A DNA stretch of 64,000 bases from positions 310,001 to 374,000 of the forward strand of contig NZ_JAPDGS010000004.1 in NCBI RefSeq assembly GCF_025950525.1, read 5' to 3'. Within the stretch, counting starts at the first letter, position 1; each line of letters starts with the position of its first letter. The notes beneath the pieces were generated by a model. The model ran no database searches, was not told the DNA's origin, and saw only the letters and a program-made list of their open reading frames with translations. Of this stretch, positions 1 to 64,000 are shown in pieces. The translations under genes were made by a program, and so were the position numbers. Origin of the DNA: Stagnihabitans lacustris (GTDB lineage Bacteria > Pseudomonadota > Alphaproteobacteria > Rhodobacterales > Rhodobacteraceae).

Positions 1-595
1 CCCAGATCGCCACCGCGCAGGCCAGGGCCAGGGCGGTGACGCCCCAGGCCAGACCCGTCCACCCAAGCGAGGCCAGCGGCGCGGCTGCGACGATGATCCC
101 GGTAAAGCTGAGATGCCAGGTCGGGTTGGGCACCCGACCCTCGGCCCCCTGTCCGCGCATGACGCCCAGAACCAGCCCGGCCAGAACCAGATGCGCCCCC
201 AGCGCAACCAGGATCAGAGCCAGCGCCAGACCCGGCGCATAGGGCGCCAGGACCGCGCCCATGGCCATGGCGCTCATGCTGGCGGCCGCAAGGCCCGCAC
301 GCCCGGGCAGCGGCCGCAGATCCTCCGCCAGGACCGCGGCCCGGCGCCAAACCTTGACCAAGAGCGCCACGACCGCAAGGCCCCACAGCCCGACCACCAG
401 GCCCAAGGCCAGCTCGGCCAGTCCCGCGCCAAAGCCCAGCACCGCAGAGGCCTGCCGCAGCGCAAGACCCAGGCCGATCAGCCCCAGGATCGGCGGAAAG
501 ATGGCCGGCGGCGTGGTGGCGAACAGCGCCACCTTGGGCGGCGGGAACTGAGGCGGGGGAAAGCGCGGCGGGCGGGGCTCGGATGGGGCTGACAT
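1..595 (-). CDS. SLAC1/TehA-family (TDT) anion channel or exporter, 3' end outside window
   Basis: The frame opens at the ATG at 593-595 and runs without a stop to the window edge, giving 198 residues of a protein whose family is usually about 310-330. After a proline-rich cytosolic start (PRPPRFPPPQFPPPK) comes ATTPPAIFPPILGLIGLGLA, the first helix pattern of TDT/SLAC1 proteins, then further hydrophobic helices. The family moves small anions or weak acids across the inner membrane, and its members are often named tellurite-resistance protein TehA. The tandem arrays at 626-771 and 831-896 lie directly upstream, where its promoter should be. The family is fairly sure; the substrate is unknown. 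Confidence 0.75.
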   Translation of the reverse strand, partial: MSAPSEPRPPRFPPPQFPPPKVALFATTPPAIFPPILGLIGLGLALRQASAVLGFGAGLAELALGLVVGLWGLAVVALLVKVWRRAAVLAEDLRPLPGRAGLAAASMSAMAMGAVLAPYAPGLALALILVALGAHLVLAGLVLGVMRGQGAEGRVPNPTWHLSFTGIIVAAAPLASLGWTGLAWGVTALALACAVAIW

Positions 596-625
596 GGTTC
601 ACCTCTTTCACAGGCGCCGGATTTT

Positions 626-771
626 GTGGGGCCTGGTCTTTGTGGGGGCCGGGCTTGGTGGGGGCCGGGTTCTGGAGGCCCGGTCTTAGTGGGGCCGCCC
701 CGGATTATATGGGGCCCGGTTTATGTGCGGCCCGGTCTATTTTGGGCCCGGTCTACGTGGGGCCCAGGCTC
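626..771. repeat. Imperfect 16-bp tandem array A
   Basis: At least seven degenerate units follow the pattern TRTGGGGCCCGGTCTA. Units at 708-723, 724-739, 740-755 and 756-771 are in exact 16-bp register, as are 626-640 and 641-656; the middle (657-707) is less regular. Because the period is not a multiple of three and the plus-strand ORF through it has no recognisable product, the array looks non-coding. It sits 31 to 176 bp upstream of the channel gene start. Confidence 0.8.
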
Positions 772-830
772 CAGAGGGCCGAAGCTTCAGACTGCCTAGC
801 TTCAGGGGCCTCGGACTTGGTGCGCCCCCT

Positions 831-896
831 GCTTCCTGAAACCCCAAGCTTCCTGAAACCCAAGCTTCCTGAAACCCAGTCTTCCCGAAACCCCAA
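831..896. repeat. 16-17-bp tandem array B
   Basis: Four copies: GCTTCCTGAAACCCCAA (831-847), GCTTCCTGAAACCCAA (848-863), GCTTCCTGAAACCCAG (864-879) and TCTTCCCGAAACCCCAA (880-896). The sequence is unrelated to array A but has the same period, and only 59 bp separate the two arrays. No coding function is apparent. Confidence 0.85.
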
Positions 897-1131
897 AGCG
901 TCCAGGGGCCCGGCCGTCAAGCATCCCAAGCATTGCCCCTAAAAAACGGCACAGCCAAGGGCCGTCACACCAAAGGCCCTGAAGCCTGCCCTGCCCCCTG
1001 CCGCCAAACCGACCCTACCCCCGCCCCCGCCCAGGACCAAGCCGCCAGAAGGTCGCACCGCCAACGGGGCCCCATCCCTCGGATGGGGAGCATCTCTTGC
1101 GCCGCAGGCGCTCCGCTGGATCAGGGACGGG
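897..1131. other. Non-coding stretch with two hairpins downstream of glk
   Basis: No credible gene is seen. A perfect 8-bp hairpin (CCCCATCC / GGATGGGG, 1070-1088) and a 5-bp one (GCGCC / GGCGC, 1099-1111) lie just past the glk stop on the minus strand. Neither is followed by a T-run, so a factor-independent terminator is not clear. Confidence 0.5.
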
Positions 1132-2094
1132 TCAGCCGATGCCGCCATTGGCCAGATAGGACGCGCAGCCGGTCAGGGCGGCGAAATCGTCCTCGACCAC
1201 CCAGACCGGGAAAGCCGTCAGGAAGTCATGGAACCGCCCCTTGTCGCACAACGCGGCCTTCAGCCCGAATTCCCCCATCCAGGGCGTCAGGGCCCGCGCC
1301 ATGCCGCCAATCAGGAAAATCCCGCCATAGGGCAGATGGGTCAGCGCCAGATCCCCCAGCGTCGCGCCCAGGATGTGAACATAAAGCCGCGCCGCCTCGC
1401 GCGCCATGGGATCGCCCGCGCTCAGCGCCGCCATGATCTCGGCCGAGCTGCGCGCTTGCGGCGCCCCCGCCTCGGCGGTCACGAAAGCATGGACATGTTC
1501 AAAGCCGCGCCCCGCCAAGGCATCCTCGACCCCGGCAAAGCCATGGGCGTGATCGCCATAGCCGTTGATGAACTGCGCCAGGGCCAGATCCCGCGCATCG
1601 CGCACCGGCATCGAGGTATGACCACATTCCGAGGGCGGCACGACCCGGCCCCAAGGCGTGTTATGCACCGGCGCCGCATTGACCCCGGTCCCAAGCCCCA
1701 CCACCAGCATCGAGGCATTGGGCACTGCCTTACCCTCGACCACCGGACGCAGGAACTCGGGCGCGATATGCCCCAGGGCCTGACCCTGAGCCTGCAGATC
1801 GTTCAGGATCGCGACCTTGCTGGCCCCGGTCGCCCGGTTCAACAGCGCGCGGTCGATCACCCAGCGCAGGTTGGTCATCTCGGCCACGCCATTCATCACC
1901 GGACCCGCCGCCGCGACACAGGCGCCCTCGACCGCGGTCAAGCCCGCCTCGGCCATATAGCGCGCCAGGATCGGCTCCAGCCCATCGAACTCGGCGTTCG
2001 AATATTTCGCGATGCTGTCGGGCCTCACCTGACGGCCATCCGCCAGCGCCACGCGGGTGTTCGTGCCACCGATATCGGCAAGGATCGCGGTCAT
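1132..2094 (-). CDS. glk: Glucokinase
   Basis: Encodes 320 residues, a normal length for a proteobacterial glucokinase (ATP + glucose to glucose-6-phosphate, cytosol). The N-terminus carries the phosphate-binding signature LADIGGTNTRVAL (about residues 5-17), and the pattern VVGLGTGVNAA is the conserved glycine-rich loop of the family. The ATG at 2094 is preceded by a good GGAGAAAG ribosome site; the frame stays open 16 codons further upstream but without one. The LacI-type regulator starts upstream on the same strand, 63 bp away, so the two are probably co-transcribed and feed Entner-Doudoroff metabolism. Confidence 0.93.
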   Translation of the reverse strand: MTAILADIGGTNTRVALADGRQVRPDSIAKYSNAEFDGLEPILARYMAEAGLTAVEGACVAAAGPVMNGVAEMTNLRWVIDRALLNRATGASKVAILNDLQAQGQALGHIAPEFLRPVVEGKAVPNASMLVVGLGTGVNAAPVHNTPWGRVVPPSECGHTSMPVRDARDLALAQFINGYGDHAHGFAGVEDALAGRGFEHVHAFVTAEAGAPQARSSAEIMAALSAGDPMAREAARLYVHILGATLGDLALTHLPYGGIFLIGGMARALTPWMGEFGLKAALCDKGRFHDFLTAFPVWVVEDDFAALTGCASYLANGGIG

Positions 2095-2157
2095 GGGGCT
2101 TTCTCCAGTTTCTTCCGGGGCCCTGCCCCTTTCGTTTCTCATCCGTTGGCCAAAGGC

Positions 2158-3186
2158 CTATGCCGGCACCGGCCCGGTGGATTGGCCAAGGATCAACTCG
2201 GCCTCCAGCATCCGGTGTTGCGGCGCCATATCGGGCTGGCTGATGACATTCAACAGCATCTCTGCCGCAAGCCGCCCGGCCTCTTTGACCGAAGACCTTG
2301 TGGCGGTAAAGATCGGCACATCCTCGCCGTTCCTCAGGTAACTCAGGTCGTCGTCAAAGATGATGACGCTGACATCGCGCCCCATCTTCAGCCCCCGGCC
2401 TTCGATCGCGCGGCGCACGCCCATGCCCTGCAGCATCGAGGCGCATAGAAAGGCCGTCGCAGGCTCGGCCCGCGACAGGCCCTCTTCGGCGGCGCGGTGG
2501 CCATGGGTCTCGGACATTTCCTGCGTCGCAAACATCAGCGACAGGTCGGGCACCAGCCCCCTGGCCGCCAAGGCATCGGTCAGCCCTGCCCGGCGGCGCA
2601 CGGCGAAATCCATGACCTCATTGCCATTCACCAGCGCGATGCGGCGATGGCCCAGATCCAACAGGAACTCGGCCGCGCGCTGAAAGGCGCGGCGGTTGTT
2701 CACATCGACCCAGTTGTAATCCAGCTCTGCCCCCGTAGAGCGGCCATGGACGACAAAGGGCAGCCCCATATCCTTCAGCGCCCGGATGCGCGGATCATTC
2801 ACCTTGGGCGCATGGACGATCACCCCATCGACGGACCCGCGCGACATCAGATCGCGATAGGTCTGTTCCTCGGCCTCGTCGGGCACGATGGACAAGATCA
2901 TGTCATAGCCGTTGCGCATATAGGTCTCACCGGACCCGGTGATGAAATCGGCAAAGATCGGGTTCATCATCTCGGACCGGTGGTTCAGCGGGATGACATG
3001 GCCCACCGCCAGCGCGCGCCCGGTGGCCAGACGGATGGCGCGGGCATTGGGGCGGTAGTTGTGGCGCCTTGCGGCCGCGATGACGCGCTCGCGGGTGGCC
3101 TCGTTGACCTCCGGATAGCCGTTCAGCGCCCGGCTGACCGTGGTGGGCGAAAGCCCCAGTTTGGCGGCGAGTTCCTTGAGGTTCAT
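2158..3186 (-). CDS. LacI-family transcriptional regulator (AglR-like)
   Basis: 342 residues. The first 25 residues are a textbook LacI helix-turn-helix (LKELAAKLGLSPTTVSRALNG) followed by the hinge, then a periplasmic-binding-protein-like sugar domain (VGHVIPLN..., VNGNEVMDFAVRRRAGL, VIIFDDDLSYLRNGEDVPIFT). Adjacency to glk, and overall likeness to the alpha-glucoside repressor AglR of alphaproteobacteria, suggest control of glucoside or glucose use; the effector is inferred. Three CG-centred LacI-type palindromes upstream (3314-3410) may be its own operators. Confidence 0.85.
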   Translation of the reverse strand: MNLKELAAKLGLSPTTVSRALNGYPEVNEATRERVIAAARRHNYRPNARAIRLATGRALAVGHVIPLNHRSEMMNPIFADFITGSGETYMRNGYDMILSIVPDEAEEQTYRDLMSRGSVDGVIVHAPKVNDPRIRALKDMGLPFVVHGRSTGAELDYNWVDVNNRRAFQRAAEFLLDLGHRRIALVNGNEVMDFAVRRRAGLTDALAARGLVPDLSLMFATQEMSETHGHRAAEEGLSRAEPATAFLCASMLQGMGVRRAIEGRGLKMGRDVSVIIFDDDLSYLRNGEDVPIFTATRSSVKEAGRLAAEMLLNVISQPDMAPQHRMLEAELILGQSTGPVPA

Positions 3187-3313
3187 CGGTCGGGCTTCGC
3201 AGTCAGCTTTTTGCGGTCAGATTTGGGGTGGGCAGATTGGGATGGTCAGGTTTGGGCGCATTTCGGGGGCTAAGGCTTGACCGCGGGGCCAGCCAAAGCA
3301 TCGCCTATGTCCG

Positions 3314-3410
3314 TAAACGATTTAGAAATGGATGAATAGCCGTTTTTTCATGCTGCTTTGCGGCATGAAAGCGGTTTGGAGGGGGGCAAATCGCCCCTCA
3401 AAGCGCTTTG
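3314..3410. promoter_or_regulatory. Candidate LacI-type operators and hairpin upstream of the LacI gene
   Basis: Three CG-centred near-palindromes occur: TAAACGATTTA (3314-3324), AAAGCGGTTT (3368-3377) and the perfect 12-bp CAAAGCGCTTTG (3399-3410), which overlaps the end of the next gene. They fit the general LacI-family half-site plan. A hairpin with 11-bp arms and one mismatch (TTTCATGCTGC / GCGGCATGAAA, 3346-3370) sits among them. Operator function is inferred from position only. Confidence 0.45.
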
Positions 3411-4309
3411 GTCCCAATCAGCCCTCCCGAACCCGCCATCAGGGCCAAGTGATCGGTCAGGAATCGCAGCACCTCTGGCAGGTCGGTGCCGCCCGGTTCG
3501 GCGCGCATCCCCGGCGCCAGGGCCAGGACCACGGCTTCGCGCGGGGCGTCGCGGATCTCGCGCAGGACAAGGGGGCGGCCGTCATGGCTTTGGCTTGGCG
3601 CGGGCTGGGTCCACGATAGCCCCACCCCCAGCCCATTGGCGGCAAAGGACCGCATCAGGTCGAGGCTCGCGCAGCGATGGGCGATGCGCGGCGCCAGACC
3701 CGCGGCGTGAAACAGGCTTTGCACATGGGCAATCGACAGGTCCTGATCGGTCAGAACCAGGGGATGCGCCGCGATCTGGGCCAGGGTCAGGGTCAGGGTC
3801 GCGTGCCCGGCCAAGGGGTGATCCGGCGCCAGAACCGCACGCGGCGCGATCCGGGCCAGAAGGTGCCGCGGCCCCGGCGGCAGGCCCAAAGCCCAAGACA
3901 GCGCCGCGTCGATCTCGCCGCCCTCCAACGCCAGGGCCAGCGCGGCAAAGCCCATCGGCCGCGGCGCCAGATCGGGAAAGCGCGCGATCAAGGGCGCAAG
4001 GATGGCCGGCGCCAGATCCTCAAATATCCCCAGCCGCAGGGGCGCGCGGACCTCGCCCCGCATCAGGGCGCCCAAGCCCGCCACATGGGTTTGCGCCCGG
4101 GCCAGCCAGGCCGCGCCAAAGGCCGTGGGGGTCAAGGGCCCACCGGGGCGGCGCAGGAACAAAGGCTGGCCCAAACGCGCCTCCAACTGCGCCAAGGCCA
4201 CCGAAAGCGCGGGCTGGCTGACATGCAGGGCCAAGGCCGCCGCCGTCAGCCCGCGATGCTCGGCCACGGCCAGGGCATATTCCAGTTGGCGCAGGGTAAG
4301 AGATAACAT
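3398..4309 (-). CDS. LysR-family regulator divergent from a PhyH dioxygenase
   Basis: 303 residues from the ATG at 4309 (LSLTLRQLEYALAVAEHRG). The winged helix-turn-helix occupies roughly residues 2-60, including LTAAALALHVSQPALSVALAQLE, and is followed by a LysR substrate-binding domain. The frame is open 31 codons further upstream, but that part crosses the operator-like dyad at 4316-4336 and looks non-coding. Divergent arrangement suggests it controls the dioxygenase gene starting at 4417 and itself. The C-terminal domain looks like OxyR/CynR-type modules, but the inducer cannot be inferred. Confidence 0.85.
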   Translation of the reverse strand: MLSLTLRQLEYALAVAEHRGLTAAALALHVSQPALSVALAQLEARLGQPLFLRRPGGPLTPTAFGAAWLARAQTHVAGLGALMRGEVRAPLRLGIFEDLAPAILAPLIARFPDLAPRPMGFAALALALEGGEIDAALSWALGLPPGPRHLLARIAPRAVLAPDHPLAGHATLTLTLAQIAAHPLVLTDQDLSIAHVQSLFHAAGLAPRIAHRCASLDLMRSFAANGLGVGLSWTQPAPSQSHDGRPLVLREIRDAPREAVVLALAPGMRAEPGGTDLPEVLRFLTDHLALMAGSGGLIGTKAL

Positions 4310-4315
4310 GGGGCT

Positions 4316-4336
4316 ATGACCTTTATATAAAGTCAT
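4316..4336. promoter_or_regulatory. LysR-type operator dyad
   Basis: ATGAC - CTTTATATAAA - GTCAT: 5-bp outer arms with an AT-rich 11-bp middle that is itself nearly palindromic (CTTTATATAAAG). It starts 7 bp from the LysR start codon and 81 bp before the dioxygenase start, and has the inverted-repeat-with-AT-core form expected of a LysR autoregulatory site. Confidence 0.6.
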
Positions 4337-4354
4337 TATTGGAACGGAAGCCCC

Positions 4355-4396
4355 GGCTCTGGCAAGTAGGCTCTGGCAAGCAGGGTTTGGCAAGCG
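4355..4396. repeat. Triple 14-bp tandem repeat in dioxygenase leader
   Basis: GGCTCTGGCAAGTA (4355-4368), GGCTCTGGCAAGCA (4369-4382) and GGGTTTGGCAAGCG (4383-4396) lie between the LysR dyad and the AGGAAAG ribosome site of the dioxygenase gene. Confidence 0.65.
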
Positions 4397-4416
4397 GGAC
4401 AAAACAGGAAAGCGCG

Positions 4417-5199
4417 ATGATAACGGATCAGATGGTCGAAGACTTCCAGCGCGATGGCGTCGTGCTGGTCAAGGGCCTGTGGAAAGACTGGGTCCCCCAA
4501 CTGCAAGCGGGGATCGCGCGCAACATGGCCGAACCCGGGCCGCACGCCGCCGAAAACCTGAAGCCCGGCGAGCCCGGCCGGTTCTTCGACGACTATTGCA
4601 ACTGGGAGCGCATCCCCGAGTTCCGCGACGTGATCTTCAACTCGGGCGTTGCCGAGGCGGCCGCGCGGTTGATGCAGAGCCCCCGGGTGCAGATGTTCCA
4701 TGATCATGTGCTGGTCAAAGAGCCCGGGACCTCGAAGCCGACGCCCTGGCATCAGGACGGGCCCTATTACTTCGTCAAGGGCCGCCAGACCGTGTCGTTC
4801 TGGTCGCCTTTGGACCCGGTGCGCGAGGCAAGCCTGCGCTGCGTCGCCGGAAGCCATCTGTGGCCGAAAGAGGTCCTGCCGAAACGCTGGCTGGCCGATA
4901 CGTCCTTTTACCCCGATCCCGAGCGCTACATGCCCGTCCCCGACCCCGACGCCGAAGGGATGCGGGTCATGGAATGGGAGATGGAGCCGGGCGACGCCGT
5001 GGCCTTTGATTACCTGACGCTGCACGGCGCGCGCGGCAACGAGGCGGCCACCCGGCGCCGGGCCTTCAGCTTGCGGCTGGTGGGCGAGGATGCCCGCGTG
5101 ATCGACCGCCCCGGCCGGACCTCGCCACCCTATGAGGGGCATGGGATGCAACCGGGCGAAAGGCTGCGGGAAGACTGGTTCCCGGTGCTGAAAGGGTAA
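4417..5199 (+). CDS. Phytanoyl-CoA dioxygenase (PhyH) family Fe(II)/2-oxoglutarate oxygenase
   Basis: 260 residues from the ATG at 4417, preceded by ACAGGAAAG. It has the full 2-His-1-carboxylate facial triad of the family: HQD (H112, D114) and a distal H203 in TLHGARGN, with the arginine-rich strand near residues 214-220 positioned to bind 2-oxoglutarate. Members hydroxylate small organic acids, ectoine or phytanoyl-CoA; the substrate here is not evident, and ectoine genes are absent nearby. It is transcribed divergently from a LysR regulator, with a dyad operator and a three-fold 14-bp repeat in its leader. Confidence 0.85.
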   Translation: MITDQMVEDFQRDGVVLVKGLWKDWVPQLQAGIARNMAEPGPHAAENLKPGEPGRFFDDYCNWERIPEFRDVIFNSGVAEAAARLMQSPRVQMFHDHVLVKEPGTSKPTPWHQDGPYYFVKGRQTVSFWSPLDPVREASLRCVAGSHLWPKEVLPKRWLADTSFYPDPERYMPVPDPDAEGMRVMEWEMEPGDAVAFDYLTLHGARGNEAATRRRAFSLRLVGEDARVIDRPGRTSPPYEGHGMQPGERLREDWFPVLKG

Positions 5200-5216
5200 T
5201 CCTTGCGGCAGGCGCT

Positions 5217-5335
5217 GGAGGGGTTTCACCCCCCCAACTGTTCATAAATATCCCACCTGCGCCGATCATCGCGCCATTGGTCCGAGCGATGATCGGCGCG
5301 GCGGTCCGGGAGGGTGTGAAACCCTCTCGGGGGTT
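5217..5335. repeat. Long imperfect palindrome with perfect 14-bp hairpin core
   Basis: The core is an exact inverted repeat, GCGCCGATCATCGC (5259-5272) and GCGATGATCGGCGC (5286-5299), with a 13-nt loop. On both sides lie inversely oriented GGTTTCACCCCC / GTGTGAAACCC elements (about 5219-5233 and 5313-5328), which belong to the same repeat family seen elsewhere in the window (with TTCATAAATATCCCACC at 5240-5257). It occupies most of the gap after the dioxygenase gene. Confidence 0.7.
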
Positions 5336-5419
5336 GAGCAAAGCGCAAGCTTGGAGGGGCAGAGTTCTCTTTGTCCCGCTTGGCCCCGGCGGAAAACGCA
5401 AACCCGGTCAAGATTTCCC

Positions 5420-5448
5420 TTGGGCTTTGCGTCACGCGCTGCTAAAAG
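5420..5448 (+). promoter_or_regulatory. Predicted sigma-70 promoter of cysS leader
   Basis: TTGGGC (5420-5425), a 17-bp spacer and TAAAAG (5443-5448). Start of transcription about 7-8 nt downstream would fall on or next to the A of the leader ATG at 5456, predicting a leaderless transcript. Confidence 0.5.
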
Positions 5449-5455
5449 CCGCGCC

Positions 5456-5500
5456 ATGAAGGCGATGCGCATCATCAACGGCTGCTGCATTACCGGCTGA
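5456..5500 (+). CDS. 14-codon leader peptide with tandem Cys codons upstream of cysS
   Basis: Reads [14 protein letters not shown] then TGA. Cys codons 10 and 11 are both TGC and adjacent. There is no Shine-Dalgarno sequence, but the predicted promoter would place the transcript start at the ATG. The stop is 73 nt before cysS. Downstream sequence can form two mutually exclusive hairpins (5509-5551 and 5547-5561). The layout matches ribosome-mediated attenuation, in which stalling at Cys codons when Cys-tRNA is scarce would switch the RNA fold ahead of the Cys-tRNA synthetase gene. This is inferred from layout and not from a known family. Confidence 0.55.
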
Positions 5501-5508
5501 CACAAGGT

Positions 5509-5561
5509 CAGGCGGCCCGTCCTTCGTATCCCATCGAAACCGGACCGCCTGGAGATCAGGC
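5509..5561 (+). promoter_or_regulatory. Alternative hairpins between Cys leader peptide and cysS
   Basis: CAGGCGG (5509-5515) pairs with CCGCCTG (5545-5551), extended inward by CCG/CGG across one mismatch. The right arm can instead pair as GCCTG (5547-5551) with CAGGC (5557-5561) around a GAGAT loop. The two folds exclude each other. The cysS ribosome site GGAGGG (5565-5570) follows at once. No T-run is present, so control of translation or of Rho is as likely as intrinsic termination. Confidence 0.5.
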
Positions 5562-5573
5562 ATTGGAGGGATC

Positions 5574-6986
5574 ATGGGGATCAGGCTGCACAATTCGGCG
5601 ACGCGGGCGAAAGAGGATTTCGCGCCGATCGACCCTTTGAATGTCCGGATGTATGTCTGTGGCCCCACGGTCTATGACCGCGCCCATATCGGCAATGCGC
5701 GGCCTGTGGTGGTGTTTGACACGCTTTACCGCCTGCTCCGCCATGTCTATGGGCCCGATCACGTCACCTATGTCCGCAACTTTACCGATGTGGATGACAA
5801 GATCAACGCCACCGCCCAGGCCCGCAAGGCCGCAGGCGATGCGCGCCCCTTGGAGGCGCTGATCCGCGAGCGGACCGAAGAGACCATCGGCTGGTATCAC
5901 GCCGATATGGACGCGCTTGGCGCCTTGCGGCCTGATGTCGAGCCGCGCGCCACGGATTACATCGGCCAGATGGTCGCGATGATTGCCGGCCTGATCGCGG
6001 GCGGCCATGCCTATGAAAAGGAAGGCCATGTGCTGTTCCGCGTGCGGTCTTATGCCGAATATGGCCGGCTTTCGGGGCGGTCGGTTGATGACATGATCGC
6101 GGGGGCGCGGGTCGAGGTCGCGCCCTTCAAGGAAGACCCGATGGATTTCGTGTTGTGGAAGCCCTCGGACGCAGATCTTCCGGGCTGGGTCTCGCCCTGG
6201 GGCCGGGGGCGGCCGGGCTGGCATATCGAATGTTCAGCCATGGCGCATGAATTGCTGGGGGCAGAGTTCGATATTCACGGCGGCGGGCTGGACCTGCAAT
6301 TCCCCCATCATGAGAACGAAATCGCCCAAAGCGCCTGCTGCGGCCATGGCTTTGCGCGTTTCTGGCTGCACAACGAGATGCTGCAGGTCGAGGGCAAGAA
6401 GATGTCCAAGTCCTTGGGCAATTTCTTTACCGTGCGGGATTTGCTGGATCAAGGGGTGCCGGGGGAAGTGATCCGGATGGTCTTCCTCGGCACGCATTAC
6501 GGCAAGCCGATGGACTGGACGGCGGAGAAGGCTGTTGAAGCGGAAATGAGACTCCACGGCTTCCTTGAACTGATCGGGCTTTATGGGGATCTGCAGCAGG
6601 CGAAAACCCTTGCCCCAGAACCGGCGGTGATCGACGCCTTGAGCGATGATCTCAACACCCATGCCGCGTTAATGGTCTTGCAGAAGTTGAATGGGGCCGA
6701 TCAAGCCAATGCCTTGGCGCGCAACCTTGAATTCTTGGGCATCTACTCTTGGGAGACCCTAGAAACGAAGGTTGCCAATTTCCGCGGTTCACAGATACGC
6801 TTGCAGGAAATTGCGGCAGTCCTGCTCCAAGTCCGCGAGGTTGCTAAGGCCCAGAAGAACTTCACTGCCTTCGATGCTTTGAAGCAGCGGATCACCACAG
6901 CGAACATAGCGGTGATGATTGGCAAGGACGGCATCACGCTGCGCCCCGAGATCGACATGGACCTGACCAAGCTGGCGGACCTTTAA
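5574..6986 (+). CDS. cysS: Cysteinyl-tRNA synthetase
   Basis: 470 residues, normal for bacterial CysRS (charges tRNA-Cys, cytosol). Zinc-ligand region [10 protein letters not shown] (C29), class I HIGN at residues 38-41, further zinc-site sequence HIECSAM, and KMSKS at 276-280. The start is set by GGAGGG at 5565. The last 150 or so codons (from about 6530) are visibly poorer in GC and use codons such as TTG, GAA and AAG unlike the first two thirds, which suggests recombination. It follows a Cys-rich leader ORF and precedes cimA. Confidence 0.95.
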
Positions 6987-7094
6987 ATGTGCGATCCTCT
7001 TGCGAGCCTGCTGGTTGTCGAAATCCGCGACATCTTGAATGGAAACAACTGCGGGGATTGCCTTTCCCTGCAAAACTCTGACTTTTGGGGCTAA
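6987..7094 (+). CDS. Possible 35-residue ORF between cysS and cimA
   Basis: The ATG directly follows the cysS stop (TAA|ATG) and the ORF ends one base before the cimA ATG, so it fills the cysS-cimA gap exactly. The product has Cys at 2, 22 and 25 (NNCGDC). It lies in the low-GC patch that includes the cysS 3' end. No family is recognised and there is no clear ribosome site beyond coupling to cysS, so it may be chance. Confidence 0.25.
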   Translation: MCDPLASLLVVEIRDILNGNNCGDCLSLQNSDFWG

Positions 7095-7095
7095 A

Positions 7096-8703
7096 ATGGA
7101 ACGGCTCTACCTTTTCGACACCACCCTGCGCGATGGCCAGCAGACCCAGGGCGTCCAGTTCTCCACCGCCGAGAAAATCCGCATCGCGCGGGCTTTGGAC
7201 GACCTGGGCGTCGATTATATCGAGGGCGGCTGGCCGGGGGCGAACCCCACCGACAGCCTCTTCTTTGCCGAAGCGCCGCAGACCCGCGCCACGATGACCG
7301 CCTTTGGCATGACCAAACGTGTCGGCCGCTCGGCCGCCAATGACGACGTTCTGGCCGCCGTGCTGGACGCGGGCACGCCTGCGGTGTGCCTGGTCGGCAA
7401 GTCCCATGAGTTCCATGTGACCACCGCGCTTGGCGTCAGCCTGGAGGAAAACCGCGCCGCCATCGCCGAGAGTTTCGCCCATGTCACCGCCAAGGGCCGC
7501 GAAGCCTTGTTTGACGCGGAACACTTCTTTGACGGCTACAAGGCCAATCCGGCCTATGCCATCAGCTGCCTGCAGGCGGCTTTGGACGCTGGCGCCCGCT
7601 GGCTGGTTCTGTGTGACACCAATGGCGGCACGCTTCCGGCCGAGGTCCACCGCATCGTGACCGAGGTCATCGCCCAAGGCATCCCCGGCGACCGTCTGGG
7701 CATCCATTGCCATGACGACACCGGGCACGCGGTGGCGAATTCGCTGGCTGCGGTCGATGCGGGGGTGCGCCAGATCCAGGGCACTCTGAACGGGTTGGGA
7801 GAGCGCTGCGGCAATGCCAACCTGACCACGATCATCCCGACGCTGCTGCTGAAGGACCCCTACCGCTCGCGCTACCTTACCGGGGTGACGGCCGAAGGCC
7901 TGCGGGGCCTCTTGCGCGACAGCCGGATGCTGGACGACATCCTGAACCGCGTGCCCGCGCGCCAGGCGGCCTATGTGGGCGCCAGCGCCTTTGCCCACAA
8001 GGCGGGGTTGCATGCCAGCGCGATCCTGAAGAACCCCACGACCTATGAACATGTCGACCCCGCCTTGGTGGGCAACGAACGTGTCATCCCGATGTCGAAC
8101 CAGGCGGGCCAGTCCAACCTGCGCACAAGGCTTGCGCAAGCCGGGATCGAGGTCCCCCCGGGCGATCCGCGCCTTGGCAGCATCCTGGATCTGGTCAAAG
8201 AGCGCGAGGATCAGGGCTATGCCTATGACGGCGCCCAGGCCTCGTTTGAACTGCTGGCAAGGCGGGAACTTGGCCAACTGCCGGCGTTCTTTGAGGTGCT
8301 GCGCTACCGCGTCACCGTCGAGCGGCGCAAGTCGGCCTCCCATGGGACGGTGACGATCTCGGAGGCCGTGGTGGTGGTCAAGATCGGCGATCAGGTGATG
8401 ATGTCGGTCAGCGACAGCGCCTCGGAGACCAAGGACGACAACGGCCCGGTGAACGCTTTGTCCAAGGCCCTGGCCAAGGACCTCGGCCCCTATCAGGGCG
8501 TGATCGACGACATGAACCTGGTGGATTTCAAGGTCCGCATCACCGGGGATGGCACGGATGCGGTGACGCGCGTGATCATCGACTCTGAGGACGGCGAGGG
8601 TCGGCGCTGGTCCACCGTCGGGGTCAGCGCGAATATCGTCGATGCCAGCTTTGAGGCGCTGCTGGATGCGATCACCTGGAAACTGGTGCGCGATGCTGCC
8701 TGA
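7096..8703 (+). CDS. cimA: (R)-citramalate synthase
   Basis: 535 residues, from the ATG at 7096. The N-terminal HMGL-like TIM barrel starts with FDTTLRDGQQTQGV (residues 7-20); HCHDDTGHAVANSLAAVDAG carries the metal-binding histidines, and the C-terminal LeuA-type dimerisation/regulatory domain occupies about residues 400-535. Length and the GGWPGANPTDSLFF segment match the long citramalate-synthase subfamily (pyruvate + acetyl-CoA to citramalate, threonine-independent isoleucine route) better than leuA. The next gene overlaps its end by 11 bp. Confidence 0.88.
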   Translation: MERLYLFDTTLRDGQQTQGVQFSTAEKIRIARALDDLGVDYIEGGWPGANPTDSLFFAEAPQTRATMTAFGMTKRVGRSAANDDVLAAVLDAGTPAVCLVGKSHEFHVTTALGVSLEENRAAIAESFAHVTAKGREALFDAEHFFDGYKANPAYAISCLQAALDAGARWLVLCDTNGGTLPAEVHRIVTEVIAQGIPGDRLGIHCHDDTGHAVANSLAAVDAGVRQIQGTLNGLGERCGNANLTTIIPTLLLKDPYRSRYLTGVTAEGLRGLLRDSRMLDDILNRVPARQAAYVGASAFAHKAGLHASAILKNPTTYEHVDPALVGNERVIPMSNQAGQSNLRTRLAQAGIEVPPGDPRLGSILDLVKEREDQGYAYDGAQASFELLARRELGQLPAFFEVLRYRVTVERRKSASHGTVTISEAVVVVKIGDQVMMSVSDSASETKDDNGPVNALSKALAKDLGPYQGVIDDMNLVDFKVRITGDGTDAVTRVIIDSEDGEGRRWSTVGVSANIVDASFEALLDAITWKLVRDAA

Positions 8704-9436
8704 GATCGTGCAGCGCGGCGACCCGGACCGCTTTGCCGCGACCCTGGCCCTGCCTTCGGGCCTGCAAGGCAGGCTCTGGCCGCTTTGGGCCTTCAACCTG
8801 GAGGTGGCGCGGGCGCCTTGGGTGTCCTCGAACCCGCTGATCGCCGAGATGCGCTTGCAGTTCTGGGCCGATGTCGTCGAGGAAGCGGCGCCCCGCGCCC
8901 ATGAGGTGGCAGGGCCGCTGCATGGGCTGTTGACGCAGGCCCCGGCGCTGCGGGCGGTTCTGGCGCAGCTGATCGAGGCGCGGCGGCAAGACATCGCACG
9001 AGAGCGGTTTTCCGACAGCGGGTTGGACGCCTATCTGGAGGCGACCTCGGCTGGGCTGTTATGGGCCGCGGCTTTGGCCTGTGAGGCGCCTCCCGAGGCC
9101 GAGACGGCGTTCCGGGCGCTGGGTTGGGCCTTGGGGCTGGCCAATTTCCTGCGCGCCCTGCCAGAGTTGCAGGCCCGCGGCTGGCAGGCGCTGGACACGG
9201 ACCCTGCCGCCCTGCGCCTGAAGGCCGCAGAGGGGCTGAACCACCTGGCGATCGCCCGGGCGCAGAAAGGTGCGATGGGGCGGGCGGCCCCTGTGGCCGT
9301 CTATGGCTGGCAGGCGGGGGGATTGCTGCGCCTGGCCCATGACAACCCGCTGCGGGTGGGCGAGGGGAAACTCGCGCTGTCAGAATTCCGCAGACGCGGC
9401 GGGCTGATCTGGACGGCTTTCACCGGGCGGTTTTGA
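8693..9436 (+). CDS. Squalene/phytoene synthase-like protein, probably non-catalytic (NDUFAF6-type)
   Basis: 247 residues, overlapping cimA by 11 bp. The fold family is visible from LWPLWAFNLEVARAPWVSSNPLIAEMRLQFWADVV (near residue 30), LTQAPALRAVLAQLIEARRQDI and ALGWALGLANFLRALP, but the first Asp-rich DDxxD motif of true prenyl synthases is replaced (FNLEVARAP) and the second is also missing. Alphaproteobacterial proteins of this type are related to the mitochondrial complex I assembly factor NDUFAF6. A complex I assembly role is inferred; nuo genes are in this window but 17 kb away. Confidence 0.7.
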   Translation: MLPEIVQRGDPDRFAATLALPSGLQGRLWPLWAFNLEVARAPWVSSNPLIAEMRLQFWADVVEEAAPRAHEVAGPLHGLLTQAPALRAVLAQLIEARRQDIARERFSDSGLDAYLEATSAGLLWAAALACEAPPEAETAFRALGWALGLANFLRALPELQARGWQALDTDPAALRLKAAEGLNHLAIARAQKGAMGRAAPVAVYGWQAGGLLRLAHDNPLRVGEGKLALSEFRRRGGLIWTAFTGRF

Positions 9437-9500
9437 TGCCCTGGGCGCGCTGCCCCCATGCCATTGGCTTCTTGAACAAAAGGCGAAACCAACGGCATAC

Positions 9501-9527
9501 CCCGGGAAATTTGGGCCAAATTGAAAG
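9501..9527 (-). repeat. Interspersed repeat member (short)
   Basis: On the minus strand it reads TTTCAATTTGGCCCAAATTT then CCCGGGG, the core of the window-wide intergenic repeat without its hairpin. The rest of 9437-9632 holds no credible gene; a TGGCAC-ACA-GTGCCA inverted repeat is at 9576-9590. Confidence 0.6.
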
Positions 9528-9632
9528 CCGGAGAGGTTGGGGCCTGGATCAGAAGGGCCCATGGGCGCCAGTCTCTGGCACACAGTGCCAAGGTGGACTG
9601 GGAAAAGCAGCGCCAAGGAGAGGCCTGAGCCT

Positions 9633-10091
9633 TTAGACGTTCTTCAGGAACCGTCGCGCCGGGTTGGGGATCGGCGCATAGCCCCGGGATTGATAGAACT
9701 CATGGGCCACGACATTTTCGGCAGCCGTGCCGATGATGACATAAGAACAGCCCATCGCGCGGCCCATCTCCTCGCTGGCCGCAAGCAGAGCCCGACCCAT
9801 GCCGCGGCCCCTAGCCGCTTCAGTCACGTAAAGGTGGTGCAGGTCAAGGCCCCGCTCGCCATGCTGCAACCGCGCCAAGGGCAAAAGTGCCGCATAGGCC
9901 AAAAGCGCGCCCGCCTCTTCGACGACCAGCACATGAAACCAGGGCACCGGCCCGAACAGATCACCGGCCAAGGTTTCAGGCGTCATCCGCGGCACGTCCC
10001 CATGATGCCGAGCCAACCCCTCGACCATGGGCAAAAGCCCCGCCAGATCGCCCGGATCGGCCCGCCGGATGCGCCATCCCTGCTCTTTCAT
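9633..10091 (-). CDS. GNAT-family N-acetyltransferase
   Basis: 152 residues from the ATG at 10091 (MKEQGWRIRRADPGDL). The acetyl-CoA pyrophosphate loop is RGRGMG at residues 94-99, inside LHHLYVTEAARGRGMGRALL, and the C-terminal FYQSRGYAPI is the usual GNAT strand-helix end. The frame is open far upstream but that part crosses three repeat copies, so the short start is preferred. The small-molecule or protein substrate is unknown. It lies downstream of pgk on the same strand. Confidence 0.85.
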   Translation of the reverse strand: MKEQGWRIRRADPGDLAGLLPMVEGLARHHGDVPRMTPETLAGDLFGPVPWFHVLVVEEAGALLAYAALLPLARLQHGERGLDLHHLYVTEAARGRGMGRALLAASEEMGRAMGCSYVIIGTAAENVVAHEFYQSRGYAPIPNPARRFLKNV

Positions 10092-10198
10092 ACTGATCCA
10101 AATACTCCCTTGCGCCGCTTCCCGTCCTTGGCTTTCGATTTGGCCCAAATACGCGAACCGTTCTACGGCTTTCATACTGGCCCCAATATCCCCGCCGG
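10084..10198. repeat. Three interspersed-repeat cores in tandem
   Basis: Cores at 10084-10110 (TTTCATACTGATCCAAATACT), 10131-10155 (TTTCGATTTGGCCCAAATAC) and 10168-10198 (TTTCATACTGGCCCCAATATCCCC). They fill the gap between pgk and the acetyltransferase and overlap the latter's first codons. Confidence 0.65.
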
Positions 10199-10252
10199 AG
10201 GCTTCTCTTCGCAAAAGCAATGAGGCGGGCGCTTGCCCGCCTCTCCGCTGGA

Positions 10253-11443
10253 TCACTGGTTCAGGGCAGCCACGCCGGGCAGGTCCTTGCCCTCCATCCA
10301 TTCCAGGAAAGCGCCCCCGGCGGTCGAGATGAAGGTGAAATCCTCTGCCACGCCCGCATGATGCAAGGCCGCGACCGTATCGCCGCCACCGGCCACCGAG
10401 ACAAGTTTCCCCGCCCGGGTCAGCGCCGCAGCCGCCCGCGCCGCAGCCACCGTGGCCGCATCGAAAGGCGTCAGCTCAAAAGCCCCCAGCGGCCCGTTCC
10501 AGATCAGCGTCTTGCAGGCGGCAAAGACCGCCTCGATCGCCTTCACCGTGGCAGGACCCGCATCCAGGATCATCTGATCAGCAGGGCAATCGCCAACTGC
10601 CACGACCTTGTTCGCGGCATTGGCCTTGAACTCACCCGCCACGACCACATCCACCGGCAGGTGGATCGTGCAGCCCGCGGCTTTGGCCTTGGCGATGATC
10701 TCCAGCGCGGTCGGCGCCATGTCGCGCTCGGCCAGGCTCTTGCCGACCTCGATCCCCTGGGCCACCAGGAAGGTGTTCGCCATCCCCCCGCCGATCACCA
10801 GATGATCGACCTTTGTGACCAGATTGCCCAGCAAATCCAGCTTGGTCGAGACCTTGGCCCCGCCCACAACCGCCACAACCGGACGCACCGGAGCGCCAAG
10901 GGCGGCCTCCAGCGCCTTCAACTCGGCCTCCATCAGACGGCCCGCGGCACAGGGCAGCAAGCGCGCCAGGCCCTCGGTCGAGGCATGGGCGCGGTGGGCG
11001 GCCGAGAAGGCGTCGTTCACAAACACATCGCCCAGGGCCGCGAATTCGGCGGCCAGGGCGGGGTCGTTCTTTTCCTCGCCGGGGTGAAAGCGGGTGTTTT
11101 CCAACAGGACCACATCGCCTTGGCCGGCCGCGGCAATCGCCTCACGCGCGGGCGCACCCACACTGTCGGTCCCAAAGACCACCTTGCGGCCCAAAGAAGC
11201 GGCCACGGCGGCTTGCAGACGGCCAAGGCTCATCTCGGGGACGACCTTACCCTTGGGGCGGTCGAAATGGGCCAGCAGCACCACCTTGGCGCCAAGCGCG
11301 ATCAGGTCCTCGACCGTGGGCTTGATCTTGTCGATCCGGGTCGTGTCGGTGACACGGTCCCCCTCCATCGGCACGTTGATATCCACGCGGACCAGCACCG
11401 TCTTGCCCGCCAGCGCCAAGTCGTCAATCGTCTTCCAGGCCAT
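10253..11443 (-). CDS. pgk: Phosphoglycerate kinase
   Basis: 396 residues, full length for PGK (1,3-bisphosphoglycerate + ADP to 3-phosphoglycerate + ATP, cytosol). Signatures: [13 protein letters not shown] near residue 18, [36 protein letters not shown] and the C-terminal nucleotide loop [13 protein letters not shown]. The ATG at 11443 is 5 nt after AGGAGG on the minus strand; a GTG one codon upstream is in frame but too close. It is divergent from the cyclophilin pair at 11582. Confidence 0.96.
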
Positions 11444-11581
11444 CACGCCCTCCTGAACCGGGAATTCTGTCGCACCCTCTTTCCGCGCATATCACCCAAA
11501 GGTCAACGGTCGCCACGCGGTCCCCCTTGGAACTCGCCCCCCCATGGGCTAGTTTGCGCCCCAATCAGGAAAGGAGCCAAG

Positions 11582-12091
11582 ATGGCCGATATCAAAGATC
11601 CCGAAAACACCATCATCATGACGCTGAAGGGCGGGGATGTGGTGATCGAACTTCTGGCCGACATCGCGCCCAAACATGCCGAGCGCATGAAGGCCCTGGC
11701 CCGCGCCGGTGCCTATGACAATGTGGCCTTCCACCGCGTGATCGAGGGCTTCATGGCCCAGACCGGCGACGTGGAAAACGGCAACATGGAAAAGGACTTC
11801 AACCTGCGCCGCGCGGGCACGGGCGGGTCGGACCTGCCGGATCTGCCGGCCGAGTTCTCGAACATTCCGCATGACCGGGGCACCTTGGGGGCGGCGCGCT
11901 CGTCCAATCCGAACTCGGCCAACAGCCAGTTCTTCATCAACTTCAGCGCCAACCACTTCCTGAACAAGCAATACACGGTCTATGGCCGGGTGATCTCGGG
12001 GATGGAACATGTCGATGCGGTGACACGTGGCGAGCCGCCGATGTCGCCCGACCGGATGATCAAGGTGCGGGTGGCTGCCGATGTTGCGTAA
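11582..12091 (+). CDS. ppiB: Cytoplasmic cyclophilin-type peptidyl-prolyl isomerase
   Basis: 169 residues with no signal peptide, preceded by AAAGGAGCCAAG. Cyclophilin signatures: VAFHRVIEGFMAQTGD (catalytic Arg in FHRV), NSANSQFFINF and LNKQYTVYGRVISGM. It catalyses proline cis-trans isomerisation in the cytosol. Its end overlaps the next gene by 11 bp; that gene is a close paralogue carrying a signal peptide, so one transcript provides a cytosolic and an exported isomerase. Confidence 0.93.
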   Translation: MADIKDPENTIIMTLKGGDVVIELLADIAPKHAERMKALARAGAYDNVAFHRVIEGFMAQTGDVENGNMEKDFNLRRAGTGGSDLPDLPAEFSNIPHDRGTLGAARSSNPNSANSQFFINFSANHFLNKQYTVYGRVISGMEHVDAVTRGEPPMSPDRMIKVRVAADVA

Positions 12092-12644
12092 ACTTCTCGC
12101 GCTGGCGATTCTGGCGGCCAGCCCCGCCTTTGCCGAGGGCGACGGCCCGGGCCCGAACCTGACCATCGAAGTCACCGGGGCCGCCAATGGCACGGTTGTC
12201 ATCGACCTGGCCTCGGACATCGCGCCGAACCATGTCGCCCGCATTGTGGAACTCGCGAAATCCGGCGCCTATGACGGCGTGGTGTTTCACCGCGTCATCG
12301 AGGGCTTCATGGCCCAGACCGGCGACGTGAAATACGGCAAGACCGGCGGCGATCTGACCATGGCGGGGATGGGCGGGTCCGACCTGCCCGACCTCAAGGC
12401 CGAGTTCTCGGATGTGCCCTTTGAACGTGGCGTGATCGGCATGGCCCGGGCCCAGGACCCCGACAGCGCCAACAGCCAGTTCTTCATCATGTTCGCCCCG
12501 GGCGAGTTCCTGAACGGCCAATATACCGTGGTCGGCAAGGTGATTTCCGGCATGGAGATCGTCGATGCGATCAAGCTGGGCGACGGCGCCAATGGCGAAG
12601 TCACCGAGCCCGATGTGATGACCAAGGTCACTGTCGCAGAGTGA
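12081..12644 (+). CDS. ppiA: Exported cyclophilin-type peptidyl-prolyl isomerase
   Basis: 187 residues. A Sec signal peptide (MLRKLLALAILAASPAFA) is followed by a cyclophilin domain with the same key blocks as its neighbour (FHRVIEGFMAQTGD, NSANSQFFIMF, NGQYTVVGKVISGM), so it should act in the periplasm on secreted and outer-membrane proteins. It overlaps ppiB by 11 bp, and the near-identical motifs point to tandem duplication followed by gain or loss of the signal peptide. A hairpin plus T-run terminator follows at 12669. Confidence 0.92.
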   Translation: MLRKLLALAILAASPAFAEGDGPGPNLTIEVTGAANGTVVIDLASDIAPNHVARIVELAKSGAYDGVVFHRVIEGFMAQTGDVKYGKTGGDLTMAGMGGSDLPDLKAEFSDVPFERGVIGMARAQDPDSANSQFFIMFAPGEFLNGQYTVVGKVISGMEIVDAIKLGDGANGEVTEPDVMTKVTVAE

Positions 12645-12668
12645 TCTGGCGCATACCGGCACAAGGGG

Positions 12669-12694
12669 GCCCTGCCATCTGGCGGGGCTCTTTT
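12669..12694 (+). terminator. Intrinsic terminator of cyclophilin operon
   Basis: GCCCTGCC - ATCT - GGCGGGGC (one G-T pair) followed by TCTTTT, 25 bp past the stop of the exported cyclophilin. Confidence 0.8.
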
Positions 12695-12716
12695 GCTTTG
12701 GGGCGGCCGGGTCAAG

Positions 12717-12753
12717 AAAAAAGCCGCCCCGCCCATGACTTTGGGGGGGCGGC
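12717..12753 (-). terminator. Intrinsic terminator on minus strand
   Basis: On the minus strand GCCGCCCC and GGGGCGGC form an 8-bp stem (12723-12730 and 12746-12753) followed by six T. It faces the cyclophilin terminator and would end the transcript of the small gene at 12840. Confidence 0.8.
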
Positions 12754-12839
12754 GAAGTGGCGTTCAGGCAGGCAAAGGCGGGACAGCCTTGTGGCGGAAC
12801 GCGGGCAGAAAACGGGGGGCAGAGATCGGGGGGCAGAGA

Positions 12840-12968
12840 TCAGACGGAACCCGACAGGGTCAGTCCGAGGAAAAGCAGGGCAAATAGGGTGACGACGCCG
12901 ATGGCATCTTCCAACTCGGCCAGGGCCGGATGGGGTTTGCGGGCAAAACGGGCGATGCGAGCGATCAT
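12840..12968 (-). CDS. 42-residue single-span membrane protein, unknown function
   Basis: MIARIARFARKPHPALAELE is a basic then acidic amphipathic start, followed by one hydrophobic helix (about residues 23-39) and a short SGSV end. The ATG at 12968 is preceded by GGAGGACAAC, an excellent ribosome site, and an intrinsic terminator for this strand lies 87 bp past the stop. These support a real monocistronic small gene although no family is recognised. Upstream (13028-13041) is the inverted repeat TTAAGA-AC-TCTTAA. Topology is predicted by eye. Confidence 0.7.
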   Translation of the reverse strand: MIARIARFARKPHPALAELEDAIGVVTLFALLFLGLTLSGSV

Positions 12969-13280
12969 GTTGTCCTCCACTTGTTGCCCTATTGTTCTCA
13001 TGCGATTCGCGTTCTGTAAAGAACTTTTTAAGAACTCTTAACGAACAGAGGCAGAATTTGTCGCCCTTGCGGAGGTGCCCCGCGTGACCCGCAATATGTT
13101 GTGGGGGGGCCGGTCTTCGGGCTCTTGGCGGGTCTCTGCCAGCCGCCGTTGTGCTGGGGTCAGGTCAGGCTTCGGACACCGACCCGGCACGGGGGAAGGC
13201 TGCGCCTCCCCCGGACCCCCAGCGGCCCTGCACATTTCATCTGTTCGCAAATGGCCATGGGGTTTCCAAAGGGACCCCGC
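12969..13280. other. Gap upstream of small membrane protein gene
   Basis: Holds the AT-rich dyad TTAAGAACTCTTAA (13028-13041), which could be a regulator site for the 42-residue gene, and a degenerate hairpin member of the interspersed repeat (GGGGGAAGGC / GCCTCCCCC, 13191-13212, then CGGACCCCC). Short ORFs across it on both strands show no recognisable product. Confidence 0.5.
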
Positions 13281-17763
<4,483 letters not shown>

Positions 17764-18474
17764 TCAGGCGCTGGCGGCCAGTTTCGGCTGTTCCTCGGGC
17801 GTCGGTTCGCGCAGCACATAGCCGCGGCCCCAGACCGTCTCGATATAGTTCTGGCCCCCGGTGGCCTCTGCCAGCTTCTTGCGCAGCTTGCAGATGAAGA
17901 CGTCGATGATCTTCAACTCGGGCTCGTCCATGCCGCCGTAAAGATGGTTCAGGAACATTTCCTTCGTCAGGGTCGTCCCCTTGCGCAAGGACAGAAGCTC
18001 CAGCATCTGATATTCCTTGCCGGTCAGATGCACCGTGTGGTTTTCAACCTCCACGGTCTTGGCATCCAGATTGACCGAGATCTTTCCGGTGCGAATCACC
18101 GACTGCGAATGGCCTTTCGACCGCCGGATGATCGCATGGATTCGCGCCACCAGCTCTTCGCGGTGGAAAGGTTTGGTCAGATAGTCATCTGCCCCAAAGC
18201 CAAACCCCTTGATCTTGTTCTCGGTGTCATCAGAGCCCGAGAGGATCAGGATGGGGGTTTCGATCCTGGCCAGCCGCAGCTGGCGAAGGACCTCATGCCC
18301 TGACATATCAGGCAAATTCAGGTCCAGAAGGATCAGGTCATAGTCATACAGCTTCGCCAGGTCGATGCCATCTTCCCCCAAATCCGTGCAATACACGTTC
18401 AGGTTCGCATGGGTCAGCATCAATTCGATGCTGCGCGAAGTGGTAGGGTCGTCTTCAACCAGAAGGATTCGCAT
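17764..18474 (-). CDS. ctrA: Cell-cycle response regulator CtrA
   Basis: 236 residues. The N-terminal receiver has the acidic pocket EDD (7-9 region), phosphoacceptor D51 in [11 protein letters not shown] and the switch lysine in YLTKPF. The C-terminal OmpR/PhoB winged helix ends in [12 protein letters not shown]...[14 protein letters not shown], the strongly conserved CtrA DNA-binding sequence. In Rhodobacterales CtrA mainly governs motility, gene-transfer agents and envelope genes rather than being essential. sciP, whose product inhibits CtrA, lies just upstream on the same strand. Confidence 0.96.
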
Positions 18475-18498
18475 CTGTTGCTCCGTCGCGTCTCTTCG

Positions 18499-18526
18499 TT
18501 AACGACTTTGGCGATCAATGGTTAAT
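18499..18526. promoter_or_regulatory. Candidate CtrA half-sites in ctrA promoter
   Basis: Two TTAA-containing half-sites: GTTAAC (18498-18503) and, on the minus strand, ATTAACCAT (18518-18526), the latter matching the TTAACCAT half-site often listed for CtrA. Spacing between them is 19 bp, so this is not a single canonical TTAA-N7-TTAA box. They lie 25-52 bp upstream of the ctrA start. Confidence 0.45.
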
Positions 18527-18563
18527 GGAGCGTTACTCTGCCAGAACGAATACAGAAAACAAC

Positions 18564-18842
18564 TTAAAGTTGTCGATATTTTTGGATCGAGGTGACACGA
18601 AGCGCTTTTTCCCCGTGTTTTTCGACCGCCTCGCGCCACAAGACGAATTCTTCCTCCGAAAGGCTATAGCGTTCGAGGGCCTCGGACTGGGTGACAAGCC
18701 CGTAGATCACCGCCTTGACGACGATGGCCTTGCGGCTGGCGACCCAGCGGCGGGTATCGACAGGCGGCAGATCGGCGCGGGTCAGGATGCTGCCATCGGG
18801 CAGGGTAATCTGGCGCGGGCCATCGACTTTCTTCAGATACAT
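18564..18842 (-). CDS. sciP: SciP, DUF1153-type CtrA inhibitor
   Basis: 92 residues. The whole protein reads as the SciP helix-turn-helix family: LPDGSILTRADLPPVDTRRW followed by KAIVVKAVIYGLVTQSEALERYSLSEEEF, with WREAVEKHGEKALRVT at the end. In Caulobacter SciP binds CtrA and blocks its activation of target promoters. It is upstream of ctrA with an 89-bp gap that carries CtrA-like half-sites, so the pair could form a feedback loop. The start is supported by the conserved YLKKVDGPRQ N-terminus. Confidence 0.93.
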   Translation of the reverse strand: MYLKKVDGPRQITLPDGSILTRADLPPVDTRRWVASRKAIVVKAVIYGLVTQSEALERYSLSEEEFVLWREAVEKHGEKALRVTSIQKYRQL

Positions 18843-18910
18843 GAGCGGCGTTCCTTCAGCGATTGGCCTGAAAATGCCGCATCTGACTTAAGCAAGGGTG
18901 AAGCCTGCTC

Positions 18911-18938
18911 TTGTTACTTCCGGGTTTTTTCCTATATT
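18911..18938 (+). promoter_or_regulatory. Predicted promoter of mnmA
   Basis: TTGTTA (18911-18916), a 16-bp spacer and TATATT (18933-18938), leaving a leader of about 13 nt before the first ATG at 18958. Confidence 0.5.
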
Positions 18939-18957
18939 CCCCCGATAAATCCTCAAG

Positions 18958-20100
18958 ATGGCCGCAATCATGCTGGACAAATCCCTAAATTCGCTGGGTT
19001 TCGCGAAACCGCCCAGCGAAACCCGCGTCGTCGTCGCCATGTCGGGCGGCGTCGACTCGTCCGTCGTGGCCGCCATGCTGAAGGAAGAGGGCTATGACGT
19101 CGTGGGCGTCACCCTGCAACTTTACGACCACGGCGCGGCCCTGGCGAAAAAGGGCGCCTGCTGTGCGGGGCGCGACATCCACGACGCGCGGCGTGTGGCC
19201 GAAACCATGGGCTTTCCGCATTACGTGCTGGACTACGAAAACACCTTCCGCGAGGCGGTGATCGAGGATTTCGCCGAAAGCTATCTGGCCGGCGCCACGC
19301 CCGTCCCCTGCATCCGCTGCAACGAACGCGTCAAATTCAAGGACTTGCTGGCCACGGCCAAGGATCTGAACGCCGATTGCATGGCCACGGGCCACTATAT
19401 CCAGCGCAAGATGGGCGCCGCGCCCGAATTGCACCGCGCGACCGATGCCAACCGCGACCAAAGCTATTTCCTGTTTTCCACCACGCCGGATCAGCTGGAT
19501 TACCTGCGCTTCCCGCTGGGTCATCTGGGCTCCAAGGCCGAAACCCGCGCTTTGGCGGCCAAATACGGGCTTTCGGTGGCGGACAAACCCGACAGCCAGG
19601 ACATCTGCTTTGTGCCGAATGGCTCATATGCCGATGTCATCCTGAAGCTGCGCCCCGAGGCCGCCGACCCCGGTGACATCGTCGACACCGAAGGCCGGGT
19701 TCTGGGTCATCACAACGGCGTGATCCATTACACCGTGGGCCAGCGCAAAGGCCTGGGCGTCGGTGGCCTGGCCGAGCCGCTTTATGTCCTGCGTCTTGAC
19801 CCGGAGAATCGCCGCGTGATCGTCGGGCCGAAATCCGCGCTGGCCACCCGCCGCGTGCCGCTGCGCGAAATCAACTGGCTGGGCGATGCGCCTTTTGACG
19901 GGGCCGAGCACCATATCGAAGTCAAGGTCCGCTCGACCAAGCCGCCGCGCCCCGCCATCATCCGCCCCCTGTCGCCCACCGAAGCCGAGGTCGAGCTTCT
20001 GGACCCCGAAGACGGCGTTTCGGCCGGTCAGGCCTGCGTCTTTTACCAGCCCGGCACGACGCGCGTGCTGGGCGGCGGCTGGATCTGGCGCGGGCGGTAA
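18958..20100 (+). CDS. mnmA: tRNA-specific 2-thiouridylase
   Basis: 380 residues. The PP-loop ATPase motif SGGVDSS is at 29-35; catalytic cysteines lie in [13 protein letters not shown] (C118 or C121) and in [11 protein letters not shown] (near 216), both needed for sulfur transfer to U34 of Lys/Glu/Gln tRNAs. The C-terminal beta-barrel ends with [17 protein letters not shown] second in-frame ATG four codons in (18970) is an equally good start; neither has a clear ribosome site, and the predicted promoter leaves only a short leader. It is divergent from sciP. Confidence 0.94.
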
Positions 20101-20133
20101 GGCCCACGCCAAGACCCGGGCCCGTCCGAAGCC

Positions 20134-20655
20134 TCAGCCCCGCTTGCGCCGCATCAGGCCAAGCCCCGCCATGCCGCTGGCCAACAGCACCAGCCCCGCA
20201 GGCAAGGGCACAGAGCCCACAGGCCCGGTGACAAGGGTTCCGTATTCATACTTCAGGTTCGTGGTGGTGAAGGCCAGCGTCAGCGCGGACCAGGGGTCGA
20301 TGCTGCCCCCCAAGAGCGAGAAATGCGCGTAAAAACTTTGCGGCGCGGTGAACGAAAAACCCAGGGCAAAGCCCGAATACTCTCCCGCAAACAGGTCAAG
20401 CGACCCGACGCCCAGATCGGACAGGCCAAACCCACTGCCCACCGAAACCCGCACATGCGAGGCGTTGAAGACATTCAGCCCCGAGAAATCGCATCCCGAA
20501 GGGCAAATCCCCCGGCCATTGATCAGCAGGGACCGCACCTGGTTCCCGCCCAGCTCGTCGAAGTGGTAATCCAGCTCTACCGTCGTCAGGGGGGCCGCCA
20601 GGGCCCGCAAAGGCGATAGCGCAGCAAACAAGGCAAACACAAGGGCGCGCAGCAT
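20134..20655 (-). CDS. Exported VPLPA-CTERM sorting-domain protein
   Basis: 173 residues. It has a Sec signal peptide (MLRALVFALFAALSPLRALA), a beta-rich middle with one CPSGC pair, and a C-terminal tripartite sorting signal: VPLPAG (near 149), a hydrophobic helix LVLLASGMAGLGLM and the basic tail RRKRG. That is the Rhodobacterales VPLPA variant of PEP-CTERM, whose proteins are thought to be processed by an exosortase and linked to envelope or matrix material. AGGAGAATCCC precedes the ATG. No exosortase gene is in the window. The middle domain is not recognised. Confidence 0.85.
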   Translation of the reverse strand: MLRALVFALFAALSPLRALAAPLTTVELDYHFDELGGNQVRSLLINGRGICPSGCDFSGLNVFNASHVRVSVGSGFGLSDLGVGSLDLFAGEYSGFALGFSFTAPQSFYAHFSLLGGSIDPWSALTLAFTTTNLKYEYGTLVTGPVGSVPLPAGLVLLASGMAGLGLMRRKRG

Positions 20656-20751
20656 GGGATTCTCCTGAAAGAAGGGAACCTTAGCGACATCGCGCCTCGA
20701 AACAAGCCACCACAGATTTACCCGCGCCGGAAAATCGGCTACACGGCCTCC

Positions 20752-22350
20752 ATGCTCGACAATGCCCCCAAACTCCCGCCCGAAATTGCCCGTCGCCGGA
20801 CCTTTGCGATCATCTCGCATCCTGACGCTGGCAAGACCACGCTGACGGAAAAGTTCCTGCTGTTCGGCGGTGCGATCCAGATGGCGGGCCAGGTGCGCGC
20901 CAAGGGCGAGGCGCGGCGCACGCGGTCCGACTTCATGAAGCTGGAGCAAGAGCGCGGGATCTCTGTCTCGGCCTCGGCCATGTCGTTTGACTTCCGGCAT
21001 TACCGGTTCAACCTGGTCGACACCCCCGGCCACAGCGACTTTTCCGAAGACACCTACCGCACGCTGACCGCCGTGGACGCGGCAATCATGGTGATCGACG
21101 GCGCCAAGGGGGTCGAGAGCCAGACGCGGAAACTGTTCGAGGTCTGCCGGCTGCGTGACCTGCCCATCCTGACCTTCTGCAACAAGATGGACCGCGAATC
21201 CCGCGACACCTTCGAGATCATCGACGAGATCCAGCAGAACCTGGCCATCGACGTCACGCCGGCCTCGTGGCCGATCGGCGTCGGGCGCGATTTCATCGGC
21301 GCCTATGACCTGCTGCATGACCGGCTGGAGATCATGGACCGCGCCGACCGCAACAAGGTGGCCGAATCCATCGCCATCAAGGGCCTGGACGACCCGGCGC
21401 TTGCGCTTCACGTGCCCGCCGACCTTCTGGCCAAGTTCCATGAGGAAATCGAGATGGTGCGGGCGCTTTTGCCGCCCTTCAACCGGCAAAGCTTTCTTGA
21501 AGGCCATCTGACACCGATCTGGTTCGGGTCTGCGATCAACTCCTTTGGGGTCAAGGAACTGATGGACGGCATGGGCGAATATGGCCCCGAGCCCCAGCCG
21601 CAAAAGGCGGCCGAGCGTCAGATTTCCGCCGATGAGGTCCCGGTGACGGGCTTTGTCTTCAAGGTCCAAGCCAATATGGACCCCAAACACCGCGACCGCG
21701 TGGCCTTTGTCCGCCTGGCCTCGGGTCACTTTCTGCGCGGCATGAAGCTGATGCATGTGCGGTCGAAAAAGCCGATGACCGTGACCAACCCGGTCATGTT
21801 CCTCGCCGCCGACCGCGAGCTGACCGAAGAGGCCTGGGCCGGCGACATCATCGGCATCCCGAACCACGGGCAACTCCGCATCGGCGACGGGCTGACCGAG
21901 GGCGAGACCCTGCGCTTCACCGGCATCCCCTCCTTTGCGCCGGAGCTTCTGTCCACTGTCCGCGCGCTGGACCCGATGAAGGCCAAGCATCTGGAAAAGG
22001 CCCTGACCCAATTCGCCGAGGAAGGCGCCGCCAAGGTCTTCAAACCCATGATCGGCTCGGGCTATGTCGTGGGCGTCGTGGGCCAGTTGCAGTTCGAAGT
22101 CCTGGCCTCGCGGATCGAAGAGGAATACTCCCTGCCCGTCCGGTTTGAGCCCAGCCAGTTCACCTCCGCCCGCTGGGTGAATGGCGACAAAGAGGCGGTC
22201 GAGGCCTTTGTGAACGTCAACAAGGGCCATATCGCCCATGACAGCGATGGCGACCTCGTTTACCTGACGCGGCTGCGCTGGGACATCGAACGCGTCGAGC
22301 GCGACCACCCGGAGGTGAAGTTGACCGCCACCAAGGAAATGATGGCGTGA
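20752..22350 (+). CDS. prfC: Peptide chain release factor 3
   Basis: 532 residues, the usual RF3 length. The GTPase has G1 SHPDAGKTTL at 22-31, G2 with ERGISVSASA, G3 DTPGHSDFSED and G4 NKMDRE, followed by the RF3-specific domains II and III. RF3 recycles RF1/RF2 from the ribosome after termination. It is divergent from the VPLPA-CTERM gene, with 96 bp between them. There is no obvious Shine-Dalgarno before the ATG, but family length and alignment support it. Two small unknown ORFs follow directly. Confidence 0.96.
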   Translation: MLDNAPKLPPEIARRRTFAIISHPDAGKTTLTEKFLLFGGAIQMAGQVRAKGEARRTRSDFMKLEQERGISVSASAMSFDFRHYRFNLVDTPGHSDFSEDTYRTLTAVDAAIMVIDGAKGVESQTRKLFEVCRLRDLPILTFCNKMDRESRDTFEIIDEIQQNLAIDVTPASWPIGVGRDFIGAYDLLHDRLEIMDRADRNKVAESIAIKGLDDPALALHVPADLLAKFHEEIEMVRALLPPFNRQSFLEGHLTPIWFGSAINSFGVKELMDGMGEYGPEPQPQKAAERQISADEVPVTGFVFKVQANMDPKHRDRVAFVRLASGHFLRGMKLMHVRSKKPMTVTNPVMFLAADRELTEEAWAGDIIGIPNHGQLRIGDGLTEGETLRFTGIPSFAPELLSTVRALDPMKAKHLEKALTQFAEEGAAKVFKPMIGSGYVVGVVGQLQFEVLASRIEEEYSLPVRFEPSQFTSARWVNGDKEAVEAFVNVNKGHIAHDSDGDLVYLTRLRWDIERVERDHPEVKLTATKEMMA

Positions 22351-22550
22351 CGGACCTGCCGGCCTGTTTCAACTGCCGGCACAAATCCCGCGCCTATCCC
22401 TGCCGCAGCAACGGGGCCTTCGACGTCGAAGGCCTCGCCGTGGCCTGGATCACGGACTGCGCAGAGCCCCTGGACCCTTCCCGGGACTTCCCTTGGTCCT
22501 GGACCTGCCTCGTCGAACTCTCGCATAGCGACACCGACCCCTTTGCCTGA
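22347..22550 (+). CDS. Small Cys-rich protein coupled to prfC, unknown
   Basis: 67 residues starting at a GTG that overlaps the prfC stop (GTGA). Cys residues are arranged CFNC (7, 10) then C19, C38 and C54, with His nearby (CRHKS), which would suit a small metal site. Third positions are strongly G/C like the neighbours, and the overlapping start and close follow-on ORF suggest co-translation. No family is recognised, and a long minus-strand ORF covers the same bases, so coding is likely but not certain. Confidence 0.45.
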   Translation: MTDLPACFNCRHKSRAYPCRSNGAFDVEGLAVAWITDCAEPLDPSRDFPWSWTCLVELSHSDTDPFA

Positions 22551-22552
22551 CC

Positions 22553-22825
22553 GTGATCGTCGCCATCCTGCGCCGGATAACGACCCAAGATCAGGCCGCA
22601 CCCCTCGCGGCCGGACCGTTCTGGACGATCCTCGATGAACACGGCCCCAAGCTCCTGCCCCGGATCGAGCGCCTTGCCCGCCACTCCCCGCGCTTGCGCT
22701 ATCTCCTGACCGGCTACATGCCCCAGGGCCAGGACGTCAGCCCCACCCGGGCACGCCTCCTCGCCGCAGGCCAAGGCCCCCGCTTCATCGGCGACGCTGG
22801 CCCCTTGCCGCCCATCGACGACTGA
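22553..22825 (+). CDS. Small basic protein downstream of prfC, unknown
   Basis: 90 residues from a GTG 3 bp after the previous stop. The sequence (VIVAILRRITTQDQAAPLAAGPF ... LPRIERLARHSPRLRYLLTGY) looks like a soluble, helical, Arg-rich protein. Codon third positions are strongly G/C. The tight spacing argues for one unit prfC - Cys-rich ORF - this ORF. No family is recognised and no ribosome site is obvious apart from coupling. Confidence 0.4.
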   Translation: MIVAILRRITTQDQAAPLAAGPFWTILDEHGPKLLPRIERLARHSPRLRYLLTGYMPQGQDVSPTRARLLAAGQGPRFIGDAGPLPPIDD

Positions 22826-22871
22826 CCACCCTGCAAGCCCAAGCGCGCCCGCTGCGACCAAGCCGCTTCCC

Positions 22872-23025
22872 CTTTCACATTGACTCAAATATCTCCGGGG
22901 GGCTCCGCAGGAGCGGGGGCGGCGCCCCCTCCCCCCAAAAACAAAGGCGCGCCAGGTTTCCCCAGCGCGCCCATCTCATTTCACATTGGCCCAAATACTC
23001 CGGGGGTTTGGGGGCAGCGCCCCCA
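22872..23025. repeat. Two interspersed-repeat copies around a terminator
   Basis: Copy one, 22872-22934: TTTCACATTGACTCAAATAT then CTCCGGGGGGCTCCGCAGGA and a GGGGGCGGCGCCCCC hairpin. Copy two, 22977-23025: TTTCACATTGGCCCAAATAC then TCCGGGGGTTTGGGGGCAGC and GCCCCC. They sit between convergent gene ends. Confidence 0.75.
22937..22971 (-). terminator. Intrinsic terminator of DEAD-box helicase gene
   Basis: Stem GGCGCGC / GCGCGCC (22946-22952 and 22965-22971), followed on the minus strand by TTTGTTTTTGG, about 60 bp past the helicase stop. Confidence 0.75.
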
Positions 23026-23032
23026 ATCGCTC

Positions 23033-24748
23033 TCAGGCCGCGTCGCTGTCGTCCTCGGCCTCATCGACCACGGCAGCGGCGATCTTGAAGCTGCGCAGGA
23101 TGAAATCCGGGACATGGTCGCCCATGCCCACGATGCGCTCGTGCTGACCGGGATAGGACCGGTTCACCGGGCGGCCTTCGTCACGACGCTCGCCGTAGCG
23201 TTCACCCGACCTTTCGCCCGTCCGGTCCGGGCCACGTTCGCCCGAACGCTCCGCACCCCGTTCGCCGCGGCTGCCATTGCGGTCGCGGTTGCCATCGCGA
23301 CGCTCGCCCGAACGCTCTGCCTCGCGGCGCGGCTCGGGACGGGCTTCGGCGCGGGGGGCCTCACGGGGGGCCTCACGGACGGCTTCCACCACTTCAGCGA
23401 CGGTTTCTTCAGCTTCGACCACCGGCATCGGATCACGCGGCGCACCAGAAGCCGCGCCAGAGCGGCTGCGCGAACGCCCGCCTTCACCCCGACCCTCGCC
23501 CCGACCCTCGCCCCGACCCTCACTGCGACCCGACCGCGAAGACCCACCCCGCGTCGAGGTCCGAGCACGGTCGGAATTCTCGGAGGCGCCTTCCAGCGCA
23601 CCTTCCGGCAATTCGCCCCGCGGGATCGGCTGCTTCACCAAGTTCTCGATCTGGCCCAGGTATTTGTCATCCGACGGCACGGCCAGCGTAAAGGCCTTGC
23701 CCAGACGCCCGGCCCGGCCGGTGCGGCCGATGCGGTGGACATAGTCCTCGGGATGGGTCGGCACGTCAAAGTTGAACACATGCGAAACGGCCGGAATGTC
23801 CAGACCGCGCGCCGCCACATCCGAGGCGATCAACAGCCGCAAGGACCCATCGCGGAACCCTTCCAGCGTCTTGGTCCGCTGCGACTGGTCCAGATCGCCA
23901 TGGATCGGCGCCGCGTCAAAACCATGCGCCTTCAGCGACTTGGCGACCACATCGACATCCATCTTGCGGTTGCAAAAGACGATGGCATTGGTCAGGCTTT
24001 CACCTTCGGCATTGATCAGCGCGCGCAAAGCCGCCCGCTTTTCGGTAAAGCTGCGATCCTTGCGCGTCGGCGTAAAGGCGAACAACTTCTGCTCGATCGA
24101 AGTGTTGGTGGTCGCCTGGCGCGCCACTTCGATCTTGACCGGGTCTTTCAGGAAGGCCTTGGTGATGCGTTCAATTTCCGGCGCCATGGTGGCCGAGAAG
24201 AACAGCGTCTGACGAGTCGGCGGCGTCAGGGTAAAGATCCGCTCGATATCGGGGATGAACCCCATATCCAGCATCCGGTCGGCCTCGTCGATCACCATGA
24301 TCTGGACGCCGTTCAGCATCAGCTTGCCGCGCTCGAAATGATCGAGCAGCCGGCCGGGGGTGGCAATCAGCACGTCGACACCGCGGTCAATCGCCTTGTC
24401 CTGGTCGCCAAAGGACACGCCGCCGATCAGCAGGGCCTTGGTCAACTTGGTATGCTTGGCATAGGTGTCGAAATTCTCGGCCACCTGGGCGGCCAGTTCC
24501 CGCGTCGGGCACAGCACCAGCGAGCGCGGCATCCGAGCGCGGGCGCGGCCCTGGCCCAGAATGGTGATCATCGGCAGCGAGAAGCTCGCCGTCTTGCCGG
24601 TGCCGGTCTGGGCGATGCCCAGGACGTCGCGCCCCTCCAGCGCAGGCGGGATGGCCTGTTCCTGGATCGGCGTCGGGGTTTCATATCCGGTCTCCACCAC
24701 GGCTTGCAGCACGCGGGGATCCAGGGCGAGGTCAGCGAATTTGGTCAT
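23033..24748 (-). CDS. DEAD-box RNA helicase with RGE-rich tail (RhlE-like)
   Basis: 571 residues from the ATG at 24748 (MTKFADLALDP), chosen for the AGG six bases upstream. Motifs in order: Q motif PTPIQEQAI, Walker A AQTGTGKT (46-53), PTRELA, TPGRLLDH, DEAD, SAT, and HRIGRTGRAGR. After about residue 370 comes a low-complexity tail with GRGEGRGEGRGEG and many RSGER blocks, typical of RNA-binding tails and phase-separating helicases. The likely role is RNA unwinding in ribosome assembly, decay or cold adaptation. The DNA encoding the tail is itself repetitive (about 23470-23530). Confidence 0.92.
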   Translation of the reverse strand: MTKFADLALDPRVLQAVVETGYETPTPIQEQAIPPALEGRDVLGIAQTGTGKTASFSLPMITILGQGRARARMPRSLVLCPTRELAAQVAENFDTYAKHTKLTKALLIGGVSFGDQDKAIDRGVDVLIATPGRLLDHFERGKLMLNGVQIMVIDEADRMLDMGFIPDIERIFTLTPPTRQTLFFSATMAPEIERITKAFLKDPVKIEVARQATTNTSIEQKLFAFTPTRKDRSFTEKRAALRALINAEGESLTNAIVFCNRKMDVDVVAKSLKAHGFDAAPIHGDLDQSQRTKTLEGFRDGSLRLLIASDVAARGLDIPAVSHVFNFDVPTHPEDYVHRIGRTGRAGRLGKAFTLAVPSDDKYLGQIENLVKQPIPRGELPEGALEGASENSDRARTSTRGGSSRSGRSEGRGEGRGEGRGEGGRSRSRSGAASGAPRDPMPVVEAEETVAEVVEAVREAPREAPRAEARPEPRREAERSGERRDGNRDRNGSRGERGAERSGERGPDRTGERSGERYGERRDEGRPVNRSYPGQHERIVGMGDHVPDFILRSFKIAAAVVDEAEDDSDAA

Positions 24749-24924
24749 CAGCATCCTGAAGGCGGACAGGGCCGCCCATGCAATTGGGACGCAACTTCCG
24801 GGCGCCCCGGCGTCTGAGGCACAATGCCCCACCGGCCCTTTACCGGAATTTGTCCACAGGGTCAACCTCCGAGGGCCAGAGGGGAGGTCTTGAGGATTGT
24901 TGCGACCTCTGCCAGAACTCCCCC

Positions 24925-25431
24925 ATGTGGCACAGGCGGATCAAGAGCTTGCATGGGACCCTGGGCCTCTTGATCTGGCCCTGGCTGGTGATGATCGCGC
25001 TGACGGGGCTTTACCAAAACCACCAAAGCGCCATCGACCCCTGGTTGCCCTCCGACATGATCACGGCCGAGGACCTGCAAGCCCTGCCCGCCTTTCCCGT
25101 CACCACGCCAAACCTGACCAACCCAGAGCCCGTTACGCTCTTTGGCCGCCCTGCCTGGGCCGAACACGACGGCTCGCGCGGCATCGACGCGGCCACGGGT
25201 GCCACTTGGGCAACGGGCACCTACCTGACCACTTGGGCTGATGCCCAAGGGGCAAGGATCGGCTGGCGGATGGATTGGCAAAAGCTGTTCTTGCGGCTGC
25301 ACCGCGCGGGCTGGGCCGGCGACCAGCTCGGCACCTGGCCCGCCGATCTCGCGGCCCTGGCGCTTGTGCTTTTCGGGCTCTCGGGGCTCTGGCTTTTCCT
25401 CGCACCGCGTCTGCGGCGCTGGCGGAGATAG
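24925..25431 (+). CDS. Small PepSY-associated TM-domain protein
   Basis: 168 residues. MWHRRIKSLHGTLGLLIWPWLVMIALTGLYQNH is the typical first helix of PepSY_TM proteins (a His in KSLHG near the membrane), and a second helix near the C-terminus (LAALALVLFGLSGLWLFLAP) ends in a basic RRWRR tail; between them lies a roughly 100-residue periplasmic part. Larger relatives are iron-siderophore reductases, but this two-helix form has no clear redox module. It is divergent from the helicase gene. A GAGGTC...GACCTC inverted repeat (24884-24909) lies just upstream. Confidence 0.75.
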   Translation: MWHRRIKSLHGTLGLLIWPWLVMIALTGLYQNHQSAIDPWLPSDMITAEDLQALPAFPVTTPNLTNPEPVTLFGRPAWAEHDGSRGIDAATGATWATGTYLTTWADAQGARIGWRMDWQKLFLRLHRAGWAGDQLGTWPADLAALALVLFGLSGLWLFLAPRLRRWRR

Positions 25432-25432
25432 A

Positions 25433-25456
25433 CCCGGGGTGTGCCCCCCGGGCTAC
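25433..25456. repeat. CCCGGGG-N4-CCCCGGGCTAC element
   Basis: ACCCGGGG TGTG CCCCCCGGGCTAC, directly after the PepSY-TM stop; a member of the second palindromic family also seen at 47384 and 47537. It could serve as a terminator stem. Confidence 0.55.
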
Positions 25457-25490
25457 AGGACCCGCCAGACCGCCCAAGCGCCCGCAAACG

Positions 25491-25519
25491 AAAAGGGCGC
25501 AAGCAAACCGCCCGCGCCC
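25491..25519 (-). terminator. Probable terminator of nuo-birA-coaX-rnj unit
   Basis: On the minus strand GGGCGC ... GCGCCC (25514-25519 and 25495-25500) is followed by TTTT. It is about 70 bp past the rnj stop. Confidence 0.6.
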
Positions 25520-25520
25520 C

Positions 25521-25574
25521 TCATTCATCTTTTCAGAAATATCCCACGGGGGTCCGGGGGTGTGAAACCCCCGG
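25521..25574 (+). repeat. Interspersed repeat with hairpin, past rnj
   Basis: TCATTCATCTTTTCAGAAAT then ATCCCACGGGGGTCCGGGGG, ending in the hairpin CCGGGGG-TGTGAAA-CCCCCGG (25554-25574). Confidence 0.75.
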
Positions 25575-25586
25575 CGCTTTCCGCCG

Positions 25587-27272
25587 TCACTCCGCTGAAA
25601 GCCGAGAGATAACGATGGTCACTTCCGGCTTCTTGCCGATCTCTTCCATGGCGACCTGGCGGACGACGCGCTTCAGCGCCTCTTCCAGCTTGTCGTCATC
25701 GGCCAGGATCTTGCGCCCGGCGCGGCTGACAAATTCGGCCAGATCGCCCTCCAGCGTCTCGACGAAATCACGCCCCCCCTTGCCGGTGGGCGCCAGCCCC
25801 ATCATGTCGGCCCAAGGATCGCCCAGGGCGCTGCCGTCCTCGTCGACGATCATCGTGACCGTCACATGACCGTTCAAGGCCATGCGGATACGGTCGCGGA
25901 TCACGCCGTCCATGGCGCCGACCAGGGCGGTGCCGTCGAGGTAAACCCGGCCCATCTGGAAATAGCCGCAGACGCCGGGCACATCGCCCGTCAGGTCCAG
26001 CATGATGCCATTGGTCGCCACAACCGACTGGATGCCCGCATCGGTGGCGATCTTGGCGTGTTCGCGCAGGTGGCGATGTTCGCCATGCATCGGGATGACC
26101 ATATCGGGCAGCAGCAGACGATGCACATGCTCCAGATCCGGCCGGTTGGCATGGCCCGAGACGTGATATTTGCCGCCCGATTCGTCGATGATCTCGACGC
26201 CCTTTTCGGACAGCTGGTTCATCACCTTCAGGATTTCCCGCTCATTGCCCGGGATCGAGCGGGACGAGAACAGGAACGTATCCCCTTCGCGCAGCTCCAT
26301 CCCCAGATATTTGCCACGCGCAAGCTGGGCCGAGGCCGCGCGACGCTCACCTTGCGAACCGGTCACGATCAGCATCAGATTGCCGCGCGGAATATCAACC
26401 GCCTCTTCCACCGTCACCGATTTGGGAAAGCGCGTCAGCACGCCCGATTCCTCGGCCGCGGTGATCATCTTGCGCATGGCGCGGCCCATGAAGCAGACCG
26501 ACCGCCCCGCCGCCCGCCCGGCCTCGGCCAAGGTTTTAAGCCGCGCCACGTTGGACGCAAAGGTCGTGGCCACCATCATCCCCGAAGCGCCCTGGATCAG
26601 CTCGGCCAGGTTGCCCGCAATCGAGCTTTCCGACCGGCCCGGAGCCTTGGAAAACACATTGGTCGAATCGCACATCAAAGCCTTGATCGGGCGTTCCTTG
26701 ACCAAGGCTTCGAACAGGGTGTCATCCCAGGGCTCGCCCACGCCGGGGTTCGGGTCCAATTTGAAGTCGCCCGAATGGATCACGCGCCCCGCGGGCGTGT
26801 CGATGCACAGGGCGGCGCTTTCCGGGATCGAATGGCTGACCGGCACATATTGCACGGTAAAGGGGCCGACCTCGATCGGCGTCATCGGGCCCACGACGCG
26901 GATGGCGTCGCGCGAAAGCCCCGCCTCCTCCATCTTGCCGCGCCCGATGGCTGCGGTGAAGGGGCGTGCATAGACCGGTTTCTTCAGCAGCGGCCAGAGA
27001 TGCGGCAGGGCGCCGATATGGTCCTCATGGGCATGGGTGATAAAGATCGCATCCAGCCGGTCCAGACGGTCCATCAGCCAGGCGATATCGGGCAGGATCA
27101 GATCGACGCCGGGCGAGCTGTCCATATCCGGGAAGGCCACGCCCATATCGACCAGGATCAGGCGTTCCTTGTCCTTGGGGCCATAGCCATAGACATAGGC
27201 GTTCATCCCGATCTCGCCCGCACCTCCAAGAGGCATATAGATCAGACGGTCAAGGGATTTGCTCGGGGCCAT
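25587..27272 (-). CDS. rnj: Ribonuclease J
   Basis: 561 residues from the ATG at 27272. The metallo-beta-lactamase core carries the zinc motif THAHEDHIG (H80, H82, D84, H85); the beta-CASP domain has PGRSESSIAGNL and ends near SGHANRPDLEHVH, followed by the RNase J C-terminal domain. It is a 5'-3' exo- and endoribonuclease for rRNA maturation and mRNA decay. It is the last gene of the nuo unit, and its start overlaps the end of coaX by 23 bp. The 8 extra upstream codons of the open frame lack a ribosome site. Confidence 0.94.
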   Translation of the reverse strand: MAPSKSLDRLIYMPLGGAGEIGMNAYVYGYGPKDKERLILVDMGVAFPDMDSSPGVDLILPDIAWLMDRLDRLDAIFITHAHEDHIGALPHLWPLLKKPVYARPFTAAIGRGKMEEAGLSRDAIRVVGPMTPIEVGPFTVQYVPVSHSIPESAALCIDTPAGRVIHSGDFKLDPNPGVGEPWDDTLFEALVKERPIKALMCDSTNVFSKAPGRSESSIAGNLAELIQGASGMMVATTFASNVARLKTLAEAGRAAGRSVCFMGRAMRKMITAAEESGVLTRFPKSVTVEEAVDIPRGNLMLIVTGSQGERRAASAQLARGKYLGMELREGDTFLFSSRSIPGNEREILKVMNQLSEKGVEIIDESGGKYHVSGHANRPDLEHVHRLLLPDMVIPMHGEHRHLREHAKIATDAGIQSVVATNGIMLDLTGDVPGVCGYFQMGRVYLDGTALVGAMDGVIRDRIRMALNGHVTVTMIVDEDGSALGDPWADMMGLAPTGKGGRDFVETLEGDLAEFVSRAGRKILADDDKLEEALKRVVRQVAMEEIGKKPEVTIVISRLSAE

Positions 27273-28044
27273 ACGGATACTCTTCGTTGTGAGCATGGAT
27301 CAGGACGAGCCCATGCATGGTCAGATCATCTTCGACCGCATCAAATAGCGTCGTGCCTTGCGAGAACAAGGAGGCCAGGCCACCCGTGGCGATCACTTTC
27401 ACCGGGGCGGGGCGCTCTTTGCGGACTTCGCGGACGATGCCTTCGATCAGGCCGATATAGCCCCAATAGACGCCAGATTGCATACAGGCAACCGTGTTCG
27501 TGCCAATGGCCCTTGCAGGTTTGGCGACATCGACATGCGGCAGGGCCGCCGCCGCCATATGCAGCGCCTCAAGCGAAAGGTTGGCACCCGGGGCGATGAC
27601 CCCGCCGATATAGGCGCCGTCGTCGTCCACCACGTCAAAGGTCGTGGCCGTGCCGAAATCCACCACGATCAGATTGCCGCCATGACGGGCAAAGCCTGCG
27701 ACCGTGTTGACCAGCCGGTCAGGGCCGACCGTGACGCCCTGGTCAACGCGGGGCGGGTGCGGCAGGCGGCAGTCCGGCTTGCCCACGACCAAGGGGCGGC
27801 AGTTGAAATAGCGGTTGCACAGGACGCGCAGGTTGAAGACCACGCGCGGCACGGTGGAAGAGATGATGGCTTGGGTGATCTCGGCCTCGGTCTTTGTCAG
27901 CGCCATGAGGCTTTGCAGCCAGACGTAATATTCATCGGCCGTGCGCTTGTGATCGGTGGCCATGCGCCAGGTGGCGCGGAATTTCGCGCCGTCCCAGATG
28001 GAAAAGACAGTGTTGGTGTTGCCGCAGTCGATGGCGAGGAGCAT
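27250..28044 (-). CDS. coaX: Type III pantothenate kinase
   Basis: 264 residues. The ASKHA-type phosphate loop is DCGNTNT (residues 6-12), the second phosphate loop DFGTATTFDVV, and PDRLVNTVAGFAR is the pantothenate-binding block. It makes 4'-phosphopantothenate in CoA synthesis, using ATP and a monovalent cation. It lies between birA and rnj in the nuo-distal cluster, a layout I associate with Rhodobacteraceae. It is separated from birA by an interspersed-repeat hairpin. Confidence 0.94.
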   Translation of the reverse strand: MLLAIDCGNTNTVFSIWDGAKFRATWRMATDHKRTADEYYVWLQSLMALTKTEAEITQAIISSTVPRVVFNLRVLCNRYFNCRPLVVGKPDCRLPHPPRVDQGVTVGPDRLVNTVAGFARHGGNLIVVDFGTATTFDVVDDDGAYIGGVIAPGANLSLEALHMAAAALPHVDVAKPARAIGTNTVACMQSGVYWGYIGLIEGIVREVRKERPAPVKVIATGGLASLFSQGTTLFDAVEDDLTMHGLVLIHAHNEEYPYGPEQIP

Positions 28045-28074
28045 GGGGCTTGTCCTGGAGCTTTTGCGGAACGC

Positions 28075-28128
28075 CCGGGGGTTTCACACCCCCGGACCCC
28101 CGTGGAGATATTTGAGCCAGTATGAAAG
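28075..28128 (-). repeat. Interspersed repeat with hairpin between birA and coaX
   Basis: Minus-strand copy: TTTCATACTGGCTCAAATAT then CTCCACGGGGGT and the hairpin CCGGGGG-TGTGAAA-CCCCCGG (28075-28095). It is intercistronic in a co-directional cluster. Confidence 0.8.
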
Positions 28129-28173
28129 CGAAAGAAGACCTTTACGGCTTTGCGTGAACGGCTTTGCTGGCGG

Positions 28174-28914
28174 TCAGAAGAAGATTTCGGCGGCGGGGAT
28201 CGGTGTCAGGCCTTGAGCGGTTTGGAGGAGGAGGGCGCCGGTCTCGTCGAGGCCTTTGAAGGTGCCGTAAAGGGTTTGGGTGCCGGTACGGGCGCGGATG
28301 GGTTCGTTGAGTTTCGCAGCGTTCTGCAGCCAGGCTGCGCGGAGGGGGGCGAAACCTTGGGTTTGGAAGGTGGTCTCCCAGGCCTCGTAGGCGGGGGCGA
28401 GGGTGTCGAGAAAAGTCTCGGGCTGGATGCGCAGGCCGGTGGCGGCGAGCAGCGTCGTGGGCGGCAGGGCGTCGGGGTCCAGCAGTGCGGGGTCGGGGGC
28501 GGCGATCAGGTTGACGCCGATGCCGATGGCCAACGCCGGGAGGCTGGCCTCGAGCAGGATGCCCGCGATCTTGGCGCCGTTGCAGAGCACGTCATTGGGC
28601 CATTTCAGCGTGAAGGCCTGGGGGGCCTCGGTCAGCTGGGCGAAGGCGTCGCGCAGCGCGAGGGCGGCCGCGAAAGAGCGCAGCGCCACGGTGGCGGTGG
28701 GCTCGGATGGCGCCAGCAGAAGCGAGGCGTGGAAATTGCCGCGGGGGGAGGCCCAGGCGCGGGCGCGGCGGCCGCGGCCGGCGGTCTGCTCATGGGCCAA
28801 GATCCAGGCCGGCGCATGACCAAAGCCCAAGCGCAGGGCCTGGGCATTGGTGCTGTCGATGCTCTCCAGGACATGGCGTGCCACGCCCTGGGGCCAAGGG
28901 GCCTTAGCCAACAA
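28174..28914 (-). CDS. birA: Biotin--[acetyl-CoA-carboxylase] ligase
   Basis: 246 residues, the short form without a DNA-binding N-terminus, so a ligase only. Signatures: [11 protein letters not shown], the biotinyl-AMP loop GRGRRARAW, and the catalytic lysine in [20 protein letters not shown], followed by the small C-terminal SH3-like domain. It attaches biotin to the carboxyl-carrier protein. Its start overlaps the end of nuoN by 11 bp, so it is translated from the nuo transcript. Confidence 0.93.
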
Positions 28915-30334
28915 GAGATTGCGCGGCGGCCAGCGCCACAGGCTCTAGCCCGAACAGGTTGACCACGGCCAAAAGGACCACGGCAGCGACGCCAATCAGG
29001 GCCAGCCATTCGACCGGCGAGGTGCGGCTTTCCACATCGCCTTCGGTCGTGCCGAAATACATGTAAAAGACCACGCGCAGGTAATAGAAGGCGCCGATCA
29101 CTGAGGCCACGACACCCGCCACCGCTAGCCAAGTCATGCCCGCATCGACCGCCGCCTTCAGCACATAGAACTTGCCGAAAAACCCCAGCATCGGCGGCAC
29201 ACCCGCCAGGGAGAACATCAGGACCAGGACGGCCAGCGCCTTCAGCGGCTCGCGTTTGGCGAACTGGTTCAGCGAGGTCAGGTCGGTGACAGGCTGACCC
29301 GCCTTTTCCAGCGACAGGATGAAGGCGAAGGTGCCGATGTTCATGGTGACGTAAATCGCCATGTAGATCAGCATGGCTTGCACGCCGTAAGCCGTGCCCG
29401 CAGCCAGGCCCATCAGCGCGAACCCCATATGCGCAATCGAGGAATAGGCCATCAGACGCTTGATGTCCTTTTGCCCGATGGCGGCAATGGCGCCCACGAA
29501 CATCGACACGACCGACAGAGCCGCCAAGACCTGCGCCCATTGCCCCGGGATGCCGCCGAAGGCGTCCCAGGTCAGGCGGGCGATCAGCGCCATGGCAGCC
29601 ACTTTCGGCGCGGTGGCAAAGAAGGCCGTCACCGGGGTCGGCGCGCCCTCGTAGACGTCGGGGGTCCACATGTGGAAGGGCGCGGCCGAGATCTTGAAGG
29701 CCAGACCCGACAGCATGAACACGAGGCCAAAGACCAGACCCACCGGCATGTCGCCCTGCACCGCCGTGGTGATGCCCGAAAACAGCGTCGTGCCGGCATA
29801 GCCATAGACGAGGCTGGCGCCATAAAGCAGCAGGCCCGAGGACAGCGCGCCAAGGACGAAATACTTCAACCCGGCTTCGGTCGACCGCAGACTGTCGCGC
29901 TGGATCGAGGCCACGACATAAAGCGCCAGCGACTGCAGCTCCAGCCCCATATAAAGCGCCATCAGGTCGCCCGCCGAGACCATGGCCATCATGCCGACCA
30001 CCGAGAGCGTGATCAGCACCGGATATTCAAACCGCGCAATCCCGCGTTTCGCCATGAAACGTTGCGAGATCAGCAGGACCGCGGCGGCGGAGACAAGGAT
30101 CGTCACCTTGGCAAAGCGGCCAAAGGCATCCTCGGTGAACAGGCCGCCGAAGGCCGTCGAGGACCCCTCACGCAGCGCAATCACGACCGCCAGGGCCAGC
30201 ATGACCCCCGCCGTGGTCCAGGTCAGCAACCCGGTCAACCCGTCCTTCGACGTGTAGACCGCCAGCATCAGCGCCGCCATCGCGTAAAGCGCAAGCAGCA
30301 GTTCCGGCAGGATGGTGATCAGATCTTGGGTCAT
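28904..30334 (-). CDS. nuoN: NADH-quinone oxidoreductase subunit N
   Basis: 476 residues from the ATG at 30334 ([19 protein letters not shown]). It is one of three antiporter-like proton-pumping subunits of complex I, with 14 expected membrane helices. The conserved broken-helix block and pumping Lys/His positions are seen in [32 protein letters not shown], and a further lysine in [19 protein letters not shown]. The frame is open 32 codons upstream through the gap, but nuoM ends at 30345. The birA start overlaps its end. Confidence 0.96.
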
Positions 30335-30344
30335 CTCTGCCCTC

Positions 30345-31898
30345 TCAATTCGAGTGTTCTTCGGTGGCAGCGACCGGAGCCGCCTCCACCACGGGCACGG
30401 CGGCCCGGATTTGCGTGACAAGCGCGCCAACGGCGGGCCCGGTGATATCGGTCACAACCTTGGGATAGATGCCCAAAAGCAGAGTCATGATGATCAGGGG
30501 GGCAAAGATCGCCCGCTCTCGTCTTGTCATGTCGCTGATGGTTTTCAAGCTCTCCTTGACCAGGGCGCCCAAAGTCACACGGCGATAGAGCCACAGCGCA
30601 TAGGCGGCGGACAGGATCACGCCGGTCGTGGCGATGGTGGCAATCACGGTATCAACCTGGAAAATCCCCATCAGAACAAGGAATTCGCCGATGAAGCCAG
30701 AGGTGCCCGGAAGCCCCACATTGGCCATGGTGAAGAACAGGAAGACCAAAGCATAGGCCGGCATCCGGTTCACCAGGCCGCCATAGGCGTCGATTTCGCG
30801 GGTGTGCATCCGGTCATAGATCACGCCGACGCACAAGAACAGCGCACCCGAGATAAACCCGTGGCTGATCATCTGAAAGATCGCGCCGTCCAAGCCCTGT
30901 TGGTTCGCCGTGAAAATCCCCATCGTCACATAACCCATATGCGCGACCGAGGAATAAGCGACCAGCTTCTTCATGTCGTTCTGCACCAGCGCCACCAGCG
31001 AGGTGTAAACGATGGCGATGGCCGACATCCAGAACACCAGGGGCGCCCACAGCATCGCGGCCTCGGGGAACATCGGCAGGCTGAAGCGCAGGAAGCCGTA
31101 GCCACCCATCTTCAGCAGGATCGCGGCCAGAACCACCGAACCGGCGGTCGGGGCCTGAACATGCGCATCGGGAAGCCAAGTGTGGACCGGCCACATCGGC
31201 ATTTTCACTGCGAAAGACGCGAAGAAGGCAAAGAACAACAGCGTCTGCAGCCCGCCCATCACCGAAATCCCGGCCACCACCATCGGCGCACTGTCGAAGT
31301 GATAGGTCATCAGCGTCGGAATATCGGTCGTGCCGGCGGCGAAATACATCGACACCATGGCGACCAGCATCAGGACCGACCCGAGGAAGGTGTAAAGGAA
31401 GAACTTGAAGGAGGCGTAAATTCGGTTCACCCCACCCCAGATGCCGATGATCAGGAACATCGGGATCAGGCCAGCCTCAAAGAACAGGTAGAACAGCACC
31501 AGGTCCAGCGCCGTGAAGACGCCCAGCATCAGCGTTTCCAACAGCAGGAAGGCGATCATGTAATCCTTGACGCGATCCTTGACGCCCCAGCACGAGGCAA
31601 TCGTGATCGGCATCAGGAAGGTCGTCAACATGACGAACAGAACCGAAATCCCGTCGACGCCCAGCTTGTAGGTAAAGCCCATGATCCAGGGCGCTTCCTC
31701 GACGAACTGCATCCCGGTGTTGGCGGGATCGAACCCCTTCAGCACCAGAAGCGAGATCAGGAAGGTCAGCGCGGTCGCAAACAGCGCCAGCCACTTGGCA
31801 TTGCGCTGCGCAGAGGCGTCATTGCCCCGCAGGAACAGCGCCAGGATCGCTGCCGCCACCGCGGGGATGAAGGTGATGATGGAAAGAATGTTGGACAT
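30345..31898 (-). CDS. nuoM: NADH-quinone oxidoreductase subunit M
   Basis: 517 residues, 14 expected membrane helices, second antiporter-like subunit. The pump signature is clear: [40 protein letters not shown] (TM8 lysine region), [20 protein letters not shown], and the essential glutamate in [10 protein letters not shown]-type helix 5. Its ATG shares one base with the nuoL stop (TGATG). Confidence 0.97.
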
Positions 31899-33901
31899 CA
31901 GTGCGAAGCTCCGGCGATGGAGACCCAGGTGATCAGGGCGGCAACACCCAGGACCATCGCGAAGGCATAGGTGAAGACATAGCCCGATTGGGCGCGGCCC
32001 GCGAGCCGGGTGAAGAAGGGGATGATCCCCAAGGCAACGCCATTCAACGAACCGTCGATGATCTGCTCATCGCCGCGCTTCCACAGGAAACGCCCCAGCG
32101 CCTTGGAGGACCGGACGAAGAGGATGTCGTAAAGCTCGTCGAAATACCACTTGTTCAGCAGGAACTGATAGACCGGCTGCGCCTCACGCGCCCAGGTGGC
32201 GGGCAAGGACGGCTTCCAGACATAGAAGGTCAGCGCGGTCAGCAGGCCCAGGACCATGGCCACAAAGGGCGAGACCTTGACCCAGGTCGGTGCCTCATGC
32301 GCGGCCTCCAGCACTTCCATGCCGGGACCCATGGCGATGGCGCCGGTCGAGATCGCATGCTCGCCCTCGGCCGCGGTCATGGCAAAGAAGTGCAGCATGG
32401 TTTCATGGTCGCCGAAGAAATCCGCATACCAGAGCATGCCGGCAAAGACCGCACCAAAGGCCAGGACGATCAGCGGCAGGGTCATGACCCAGGGGCTTTC
32501 ATGGGCATGGTCATGGGCGTGGTGGTCGCCGCGCGCCTGGCCAAAGAAGGTCAGGAAGATCAGGCGCCACGAGTAGAAAGAGGTCATGCAGGCCGCCGCC
32601 ACCAAGAGCCAGAAGCCATAGGCGGACCCACCCGCATAGACGGATTCGATGATCGCATCCTTGGAGAGGAAGCCCGCAAAGCCGATATGGGTCAGGGGGA
32701 TGCCGACGCCGGTGATGGCAAAGGTGCCAATCATCATCATCCAGAAGGTCAGCGGGATCTTCTTCCGCAAGCCGCCATAGTTCCGCATGTCCTGTTCGTG
32801 GTGCATCGCGGTGATGACCGAACCGGCGCCAAGGAACAGCATCGCCTTGAAGAAGGCATGGGTGAACAGGTGGAACATCGCCGCGCCATAGACGCCCGAA
32901 CCGGCTGCCGCGAACATATAGCCCAGCTGCGAACAGGTCGAATAAGCGATCACGCGCTTGATGTCGTTTTGCACGAGGCCCACGGTCGCGGCAAAGAAAG
33001 CCGTCGAAGCGCCAACCACCACGATCAAGGCCTTGGCCTCGGGCGCATATTCATACAAGGGCGACATGCGGCAGACCAGGAAGACACCTGCCGTCACCAT
33101 CGTCGCGGCATGGATCAGGGCGGACACCGGGGTCGGCCCCTCCATCGCGTCGGGCAACCAGGTGTGCAACAGCAGCTGCGCCGACTTGCCGCAAGCGCCG
33201 ATGAACAGCAGCACGCCGATCAGGTTGGCCGCGTTCCAGTCCGTCCACAGGAAATGCAGGTTGGTCATGGCCAGCTCGGCCGTCTTGGCGAAGACCTCAT
33301 CGAACTTGATCGAGTCAGTCAGGAAGAACAGCGCGAAAATCCCCAGCGCAAAGCCGAAGTCACCCACGCGGTTGACCACGAAAGCCTTGATCGAGGCCGC
33401 AGTCGCGGAGGGCTTGCGGTAATAGAACCCGATCAGCAGATACGAGGCGACGCCCACACCTTCCCAGCCAAAGAACATCTGCACCAGGTTATCGGCGGTG
33501 ATCAGCGTCAGCATGGCAAAGGTAAAGAACGACAGATAGGCGAAGAACCGCGCCCGATAGGGCTCGTCGTGCCCCCAATTCTCGTCATGGGCCATATAGC
33601 CCCAGGAATAGAGGTGAACCAGCGCCGAGACCGTGTTGACGACGATCAGCATGATCGCGGTCAGCCGGTCCAGCCGGATGGCCCATTCGGTCGACAGCGA
33701 GCCGGACTGCACCCAGTCCAGAAGCACGATCTGTTGCGTGACCCCGTCGAAGGTCAGGAACGTATACCACGAGAGGCCCGCGGCCAGGAACAAAAGCCCG
33801 GTGGCCACGAGTTTCGCGGCGGTTTCACCGATGATGCGCCAGAAGAAGCCGCAGATGAGGGCGCCGACCAGCGGCGCCAGAAGGATTACGGTCGGGATCA
33901 T
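31898..33901 (-). CDS. nuoL: NADH-quinone oxidoreductase subunit L
   Basis: 667 residues, 16 expected helices plus the long lateral helix near the C-terminus that spans nuoM and nuoN. Conserved blocks: [57 protein letters not shown] and [21 protein letters not shown] His-rich loop ([14 protein letters not shown], about residue 470) is noteworthy but periplasmic or cytosolic placement cannot be told. It begins 2 bp after the nuoK stop, and its stop overlaps the nuoM start. Confidence 0.97.
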
Positions 33902-33902
33902 G

Positions 33903-34211
33903 TCAGCCCTTCATCACATTGGCGTCTTCGACTTCGATCGTGCCGCGGTTGCGGAAGAACACGACCAGGATGGCAAGGCCGATGGCGGCCTCGGCGGCGG
34001 CGACGGTCAGGATCAGCATGGTGAAGATCTGCCCCACCAAGTCCCCCGACAGCGAGGAAAACGCCACCAGGTTGATGTTGACCGCCAAGAGCATGAGTTC
34101 GATCGACATCAGGATGACGATCACATTCTTGCGGTTCAGAAAGATCCCGAAGATGCCGATGACGAACAAAGCCGCCGCCACCGCGAGATAATGTTCCAGT
34201 CCGATGTTCAT
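33903..34211 (-). CDS. nuoK: NADH-quinone oxidoreductase subunit K
   Basis: 102 residues with three expected helices. The two buried glutamates of the E-channel are in [18 protein letters not shown] and [23 protein letters not shown]. It normally follows nuoJ closely; here a 737-bp interval with an extra gene and palindromes separates them. nuoL follows after one base. Confidence 0.97.
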
Positions 34212-34272
34212 CCGTCAGTCCCTCCGGGAGATTTGCCCCGTTTCATTTCCTTGCGGGTTTTCCCCGCCACCC

Positions 34273-34287
34273 GAGGCCAAAGGCCTC
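34273..34287 (-). terminator. Hairpin after inserted gene (weak terminator or repeat)
   Basis: Perfect 6-bp hairpin GAGGCC-AAA-GGCCTC starting at the base after the TAA of the inserted gene. No T-run follows, so it may let transcription continue into nuoK. Confidence 0.45.
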
Positions 34288-34863
34288 TTAATTCGCCCCG
34301 GGAGACCCGGGGTAGTAAAGTTGGCAGCCACGGTGCAACGGGTAGGACATCCAAGGCGCCCAATGCCCGTCCTCTTTGCCCATGACGACAAAAGCAATCT
34401 CGGCTGCTTGCGCCGCGTCAATGAGGGCGGCCACTGCCACCCCTGCGTCCAACCGAAGCGGTCCGCTTGGCGGCAAGAGATTTGCAACGGCATTGTCGCG
34501 TCCCCAATCCCCCTCCGGTTCGCCTTGAAGCGGTTCCGCGCGTCCCCAAAGGGCGATGGCCTGAGCTGCAAAGCAATCCGAAACGACAAGCACTTCATCG
34601 GTGGAACAAGACGGCGTCGCAAGCCCGACAATCTGGGAGACCTTGCCCGAACCAAGATCCGACGGAGCAAAACCGGACATCCGATCCCAACCTGTCGGAC
34701 CAGCATGGAGGTCGCCATTGCGAAAGCTGCCGTCCTCGTCGACCTGAACCGGGTCATTGGTCTTGTCGATTGCGACTTCACACGAAATGGAAGGCCCGGC
34801 CAAAACGACGCCGCCGAGCATCGCTGCCCGCCCTGCCGTCGTGATGAGTGCCGCCGTGGTCAC
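34288..34863 (-). CDS. Unknown protein inserted between nuoJ and nuoK
   Basis: 191 residues from a GTG at 34863, with GAGAGGA 7 bases upstream. The N-terminus has a hydrophobic Ala/Gly-rich stretch (AAMLGGVVLAGPSISC) that could be a poor signal peptide; the rest has five Cys and repeated Asp/Gly loops (VQVDEDGSFRNGDL) but no motif I recognise. The internal pattern EIAFVVMGKEDGHWAPWMSYPLHRG is readable protein-like sequence with reasonable codon bias. It is flanked by a large nested palindrome upstream and GAGGCC-AAA-GGCCTC right after its stop, as if carried in as a cassette. Confidence 0.6.
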   Translation of the reverse strand: MTTAALITTAGRAAMLGGVVLAGPSISCEVAIDKTNDPVQVDEDGSFRNGDLHAGPTGWDRMSGFAPSDLGSGKVSQIVGLATPSCSTDEVLVVSDCFAAQAIALWGRAEPLQGEPEGDWGRDNAVANLLPPSGPLRLDAGVAVAALIDAAQAAEIAFVVMGKEDGHWAPWMSYPLHRGCQLYYPGSPGAN

Positions 34864-34883
34864 CGTTTCGTCCTCTCGTTTCG

Positions 34884-34946
34884 CGGGCGGCGGGGTGAAC
34901 CCCGCCCTACCCTTTAGCCGTAGGGCGGGATTTATCCCGCCGCCCG
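34884..34946. repeat. Nested palindrome between nuoJ and inserted gene
   Basis: Two 26-nt arms (34884-34909 and 34921-34946) around CCCTTTAGCCG. Each arm is CGGGCGGCGGG, a variable 7-nt centre and CCGCCCTA (GTGAACC against ATAAATC), so each arm also folds on itself. It begins 2 bp after the nuoJ stop on the minus strand. Confidence 0.85.
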
Positions 34947-34948
34947 GG

Positions 34949-35563
34949 TCAGAGCCCCTGCCCCGGTTTCACGTCGATCATCTCCAGCGCCTTGGCCGGG
35001 TCGCGCCACATCTGGTGCATCACATTCTGCCGCTTGATGTCCTTGCGGTGGCGCAGCGTCAAGACGATGGCGCCGATCATGGCCACCAGAAGGATCAGAC
35101 CCGACATCTGGAACAGATACAGATACTTGTCATACATCAGAAGCCCCAGCGCCTTGGTGTTCTCGACCTGCGCCGCATCCGGCGTGACCGCCTGACGCAG
35201 ACCCATGGCGCCTTCCGACGTCGCCCAGGCGCCAAGACCAAAGCCCAGCTGGATCAGGATCACCACCGCGACCAAAAGGCCCAGCGGCATGTATTTCACC
35301 ATCTCGGATTTCAGTTCCGCAAAGTCCACGTCCAGCATCATGACGACAAACAGGAACAGAACCGCCACCGCGCCGACATAGACGATGATCAACAGCATCG
35401 CCACGAATTCGGCCCCCAACAGCACCATCAGCCCCGCGGCCGACAGGAAGGTCAGGATCAGCCACAGCACCGAATGGACCGGATTGCGCGAGAGCGTCAC
35501 CATCAGGGCCGCCACGACCCCCACGATGGAAAAGGCATAAAAGGCCAGACCTGCCACAGTCAT
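34949..35563 (-). CDS. nuoJ: NADH-quinone oxidoreductase subunit J
   Basis: 204 residues, five expected membrane helices. [34 protein letters not shown] contains the pi-bulge helix 3 and conserved Glu/Tyr of the subunit. The start overlaps the stop of the CMD-family gene by 4 bp (ATGA). The C-terminal tail ([34 protein letters not shown]) is long and charged, as in other alphaproteobacteria. Confidence 0.96.
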
Positions 35564-35982
35564 TCGGGGCTCTCCTCGGTTTCGGCAAAGACGGCGCGTG
35601 CGGTTTCCAGCGCCTTTTGCGTGGCGGGAAGCCCGCCGAACATGGACATCTGCCAGATCGTCTCGGCGATCTCGCGTTGGGTCGCGCCGGCTTTCAGCGC
35701 GTTCTGAAGGGTCAACCGCAATTGCGGCTCCCCAACGGGGCCAAGGACGGTGAGTGCCGCCACGGTCACAAGGAACCGCGTGCGGGCGTCCAGACCCTCG
35801 GGGTTGAAGGTCCGTCCGAAAAACGCCTCGATCATCTCTTTCGGCATGGCCGGAAAGAACTTCTCAAAGGCCTTGGGGTCTGCGCCCATGCCCCCCCCGC
35901 CTATACCTCCAGCAAAGGCGCGCGCCATCTGCTGACCGCTTTCCATCATCGTCTGGAAGAATTTGGCGAAATCGTCGGTCAT
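35560..35982 (-). CDS. Carboxymuconolactone decarboxylase (CMD)-family protein inside nuo operon
   Basis: 140 residues from the ATG at 35982. The C-terminal 90 residues read as a CMD/AhpD-like helical domain ([53 protein letters not shown]), but the CxxC of peroxidase members is absent. An N-terminal Gly-rich stretch ([12 protein letters not shown]) is unusual. It sits between nuoI and nuoJ with 4-bp overlap to nuoJ, so it is co-translated with complex I; a role there is inferred only from position. Confidence 0.8.
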
Positions 35983-35986
35983 CATC

Positions 35987-36481
35987 TCACCGATACGGCG
36001 CGTCAAGTTCAAGATTGCGGGCGATCTGGGCTTCCCAACGCGCGCCGTTGTCCAGAAGCTTTTCCTTGTTGTAGAACAGCTCTTCCCGCGTCTCGGTGGC
36101 GAATTCGAAATTCGGCCCCTCGACGATGGCATCGACCGGGCAAGCCTCTTGGCAAAAGCCGCAGTAGATGCATTTGGTCATGTCGATGTCGTAACGCGTG
36201 GTGCGGCGCGAGCCGTCTTCGCGCGGCTCGGCATCAATCGTGATGGCCTGGGCCGGGCAGATCGCCTCACACAGCTTGCAGGCGATGCAGCGTTCCTCGC
36301 CATTGGCATAGCGGCGCAAGGCGTGTTCGCCGCGGAAGCGAGGCGACAGCGGCCCCTTTTCATGCGGATAATTCAGCGTGGCCTTGGGCGCGAAGAAGTA
36401 TTTCATCCCCAGGCCAAAGCCTTTGATGAAATCCATCAGCAGGAAGTATTTGGTCGCACGACCCCAATCGACAGATGCCAT
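35987..36481 (-). CDS. nuoI: NADH-quinone oxidoreductase subunit I
   Basis: 164 residues from the ATG at 36481 ([18 protein letters not shown]). Two ferredoxin-type [4Fe-4S] motifs for clusters N6a and N6b: C65, C68, C71, C75 and C104, C107, C110, C114. It passes electrons from nuoG to nuoB in the peripheral arm. One base separates its start from the nuoH stop. Confidence 0.97.
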
Positions 36482-36482
36482 A

Positions 36483-37517
36483 TCAGCCCCCCATCGTGTA
36501 GCGGGCCCAGAAGGCACCGAGGATTTCGAACTTCGCCAAAAAGGCGATCAAGACGACCCAGCCCAGCGACAGCGGCAGGAAGACCTTCCAGCCAATGCGC
36601 ATCAGCTGGTCATAGCGGTAGCGCGGCACGATGGCCTTCACCATGGCGAACATGAAGAACCAGGCGACCATTTTGGCGAAGAGCCAGCCGAACCCGTCCG
36701 GGATGCCGGGAATGGGCGAGAGCCAGCCGCCGAAGAACAAGATCGACAGCAAAGCGCACATCAGCCAGATCGCGATATATTCGCCGGCCATGAACAGAAG
36801 GTAAGGCGTCGAGGAATATTCGACCATGAAGCCGGCGACGAGTTCGCTTTCGGCTTCGGGCAGGTCAAAGGGCGGGCGGTTGGTTTCTGCCAGTGCGCTG
36901 ATGAAGAACAGCACGACCATCGGCAGATGGGGCAGCCAATACCAGCCGAACAGCCCGTAAGACGTGTCCTGCGCCGCGACGATATTGCCGAAGTTCATCG
37001 ACCCCGTCGACAGGATGATCCCGATGATGATGAGCCCCAAGGAGACTTCATAGGAAATCATCTGCGCCGCCGACCGCAGCGACCCCAGGAAAGGATATTT
37101 CGAGTTCGACGCCCAGCCGCCCATGATCACGCCGTAAACCTCCAACGAAGAGGCGGCGAAGACGAACAGGATCGCGACGTTCACATTGGCCAGAACCCAG
37201 CCATCGTTGAAGGGGATCACGGCCCAGGCGATCACGGCCAGAACAAAGGACAGCATTGGCGCGAGGAAATAGACCGGACGGTCGGCGCCCGCGGGCACCA
37301 CGATTTCCTTCAGGATGAACTTCAGCGCATCTGCCACCGATTGCAGCACGCCCCAGGGGCCCACCACATTCGGGCCGCGCCGCATTTGCACGGCCGCCCA
37401 GATCTTGCGGTCGCCATAAACGAGGAACAGAAGGCTGATCATGACAAAGCCCACGATCAGCACGCTTTGCAGGACCATAAGCACAGCCATGCCCAAGGTC
37501 GTTTCGAAGAATCCCAT
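36483..37517 (-). CDS. nuoH: NADH-quinone oxidoreductase subunit H
   Basis: 344 residues from the ATG at 37517, with GGAG 2 bp upstream. This is the membrane subunit that contacts the quinone site: [33 protein letters not shown] and [30 protein letters not shown] are the two signature loops. About eight helices are expected. The lipoprotein gene upstream ends 25 bp before. Confidence 0.97.
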
Positions 37518-37542
37518 GTCTCCGTTCCCCTTCATTCGGTCC

Positions 37543-37914
37543 TTAGACCGTCGGTATTCCCTGCGCGGCGCAATCGCGCACCGTCACTTCCGCATCAATG
37601 TTGCGCAGCCCCAGGGGCAGCGCCGCCGAGATGGTGTAAACCGCATCTCCGCGCGAAATTCCACCGCTTTCCGCGATATTGGTGCGCAAATGACGCGCGA
37701 ACCCATATCCCCGGATCAAGGCATACTGCGCCGCAGCGCAACGGGCGTAGGCTATGACATCGTCCTTCGCCCGCGCCCCTTTCATCGCCACCCGGAATGT
37801 CACAAGATCGTTGTCCATCAAGATGGTCTCGATCCCCAGATACTCAGGGCTATAGGCCTTGGGCTCCTCTGCACAGCCCATCAGGGCCACAAGAAGAAGA
37901 GCCCGTTTCATCAT
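37543..37914 (-). CDS. Small lipoprotein between nuoG and nuoH
   Basis: 123 residues from the ATG at 37914, whose ATGA overlaps the nuoG stop. The signal peptide [14 protein letters not shown] has a lipobox LMGC, so lipidation at C14 is expected. The mature part has a conserved-looking Cys ([24 protein letters not shown]) and a second near the end (VRDCAAQG). Function is unknown; coupling to nuoG suggests a complex I or envelope-linked role. It is weakly similar in Cys placement to the two exported proteins between nuoF and nuoG. Confidence 0.75.
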
Positions 37915-39911
37915 TCCGCAGCCAACCGCGTGTCGCGGGCGGCTTCCTGTGCGGCCAATTCGCCCATGGTCGTCGAAGCCCGGGCAATCGGATTGGTCAG
38001 ATAGAAGGAGCCCCGCGCCAGACGGAAGCTGGCCGCGCCCATGTCCATCCGGGTCAAGGGCGTCCAGCCGTTGTCGGCCACTTGGTCCACGGCGCCCAGA
38101 TGAGGATGGGCCGCCACAATGCGGCTGCGCAATTGGGCGAGTGAATCCCAGGGCAGTTGCTTGCCGACCTCAGCCGAAAGCGCCCGCAGGACGGCCCAGT
38201 TCTCCTTGGCCTCGCCGGGGGCGAAACCGGCGCGCATCGCCAGTTGCGGACGGCCTTCGGTGTTCACGAAAAGCCCGTTTTCCTCGGTATAGGCCGCGCC
38301 CGGCAAGATCACATCGGCGCGGTTCGCACCCCGGTCGCCATGGCTGCCCTGGTAGATCACGAAAGCCCCAGAGCCAATTTCGACCTCATCGGCGCCAAGG
38401 TTATAGATGACATCGGCGCCCTCGGTGGCCGCAATCAGACCGCCTTCGGTCACAGCGCCCACATCCAGCGCGCCCACTCGGGCGGCGGCGGTGTGCAGGA
38501 CCAGAAGCTTGCCGCCGATCCGGCTCGCCAAAGCCATGGCATTGGCCAAAACCGCCTCGCCATCAGCCTCAGAGATCGCGTTCTGACCGACGATCACCAC
38601 GCCACCCGTCTCAGCCGTCCCGGCCGAGGCCAGGGCCGCGCGGTCGGTGCCCGCATGGGTGTAATCATAGGTCAGGTCCACGGCCTCACCGATCAAAGAG
38701 ACCACAGCGCCCTTCAGCCAAGCCTTGCGGATGCGGGCGTTCAGCACCGGCGCCTCGACCCGCGGGTTCGATCCCACGATCCAGACAGCCTTGGCCCCGT
38801 CGATATCGGCAATCGTCGCATTGCCGACATAGGCCGAACGATTGCCCGCAGGCAGACGCGCGCCATCGGTGCGGGATTCGACCGAACCGCCCAAGGATTC
38901 AACCAACGATTTCAGCGAATAGGCCGCCTCGACCGGAGCCAGATCGCCGACCAGACCGGCCAGCTTTTTCGCCCCCGTCATCGCCTTGGCGGCAGCGGCC
39001 AATGCCTCCGGCCAGGTGGCTTTGCGCAGCTTGCCATTCTCGCGGATATAGGGCGTGTCCAGACGCTGGCGGCGCAACCCGTCCCAGATGAAGCGCGACT
39101 TGTCCGAGATCCATTCCTCGTTCACGCCATCGTGGTTGCGCGGCAGGATGCGCATGACTTCGCGGCCCTTGGCGTCGATGCGGATGTTCGACCCCAGCGC
39201 GTCCATGACGTCGATCGACTCGGTCTTGGTCAGCTCCCAGGGGCGGGCGGTAAAAGCATAGGGCTTCGACGTCAGCGCCCCAACCGGACACAGGTCGATG
39301 ATATTGCCCTGCAGGTTCGACGCCAGCGTCTCGTTCAGATACGAGGTGATCTCGCTGTCCTCGCCGCGGCCCGTCTGGCCCATCTGATGGATGCCCGCGA
39401 CCTCGGTCGTGAAGCGGACGCAGCGGGTGCAGGAAATGCAGCGCGTCATCTCGGTCTTGACCAGCGGACCCAGGTTCAGGTTCTCGGAGGCGCGCTTGGG
39501 CTCGCGATAGCGCGAGAAGTCGACGCCGTAAGCCATAGCCTGATCTTGCAAATCGCACTCGCCGCCCTGGTCGCAGATCGGGCAATCCAGCGGGTGATTG
39601 ATCAGCAGAAATTCCATCACGCCCTCGCGGGCCTTTTTCACCATGGGCGAGTTGGTCTTGACCACCGCGGGTTCGCCGTTCGGGCCGCCGCGCAGATCGC
39701 GGACCTGCATCGCACAGCTTGCGGCGGGCTTGGGCGGGCCGCCCACGACCTCGACCAGACACATCCGGCAGTTGCCCGCAATCGACAGACGCTCGTGATA
39801 GCAAAAGCGCGGCACTTCGATGCCCGCGGCCTCACAGGCCTGGATGATGGTCATCGCGCCATCAACCTCGACCTCGATACCGTCGATCAGAACTTTCTTG
39901 AGGTTGGACAT
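37911..39911 (-). CDS. nuoG: NADH-quinone oxidoreductase subunit G
   Basis: 666 residues. The N-terminal [2Fe-2S] N1b ligands are C37, C48, C51 and C66; N5 uses H106, C110, C113 and C119; N4 uses C158, C161, C164 and C208. The molybdopterin-like C-terminal domain (from about residue 215) has no cofactor, as usual for mitochondrial-type complex I, and the extra N7 cysteine motif is absent. Its ATG shares one base with the stop of the methyltransferase gene. Confidence 0.97.
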
Positions 39912-40693
39912 CAGCGTTCCTCGCCTTTCTGAACCTTCGACGCTTTGCGCGCCACCGCCCGGCCACTGTCGCCGGTGCCGACGAATGTGTGGATGGGCTC
40001 GTAAACCATATCCTTGTCGAGCACCACGAAAGAATCGTGAATATGCATGCCCGCCAAACCCGTAGCGACCATCGGCCGCGTCACTTCGCCGTCGTGATAC
40101 CAGTGGTGCATGTCATCCACCAGATCGCGCAAGCTGTTGAAGAAATTCGCCTTGGCCTGCAACCCGCCGCCCCAGCGCGTCCAATAGGCCGAGTGCAGAT
40201 CCTCGATCAGATAGACGCCGCCATTGGACAAAAGCGGAAACAGCGCCTTCAGGCTGGCTTCGATATGGGCCATCTCGTGGCTGCCATCGTCCAGCACCAG
40301 ATCGACGCCGCCCATCTCGTCCACGACGCGGGCCAGGAAATCCGGATCATCCTGCGAACCGATGCGGACCTGACCATGATCGCCGTCAAAGCGGGCGCAT
40401 TTCTCGCGGATATCGACGCCAAAGATCACGGCATCGGGGCCAAGCCAGCGGCGCCACAGCTCCAAAGAGCCGCCCTGCGCCACGCCGATCTCCAACATGC
40501 GGACCCTGCTGCCCCGGAACCGCGCCATGTAACGTTCATAGATCGGCAAATAATGGTGCCATTTGTGGACAACCGCGCCCTGATGGCTGGCATAAAGCCC
40601 GCCCAGATCGCCCAGGGACGGATATTTCGCCGCCAGGTCGGCTGCGACATCAAGGCCCTCGGGGGCGCGGTAGGTGCCGGCGCGTTTGCTCAT
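39911..40693 (-). CDS. SAM-dependent methyltransferase inside nuo operon
   Basis: 260 residues from the ATG at 40693. The class I fold is shown by [21 protein letters not shown] (SAM motif I), [15 protein letters not shown] (acidic loop binding the ribose), [26 protein letters not shown] and [14 protein letters not shown]. The DDGSH and EDLH blocks resemble the metal-dependent MycE/TylE or CmcI-like sugar methyltransferases rather than MidA/NDUFAF7. Overlaps with the genes on both sides (4 bp and 1 bp) tie its expression to complex I. The substrate is unknown. Confidence 0.85.
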
Positions 40694-41085
40694 GGTGAGG
40701 CCCTGAGAAGCTGGCCCGCCAGGGTCTGGCGCGCGATCTGGTCGCGGCCTATCACGCAATAGGTTTCCGGATCGTTTGCTTTCGCCCCGGCCTTTTGCAA
40801 CGCTGCCGCCGCCAGCGCCGCAATCCGCGCCTTTTGCCCCTTGTCGGCCAAGAAAGCCTTCACATCGGGCTCGGCGTAACCCTGCGCGCGGGCATGAGAC
40901 TTCAGCGCCTCCATCTCGGACCAGACGGCGAACCAGCGCACCTTGATCGTGGGACAGGTGGTGCGGATCACATCGCCCAGACGGGCCGCGGTCAGAACCT
41001 CGGTCACATGGGTATCGGCGGCGATGCGGGGATCGTCGGCAAAGGCGGGAAAGGCCAGAAAGGCCAGGATCAGGGCGGCGCGCAT
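40690..41085 (-). CDS. DUF5333-like exported protein
   Basis: 131 residues from the ATG at 41085, preceded by CGGAGG. The signal peptide MRAALILAFLAFPAFA is followed by a helical domain ending in ETYCVIGRDQIARQTLAGQLLR, the pattern I associate with the Rhodobacterales-restricted DUF5333 family in nuo operons. Two Cys (TTCPTI and TYCVIG) may form a disulfide in the periplasm. It overlaps the methyltransferase start by 4 bp. Function is unknown. Confidence 0.75.
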   Translation of the reverse strand: MRAALILAFLAFPAFADDPRIAADTHVTEVLTAARLGDVIRTTCPTIKVRWFAVWSEMEALKSHARAQGYAEPDVKAFLADKGQKARIAALAAAALQKAGAKANDPETYCVIGRDQIARQTLAGQLLRASP

Positions 41086-41177
41086 GGAAACCTCCGGGTT
41101 GGGACGCAGCCATCCTGACCGCCCCCGCCCCGTCATCCCATCACGCGCCCGGGCCTGCGGCCTGATATCCGATAGCG

Positions 41178-41519
41178 TCATGCGCAATCCCCGTCGAAGA
41201 CCCAGGCGTTCGGCTGCGAAAACCGCGCCATCGCCGTGGCCCCGAAATCGCGGTTGAATTGCTGGCACCAGGCCATAGCGGCCTTTTTCGCGGTCAAACC
41301 CTCGGAGTAATCGAAATCCCGGCCGATCCGCGTCACACGGAATTCGAACCCATGCGCCGTCGCCGTGCGCGAGATCTGGTAGTCATGCGGCGCCCGCGTC
41401 ACGACCGAAGGGCGGCCGTCAACCAAAGGCAGCGACAGCGGCGCCTTGGCCGGGGTCTGCGGGATCTCGATCGGCAGGCAACCCGCCAAGGCGATCAGAA
41501 AGGGGAGCGCCCGTTTCAC
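41178..41519 (-). CDS. Putative lipoprotein, paralogue of the next upstream exported protein
   Basis: 113 residues from a GTG (VKRALPFLIALAGC) whose GTGA overlaps the upstream stop. The lipobox LAGC gives lipidation at C14. The C-terminal half (AKKAAMAWCQQFNRDFGATAMA, then NAWVFDGDCA) matches, block for block, the neighbour at 41516-41845 (xCQxxxRDFxA ... WxFxGxC), so the two are tandem paralogues, one lipidated and one soluble. No function is known. Confidence 0.7.
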   Translation of the reverse strand: MKRALPFLIALAGCLPIEIPQTPAKAPLSLPLVDGRPSVVTRAPHDYQISRTATAHGFEFRVTRIGRDFDYSEGLTAKKAAMAWCQQFNRDFGATAMARFSQPNAWVFDGDCA

Positions 41520-41845
41520 CGGCAGGCCCCCCGGAAGGTCCAGGCGCCCTGCCCCTCTTCGGCGGCAGAGGCGCTGAAGTCGCGGCCAAGCGCCTGACAG
41601 GCCTTGCGCCCCGCGACCTCCGCCATGGCGGCATCGACGCGGGCGCGGTCGTTCAGCGTCACGGTCACATCGCCATCGGCCAGGCGGACGCGCCACATCA
41701 CCCAGCCGGAAATCACCGGAAAGCTGATGCCACGGCTGGCCTGGGTCGCCAGGCGCAGATCATCGGCATCGGCCTGCGCGCCGGCCATGACCGGACCCGA
41801 GGCGGCAAGCCCCAGGGTCAAGGCAAGGATCAGCGCGCGCGCCAT
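41516..41845 (-). CDS. Exported small protein, tandem paralogue pair member
   Basis: 109 residues. A Sec signal peptide (MARALILALTLGLAASGPVMA) precedes a beta-rich domain (ISFPVISGWVMWRVRLADGDVTVTL) and the paired-Cys end: RKACQALGRDFSASAAEEGQGAWTFRGACR. It starts 3 bp after the nuoF stop and overlaps its paralogue by 4 bp. A periplasmic disulfide between the two Cys is likely. The family is not recognised; the nuo location is the only clue to function. Confidence 0.7.
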   Translation of the reverse strand: MARALILALTLGLAASGPVMAGAQADADDLRLATQASRGISFPVISGWVMWRVRLADGDVTVTLNDRARVDAAMAEVAGRKACQALGRDFSASAAEEGQGAWTFRGACR

Positions 41846-41848
41846 GGC

Positions 41849-43144
41849 TTACTCCGCCGCGATGGCCGAAAGACGGCCGGTCTTCTTGGCCTTGATGCGA
41901 TCCTCGATCTCGTTCCGGAAGGCGCGCACCAGGCCCTGGATCGGCCAGGCGGCAGCGTCCCCCAGCGCGCAGATCGTGTGACCCTCGACCTGCTTGGTGA
42001 CGGACAACAGCATGTCGATTTCCTCAAGCTCGGCGTCGCCGGTCACGATGCGGTTCATGACGCGCATCATCCAGCCCGTCCCCTCACGGCAGGGCGTGCA
42101 TTGGCCGCAGCTTTCGTGCTTGTAGAACTTGGACAGCCGCGCAATCGCTTTGATCACATCGGTCGACTTGTCCATGACAATGACCGCCGCCGTCCCCAGA
42201 CCCGACCGCTGTTCGCGCAGCCAATCAAAGTCCATGATGGCGTTGTCGCACTGTTCCTTGGTGAGCAAAGGCACCGAGGAGCCACCCGGGATCACCGCCT
42301 TGATATTGTCCCAGCCGCCGCGGACGCCGCCGCAATGGGTTTCCAAGAGTTCGCGCAGCGTGATCGACATCGACTCTTCGACCACGCAGGGGTTGTTCAC
42401 ATGGCCCGAGATGCCGAAAAGCTTGGTGCCGGTGTTGTTCGGACGGCCGAAGCTTGCAAACCACTCTGCGCCACGACGCAGGATGGTCGGCACGACGGCG
42501 ATGGATTCCACGTTGTTCACGGTCGTCGGGCAGCCATAAAGGCCCGAACCCGCCGGGAAAGGCGGCTTCATCCGCGGCATGCCCTTTTTGCCCTCAAGGC
42601 TTTCCAGAAGTGCTGTCTCTTCGCCGCAGATATAGGCGCCGGCGCCGTGATGCAGATACAGATCAAAGGGATAGCCCGACCCGCAAGCGTTCTTGCCCAG
42701 AAAGCCCATGTCATAGGCCTCGTCGATGGCGTTCTGCAGCGCCTCTTTCTCGCGGATATATTCGCCGCGGATATAGATATAGCAGGCGTTGGCGTTCATC
42801 GCGAAAGCGGCGATCAGGCAGCCTTCGACCAGAGTATGAGGGTCGTGCCGCATGATCTCGCGGTCTTTGCAGGTGCCGGGTTCGGATTCGTCGGCATTCA
42901 CCACCAGATAGGACGGCCGGCCATCCGACTGCTTGGGCATGAAGGACCACTTCATCCCCGTGGGAAAGCCCGCGCCACCGCGGCCGCGCAGGCCCGAGGC
43001 CTTCATGATGTCGATGATCTTGTCGCGCCCCAGGGCCAGGATGCCCGCCGTGCCATCCCAATGGCCCCGCTTCATCGCGCCCTTGATCGAGCGGTCATGC
43101 ATCCCGTAGAGGTTGGTGAAGATGCGGTCCTTGTCGTCAAGCAT
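41849..43144 (-). CDS. nuoF: NADH-quinone oxidoreductase subunit F
   Basis: 431 residues. NADH- and FMN-binding glycine loop [10 protein letters not shown] (54-63), FMN region [13 protein letters not shown], and the N3 [4Fe-4S] ligands in [15 protein letters not shown] plus a late Cys in HTICALGD. It is the NADH entry point of complex I, with nuoE and nuoG. The ATG is preceded by AAGGAGCAGACGG. It lies 12 bp after the DUF5337-like stop. Confidence 0.97.
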
Positions 43145-43156
43145 CCGTCTGCTCCT

Positions 43157-43387
43157 TCATCTGTGGCCCCTGGGACCATCTGTCTGGCCTTGGCGCCAGA
43201 GCCTGTAGGTTGCGACCATCGTCCAGACGAACGCGGCCAAAGCGGAAAGATCCGCAAGTAAGGCAAAGCGGGGCGGCCAGTGATATTGCCGCCCAATCTC
43301 TTGAACCAGGAGCCAAAGCGCCATGGTGACGACCAAAGTCACCCCGATGCGCTTGGCCGCCCGGGCGCGGAGATCCTCCGCGCTCAA
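43157..43387 (-). CDS. DUF5337-like small membrane protein
   Basis: 76 residues using a TTG start at 43387 (TTGA overlaps the upstream stop). The sequence (L)SAEDLRARAAKRIGVTLVVTMALWLLVQEIG ... LLADLSALAAFVWTMVATYRLW has two membrane helices and fits the small DUF5337 family of Rhodobacterales nuo operons. The longer open frame (to 43570) would run antiparallel-free through the upstream gene in another frame, so the TTG is preferred. Function is unknown. Confidence 0.65.
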   Translation of the reverse strand: MSAEDLRARAAKRIGVTLVVTMALWLLVQEIGRQYHWPPRFALLADLSALAAFVWTMVATYRLWRQGQTDGPRGHR

Positions 43388-43635
43388 TGGTGCCCGTGCC
43401 CGTGGCCGTGGTCGTCGCCGTGGGTTTCGCCCGCGGGCGGCTCCCAGAACTGCGCCAGCAGCACGGAAAAGACGACGAAAACCCCCAAGGCCACAAGGAC
43501 CGCCCCGGTCATCGGCGTGCCGAACCAGCGCGCCAGAACAACGGTCACAACCGCCGCCACCAGGGCCCAAAGCCAGCCTGCCGCAAAGGGGCCCCCGGAC
43601 TCATTGGCGCTGTCGATATGATCGTGATGATCCAT
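43384..43635 (-). CDS. Small membrane protein with His-rich tail
   Basis: 83 residues. An acidic/His start (MDHHDHIDSANE), two membrane helices (WLWALVAAVVTVVLARWF and GAVLVALGVFVVFSVLLAQF) and a tail rich in metal-binding residues (ETHGDDHGHGHGHH). The stop overlaps the TTG of the DUF5337-like gene. The tail suggests Zn, Ni or Cu binding, but a link to complex I metallation is speculative. It starts 2 bp after the nuoE stop. Confidence 0.7.
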   Translation of the reverse strand: MDHHDHIDSANESGGPFAAGWLWALVAAVVTVVLARWFGTPMTGAVLVALGVFVVFSVLLAQFWEPPAGETHGDDHGHGHGHH

Positions 43636-43637
43636 GA

Positions 43638-44348
43638 TTACACCTGCACCCAGGGCGTGCGGATCGGAACTTCCGTCCCGTCGATCCGCTTGACCGTGTC
43701 ACCCACATCCACCGCAATCTGTGCCGCGCCGTTATACTGCGTCCGCCCGGATTCGAAATCCTTCAGCGTGGTCAGCCCGGCCAAAGGCTCCGCGGCATAG
43801 CGGCCGTTCTGCGGCCCCGGCGTCGGAACCTCACCGGCGCTAAACCGGGCGATCAACTCGCGCAGTTTCGCAGGTGTCAGGTCCTCGTAGTAATCCTTGC
43901 CGATCTGGGCCATGGGCGCATTGGAGCAAGCCCCCATGCACTCGACTTCTTCCCACGAAAACTTGCCATCAGCCGACAGCTGATGCGGGGCGGGGGCGAT
44001 CAGCTCTTTGGCGACCGCAATCAGCTCTTCGGCGCCACAGATCATGCAAGACGTCGTCCCGCAAATCTGAATATGCGCCACCGAGCCCACGGGTTGCAGC
44101 TGGAACATGAAGTAGAACGTCGCCACTTCCAGCGCGCGGATATAGGCCAGCCCCAACATCGAGGCGACATGCTCGATCGCCGGACGGGTCAGCCAGCCTT
44201 CCTGTTCCTGAGCCCGCCACAACAGCGGGATGATCGCCGAAGCCTGACGGCCCGCGGGATATTTCGAAATCTGCCCCTTGGCCCATTCGAGATTCTTCTC
44301 GGTGAAGGCGAAAGAGGCGGGTTGGTCTTTATGCAGGCGGCGCAGCAT
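43638..44348 (-). CDS. nuoE: NADH-quinone oxidoreductase subunit E
   Basis: 236 residues from the ATG at 44348 ([16 protein letters not shown]), sharing one base with the nuoD stop. N1a [2Fe-2S] ligands are C96, C101, C137 and C141 in [10 protein letters not shown] and [10 protein letters not shown]. Compared with E. coli it has an extra C-terminal 70 residues, as does the Paracoccus Nqo2 protein. The ORF upstream of this ATG lies inside nuoD and is not used. Confidence 0.96.
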
Positions 44349-45592
44349 CAGCGGTCGACCTCTCCGAACACGATATCCATGGTGCCGATGATGGCGGCGA
44401 CGTCGGCCAGTTGGTGGCCCTTGCACATGTAATCCAGCGCCTGGATATGCATGAAACCCGGAGCCCGCAGCTTGGCGCGCCAGGGTTTGTTGGTGCCGTC
44501 CGCCACCAGATAGACGCCGAATTCGCCCTTGGGGGCCTCGACCGCGGCGTAAACCTCACCGGCGGGGACGTGGAAACCCTCGGTGTAAAGCTTGAAGTGA
44601 TGGATCAGGCTTTCCATCTTGGTCTTCATATCGCCGCGCTTGGGCGGCGTGTATTTTCCACGCGCCAGCACATCGGTTTGCGCATCGGGCAGGCGCAGCT
44701 TGGCCACGGCCTGACGGATGATTTTCACCGACTCTTCCATCTCGGCCATGCGGACCAGATAGCGGTCATAGCAATCGCCATTCTTGCCGGTGGCGATCTT
44801 GAAGTCGAATTCGTCATAACATTCATAGGGCTGCGCGCGGCGCAGGTCCCATGCCAGGCCCGAACCCCGCGCCATCACGCCCGAGAAGCCCCAATCCTGG
44901 ACATCCTGTTCGGTGATGATCCCGATATCGGCATTGCGCTGCTTGAAGATGCGGTTTTCCGTGAGAAGCCCATGCAGGTCGTCCAGCACGCGCTGATAGC
45001 CGTCGCACCAGGCGTCGATATCGTCCAGCATGCCCGCCGGCAGGTCCTGATGGACCCCACCCGGACGGAAATAGGCGGCGTGGAAACGCGCACCCGAGGC
45101 CCGCTCATAGAACCCCATCAGCTTTTCGCGTTCCTCAAAGGCCCACAGAGGCGGCGTCAGCGCGCCCACATCCATGGCCTGGGTCGTGGTGTTCAGGATA
45201 TGGTTCAGCACCCGGCCGATTTCGCAGAACAGCACCCGGATCAGGCTGGCGCGGCGCGGGATCTGGATGCCCGCCAGCTTTTCGATGGCCAGGCACCAGG
45301 CGTGTTCCTGGTTCATCGGCGCCACGTAATCCAGCCGGTCGAAATAGGGCAGGTTCTGCAGATAGGTCCGGCTCTCCATCAGCTTTTCCGTGCCGCGGTG
45401 CAGCAAGCCGATATGGGGGTCGCAACGCTCGACGATCTCGCCGTCGAGTTCAAGCACCAGACGCAAAACGCCATGCGCCGCAGGGTGTTGCGGGCCGAAG
45501 TTCAGGTTGAAGTTGCGGATGCGCTGCTCGCCGGTCTCCCGGTCAGTCGTGCCATCGTCATAGGCATTCACGCGGATATCGCCGTCCATCAT
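44348..45592 (-). CDS. nuoD: NADH-quinone oxidoreductase subunit D
   Basis: 414 residues from the ATG at 45592, preceded by AGAAGG. It is the 49-kDa homologue lining the quinone cavity. Signatures: [26 protein letters not shown] (quinone-site His) and the C-terminal [12 protein letters not shown]. NiFe-hydrogenase-type Cys ligands are absent, as expected. A second ATG is the next codon, so the start could be 3 bp later. nuoC ends one base upstream. Confidence 0.97.
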
Positions 45593-45593
45593 C

Positions 45594-46187
45594 TCACGCC
45601 TTCTTCTCGTCGCCCGGAAGGATGTATTCGGCACCCTCCCACGGCGACATGAAATCAAACTGCCGGTATTCCTGCACGAGGCTGACGGGCTCGTAGATGA
45701 CGCGCTTCAGCGCCTCGTCATAGCGGACTTCGGTGTAACCGGTGGTCGGGAAATCCTTGCGCAGCGGATGACCGCGGAAGCCGTAGTCGGTCAGGATGCG
45801 GCGCAGGTCGGGATGGCCCGAGAACAAGATCCCGAACATGTCGAAAACCTCGCGCTCTTGCCAATTGGCCGAGGGATGGATCTGGATCGCCGAGGGGACC
45901 ATATCGGCTTCCCCCACCGCGACCTTCAGCCGGATGCGGGCGTTGGTATACATCGACAGCAGGTGATAGACGACCTCGAACCGCGTCGGGCGCGTGGGGT
46001 AGTCGACCGCGGTGATGTCGACCAGGCTGTTGAACCGGCAGGCCTGATCGGCCTTGAGGAAGGACAGCACCGGCAGAATATCCGCCAGGGTCACGACCAC
46101 CGTCAGCTCGTCAAAGGCGATTTCCGGACAGACTTTCGCGCCCAGCTTTTCGACCAGATAGGTCGACAGAGTTTGCAGCTTTTCCAT
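45594..46187 (-). CDS. nuoC: NADH-quinone oxidoreductase subunit C
   Basis: 197 residues, the 30-kDa homologue as a separate gene (not the NuoCD fusion of enterobacteria). The signature is [28 protein letters not shown], with [39 protein letters not shown]. It docks with nuoD in the peripheral arm. It begins 3 bp after the nuoB stop, and nuoD starts one base after its own stop. Confidence 0.97.
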
Positions 46188-46190
46188 GGT

Positions 46191-47077
<887 letters not shown>

Positions 47078-47133
47078 GAAGGGCTCCTTCAACCGGATTG
47101 AGCGGGCATGGCGCACCCGCAGCATTGGGCTTG

Positions 47134-47162
47134 GGTTTAGCGCCGTGGGGGGGCGGGGTCAA
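47134..47162 (-). promoter_or_regulatory. Predicted promoter of the nuo operon
   Basis: On the minus strand TTGACC (47162-47157), a 17-bp spacer and TAAACC (47139-47134), giving a leader of roughly 50 nt to the nuoA GTG. Confidence 0.6.
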
Positions 47163-47577
47163 CCAAGGGGAGGTTAATTTGCGCCCCCAAAGGATGTTTT
47201 TGAGGTTGCCAAAGTGTTGAATGCGTTGGAAATTTTCTTGAGTGTTTTTGTCGGAAATAGGGCGCATGACAGGAAGGGCGGTGTTCCGTCTGCCCTACCA
47301 AGCGCCTTTCGGGCGCGTGGCCCGAGGATCTTCGGGAAAAGAGGCAAGGAAAGCGGGACTGCGCATCGTCCAAACGAGCGAAACCCGGGGTTTACCCCGG
47401 GCTACGCAGCGGAACAGAAGCGTTCAAATGCCCCCCCGGCCGACGATTGACAGCGCCCCCGGGGGGGGACTTCGGGCGCTTCGGGGATCACAGCGCTTCG
47501 GGAATTGACGACGGGCGCTCTGCCGCCGCTGCGGAGCCCGGGGCATGCCCCGGGGTTCCGTCGCTTGGACCTTGGAC
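47163..47577. other. Non-coding gap upstream of nuo promoter
   Basis: AT-richer DNA (47170-47250) follows the -35 side and could hold regulator sites. After it come two inversely oriented copies of an 18-bp palindromic element (47384-47401 and 47537-47554). ORFs on the plus strand show no familiar product. Confidence 0.5.
47384..47554. repeat. Pair of CCCGGGG-N4-CCCCGGG palindromes in opposite orientation
   Basis: CCCGGGGTTTACCCCGGG (47384-47401, then CTACG) and CCCGGGGCATGCCCCGGG (47537-47554), the second a reverse-oriented relative judging from the flanks (GAGCCC and GGTTCC). The second could also act as the stem after the 47578 gene. Confidence 0.7.
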
Positions 47578-48477
47578 TTACTCCAACCGCGCCGGAAAAC
47601 CTTCGGCGCGCAGGTCGGTTCCCAGCGCGTCTTCCAGCAGCTTGACGATCTGGGTCGATTGCGCCGTCCCGCCATAGACGGCCTTGCCCTTCAGGAAGGT
47701 CTGGGTCGTCAGGCTGGCAAGATCCAGAGGCACGCCGAATTCGCGGCCAAAGCCCATGGCAAAGCCCAGGTCCTTCAGCGCCAGGTCCATCGTGAAGGCG
47801 ATGTCATAGGACCCGTTCAGGATCAATTGCCCCTCGGTCTCATGCACGAAAGAGGTCCCCGACGAGGCCGCAATCGCCTCCCAGGCGGTTTTCAGGTCAA
47901 GCCCACCCTGCTTGGCCAGCATCAAAGCCTCTCCATCGGCCACCAGATGGATAAAGGCCAGCATATTGGTGATGACCTTGATCACCGCAGCCGACCCAAG
48001 CGGCCCCATATGGAAGATGCGGTTGCCGATGGCGCGCAAGGCGGCCTCGTGCATGTCATACAAATCCCGGTCGCCGCCGACCAGCACGGTGATCTCGCCC
48101 CGTGCCGCCAGATGGACACCGCCCGTCACCGGAGCCTCCAGCATCCTGACCCCCATCGACCGCGCCAGCCCCGCCAGCCGGATCACGTCATCGCGCCCCA
48201 GCGTCGAATTCTCGACCCAGGTGGCGCCCGGCCGCATCGCGGGCAGGACCTGGGCCAGCACGGCCTCTGACACGGCGGGCGAGGGCAGGCAGGTGAAAAC
48301 GTGATCCACCTGCCCCGCCAGTTCGGCCGGTGTCGCGGCAGGCGTGGCCCCCATCGCGACCAGCCGCGCGGCAAGCTCCATGTTGCGGTCGTGCACGACG
48401 ACCTCGTGGCCCGCCCTGATCAGGCTGGCCGCCAGATGGCCGCCAAGGTTGCCCAGTCCGATATAGCCGTAACGCAT
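47578..48477 (-). CDS. Beta-hydroxyacid dehydrogenase family NAD(P)-dependent oxidoreductase
   Basis: 299 residues from the ATG at 48477, preceded by GGAGGACAAG. Rossmann loop GLGNLGGHLAASLIRAGHEVVVHDRN, substrate loop APVTGGVHLAARGE, and the catalytic lysine in AVIKVITNMLAF identify the HIBADH/GarR family, which oxidises or reduces C3-C4 beta-hydroxyacids or semialdehydes. It is last in the minus-strand amine cluster, so it could handle a hydroxyacid or aldehyde left after demethylation; the substrate is not known. Confidence 0.82.
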   Translation of the reverse strand: MRYGYIGLGNLGGHLAASLIRAGHEVVVHDRNMELAARLVAMGATPAATPAELAGQVDHVFTCLPSPAVSEAVLAQVLPAMRPGATWVENSTLGRDDVIRLAGLARSMGVRMLEAPVTGGVHLAARGEITVLVGGDRDLYDMHEAALRAIGNRIFHMGPLGSAAVIKVITNMLAFIHLVADGEALMLAKQGGLDLKTAWEAIAASSGTSFVHETEGQLILNGSYDIAFTMDLALKDLGFAMGFGREFGVPLDLASLTTQTFLKGKAVYGGTAQSTQIVKLLEDALGTDLRAEGFPARLE

Positions 48478-48510
48478 CTTGTCCTCCCTTTGCCTCACCC
48501 TGTCCTCCGC

Positions 48511-50085
48511 TTAGCGAAAATGCATCGGGTATTTCGCCCGGATCTGCGCGTCGATGGCAGGGTCGATCACATTGCCCGCCTTGGCCCAAATCTCATTCTT
48601 GCGGCGGATGGCGCTGTCCAGAAGCAGGGGCTTGCCGGCCTCGTTCCACTCCTTGGGAGACATGCGGTTGGCGACCTTGGGATAGACATATTCGGTCTGC
48701 ATCAACTCCAGCGTCTGCAGCGACCCCAGGTAATGCCCGGGCCCGCCCAGACAAACCTGCTTCATCGCCTCAATCGAGGTGTTGTCTTCGGTCACTTCGA
48801 TGCCCCGCACGCAGCGCATGGCCTGGCCCAACAGGTCATCGCCCATGATCAGGCTTTCGTGGCAGAAGCCCAGAAGCGAGGCATGCATCCCGACCGCCTC
48901 ATAGCACATGTTCAGCCCGGCAAGGCCCGCGAGCGTATTGGTGATCCCCTGCTCCCAACCGGCCTGCATATCCGGCAACTTCGAGTCGCTGATGCCAGAG
49001 GCCGCACCGCCCGGCAGGTTGTAAAACCGGTGCATCTGGGCGCAACCGGCGGTCAGAAGCGCCTGTTCCGCGCTGCCCCCCGACATGGCCCCGGTGCGCA
49101 GGTCGCTGACAAAAGGCCAGGTGCCAAAGATGAAAGGCGCCCCCTTCTTGATCGCGTTGACATAGACCACACCCGCCAGACACTCCGCCATGGCCTGCAC
49201 GATGGCCAAGGCGATGGGCGCAGGCGCCGTGGCCCCCGCCTGCCCCGCCGACAACAGCAGCATCGGCATGCCGCGGCGCACGCAATCCTCCATCACCCGG
49301 CAGGATTCCTCGGCAAATTTCATCGGCGGCACGACGAAACAGTTGGAATTGCTGACAAAGGGCCGCTCCAGCCATTTGTCCTCGCCCCCCGCCACCATAT
49401 GCAGGATGTCAAAGGCCGGCGCCACCGCCTCGGGGTCAAAGAACGAGGTCCCGACATGTTTCCGCGTGCCCGCAAGGCAAGCATAAAGCGTGTTCAGATC
49501 CATGTCGCGGTTGTCGATGACATCGCGGCAGACCATGGTCCGCTGATAGAAGTGGATGTTGTCCAGATGCTCGACCAGGCGCGCCGCGTCATAAAGGTCC
49601 TGCGCGGTGGAATCGCGATAGTCATGCGTCACCGGATCGACGATATGAACCGCCGCCCCCGCCGTGCCGAAATGCACCTTTGACCCTGACAGATGCAGAT
49701 CATGCCGAGGGTCCCGCGCATGCAGAGTGATATCCCGCGCCGCCACCGCCAACATATCCTCGACCAAAGCGCGCGGAAACCGGATGCGCCCGTCATCGCC
49801 CAAAACCGCCCCGGCCCCGGTCAATATCTCCACCCCCGAAGCCGGAGCATTGGAGAACCCGATGACCTCCAAGGCCTGCAAGGCGCTTTCATGGATGCGC
49901 GCCATCCCCGCCTCGGTCAGGGGCTTGTAAGTCCCGCCCACCATGCCGCCCTTGATGGGTCGCACATCATCGGCCAGAGGCGCGGCCCGCATGGCCACCC
50001 GCGCCGCCCGCCCACCCGAACGTCCACCCGACTGGGCCGCACTCCGCGCCTTCGCCGGTTCGCAAACTTCACCCACTTCGCTCAT
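48511..50085 (-). CDS. MttB-family (trimethylamine methyltransferase superfamily) protein without pyrrolysine
   Basis: 524 residues from the ATG at 50085 (six codons inside the longest frame). The fold signature runs through FSNAPASGVEILTGAGAVLGDDGRIRFP, HYDRDSTAQDLYDAARLVEHLDNIHF-like sequence and SGGSAEQALLTAGCAQMHRFYNLPGG. No in-frame TAG is present, so it is a non-pyrrolysine MttB homologue like the glycine-betaine or carnitine demethylases. Those transfer a methyl group to a corrinoid protein, but no corrinoid protein or reactivase gene is nearby. An Ala/Arg/Gly-rich N-terminal 40 residues is extra. Confidence 0.85.
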   Translation of the reverse strand: MSEVGEVCEPAKARSAAQSGGRSGGRAARVAMRAAPLADDVRPIKGGMVGGTYKPLTEAGMARIHESALQALEVIGFSNAPASGVEILTGAGAVLGDDGRIRFPRALVEDMLAVAARDITLHARDPRHDLHLSGSKVHFGTAGAAVHIVDPVTHDYRDSTAQDLYDAARLVEHLDNIHFYQRTMVCRDVIDNRDMDLNTLYACLAGTRKHVGTSFFDPEAVAPAFDILHMVAGGEDKWLERPFVSNSNCFVVPPMKFAEESCRVMEDCVRRGMPMLLLSAGQAGATAPAPIALAIVQAMAECLAGVVYVNAIKKGAPFIFGTWPFVSDLRTGAMSGGSAEQALLTAGCAQMHRFYNLPGGAASGISDSKLPDMQAGWEQGITNTLAGLAGLNMCYEAVGMHASLLGFCHESLIMGDDLLGQAMRCVRGIEVTEDNTSIEAMKQVCLGGPGHYLGSLQTLELMQTEYVYPKVANRMSPKEWNEAGKPLLLDSAIRRKNEIWAKAGNVIDPAIDAQIRAKYPMHFR

Positions 50086-50097
50086 CGGCCCATCCTC

Positions 50098-50147
50098 ATT
50101 CATCTTTTCATAAATATCCCGGGGGTCCGGGGGCAGAGCCCCCGGGG
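50098..50147 (+). repeat. Interspersed repeat between MttB-family and DMGDH-like genes
   Basis: TTCATCTTTTCATAAATATC then CCGGGGGTCCGGGGGCAGAG and CCCCCGGGGC; the hairpin is GGGGG-CAGAG-CCCCC. It is intercistronic within the minus-strand cluster. Confidence 0.8.
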
Positions 50148-50151
50148 CGTC

Positions 50152-52587
50152 TCACCCACGCACGCGTTCCGACTTGGGGTCATACATCGGCACCAGCGAG
50201 GCCACGGCCTCATGCCGCACCCCCGCGACTTCGATCTGATAGCGCGACCCCAGGACCTCTTCCGCCGTCTGGCCCTTGCACGGCACATAGCCCAAGCCCA
50301 CAGCCCCGCCCAAAGTGTGACCGTAGTTGCCAGAGGTCACAGGCCCGACGATCACCCCATCGCGCACCACCGCTTCGTTGTGGAACAGCAGCGGCTCGGG
50401 GTCGGTCAGGCGGAATTGCACCAACCGCCGCGACAGGCCCGCCTCTTGACGCGCCAGAACCGCCTCGCGCCCGATGAAGCCGGTCTTCTTCTTGGAGACC
50501 GCGAAACCAAGCCCCGCCTCCAGCACATGATCCTCGTCGGTGATGTCATGGCCCCAATGGCGATAGGCCTTCTCGATCCTGCACGAATCCAGCGTATGCA
50601 GGCCGCACAGCTTCACCTCGGGGGCGGCCGCCATCAGCGCCTCAAAGACATGCGCGGTCTGATCGGTGGGCACATAAAGCTCCCACCCCAGTTCGCCGAC
50701 ATAGGTCACGCGATGCGCGCGGCCAAGCCCCATGCCCAGCTCGATTTCCTGCGCCGTCCCAAAGGGGAAAGCGGCGTTGGACAGGTCATTCGGTGTGATG
50801 CGCGACAGCACGTCGCGCGCCTTGGGCCCCATGACGCACAGCACCGATTCCGAGGCCGTCACATCGGTCACGACGGCGAAATCCTCGCCGACATGGCCGC
50901 GCAGCCAGGCCAGATCCTTTTGCAAGGTCGCCCCGGGCACCACAACCAGATAGGCCGTCTCGGTCAACCGCGTGACGGTCACATCGGCCTCGATCCCGCC
51001 GCGCCCATTCAGGAACATCGTATAGACGATCTTGCCCGGCGCCACATCGACCTCGGCCGAACAGACCCGGTTCATCATCCGGCAGGCACCCGGCCCCTCG
51101 ATCCGGATCTTGCCGAAAGAGGTCATGTCAAAAAGGCCCACGCTTTCGCGCACCGCCACATGCTCGGCCTTCTGGTTGTCAAACCAGTTCTGCCGCTTCC
51201 AGCTGTAGCGATACTCCCGCTCCTGGCCGGGGTTTGCGAACCAGTTCGCCCGCTCCCAACCCGCGACCTCGCCAAAGACCGCGCCCCGGTCCGCCAGCTG
51301 CTGATGGATGGGCGACCGCCGCACCCCGCGCGACGTCGCCATCTGCCGATACGGGAAGTGATCCGCATACAGCAGCCCCAAAGTCTCGCTGACCCGCTCT
51401 TTCAGGTAAGCGAGGTTCTTCTGGAAGGGCTGAGCCCGGCGGATATCAACCTCCCACAGATCAAACGGCGCCTCTCCTTCCGTGATCCAATGCGCAAGCG
51501 CCATCCCCGCGCCGCCCGAAGACACGATCCCGATCGAGTTATACCCCGCCGCAATCCAATAGCCCTGAACCTCGGGCGCGGGGCCCAGATAGTAACGGTC
51601 ATCGGGCGTGAACGACTCCGGCCCGTTGAAGAACGTGTGAATCCCCGCGGTTTCAAACAAAGGCATCCGCTTGGTGGCCATTTCCAGAATGGGCATGAAG
51701 TGGTCCCAATCCTCGGGCAGCGTGTCGAATTCGAAATCCGGCCGGATGCCGCCCATGCCCCAGGGTTTCGCCTTGGGCTCAAAGGCCCCCAGCATCATCT
51801 TGCCGGCATCGGATTTGTAATAGGCACATTCATCGGGCACCCGCAGAACCGGAAGATCGCCAATCCCCTTCACCGGCTCCGTCAGCAAATAGAAATGCTC
51901 ACAGGCGTGCAAAGGCAGCGTGACGCCATTGGCCGCCGCAAGGTCGCGCCCCCACATGCCACCACAGTTGACCACGACATCGGCTTCGATATGGCCGGGT
52001 CCCTCGGGGCCTTCATAGTCCACCCCCGTCACCCGGCCCGCAGCCGTGGTGATCCGCGTGACCTTCGTCATCTCGAAAATCTGCGCGCCTTTCATCCGGG
52101 CGCCCTTGGCCAGGGCCATGGCGATATTGGCCGGATCACATTGCCCATCCAAGGGCAGATGCACCGCGCCGACCACATCGCCAACCTCCAGATGGGGATA
52201 CATCCCCTTCACCTCCAAGGCCGAGATTTCCGCCACATCCACCCCGAAAATCCGCGCCACCGTCGCCTGGCGCAGCAACTCCTCATGCCGCTCGCGGGTC
52301 AGCGCCACCGAGATCGAGCCCACCTGCTTCATGCCCGTGGCCACGCCCGTCTCGGCCTCCAGCCCGCGGTAAAGATCGGCCGAATACTTCGCCAACCGCG
52401 TCATATTGGCGCTGCCCCGCAGCTGCCCGATCAACCCCGCCGCGTGCCAGGTTGTGCCGCTCGTCAACCGCCGCCGCTCCAACAGCACCACATCCGTCCA
52501 GCCGGCCTTGGCCAGGTGATAGGCCACCGAGGCGCCCGAGATCCCGCCCCCCACCACAACCGCCCGCGCCTTCAAAGGTATGCTCAT
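50152..52587 (-). CDS. Dimethylglycine/sarcosine dehydrogenase-like flavoprotein with GcvT domain (copy 1)
   Basis: 811 residues from the ATG at 52587. The N-terminal DAO-type domain has GGGISGASVAYHLAKAG (13-29) and the STWHAAG-like block GTTWHAAG with H48, the position of covalent FAD attachment in DMGDH. The C-terminal half (from about 430) is a GcvT-type aminomethyltransferase with VRESVGLFDMTSFGKIRIEGPGA and GELGWELYVP, which binds folate. These enzymes oxidatively demethylate N-methyl glycines and hand the C1 unit to tetrahydrofolate. It is a paralogue of the next gene. Confidence 0.9.
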   Translation of the reverse strand: MSIPLKARAVVVGGGISGASVAYHLAKAGWTDVVLLERRRLTSGTTWHAAGLIGQLRGSANMTRLAKYSADLYRGLEAETGVATGMKQVGSISVALTRERHEELLRQATVARIFGVDVAEISALEVKGMYPHLEVGDVVGAVHLPLDGQCDPANIAMALAKGARMKGAQIFEMTKVTRITTAAGRVTGVDYEGPEGPGHIEADVVVNCGGMWGRDLAAANGVTLPLHACEHFYLLTEPVKGIGDLPVLRVPDECAYYKSDAGKMMLGAFEPKAKPWGMGGIRPDFEFDTLPEDWDHFMPILEMATKRMPLFETAGIHTFFNGPESFTPDDRYYLGPAPEVQGYWIAAGYNSIGIVSSGGAGMALAHWITEGEAPFDLWEVDIRRAQPFQKNLAYLKERVSETLGLLYADHFPYRQMATSRGVRRSPIHQQLADRGAVFGEVAGWERANWFANPGQEREYRYSWKRQNWFDNQKAEHVAVRESVGLFDMTSFGKIRIEGPGACRMMNRVCSAEVDVAPGKIVYTMFLNGRGGIEADVTVTRLTETAYLVVVPGATLQKDLAWLRGHVGEDFAVVTDVTASESVLCVMGPKARDVLSRITPNDLSNAAFPFGTAQEIELGMGLGRAHRVTYVGELGWELYVPTDQTAHVFEALMAAAPEVKLCGLHTLDSCRIEKAYRHWGHDITDEDHVLEAGLGFAVSKKKTGFIGREAVLARQEAGLSRRLVQFRLTDPEPLLFHNEAVVRDGVIVGPVTSGNYGHTLGGAVGLGYVPCKGQTAEEVLGSRYQIEVAGVRHEAVASLVPMYDPKSERVRG

Positions 52588-52595
52588 GCTCTCGT

Positions 52596-52641
52596 CTTTC
52601 ATACTGGCTCAAATATTCCGGGGTCCGGGGCAGAGCCCCGG
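52596..52641 (+). repeat. Interspersed repeat between the two DMGDH-like genes
   Basis: TTTCATACTGGCTCAAATAT then TCCGGGGTCCGGGGCAGAGC and CCCGG; hairpin CCGGGG-CAGAG-CCCCGG. Its left edge adds five codons to an alternative upstream start of copy 1. Confidence 0.8.
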
Positions 52642-52648
52642 CGCTGGG

Positions 52649-55087
52649 TCAAGCGCGGATGCGCTCGTTCCTGGGGTCCCACAGCGGCGCATCCGCCTGG
52701 ACCACCGCCGGATAGCGGGTGCCAAAGATGTCAACCTCGACCGCGGTTCCCGGCACATTCACATCGACCGCCAGCATCCCCAGCCCGATACAAGCCCCGA
52801 CCCGGTGGCCATGATAGCCGCTCGTTAGTTCCCCCACGATCACGCCGTCCTTCCAGATCGTCGCCATATAGGGCGGGTCCTGCGGGCCGGCCTGAATGAC
52901 CAGGGTGGCAAAGCGCTTGGTCACACCGCGCTGCTTTTCGGCCTCCAGCGCCGCCTTGCCGCGGAACGCGTGGCTCCAGTCCACGAACCGCTCCAACCCG
53001 CCCTGCAGCACAGTGTAATCGGTGGACAGGTCGCCCTTCCAGGCGCGATAGCCCTTTTCCACCCGCAAGGAATTCAGCGCGAACATCCCGAACGGCTTCA
53101 GCCCCAAAGGCGTGCCCGCAGCCATCACCGCAGCGTAAACCTTGGCCGTCACGCCGACCGGAGAATGGATCTCCCAGCCCAATTCCCCCGCGAAACTCAC
53201 ACGGAACAACCAGACCTCCTGCCCCGCAATCGTCGCTTGCTGATGCGTCAGCCAGCCCTTCGCCAGGTCGCCATCCGACACCGCCGCCAGGATCTCGCGC
53301 GATTTCGGCCCGGTCAGGATCTGGCAGGACCAGGCCTCTGTCTCGTCGCGCAGGGTCAGGCCCGGCGCCAGATGCCGCAACAGCCAGTCCTTGTCATGGG
53401 CCTGCGCCGTCGCCGCGGTGATCAACAGGAACCTGTCCGCCGCGATCCGCGCCACCGACATTTCCGTGACGATCCGGCCCTTGTCATCGGCGAAATAGGC
53501 CAGCCCCAGACGCCCGACCGCGGGCAGTTTCCCTGTGATCTGCTGGGCCAACCACTCCGCCGCCCCCGCGCCCTCGATCACATACCGCGAGAAGCCCGGC
53601 AGGTCCAAAATCCCCGCCGCATCGCGCACCGCCTCACACTCGGCCTTGACCGCACCGAACCACGGTCCCGCGCGGTCCCAGGTCCGCTGCGAGGCCTCTG
53701 ACGTGTCATCGCCCGGGCGCGCATACCACAAGGCGCGCTCCCAGCCGTTATAGGGGCCGAACTGCGCCCCCATGGCCTTGGTCGCCTCATGCACCGCCGA
53801 CAGCTTCTTGTCGCGCCCCTCGGGCCAGGCGTGGTGCGGAAAGTGGATGGCGTATTCGTGGCCATAGACCTCCATCCCCTTTTTCACGCAGTAATCCGCA
53901 TCCTCGAACCCGGTAAAGCGGCGCGGGTCACAAGACCACATGTCCCATTCCGTCGCGCCCTCTGTCACCCATTCGGCCAGCACCTTGCCCGCGCCCCCGG
54001 CCTGACAGATGCCAAAGGTGAACACGCAAGCCTCATAGGCATTGGGCACGCCCGGCATCGGCCCGATCAAGGGGTTGCCGTCGGGCGTATAGGGGATCGG
54101 TCCGTTGATCACCTTGGTCAGGTTGGCTTGGCCCAACAATGGCACACGGGCCATGGCGTCGTTGATATGCCACTCCAGCCGCTCCAGATCGTCGGGGAAC
54201 AGCTGAAAGCTGAAGTCGTCGGGGAAAGGATCGGACTTTTCCACCCAATGCGCGCGGCAGTTGCCCTCATAGGGGCCCAGGTTGAAGCCCATCTTTTCCT
54301 GACGCAGGTAATAGCTGCTGTCCACATCGCGCAGCAAAGGCAGCTTGTGGCCGGCCTCTTTCGACCAGGCCTCAAGCTCCGGGATCGTGTCGAACAGCAT
54401 ATATTGATGGCTCATCACCATCATCGGGAGTTTCCGGCCAAACATCTCGGCCACCTTGCCGGCATAGTAGCCTGCGGCGTTCACGACCTTTTCGCAGCGC
54501 ACCTCGCCCTTCGGCGTCACGATGACCCATTCGTCGCCCTCACGCCGGACCGCGGTCACAGGGCAAAAGCGTTCGATCCGCGCGCCCATCTGGCGGGCCC
54601 CCTTGGCCAAGGCCTGCGTCAACTGCGCCGGATCAATGTCGCCGTCATAGGGGTCATGCAAAGCGCCGGTCAGGTCATGGGTTTCGACGAAAGGGTAAAC
54701 CCGCTTGATCTCGTCGGGCGACAGGATGTTCAGGTCCATCCCCTGATAACGCCCCATGCCGACGACCTTTTGGAACTCCATCAGGCGTTCGCGGGTATGC
54801 CCCAGCCGGACAGAGCCCGTCACATGGTAATTCATCGGATAATCGACCTCGGCGCCCAATTTCCGATAAAGTTCAGCGCTGTAACGCTGCATGTTCATGA
54901 TCGACCAAGAGGACGAAAACGTCGGCACATTGCCCGCCGCGTGCCAGGTCGACCCGGCCGTCAGCTCGTTCTTTTCCAACAGCAGGCAGTCCGTCCACCC
55001 CGCCTTGGCCAGGTGATACAGCGACGACACGCCGACCGCGCCCCCCCCGATGATGACAACGCGGGCATGAGTTGGGAAATCGGACAT
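52649..55087 (-). CDS. Dimethylglycine/sarcosine dehydrogenase-like flavoprotein with GcvT domain (copy 2)
   Basis: 812 residues from the ATG at 55087, preceded by AACAGGAGGCCCAG. GGGAVGVSSLYHLAKAGW (14-31) and STWHAAG with H49 for FAD; the GcvT half contains VRDAAGILDLPGFSRYVIEGAGAAEW and GELGWEIHSP. It is first in its operon and diverges from a LysR regulator. Two different but similarly built flavoenzymes suggest two successive demethylations, or two substrates. Which methylamine each uses cannot be told. Confidence 0.9.
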   Translation of the reverse strand: MSDFPTHARVVIIGGGAVGVSSLYHLAKAGWTDCLLLEKNELTAGSTWHAAGNVPTFSSSWSIMNMQRYSAELYRKLGAEVDYPMNYHVTGSVRLGHTRERLMEFQKVVGMGRYQGMDLNILSPDEIKRVYPFVETHDLTGALHDPYDGDIDPAQLTQALAKGARQMGARIERFCPVTAVRREGDEWVIVTPKGEVRCEKVVNAAGYYAGKVAEMFGRKLPMMVMSHQYMLFDTIPELEAWSKEAGHKLPLLRDVDSSYYLRQEKMGFNLGPYEGNCRAHWVEKSDPFPDDFSFQLFPDDLERLEWHINDAMARVPLLGQANLTKVINGPIPYTPDGNPLIGPMPGVPNAYEACVFTFGICQAGGAGKVLAEWVTEGATEWDMWSCDPRRFTGFEDADYCVKKGMEVYGHEYAIHFPHHAWPEGRDKKLSAVHEATKAMGAQFGPYNGWERALWYARPGDDTSEASQRTWDRAGPWFGAVKAECEAVRDAAGILDLPGFSRYVIEGAGAAEWLAQQITGKLPAVGRLGLAYFADDKGRIVTEMSVARIAADRFLLITAATAQAHDKDWLLRHLAPGLTLRDETEAWSCQILTGPKSREILAAVSDGDLAKGWLTHQQATIAGQEVWLFRVSFAGELGWEIHSPVGVTAKVYAAVMAAGTPLGLKPFGMFALNSLRVEKGYRAWKGDLSTDYTVLQGGLERFVDWSHAFRGKAALEAEKQRGVTKRFATLVIQAGPQDPPYMATIWKDGVIVGELTSGYHGHRVGACIGLGMLAVDVNVPGTAVEVDIFGTRYPAVVQADAPLWDPRNERIRA

Positions 55088-55155
55088 CTGGGCCTCCTGT
55101 TGCCCCCTTATCCCCCGGCGCGCGCCCGCTTTCAATTCGGCGGCAGGCGCGCTAT

Positions 55156-55174
55156 TGATCGGAAAACCCGATCA
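55156..55174. promoter_or_regulatory. Dyad in LysR / amine cluster divergent promoter
   Basis: TGATCGG - AAAAC - CCGATCA, a perfect 7-bp inverted repeat 18 bp before the LysR ATG; a likely regulator site. Confidence 0.6.
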
Positions 55175-55192
55175 GAGCCCCCAGGACCAGAC

Positions 55193-56038
55193 ATGCAGAT
55201 CGAGCTTATCGAGACCTTCCTTGACCTGATCGAGACCCGCAGCTTTCACCGCACCGCCGAGCGGCTTTCGGTGACGCAATCCACCGTCTCGGCCCGGCTT
55301 GCGTCCCTGGAGGCCGCCTTGGGCGCGCGGCTGTTCACAAGGTCGCGCGCGGGAACCGAGCCCACGACCGAAGGCGTCCGGTTCGAACCCCATGCCAGGA
55401 TGCTGCGCCACGAATGGCATCAGGCCAAGCGCCGCATCCAGGTGCCGCAACGCGCGGCGCATCTGGTGCGGGTTGGCATCCAGAACGACCTTTCGGCGCT
55501 GTATCTGGGCCATTGGGTCGCGGATTTCCGCCGCGCCGCCCCCGACACCGTCTTTTACATCGAGCCCGATTACTCCAACCAGATGTGCATGGACCTGTTG
55601 CATGGCACGCTGGATTTCGCGGTGATGTTCAGCCCCAAACCCCATCCCGACCTGCATTTCGACAGCGTCGGAGAGGTGGGTTACGCCATGATCTCGACCG
55701 AAACCGACCGGATGGAGGCCCTGCGCCCGGAAACCTTTGTGTTCGGCCATTTCTCTCCGGCGTTCGAGGAGATGCACCGCCAACTGACCCCCGACCTTGC
55801 CTCGGCGCCGGTGTCGGTGGGGCAATCGGCCTCGGTGGCCTCGTTGATCCTGGCGTCAGGCGGGGCGGGCTATGTGCTGGAAAAGACGGCCGAAGATCTG
55901 GTGACGCGGGGGGTGGCGCAACGGGTGCAGGATGCGCCGCTGCTGCGCCAGCCGGTCTATGCCGCCATGCATCTGCGCGACCGCATCACGCCCCTGCACC
56001 GCCGCCTGACGCGGATCGTCGCCCGCGCTTTGGCTTAG
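55193..56038 (+). CDS. LysR-family regulator of the amine cluster
   Basis: 281 residues. The N-terminal winged helix is MQIELIETFLDLIETRSFHRTAERLSVTQSTVSARLASLEAALG; the rest is a LysR effector domain (VGIQNDLSALYLGHWV, FAVMFSPKPHPDLHFDSVGEVGYAMI). It is divergent from the copy 2 DMGDH-like gene with a dyad between them, the standard arrangement for control of the neighbouring catabolic operon. The effector is probably a methylated amine or degradation product, by context only. Confidence 0.88.
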   Translation: MQIELIETFLDLIETRSFHRTAERLSVTQSTVSARLASLEAALGARLFTRSRAGTEPTTEGVRFEPHARMLRHEWHQAKRRIQVPQRAAHLVRVGIQNDLSALYLGHWVADFRRAAPDTVFYIEPDYSNQMCMDLLHGTLDFAVMFSPKPHPDLHFDSVGEVGYAMISTETDRMEALRPETFVFGHFSPAFEEMHRQLTPDLASAPVSVGQSASVASLILASGGAGYVLEKTAEDLVTRGVAQRVQDAPLLRQPVYAAMHLRDRITPLHRRLTRIVARALA

Positions 56039-56041
56039 GGT

Positions 56042-57049
56042 TCAGCGCAGCAGGCCCGCAAGGTCCAGCGCGAACAGGACCGTGCCGCCCTCTTGCGCCG
56101 CTTGCGTCGAGGCGCGCCATTGATACCCGACCGAGGCCTTGACCCCCCGCGCCATCCAGCGTTCCGCCTGCAGCGACCAGACGTCGTCCACGCGCGCCTG
56201 ACCGAAAAACCGCTCTCCGGCCTCGTGGGAATGGGCCAGCGTCACGCCCATCGGCGCCCCCAGCACCGACCGCCGCAGCCCCAGGCTTTGCCGCGAGATC
56301 ACAGCCTGCCAGCCCGGCACCAAAGCGCCGCCCTCCAGCGTTGCGGTGACAAGGCCAAGGCGCCCGGCGGTCTCATAGGTCAGGGCGGCGGTCGGGCGGT
56401 GATCGCCGCGGCGCCCCTCGCCCCCCAGACGCAAGGCCATGCGCCGCACCTGCGCCCCATCGCCCGACAGGCGCGTGACGGTCAGCGAGGCGCGCGACAG
56501 TTCCGCCGTGGACAGCTCCCGGCGCGTCTCTTCGTGCGACAGGCACAGGTCGGCAAAGGTCCAGGCGCCCAGATCGGCAAGGCCGCAGACCTCACCGGCC
56601 AGCCGCACCACCGCAAGCCCGTCAGACCGCGCCCCCCAGACCGAGGCCGTGGCCCGCAAGCCCCGCCCCGGCGCCAGGCCCGTCACCTGCACCACGCCAA
56701 GCGACAGGCCGGGCAAAAGCCCCGCCACCGCCCGGCTGTCCGGATCGACGGTGAAGGTCAGGCCGCCAAGCTGGATCGTATCCGACGGGATGCCGCCGTT
56801 GATGCTGGCATCCCAGGTCAGCGTCGGCGCCAGTTGCACCCGCGGCGCAAACGTCCGGCCGCTTAGTCCCGCCTCGGCCACCAAGGCGCCCACCGTCGCC
56901 TGCCAGCCGCCGGGAAAATCCTGCGGCCGGTCGCGGGTCAGGGCATAGGCCAAAAGCCTGCGGTCCGACGACAGGGATGCTGCGGGCCAAGTCTCGGCCT
57001 GAACCGGACCCAGCCCCGCCAGCAGCGCCAGGACCGCAAGCAGCTTCAT
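56042..57049 (-). CDS. Exported barrel-like protein resembling the C-terminal domain of Slam (short form)
   Basis: 335 residues. The signal peptide (MKLLAVLALLAGLGPVQA) is followed at once by a long run of amphipathic beta-strands, including LAPTLTWDASINGGIPSDTIQLGGLTFTVDP and VSLTYETAGRLGLV-like strands, as in the barrel domain of surface lipoprotein assembly modifiers (DUF560). The TPR domain found at the N-terminus of known Slams is missing, and the C-terminus is Arg rather than Phe. Its ATG directly follows the stop of the TbpB-like lipoprotein gene. The Slam assignment is inferred and moderate. Confidence 0.55.
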   Translation of the reverse strand: MKLLAVLALLAGLGPVQAETWPAASLSSDRRLLAYALTRDRPQDFPGGWQATVGALVAEAGLSGRTFAPRVQLAPTLTWDASINGGIPSDTIQLGGLTFTVDPDSRAVAGLLPGLSLGVVQVTGLAPGRGLRATASVWGARSDGLAVVRLAGEVCGLADLGAWTFADLCLSHEETRRELSTAELSRASLTVTRLSGDGAQVRRMALRLGGEGRRGDHRPTAALTYETAGRLGLVTATLEGGALVPGWQAVISRQSLGLRRSVLGAPMGVTLAHSHEAGERFFGQARVDDVWSLQAERWMARGVKASVGYQWRASTQAAQEGGTVLFALDLAGLLR

Positions 57050-57610
57050 TCAGCGCTCGGCCAGGCCGAACACGGAAATCGCGGTCGCGCTGCCCGTGGC
57101 GGTCAGGTCGCCCACCACACCGACGGCCTTTGCGTCATTGCCCGCAAACAAGCCCTCCACCGTCCCGGCAATCGGACGCAGGTCGCCATCGACGAACAGG
57201 TTTCCCGTGACCGGACGCGTGAAGGTATTCCCCGTCAGCGGACCGCCCGTGATGGTCAAAGAGCCCGGCACGCTGGAGCCGTCATAATAGTAGAAATCGG
57301 TCATCGAGCCCGACATCCCGCCATTGGTGAAATTCGCATTCACGGTCAGGGTCGAGGCGGTCTTGGCCAAAGCATCGGCGTCCACGGTCTCGGCCCCAAA
57401 CAGAAAGCCCGCCACGCCGGTATAGGTCGCTGTCCCTTCGGTCGGCATGACCGCGGTCGCCGTTTCGTCGCGATACTTCAGCGCAAGCCCGTCAAACCCC
57501 ACTTTGAGGTCCTGATATTCCTGCAGGCCGTCAACACCGGTGCCGGTGCCGCCGCCGCAGGCCGAAAGCAAAGTGGTCATGGTCGAAACCAGGATAATCG
57601 CGGACTTCAT
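57050..57610 (-). CDS. TbpB-like surface lipoprotein
   Basis: 186 residues from the ATG at 57610, preceded by CAGGGGTGA. Lipobox LLSAC with C19 followed by a Gly-rich linker (GGGTGTG), then an eight-stranded barrel-like domain: GTATYTGVAGFLFG, STLTVNANFTNGGMSGSMTDFYYYDG, and GNLFVDGDLRPIAGTVEGLFAGNDAKAVGVVG. The last block is the typical transferrin-binding-protein barrel end (GxFfGxxAxxvgG). Such lipoproteins are moved to the cell surface by Slam proteins; the next gene may be its exporter. Ligand unknown. Confidence 0.75.
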   Translation of the reverse strand: MKSAIILVSTMTTLLSACGGGTGTGVDGLQEYQDLKVGFDGLALKYRDETATAVMPTEGTATYTGVAGFLFGAETVDADALAKTASTLTVNANFTNGGMSGSMTDFYYYDGSSVPGSLTITGGPLTGNTFTRPVTGNLFVDGDLRPIAGTVEGLFAGNDAKAVGVVGDLTATGSATAISVFGLAER

Positions 57611-57630
57611 ATTCACCCCTGCGCAATGAC

Positions 57631-57670
57631 TTAACAGATCGTTAATTGCGGCAAAAAAAGCCTGCGTCAA
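57631..57670 (-). promoter_or_regulatory. Promoter with CtrA-type box upstream of TbpB-like gene
   Basis: On the minus strand TTGACG (57670-57665), a 17-bp spacer and AATTAA (57647-57642). TTAAC-AGATC-GTTAA (57631-57645) is an exact TTAA-N7-TTAA palindrome overlapping the -10 region. Confidence 0.6.
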
Positions 57671-57787
57671 GCGACGGAACCGGAAACAAAGCGCGTTAAT
57701 CATAATCTTGGCCGAAACGCGGGGCGGGCGCGGCGGTCTGATCCCCGGCTTGATCAAAGCCCCGAAATCATCAGGTCCCCATGGGGA

Positions 57788-58483
57788 TCAAATCACCGTC
57801 TGCAGCCGATAGCCCGGCGCATGGGTCAGGCGGACCCATGTCACGGGCGCGCGCTCGCCCCAGGTGCAACGCTCGGTCACGAAGACCGGCGCGCCGGGGG
57901 CAAGGCCCATGGCGGCGGCGACCTCTGGGGCGGCGGGCTCGGCCGAAAAGGCGATATCGCCGGTCACAAAGGGCACATGGGCGACCAGCCATTCATTCGC
58001 GCTGATGGCGGTGAAATCGGGGCGCGGGTCGGGCAGGACGGCCGGGTTCAGCCAGCGCAGCTCATGGGCAAAAGGCGCGCCATCGGCAAGGTGCAGCGTC
58101 TCGAGGCAGAGCATCGCGCCCGAAACCTCGGCCCCAGACAGGGGCCAGCCCAGCCGCAGGGCAACATCCAGCGGCGGGCGGCTTTGCTCTTGCCGGATCA
58201 GCCTTATGGCGTAAGCCTGACCCCTGCCCTGCACCTCTGCCCGGATGACGGGGATGTCAAAGGTCGCGCGGCGGATGGGCAAGGCCGCCACCCGCGTGCC
58301 CGCCCGGCGCTTGCGTTCGATGACACCAGAGCGGGCCAGTTCGGTCAGGGCGCGGTTGACCGTGGCCCTTGCGATGCCGAATTCCACGGCCAGCGCCTCT
58401 TCGCCCGGGATCAGCGCGCCGGGCGCCCAGATGCGGGCGCGGATGCGGGACAGGACCGTGTCGCGGACCTCCTCCCAGCCCAT
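57788..58483 (-). CDS. hutC: Histidine utilisation repressor HutC (GntR family)
   Basis: 231 residues from the ATG at 58483, sharing one base with the hutF stop. The N-terminal GntR winged helix covers about residues 1-70 (ALIPGEEALAVEFGIARATVNRALTELARSGVIERKRRAGTRVA), followed by a UTRA effector domain ending in TERCTWGERAPVTWVRLTHAPGYRLQ. HutC represses hut genes and is released by urocanate. It would act at the palindrome at 59840 between hutF and hutI. Context and sequence agree. Confidence 0.9.
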   Translation of the reverse strand: MGWEEVRDTVLSRIRARIWAPGALIPGEEALAVEFGIARATVNRALTELARSGVIERKRRAGTRVAALPIRRATFDIPVIRAEVQGRGQAYAIRLIRQEQSRPPLDVALRLGWPLSGAEVSGAMLCLETLHLADGAPFAHELRWLNPAVLPDPRPDFTAISANEWLVAHVPFVTGDIAFSAEPAAPEVAAAMGLAPGAPVFVTERCTWGERAPVTWVRLTHAPGYRLQTVI

Positions 58484-59820
58484 CACAAAGCCTCGGCCAG
58501 CCGCGCCATGACGCGGGCAAACCTTTGACGCACCGCGTCGCGGGCGATATGGCGGCCCTGGGACACGATATGGCGCCCGGCCGACCACAGATCGCTGACC
58601 ATCCGGTCATCACCGGCAAAGGCAAAAGTGTCCAAAACCCGGTCCCCCTTGCGCCCCGCCATGTCCGGCCCGCTGGCATCCAGCGCCAGCAGATCCGCCC
58701 ATTGGCCGACCGCAATCGCCCCGCTTTGGCGCCCCGCCGCTTGCGCACCGCCCTTGACCATGCCGTCAAAGATCACCCGCCCCACCGAGCGCCCGCCCAC
58801 TGGAGTGGCATCCGCCAGCACGGCCCGCGCCTTCATCCCCAGACGCTGCGAGTATTCCAGCATCCGGATCTCTTCGGACAGGCTGATGCGGATGTTGCTG
58901 TCCGACCCAATGCCAAAAGCCCCCTGCGCCGCCAGATAGCGCGCGCCGTCGAAAATCCCGTCACCCAGATTGGCTTCTGTGATCGGACAAAGCCCCGCCA
59001 CCGCGCCGGATTTCGCAAGGTTTTCCGTCTCTTGCGCGGTCATCTGCGTGGCATGGATCAAGCACCAATCGGCATCGGCGCCGTGGTCCAGCACCCATTC
59101 CACGGGCCGCGCTCCCATATGGGCCTGAACCTCGGCGACCTCGGCCAGTTGCTCGGCGACATGGATATGGATCGGCCCCTTGGGCAGATGCGCCAGGCTT
59201 TCGGGCCGAACCGCGCGCAGACTGTGCGGCGCGACCCCGATCCGGTCGTCAGGCCGCGTCAAATGGCCTGCCGCAGCCTGATGAAGGTCCAGGAAGCGGT
59301 TGATATCATTGCCAAACCGCAGTTGCCCGCCCTGCAGCGCCCGCCCATCGCAACCGCCGCGTTCATACAGCACCGGCAGCAGCGTCAGCCCCAAGCCTGT
59401 GTCACACGAGGCCGCCGCAATCCGCCCCGCCATCTCGGCCAAGTCACTGTAAGTTTGACCGCCAAGCCCATGATGCAGATAGTGAAACTCGGCCACCGCA
59501 GCATAACCCGCCTCGGCCATTTCCACCATGACCTGTGCTGCAATCGCCTCGACATCATCGGGCGTCAGATGATCAAGGAAGCGATACATCAGCGTCCGCC
59601 ACGTCCAGAAACTGTCCTGCCCCGAGGTGCGGAACTCTGTCAGCCCCGCCATCGCGCGTTGAAACGCATGGGAGTGCAGGTTCACCGGCGCGGGCAAAAG
59701 GACATCGACCGTATGGTCCTGCCCCGTGCCGATGACCCCGATGCGGCCCTCGGTGATCTCGACCGCGACATCCTGCGCCCAACCTGTCGGCAACAGGGCC
59801 TGCTTCGCCACGATGCGCAT
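58483..59820 (-). CDS. hutF: Formimidoylglutamate deiminase
   Basis: 445 residues from the ATG at 59820, four bases after AAGGAGG. Amidohydrolase fold with metal site HSH (H49, H51 in PVNLHSHAFQRAMAG), IHIHVAEQ, and the late GIGSDSNIRISLSEE carrying the metal Asp. It converts formimidoylglutamate to formylglutamate plus ammonia, so this strain uses the HutF/HutG branch rather than HutE formiminoglutamase. It is coupled to hutC and divergent from hutI. Confidence 0.93.
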   Translation of the reverse strand: MRIVAKQALLPTGWAQDVAVEITEGRIGVIGTGQDHTVDVLLPAPVNLHSHAFQRAMAGLTEFRTSGQDSFWTWRTLMYRFLDHLTPDDVEAIAAQVMVEMAEAGYAAVAEFHYLHHGLGGQTYSDLAEMAGRIAAASCDTGLGLTLLPVLYERGGCDGRALQGGQLRFGNDINRFLDLHQAAAGHLTRPDDRIGVAPHSLRAVRPESLAHLPKGPIHIHVAEQLAEVAEVQAHMGARPVEWVLDHGADADWCLIHATQMTAQETENLAKSGAVAGLCPITEANLGDGIFDGARYLAAQGAFGIGSDSNIRISLSEEIRMLEYSQRLGMKARAVLADATPVGGRSVGRVIFDGMVKGGAQAAGRQSGAIAVGQWADLLALDASGPDMAGRKGDRVLDTFAFAGDDRMVSDLWSAGRHIVSQGRHIARDAVRQRFARVMARLAEAL

Positions 59821-59839
59821 GGAACCTCCTTGACGGGTC

Positions 59840-59857
59840 ATTATGTCTAGACATAAT
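59840..59857. promoter_or_regulatory. HutC operator palindrome
   Basis: ATTATGTCTAGACATAAT is a perfect 18-bp palindrome, 19 bp before hutF and 30 bp before hutI. A further half, AGACATAA, is at 59870-59877. It is the likely site for HutC acting on both divergent promoters. Confidence 0.75.
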
Positions 59858-59887
59858 AATCAATGACGCAGACATAAGGCAAGCCAT

Positions 59888-61084
59888 ATGAGTCTCCCTC
59901 CCCCAAATCTGCCCCTCGTTCTGACGAACGCGACGATCGCCACGATGGAGACCGGTTACGGGCTGGGTCCGACCGCATTGGTGGCCGAGCGTGGCGTGAT
60001 CACCTGGATCGGCACCGACCTGCCCGAACGCTATGCGCCGCTGGCCCGCGACCTGGGGGGCGCCCTGGTGACGCCGGGGCTGGTGGACGCCCACAGCCAC
60101 ATCGTTTTCGGCGGCAACCGGGCGGCAGAGTTCGAACAGCGACTGAACGGGGCCAGTTATGAGGACGTCGCCCGCGCCGGTGGGGGCATCCTGTCGACCG
60201 TGCGCGCAACCCGCGCGGCCTCCGAGGAAAGCCTTCTGGAACAGTCGCTTACCCGCGCCGACGCGCTGATCGTGGGGGGTGTGACCACGTTGGAGATCAA
60301 GTCGGGCTATGGGCTGACGGTTCAGGACGAGCTGAAAATGCTGCGCGTTGCGCGCGAGATTGGCCGGGCCCGCCGCTTGCGTGTGGTCACGACCCATCTG
60401 GCCGCCCATGCCGTGCCGCCCGAATATCAGGGCCGCGCGATGGACTATATAACGGAGGTCGCCGTGCCCTCCTTGCGCCTGGCCGCCGAGGCGGGCCTGG
60501 TCGATGCCGTCGATGCGTTCTGCGAGAAGATCGCCTTCCAACCTACGGAAGTAGAACGGCTTTTCCAAGAGGCGCGCGCCCTTGGCCTGCCGGTGAAACT
60601 TCATGCCGAACAGCTTTCTGACCTTGGCGGCGCGGCGCTGGCGGCGCGGTTTGGCGCGCTGTCGGCCGACCATCTGGAGCATCTTTCGCCCGAGGGGATC
60701 GCGGCGATGAAGGCCGCGGGCACGGTCGCGCAAATCCTGCCCGGCGCCTTTTACACCCTGCGCGAGACGCAATTGCCACCCATCGCGGCCCTGCGCGCGG
60801 CTGGCGTGCCGATGGCGGTGGCCAGCGACTGCAACCCCGGCTCCTCGCCCATGACATCCTTGACCTTGGCGATGAACATGGCCTGCACCCTGTTCCGTAT
60901 GACCCCTCTGGAGGCGCTGCAGGGCACCACCCTCCACGCCGCCCGCGCGCTTGGTCTGACCTGCGGCATCCGGGTCGGCGCAGCGGCGGACCTTTGCATC
61001 TGGAACGCCCTGCATCCCGCTGAACTTTCATACAAAATCGGCCAGACCCCCTTGGCCCGCATCTTCGGAGGCCACTATGACTGA
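59888..61084 (+). CDS. hutI: Imidazolonepropionase
   Basis: 398 residues. Metal-dependent amidohydrolase with HSH (H69, H71 in [20 protein letters not shown]), LKIKSGYGL-like sequence [18 protein letters not shown] (metal His) and [13 protein letters not shown] (metal Asp). It opens the imidazolone ring to formiminoglutamate, the third step of histidine degradation. It is first of the rightward hut genes; its end overlaps hutH by 8 bp. The ATG is 11 bp downstream of the AGACATAA half-site. Confidence 0.95.
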
Positions 61085-62603
61085 GACCCTGATCCCCGGC
61101 CAAACCACCCTCGCCCAGCTGGAACGCATCTGGCGAACCGAGGCGCCTGCACGGCTGGATGACAGCGCCCGTCCTGGCATCCTGACCGCTTGCGCCCATA
61201 TCGCCCGGGCAGCCAGCGGAAGCGCCGCGGTCTATGGCGTCAACACCGGCTTTGGCAAGCTGGCAAGCCTGAAGATCGCGCCGGAAGATACGGAAACGCT
61301 TCAGAAAAACCTGATCCTGTCGCATTGCTGCGGTGTGGGTGCGCCGATGCCCCGCGCGACGGCAAGGCTGATGATGGTGCTGAAACTGCTGTCGCTGGGC
61401 CGTGGCGCTTCGGGCGTGCAGATGCAGACCGTCGAACTCCTTGAATCCATGCTGGAAAAAGGCGTCACCCCGGTGATCCCGGCCCAGGGCTCGGTGGGGG
61501 CCAGCGGCGACCTTGCCCCCCTGGCGCATATGGCCGCCGCCATGATCGGGCACGGCGAGGCCCATCACGACGGCCACATCAAGACCGGCCTGCAAGCGCT
61601 TCATGATGCAGGACTTTCCCCGATCACGTTGGGCCCGAAAGAAGGCCTTGCCCTGATCAATGGCACCCAGTTCTCCACGGCCTATGCGCTGGCCGGCCTC
61701 TTTGGCGCGCAAAATGCCGCGCGAAATGCCCTCGTCACCTCCTGCCTGTCGACCGATGCGATCATGGGCTCCACCGCGCCCTTGCATCCCGAAATCCACG
61801 AGCTCCGCGGCCAACCCGGCCAGATCCAAGCCGCCAGCATCATGCGCGCCCTGCTGGAGGGCAGCGAAATCCGCGAAAGCCACCGCGAGGGCGACACCCG
61901 CGTTCAGGACCCCTATTGCATCCGCTGCCAACCGCAAGTCACCGGCGCGGCCATGGATGTGATAGCCCAAGCCGCCCGCACGCTGGAGATCGAGGCCAAT
62001 GCCGCCACCGACAACCCCCTTGTCCTCAGCGATGGCCAGATCGTCTCCGGTGGCAACTTCCACGCCGAACCTGTTGGTTTTGCTGCAGATATGATCGCCA
62101 TGGCGATCAGTGAGATCGGCGCCATCGCCCAACGCCGGGTGGCCCTGATGGTCGATCCGACCCTGTCCTTCGACCTGCCCGCGTTCCTGACGCCCAAGCC
62201 CGGCCTGAACTCCGGGCTGATGATCGCCGAGGTCACGACCGCGGCGCTCATGTCCGAAAACAAGCACCTTGCCCATCCGACGGTGATCGACAGCACGCCC
62301 ACCAGCGCGAACCAGGAAGATCATGTCTCGATGGCCGCCCACGGCGCCCGCCGCCTGGGGACCATGGTCGAAAACCTGAACGTCATCCTTGGCGTCGAGG
62401 CGATCACCGCGACCCAGGGCATCGACTTCCGCGCGCCGCTGAAAACCAGCCTTCCGCTGCAACGCGCCACCGCCAAACTGCGCGAGACCATCGCCCCCCT
62501 GAACGAAGACCGCTACATGGCTCCCGATCTGCGCGAAGCCGCCCGCCTGATCGAGACCGGCGCCCTCACCGCCGCCACCGAAATCGCTTTCATACTGACC
62601 TAA
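61077..62603 (+). CDS. hutH: Histidine ammonia-lyase
   Basis: 508 residues. The MIO prosthetic group forms from A142-S143-G144 in [12 protein letters not shown]; the catalytic Tyr is in [11 protein letters not shown], and the family Q-Y/F blocks follow ([27 protein letters not shown]-like). It turns histidine into urocanate and ammonia. The last six codons (AFILT and stop) lie inside an interspersed repeat, so the C-terminal tail after [10 protein letters not shown] is repeat-derived. It overlaps hutI by 8 bp. Confidence 0.95.
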
Positions 62604-62639
62604 ATATTCCACGGGGGTCTGGGGGTGTGAAACCCCCAG
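62586..62639 (+). repeat. Interspersed repeat overlapping hutH stop
   Basis: CTTTCATACTGACCTAAATA then TTCCACGGGGGTCTGGGGG and the hairpin CTGGGGG-TGTGAAA-CCCCCAG. It contains the hutH stop at 62601-62603 and lies between hutH and hutU. Confidence 0.85.
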
Positions 62640-62660
62640 CTTTCGCCGAAAGGACGCACC

Positions 62661-64000
62661 ATGACCCGCCACAACACCCGCGACATCTACCCCGCCACCG
62701 GCACGGAACTCACCGCCAAGTCCTGGCTGACCGAGGCTCCTCTCAGGATGCTGATGAACAACCTGCATCCTGATGTGGCCGAAAACCCGCATGACCTGGT
62801 GGTCTATGGCGGCATCGGCCGCGCCGCCCGCACCTGGGAGGATTTCGACCGCATCTGCGCAAGCTTGCGCGACCTGAACGCCGACGAGACCCTGGTGGTC
62901 CAATCCGGCAAGCCCGTGGCCATCGTCAAAACCCACACCGACGCCCCCCGTGTGCTGATCGCCAATTCGAACCTCGTGCCGCATTGGGCCACCTGGGAGC
63001 ATTTCAACGCGCTCGATAAAAAGGGCCTTATGATGTATGGCCAGATGACCGCCGGGTCCTGGATCTATATCGGCACCCAGGGCATCGTGCAGGGCACCTA
63101 TGAGACCTTCGCCGAGGCGGGCCGCCAGCATTATGAGGGCTCGCTCAAGGGTCGCTGGATTTTGACCGGCGGCCTGGGCGGCATGGGCGGCGCGCAGCCC
63201 TTGGCCGCGGTCTTCGCCGGCGCCTGCTGTCTGGCGGTCGAAGTCGACGAGACCCGGATCGACTTCCGCATCCGCACGAAATACCTGGATGCCAAGGCCA
63301 AGACGCTGGACGAGGCGCTGGCCCTGATCGCAGAATGGACCGCCAAGGGCGAGGCCAAGTCCGTGGGCCTTCTGGGCAATGCCGCCGAAATTTTCCCCGA
63401 GATCTACGCCCGCATGGCACAGGGCGGCATGCGCCCGGATATCGTCACCGACCAGACCTCGGCCCATGACCCGCTGCATGGCTATTGCCCGGCAGGCTGG
63501 ACGCCCTCCGAATGGCGCGCGAAACAGGAAACCGATCCCGAAAAGGTCCAAAAAGCCGCCCGTGCCTCGATGCGCGCCCATGTCGAGGCCATGGTCGCCT
63601 TCTGGAACGCCGGGGTCCCCACGCTGGACTATGGCAACAACATCCGCCAGGTCGCTCTGGAAGAGGGGATGGAGAACGCCTTCGCCTTCCCCGGCTTTGT
63701 CCCCGCCTATATCCGTCCCCTCTTTTGCAAGGGCATCGGGCCCTTCCGTTGGGTCGCGCTCTCGGGCGACCCGGAGGATATCCGCAAGACCGACGCGGCC
63801 ATGAAGCGCCTTTTCCCCGAGAACACCCACCTGCACCGCTGGCTGGATATGGCCAGTGAGCGCATCGCCTTTCAGGGCCTGCCCGCCCGGATCTGCTGGA
63901 TCGGCCTTGGCGACCGCCACCGCGCGGGCCTGATGTTCAACGAGATGGTGGCCTCGGGCGAACTCAAGGCGCCCATCGTGATCGGCCGCGACCACCTGGA
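62661..64000 (+). CDS. hutU: Urocanate hydratase, 3' end outside window
   Basis: 446 of about 557 codons are present, from the ATG at 62661, preceded by AAAGGACG. Urocanase signatures: [29 protein letters not shown], the NAD-binding block [23 protein letters not shown], and [17 protein letters not shown] with the conserved Cys-region. It hydrates urocanate to imidazolonepropionate using NAD as electrophile, the second step between hutH and hutI. A repeat hairpin separates it from hutH. hutG is presumably further on. Confidence 0.95.

Follow-up and report, generated by a model that had tools for sequence, protein, structure and literature searches.

The window analysed here, a 64,000-nt stretch of a Stagnihabitans lacustris contig, carries on its forward strand a gene for cysteine--tRNA ligase (cysS), which lies 118 nt from a short upstream open reading frame (uORF) and is followed by a citramalate synthase gene (cimA) that starts 109 nt past the cysS stop codon on the same strand. 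The uORF, an inferred promoter, and several predicted RNA segments between the uORF and cysS are listed with the two genes in Table 1. No match to a T-box or any other Rfam leader was obtained in 5300-5700, even at E ≤ 10.

Table 1. Features of the cysS-cimA locus, in positions of the window
Feature	Position	Strand	Details
Inferred promoter P1	5420-5447	+	-35 TTGGGC 5420-5425; 16-nt spacer; -10 CTAAAA 5442-5447
uORF, 14 codons	5456-5500	+	ATG 5456; TGC TGC 5483-5488; TGA 5498-5500
uORF Ile codons	5471-5476 and 5489-5491	+	
Hairpin A (segments 1:2)	5493-5515	+	CCGGCUGAC/GUCAGGCGG; CCG-CUGAC/GUCAG-CGG
Hairpin B (segments 2:3)	5509-5551	+	CAGGCGGCCCG 5509-5519 with CGGACCGCCUG 5541-5551; CAGGCGG-CCG/CGG-CCGCCUG
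Pyrimidine-rich segment Y	5518-5540	+	Predicted anti-Shine-Dalgarno arm GUCCUUCGUAUCCCAUCG 5519-5536; pairing seen in the window's clade
Hairpin C (segments 3:4)	5547-5561	+	GCCUG-GAGAU-CAGGC; nested within the predicted Y:SD helix
cysS Shine-Dalgarno (SD) GGAGGG and start codon (5574)	5565-5576	+	SD paired to Y in the predicted fold
cysS, cysteine--tRNA ligase, 470 aa	5574-6986	+	TIGR00435, 406.8 bits (cut-off 340)
cimA, citramalate synthase (isoleucine route)	7096-8703	+	TIGR00977, 584.8 bits (cut-off 450)

Other elements were seen in the window. A perfect 14-bp inverted repeat (GCGCCGATCATCGC / GCGATGATCGGCGC) occupies 5259-5299, in the stretch that separates the upstream gene from the cysS promoter, and 5301-5326 (GCGGTCCGGGAGGGTGTGAAACCCTC) is a dispersed repeat with 22 matches in the genome at no more than two mismatches, against none for the reversed control. 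Far from this locus, an Rfam match to PYLIS_3, the pyrrolysine insertion element of mttB, lies on the minus strand at 48894-48993 (45 bits; cut-off 38); as it sits inside an uninterrupted 530-codon minus-strand ORF (48511-50103), the gene is perhaps mttB-like and without pyrrolysine.

A conserved Cys-rich uORF at leaderless spacing

A preliminary description of the window had reported a 14-codon ORF with adjacent Cys codons in front of cysS, and this ORF was confirmed. An ATG-initiated ORF of 9 to 20 codons with adjacent Cys codons arose in 14 of 5,000 dinucleotide shuffles of 5380-5573 and, when a TA at the -10 position was demanded as well, in none of another 5,000. We compared the regions upstream of cysS at 30 loci drawn from the genus and family of the window (window included) and at 80 named cysS loci, some from other orders and classes; most loci of the family carry a related ORF. 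An initial pick of 73 uORFs was reduced by removing four chance ORFs (L061, L069, L093, and L106); the L023 ORF was then replaced and L077 was included manually, for 70 in all, and the exclusion of L019, L081, L084, and L110 from the hairpin and composition tests left 66. These counts exclude 20 genomes of other genera whose CysS is near the window's (L206-L225), which were read by eye.

The 66 uORFs are 13 or 14 codons long in 62 cases. The preliminary description had proposed to look for conserved Cys codons in relatives, and they are conserved: among these ORFs, which were selected for at least one Cys codon near the ORF end, 59 carry at least two Cys codons, and 47 carry adjacent ones, which are absent in 19. 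Cys content persists even though codon choice (TGC 165 times, TGT 15 times) and Cys position (-11 to -1 from the stop codon) differ between uORFs, and the peptide sequence drifts apart from its Cys and Ile content.

The placement of a -10 box in front of the ATG, which had been described from the window as part of a -35/-10 pair at leaderless spacing, is likewise conserved. In the window the -10 box ends 8 nt before the uORF ATG. An NTANNN hexamer ends 6 to 9 nt before the ATG in 62 of the 66 uORFs (the exceptions being L023, L028, L076, and L077) and at 7 to 8 nt in 60, the spacing that leaderless transcription requires; of 273 further ATGs in these regions, 6 have such a hexamer at 7 to 8 nt. 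The wider set of 112 leaders includes 46 that came from a motif model and whose ORFs were chosen using the -10 spacing; hence, the spacing was counted on the remaining 66. Neither a promoter nor a terminator was detected by a generic scan of 5000-5900, so that P1 rests on conservation; it would place the start of transcription at the uORF ATG or next to it. For a leader peptide that is translated from the 5' terminus of its transcript, an alphaproteobacterial parallel is the rhizobial trpL attenuator (rnTrpL), which differs from the cysS leader in its Trp codons, its transcription terminator, and the gene that it controls.

The preliminary description knew of no Cys leader on an alphaproteobacterial cysS, but one had been published in 2021 as the motif uORFC-8-2 (RNA Biol; PMC8632094), the only paper with this cysS motif in the literature that we looked through. 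As presented in the passages of that paper on the motif, its 145 examples are all from Rhodobacterales and precede no gene but cysS; they combine tandem Cys codons with a terminator-like stem and are predicted to act by Cys attenuation through ribosome stalling. The window's leader resembles that description in its order, its gene, a short uORF that begins with AUG and carries tandem Cys codons, a pair of prominent stems, and predicted relief by stalling. It differs in that the published consensus has a 3' U-run on the second stem, which the window's leader lacks, and that the tandem Cys codons are usually codons 14 and 15 there, perhaps counted from another AUG, and codons 10 and 11 here. The published first stem contains the Cys codons, a pairing for which we found no covariation support. 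Because of the missing U-run and the position of the Cys codons, we file the window's leader as a variant rather than a strict member of uORFC-8-2, with which it shares its gene, its sensor, and its likely logic. The main text of PMC8632094 does not use the word leaderless, and its relevant passages mention neither Ile nor cimA; a look through the literature on citramalate synthase together with a leader peptide, attenuation, or cysS gave no title on a Cys/Ile leader. In this literature we met no account of the Ile enrichment and cimA linkage, the translational output proposed for the window's clade, or the Cys-rich uORFs of other families, all described below.

Leaderless polycysteine uORFs with Cys-responsive attenuation have also been described in mycobacteria, according to the passages on them in PMC9031893 (citing Canestrari 2020) and PMC4633059. 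Like the cysS uORFs, whose leaderless state is deduced here from promoter spacing, these are leaderless short ORFs with contiguous Cys codons, but as given there they belong to another phylum and precede other target genes, e.g., cysA2.

A sequence-only model of the leaders (R1) matched 236 of 295 genomes of the family at E ≤ 0.01, and cysS itself was detected in 281 of the same 295. The R1 count is probably too low, because 6 of 16 fetched R1-negative leaders still carry a Cys-containing short ORF by eye (L195, L196, L199, L201, L202, and L204). The best R1 match adjoins cysS in all 51 genomes fetched, the window's own included, at scores between 22 and 70 bits; sequences from some of the 51 had gone into the model. 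Second matches, of at most 21 bits, occurred in 19 genomes, and none of the 11 fetched adjoins cysS; nor does any of the 16 outgroup matches fetched. Across 289 genomes of the class, strong matches were confined to the four members of the window's family, including the window's genome, and 24 other genomes matched weakly (best E, 1.4e-4).

Beyond the family, an ORF of 8 to 30 codons with at least two Cys codons is present in 22 of 30 cysS upstream regions of the Hyphomonas family, versus 5.5 expected from shuffles; by eye, some of these uORFs lie at leaderless spacing from a -10-like box, and others have a Shine-Dalgarno-like site. The Cys-rich short ORFs of this family, such as MKTIRFHRCSACCCCC, were seen among loci L110 and L228-L255. 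Elsewhere in the class, a Cys-rich short ORF starting with ATG or GTG precedes cysS in 18 of 103 regions, versus 4.1 expected. Together, these counts suggest that in Alphaproteobacteria cysS is preceded by a Cys-rich leader more often than by the published motif. Examples from these other families are L258, L281, L299, L313, L314, L315, L325, and L334; the peptides of L314, L315, and L334 look alike, with RCC, then GR, and an Ile near the end.

Mutually exclusive predicted hairpins in the cysS leader

Two mutually exclusive hairpins had been described as lying between the ORF and the cysS ribosome site. Their exclusivity stands, as hairpins A and B share 5509-5515, but their placement needs correction, since A overlaps the uORF end: it pairs the last uORF codons and the stop codon with the segment after the uORF. 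Hairpin B competes with A for the shared segment and with hairpin C for 5547-5551, and in most leaders its second arm lies beyond a spacer of 20 to 35 nt.

RNAalifold, run on a plain MAFFT alignment of 65 leaders (65 of 68 references, leaving out L019, L053, and L084), returned no structure at all. As the stem register shifts between species, we tested the hairpins by swapping arms between species, a control that ignores relatedness, so that kin sequences can inflate its signal. The test took 111 of the 112 leaders, one being without the GCGG anchor, and 104 of these 111 for hairpin C. Own arms paired better than swapped arms across all 111 leaders for both A (z = −11.5) and B (z = −5.5), with 0 of 2,000 permutations as good in each case. 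The signal comes from the family outside the window's clade, where A and B covary, as the preliminary description had proposed to check: for the 101 leaders outside the clade, z was −11.3 for A and −5.8 for B, and after removal of leaders at least 80% alike (n = 48), it was −7.5 and −3.9, with 0 of 5,000 permutations as good for either hairpin in both sets. Within the 10 leaders of the window's clade, the arms hardly vary and there is no covariation signal (A, z = +1.6; B, z = −1.0).

Support for hairpin C is weaker than that for A and B. None of 2,000 permutations was as good over its 104 leaders, and 15 of 5,000 were in the window's clade; in the deduplicated rest, 850 of 5,000 were, which is not significant. 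Control pairings gave z values of +0.7 (uORF start with A3), −0.8 (uORF halves), −1.0 (Cys codons with the A region), −1.8 (A5 with the B3 region), −1.0 (Y with SD), and −2.7 (post-B3 with SD). Among these, the pairings that would place the Cys codons in a stem with a neighbouring segment (z = −1.0 and −0.8) gave no signal. Separately, and in the opposite sense, across the 111 leaders the uORF pairs worse with its own cysS SD region than when the region of another species is swapped in (z = +4.8; 2,000 of 2,000 permutations better).

The uORF is thus, by sequence comparison, a conserved element whose regulatory codons appear to be placed so that a stalled ribosome would block one of two exclusive hairpins; the 5' arm of hairpin A would presumably be covered by a ribosome stalled on a Cys codon or on the next Ile codon. 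We consider it likely that the cysS(-cimA) transcript is controlled by ribosome-mediated attenuation at the leader peptide. Transcription would start at the uORF ATG, and a 70S ribosome would read the leaderless uORF. With ample charged tRNA, the ribosome would finish and hairpin A would form over the uORF end, leaving segment 3 free for hairpin C, while Y would pair with the cysS SD and start codon and keep expression low. With Cys-tRNA, and perhaps Ile-tRNA, in short supply, the ribosome would stall on the Cys/Ile run and cover the 5' arm of A; B would then replace A, break C, and hold Y in its loop, allowing cysS to be translated.

Cys-rich peptides could bind metal, and the uORF might instead be a small translated gene, with a peptide that works in trans or senses the redox state, the RNA structures being secondary. 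Such action has a precedent in the rhizobial trp leader peptide, which acts in trans according to the relevant part of PMC7298713. We regard this explanation as very improbable for the cysS uORF, as the peptide drifts apart from its Cys and Ile content while the hairpins covary, and its place before cysS is fixed.

Possible outputs: sequestration of the ribosome site or termination

How an attenuator of this kind would act on cysS appears to differ within the family. In the window and nine leaders of the same genus, Y is complementary to the cysS SD and start codon, with predicted pairing energies of −14.0 to −21.5 kcal/mol. Own pairings in this clade give −19.3 versus −17.0 for swapped ones (3 of 5,000 permutations), a permutation count that is flattering because five of the ten leaders (L004, L005, L009, L010, and L012) are near copies and the real sample is about six; for 6 of the 10, the pairing falls in the best 5% obtained with shuffled Y. 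The window's fold had already been seen when the clade was chosen, and three leaders of the same genus (L007, L008, and L013) were excluded from its test, of which L007 and L013 have almost no Y:SD pairing (−4.5 and −3.3). As a family-wide mechanism, Y:SD pairing was rejected: over 98 leaders outside the genus, the mean z against shuffled Y was −0.01, with 6 of 98 at no more than 5 of 100 shuffles, even though the swap test there gave z = −2.1 (105 of 5,000 permutations).

Folding predictions bear on whether a block of hairpin A would be passed on to the ribosome site. With the 5' arm of A masked, predicted SD accessibility rises in 10 of 10 clade members when 10 nt of cysS are included, in 9 of 10 at 20 or 30 nt, and in 7 of 10 at 40 nt. 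For the window's own leader, the SD stays paired whether A is blocked or free once at least 17 nt of cysS are included: its unpaired fraction goes from 0.27 to 0.27 at 20 and 30 nt upon masking and from 0.37 to 0.27, the wrong direction, at 40 nt, where the clade mean goes from 0.24 to 0.24. Hence, the switch would need to be kinetic, with B formed before the SD is made. The folding z-scores are modest (−1.63 and −1.09).

The alternative is transcription attenuation as published for uORFC-8-2, in which hairpin A and a pyrimidine tract form an intrinsic terminator whose formation a stalled ribosome prevents. Among the 48 deduplicated leaders outside the clade, a U-rich tract (at least 5 T in 8 nt) starts 2 to 6 nt after the A stem in 27, or 0 to 2 nt after it by a stricter placing in 15, and the consensus shown in PMC8632094 has its 3' U-run. 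Against termination at the window stand the empty terminator scan and the 0 of 10 leaders of its clade that reach 5 T in the 8 nt after the A stem; further, B covaries, yet its second arm is downstream of the tract and so would not yet be made when termination there would be decided. We think termination unlikely as the explanation here, although it may apply to the majority of the family.

The absence of a U-run from the window's clade, together with its Y:SD complementarity, suggests a translational output in this clade and thus a change from a termination-like to a translational output behind one sensor. In many other members, the place of Y is taken by a U-rich tract and a promoter-like box. 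This box ([TC]TGNTA), a candidate second promoter P2 before cysS, is found in 21 of the 48 deduplicated leaders, versus 1.9% in shuffles, and in none of the 10 leaders of the window's clade; P2 is probably real elsewhere in the family and absent in this clade. By eye, leaders of the family without a recognisable uORF (L018, L070, L190-L194, L197, L198, L203, and L205) have such a box (TTGCTAAG, TTGATAAC, and similar) about 30 to 60 nt before cysS, and the same box is seen in many uORF-bearing leaders and is absent from the window's clade.

Isoleucine codons and linkage to cimA

The composition of the 66 uORFs (840 codons after the ATG, with expectations from nucleotide shuffles) is biased toward two amino acids: Cys occurs 180 times versus 23.1 expected (7.8-fold) and Ile 242 times versus 42.4 (5.7-fold). 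Thr (1.9-fold), Met (1.9-fold), and Lys (1.5-fold) are also enriched; His, Phe (4 versus 32.1 expected), Tyr (1 versus 30.6), and Leu (15 versus 92.9) are depleted. The third codon from the end encodes Ile in 64 of the 66, and with the last three codons removed, Ile still occurs 163 times versus 31.9 expected. The preliminary description had ribosomes stall on Cys codons under low Cys-tRNA; its Cys leader peptide and exclusive hairpins are conserved, but with Ile almost as enriched and cimA next to cysS, that reading is probably incomplete.

All 65 loci in or near the family that carry the uORF and leave more than 600 nt of room have cimA as the gene after cysS. Among 14 loci with room and no uORF, cimA follows in six and not in eight; these rows, in or near the family, were hand-picked from 37. 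The association is significant by a Fisher test that ignores relatedness (p = 1.2e-7). L110 was set aside from this table as belonging to another family, and L082 and the uORF-bearing L081 are labelled Neomegalonema. Five loci fell outside the count: the uORF-bearing L076, with no cimA within its 589 nt of room, and L075, L077, L079, and L085, with too little room. On a CysS tree of 76 rows, five independent pairs on supported branches differ in cimA linkage, and the uORF differs in the same way in 4.8 of the 5 on average and never in the opposite way (sign test, p = 0.0625, the best reachable with five pairs). The uORF is missing from five tree rows that keep cimA; hence, the dependence holds in one direction.

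Enterobacterial ilv and thr leaders are multivalent, with codons of more than one amino acid before a biosynthetic operon. We know of no multivalent leader that pairs Cys with Ile or that sits on a tRNA synthetase/citramalate synthase pair. The uORF and cimA data suggest such a bivalent Cys/Ile leader. In other families, however, uORFs before cysS-cimA are mixed in this respect, with several Ile codons in L299, L313, and L325 and not in L314, L315, and L334, so that we put bivalence itself at somewhat under an even chance.

A sensor of Cys alone would explain the Cys codons by cysS alone, with the Ile codons keeping the leader RNA unstructured or reflecting a need for a UGCAUUA-like RNA string and the cimA linkage reflecting operon inheritance. 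At the third-last codon, the nucleotide string is almost always ATT, the Cys-Cys uORFs of L314, L315, and L334 precede cysS-cimA and yet are Ile-poor, and the five tree rows that keep cimA without a uORF fit this explanation as well. It accounts less easily for the excess of Ile, which persists without the last three codons, while the other A/U-rich codons (Phe, Tyr, and Leu) are not enriched, or for the Hyphomonas family, whose uORFs are Cys-rich and Ile-poor (Ile makes up 4.1% of 22 peptides picked for high Cys) and where no cimA was found behind cysS at any of 29 loci, nor at L110. We give the Cys-only sensor a probability only just below even.

The fullest reading, a leaderless bivalent attenuator whose 13- or 14-codon peptide reads both Cys-tRNA and Ile-tRNA and sets the cysS-cimA operon, and which in the window's clade was rewired from a U-run output to sequestration of the cysS ribosome site, is held tentatively, at rather less than an even chance. 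The comparative data predict leaderless initiation, a role for the Ile codons and cimA, and two outputs behind one sensor. If the bivalent reading is true, the charging of cysteinyl-tRNA would be tied to the citramalate route to isoleucine. Further, if Cys-rich leaders are indeed commoner before cysS than the published motif, cysS would be a good case in which to follow the evolution of such switches and the change of their output.
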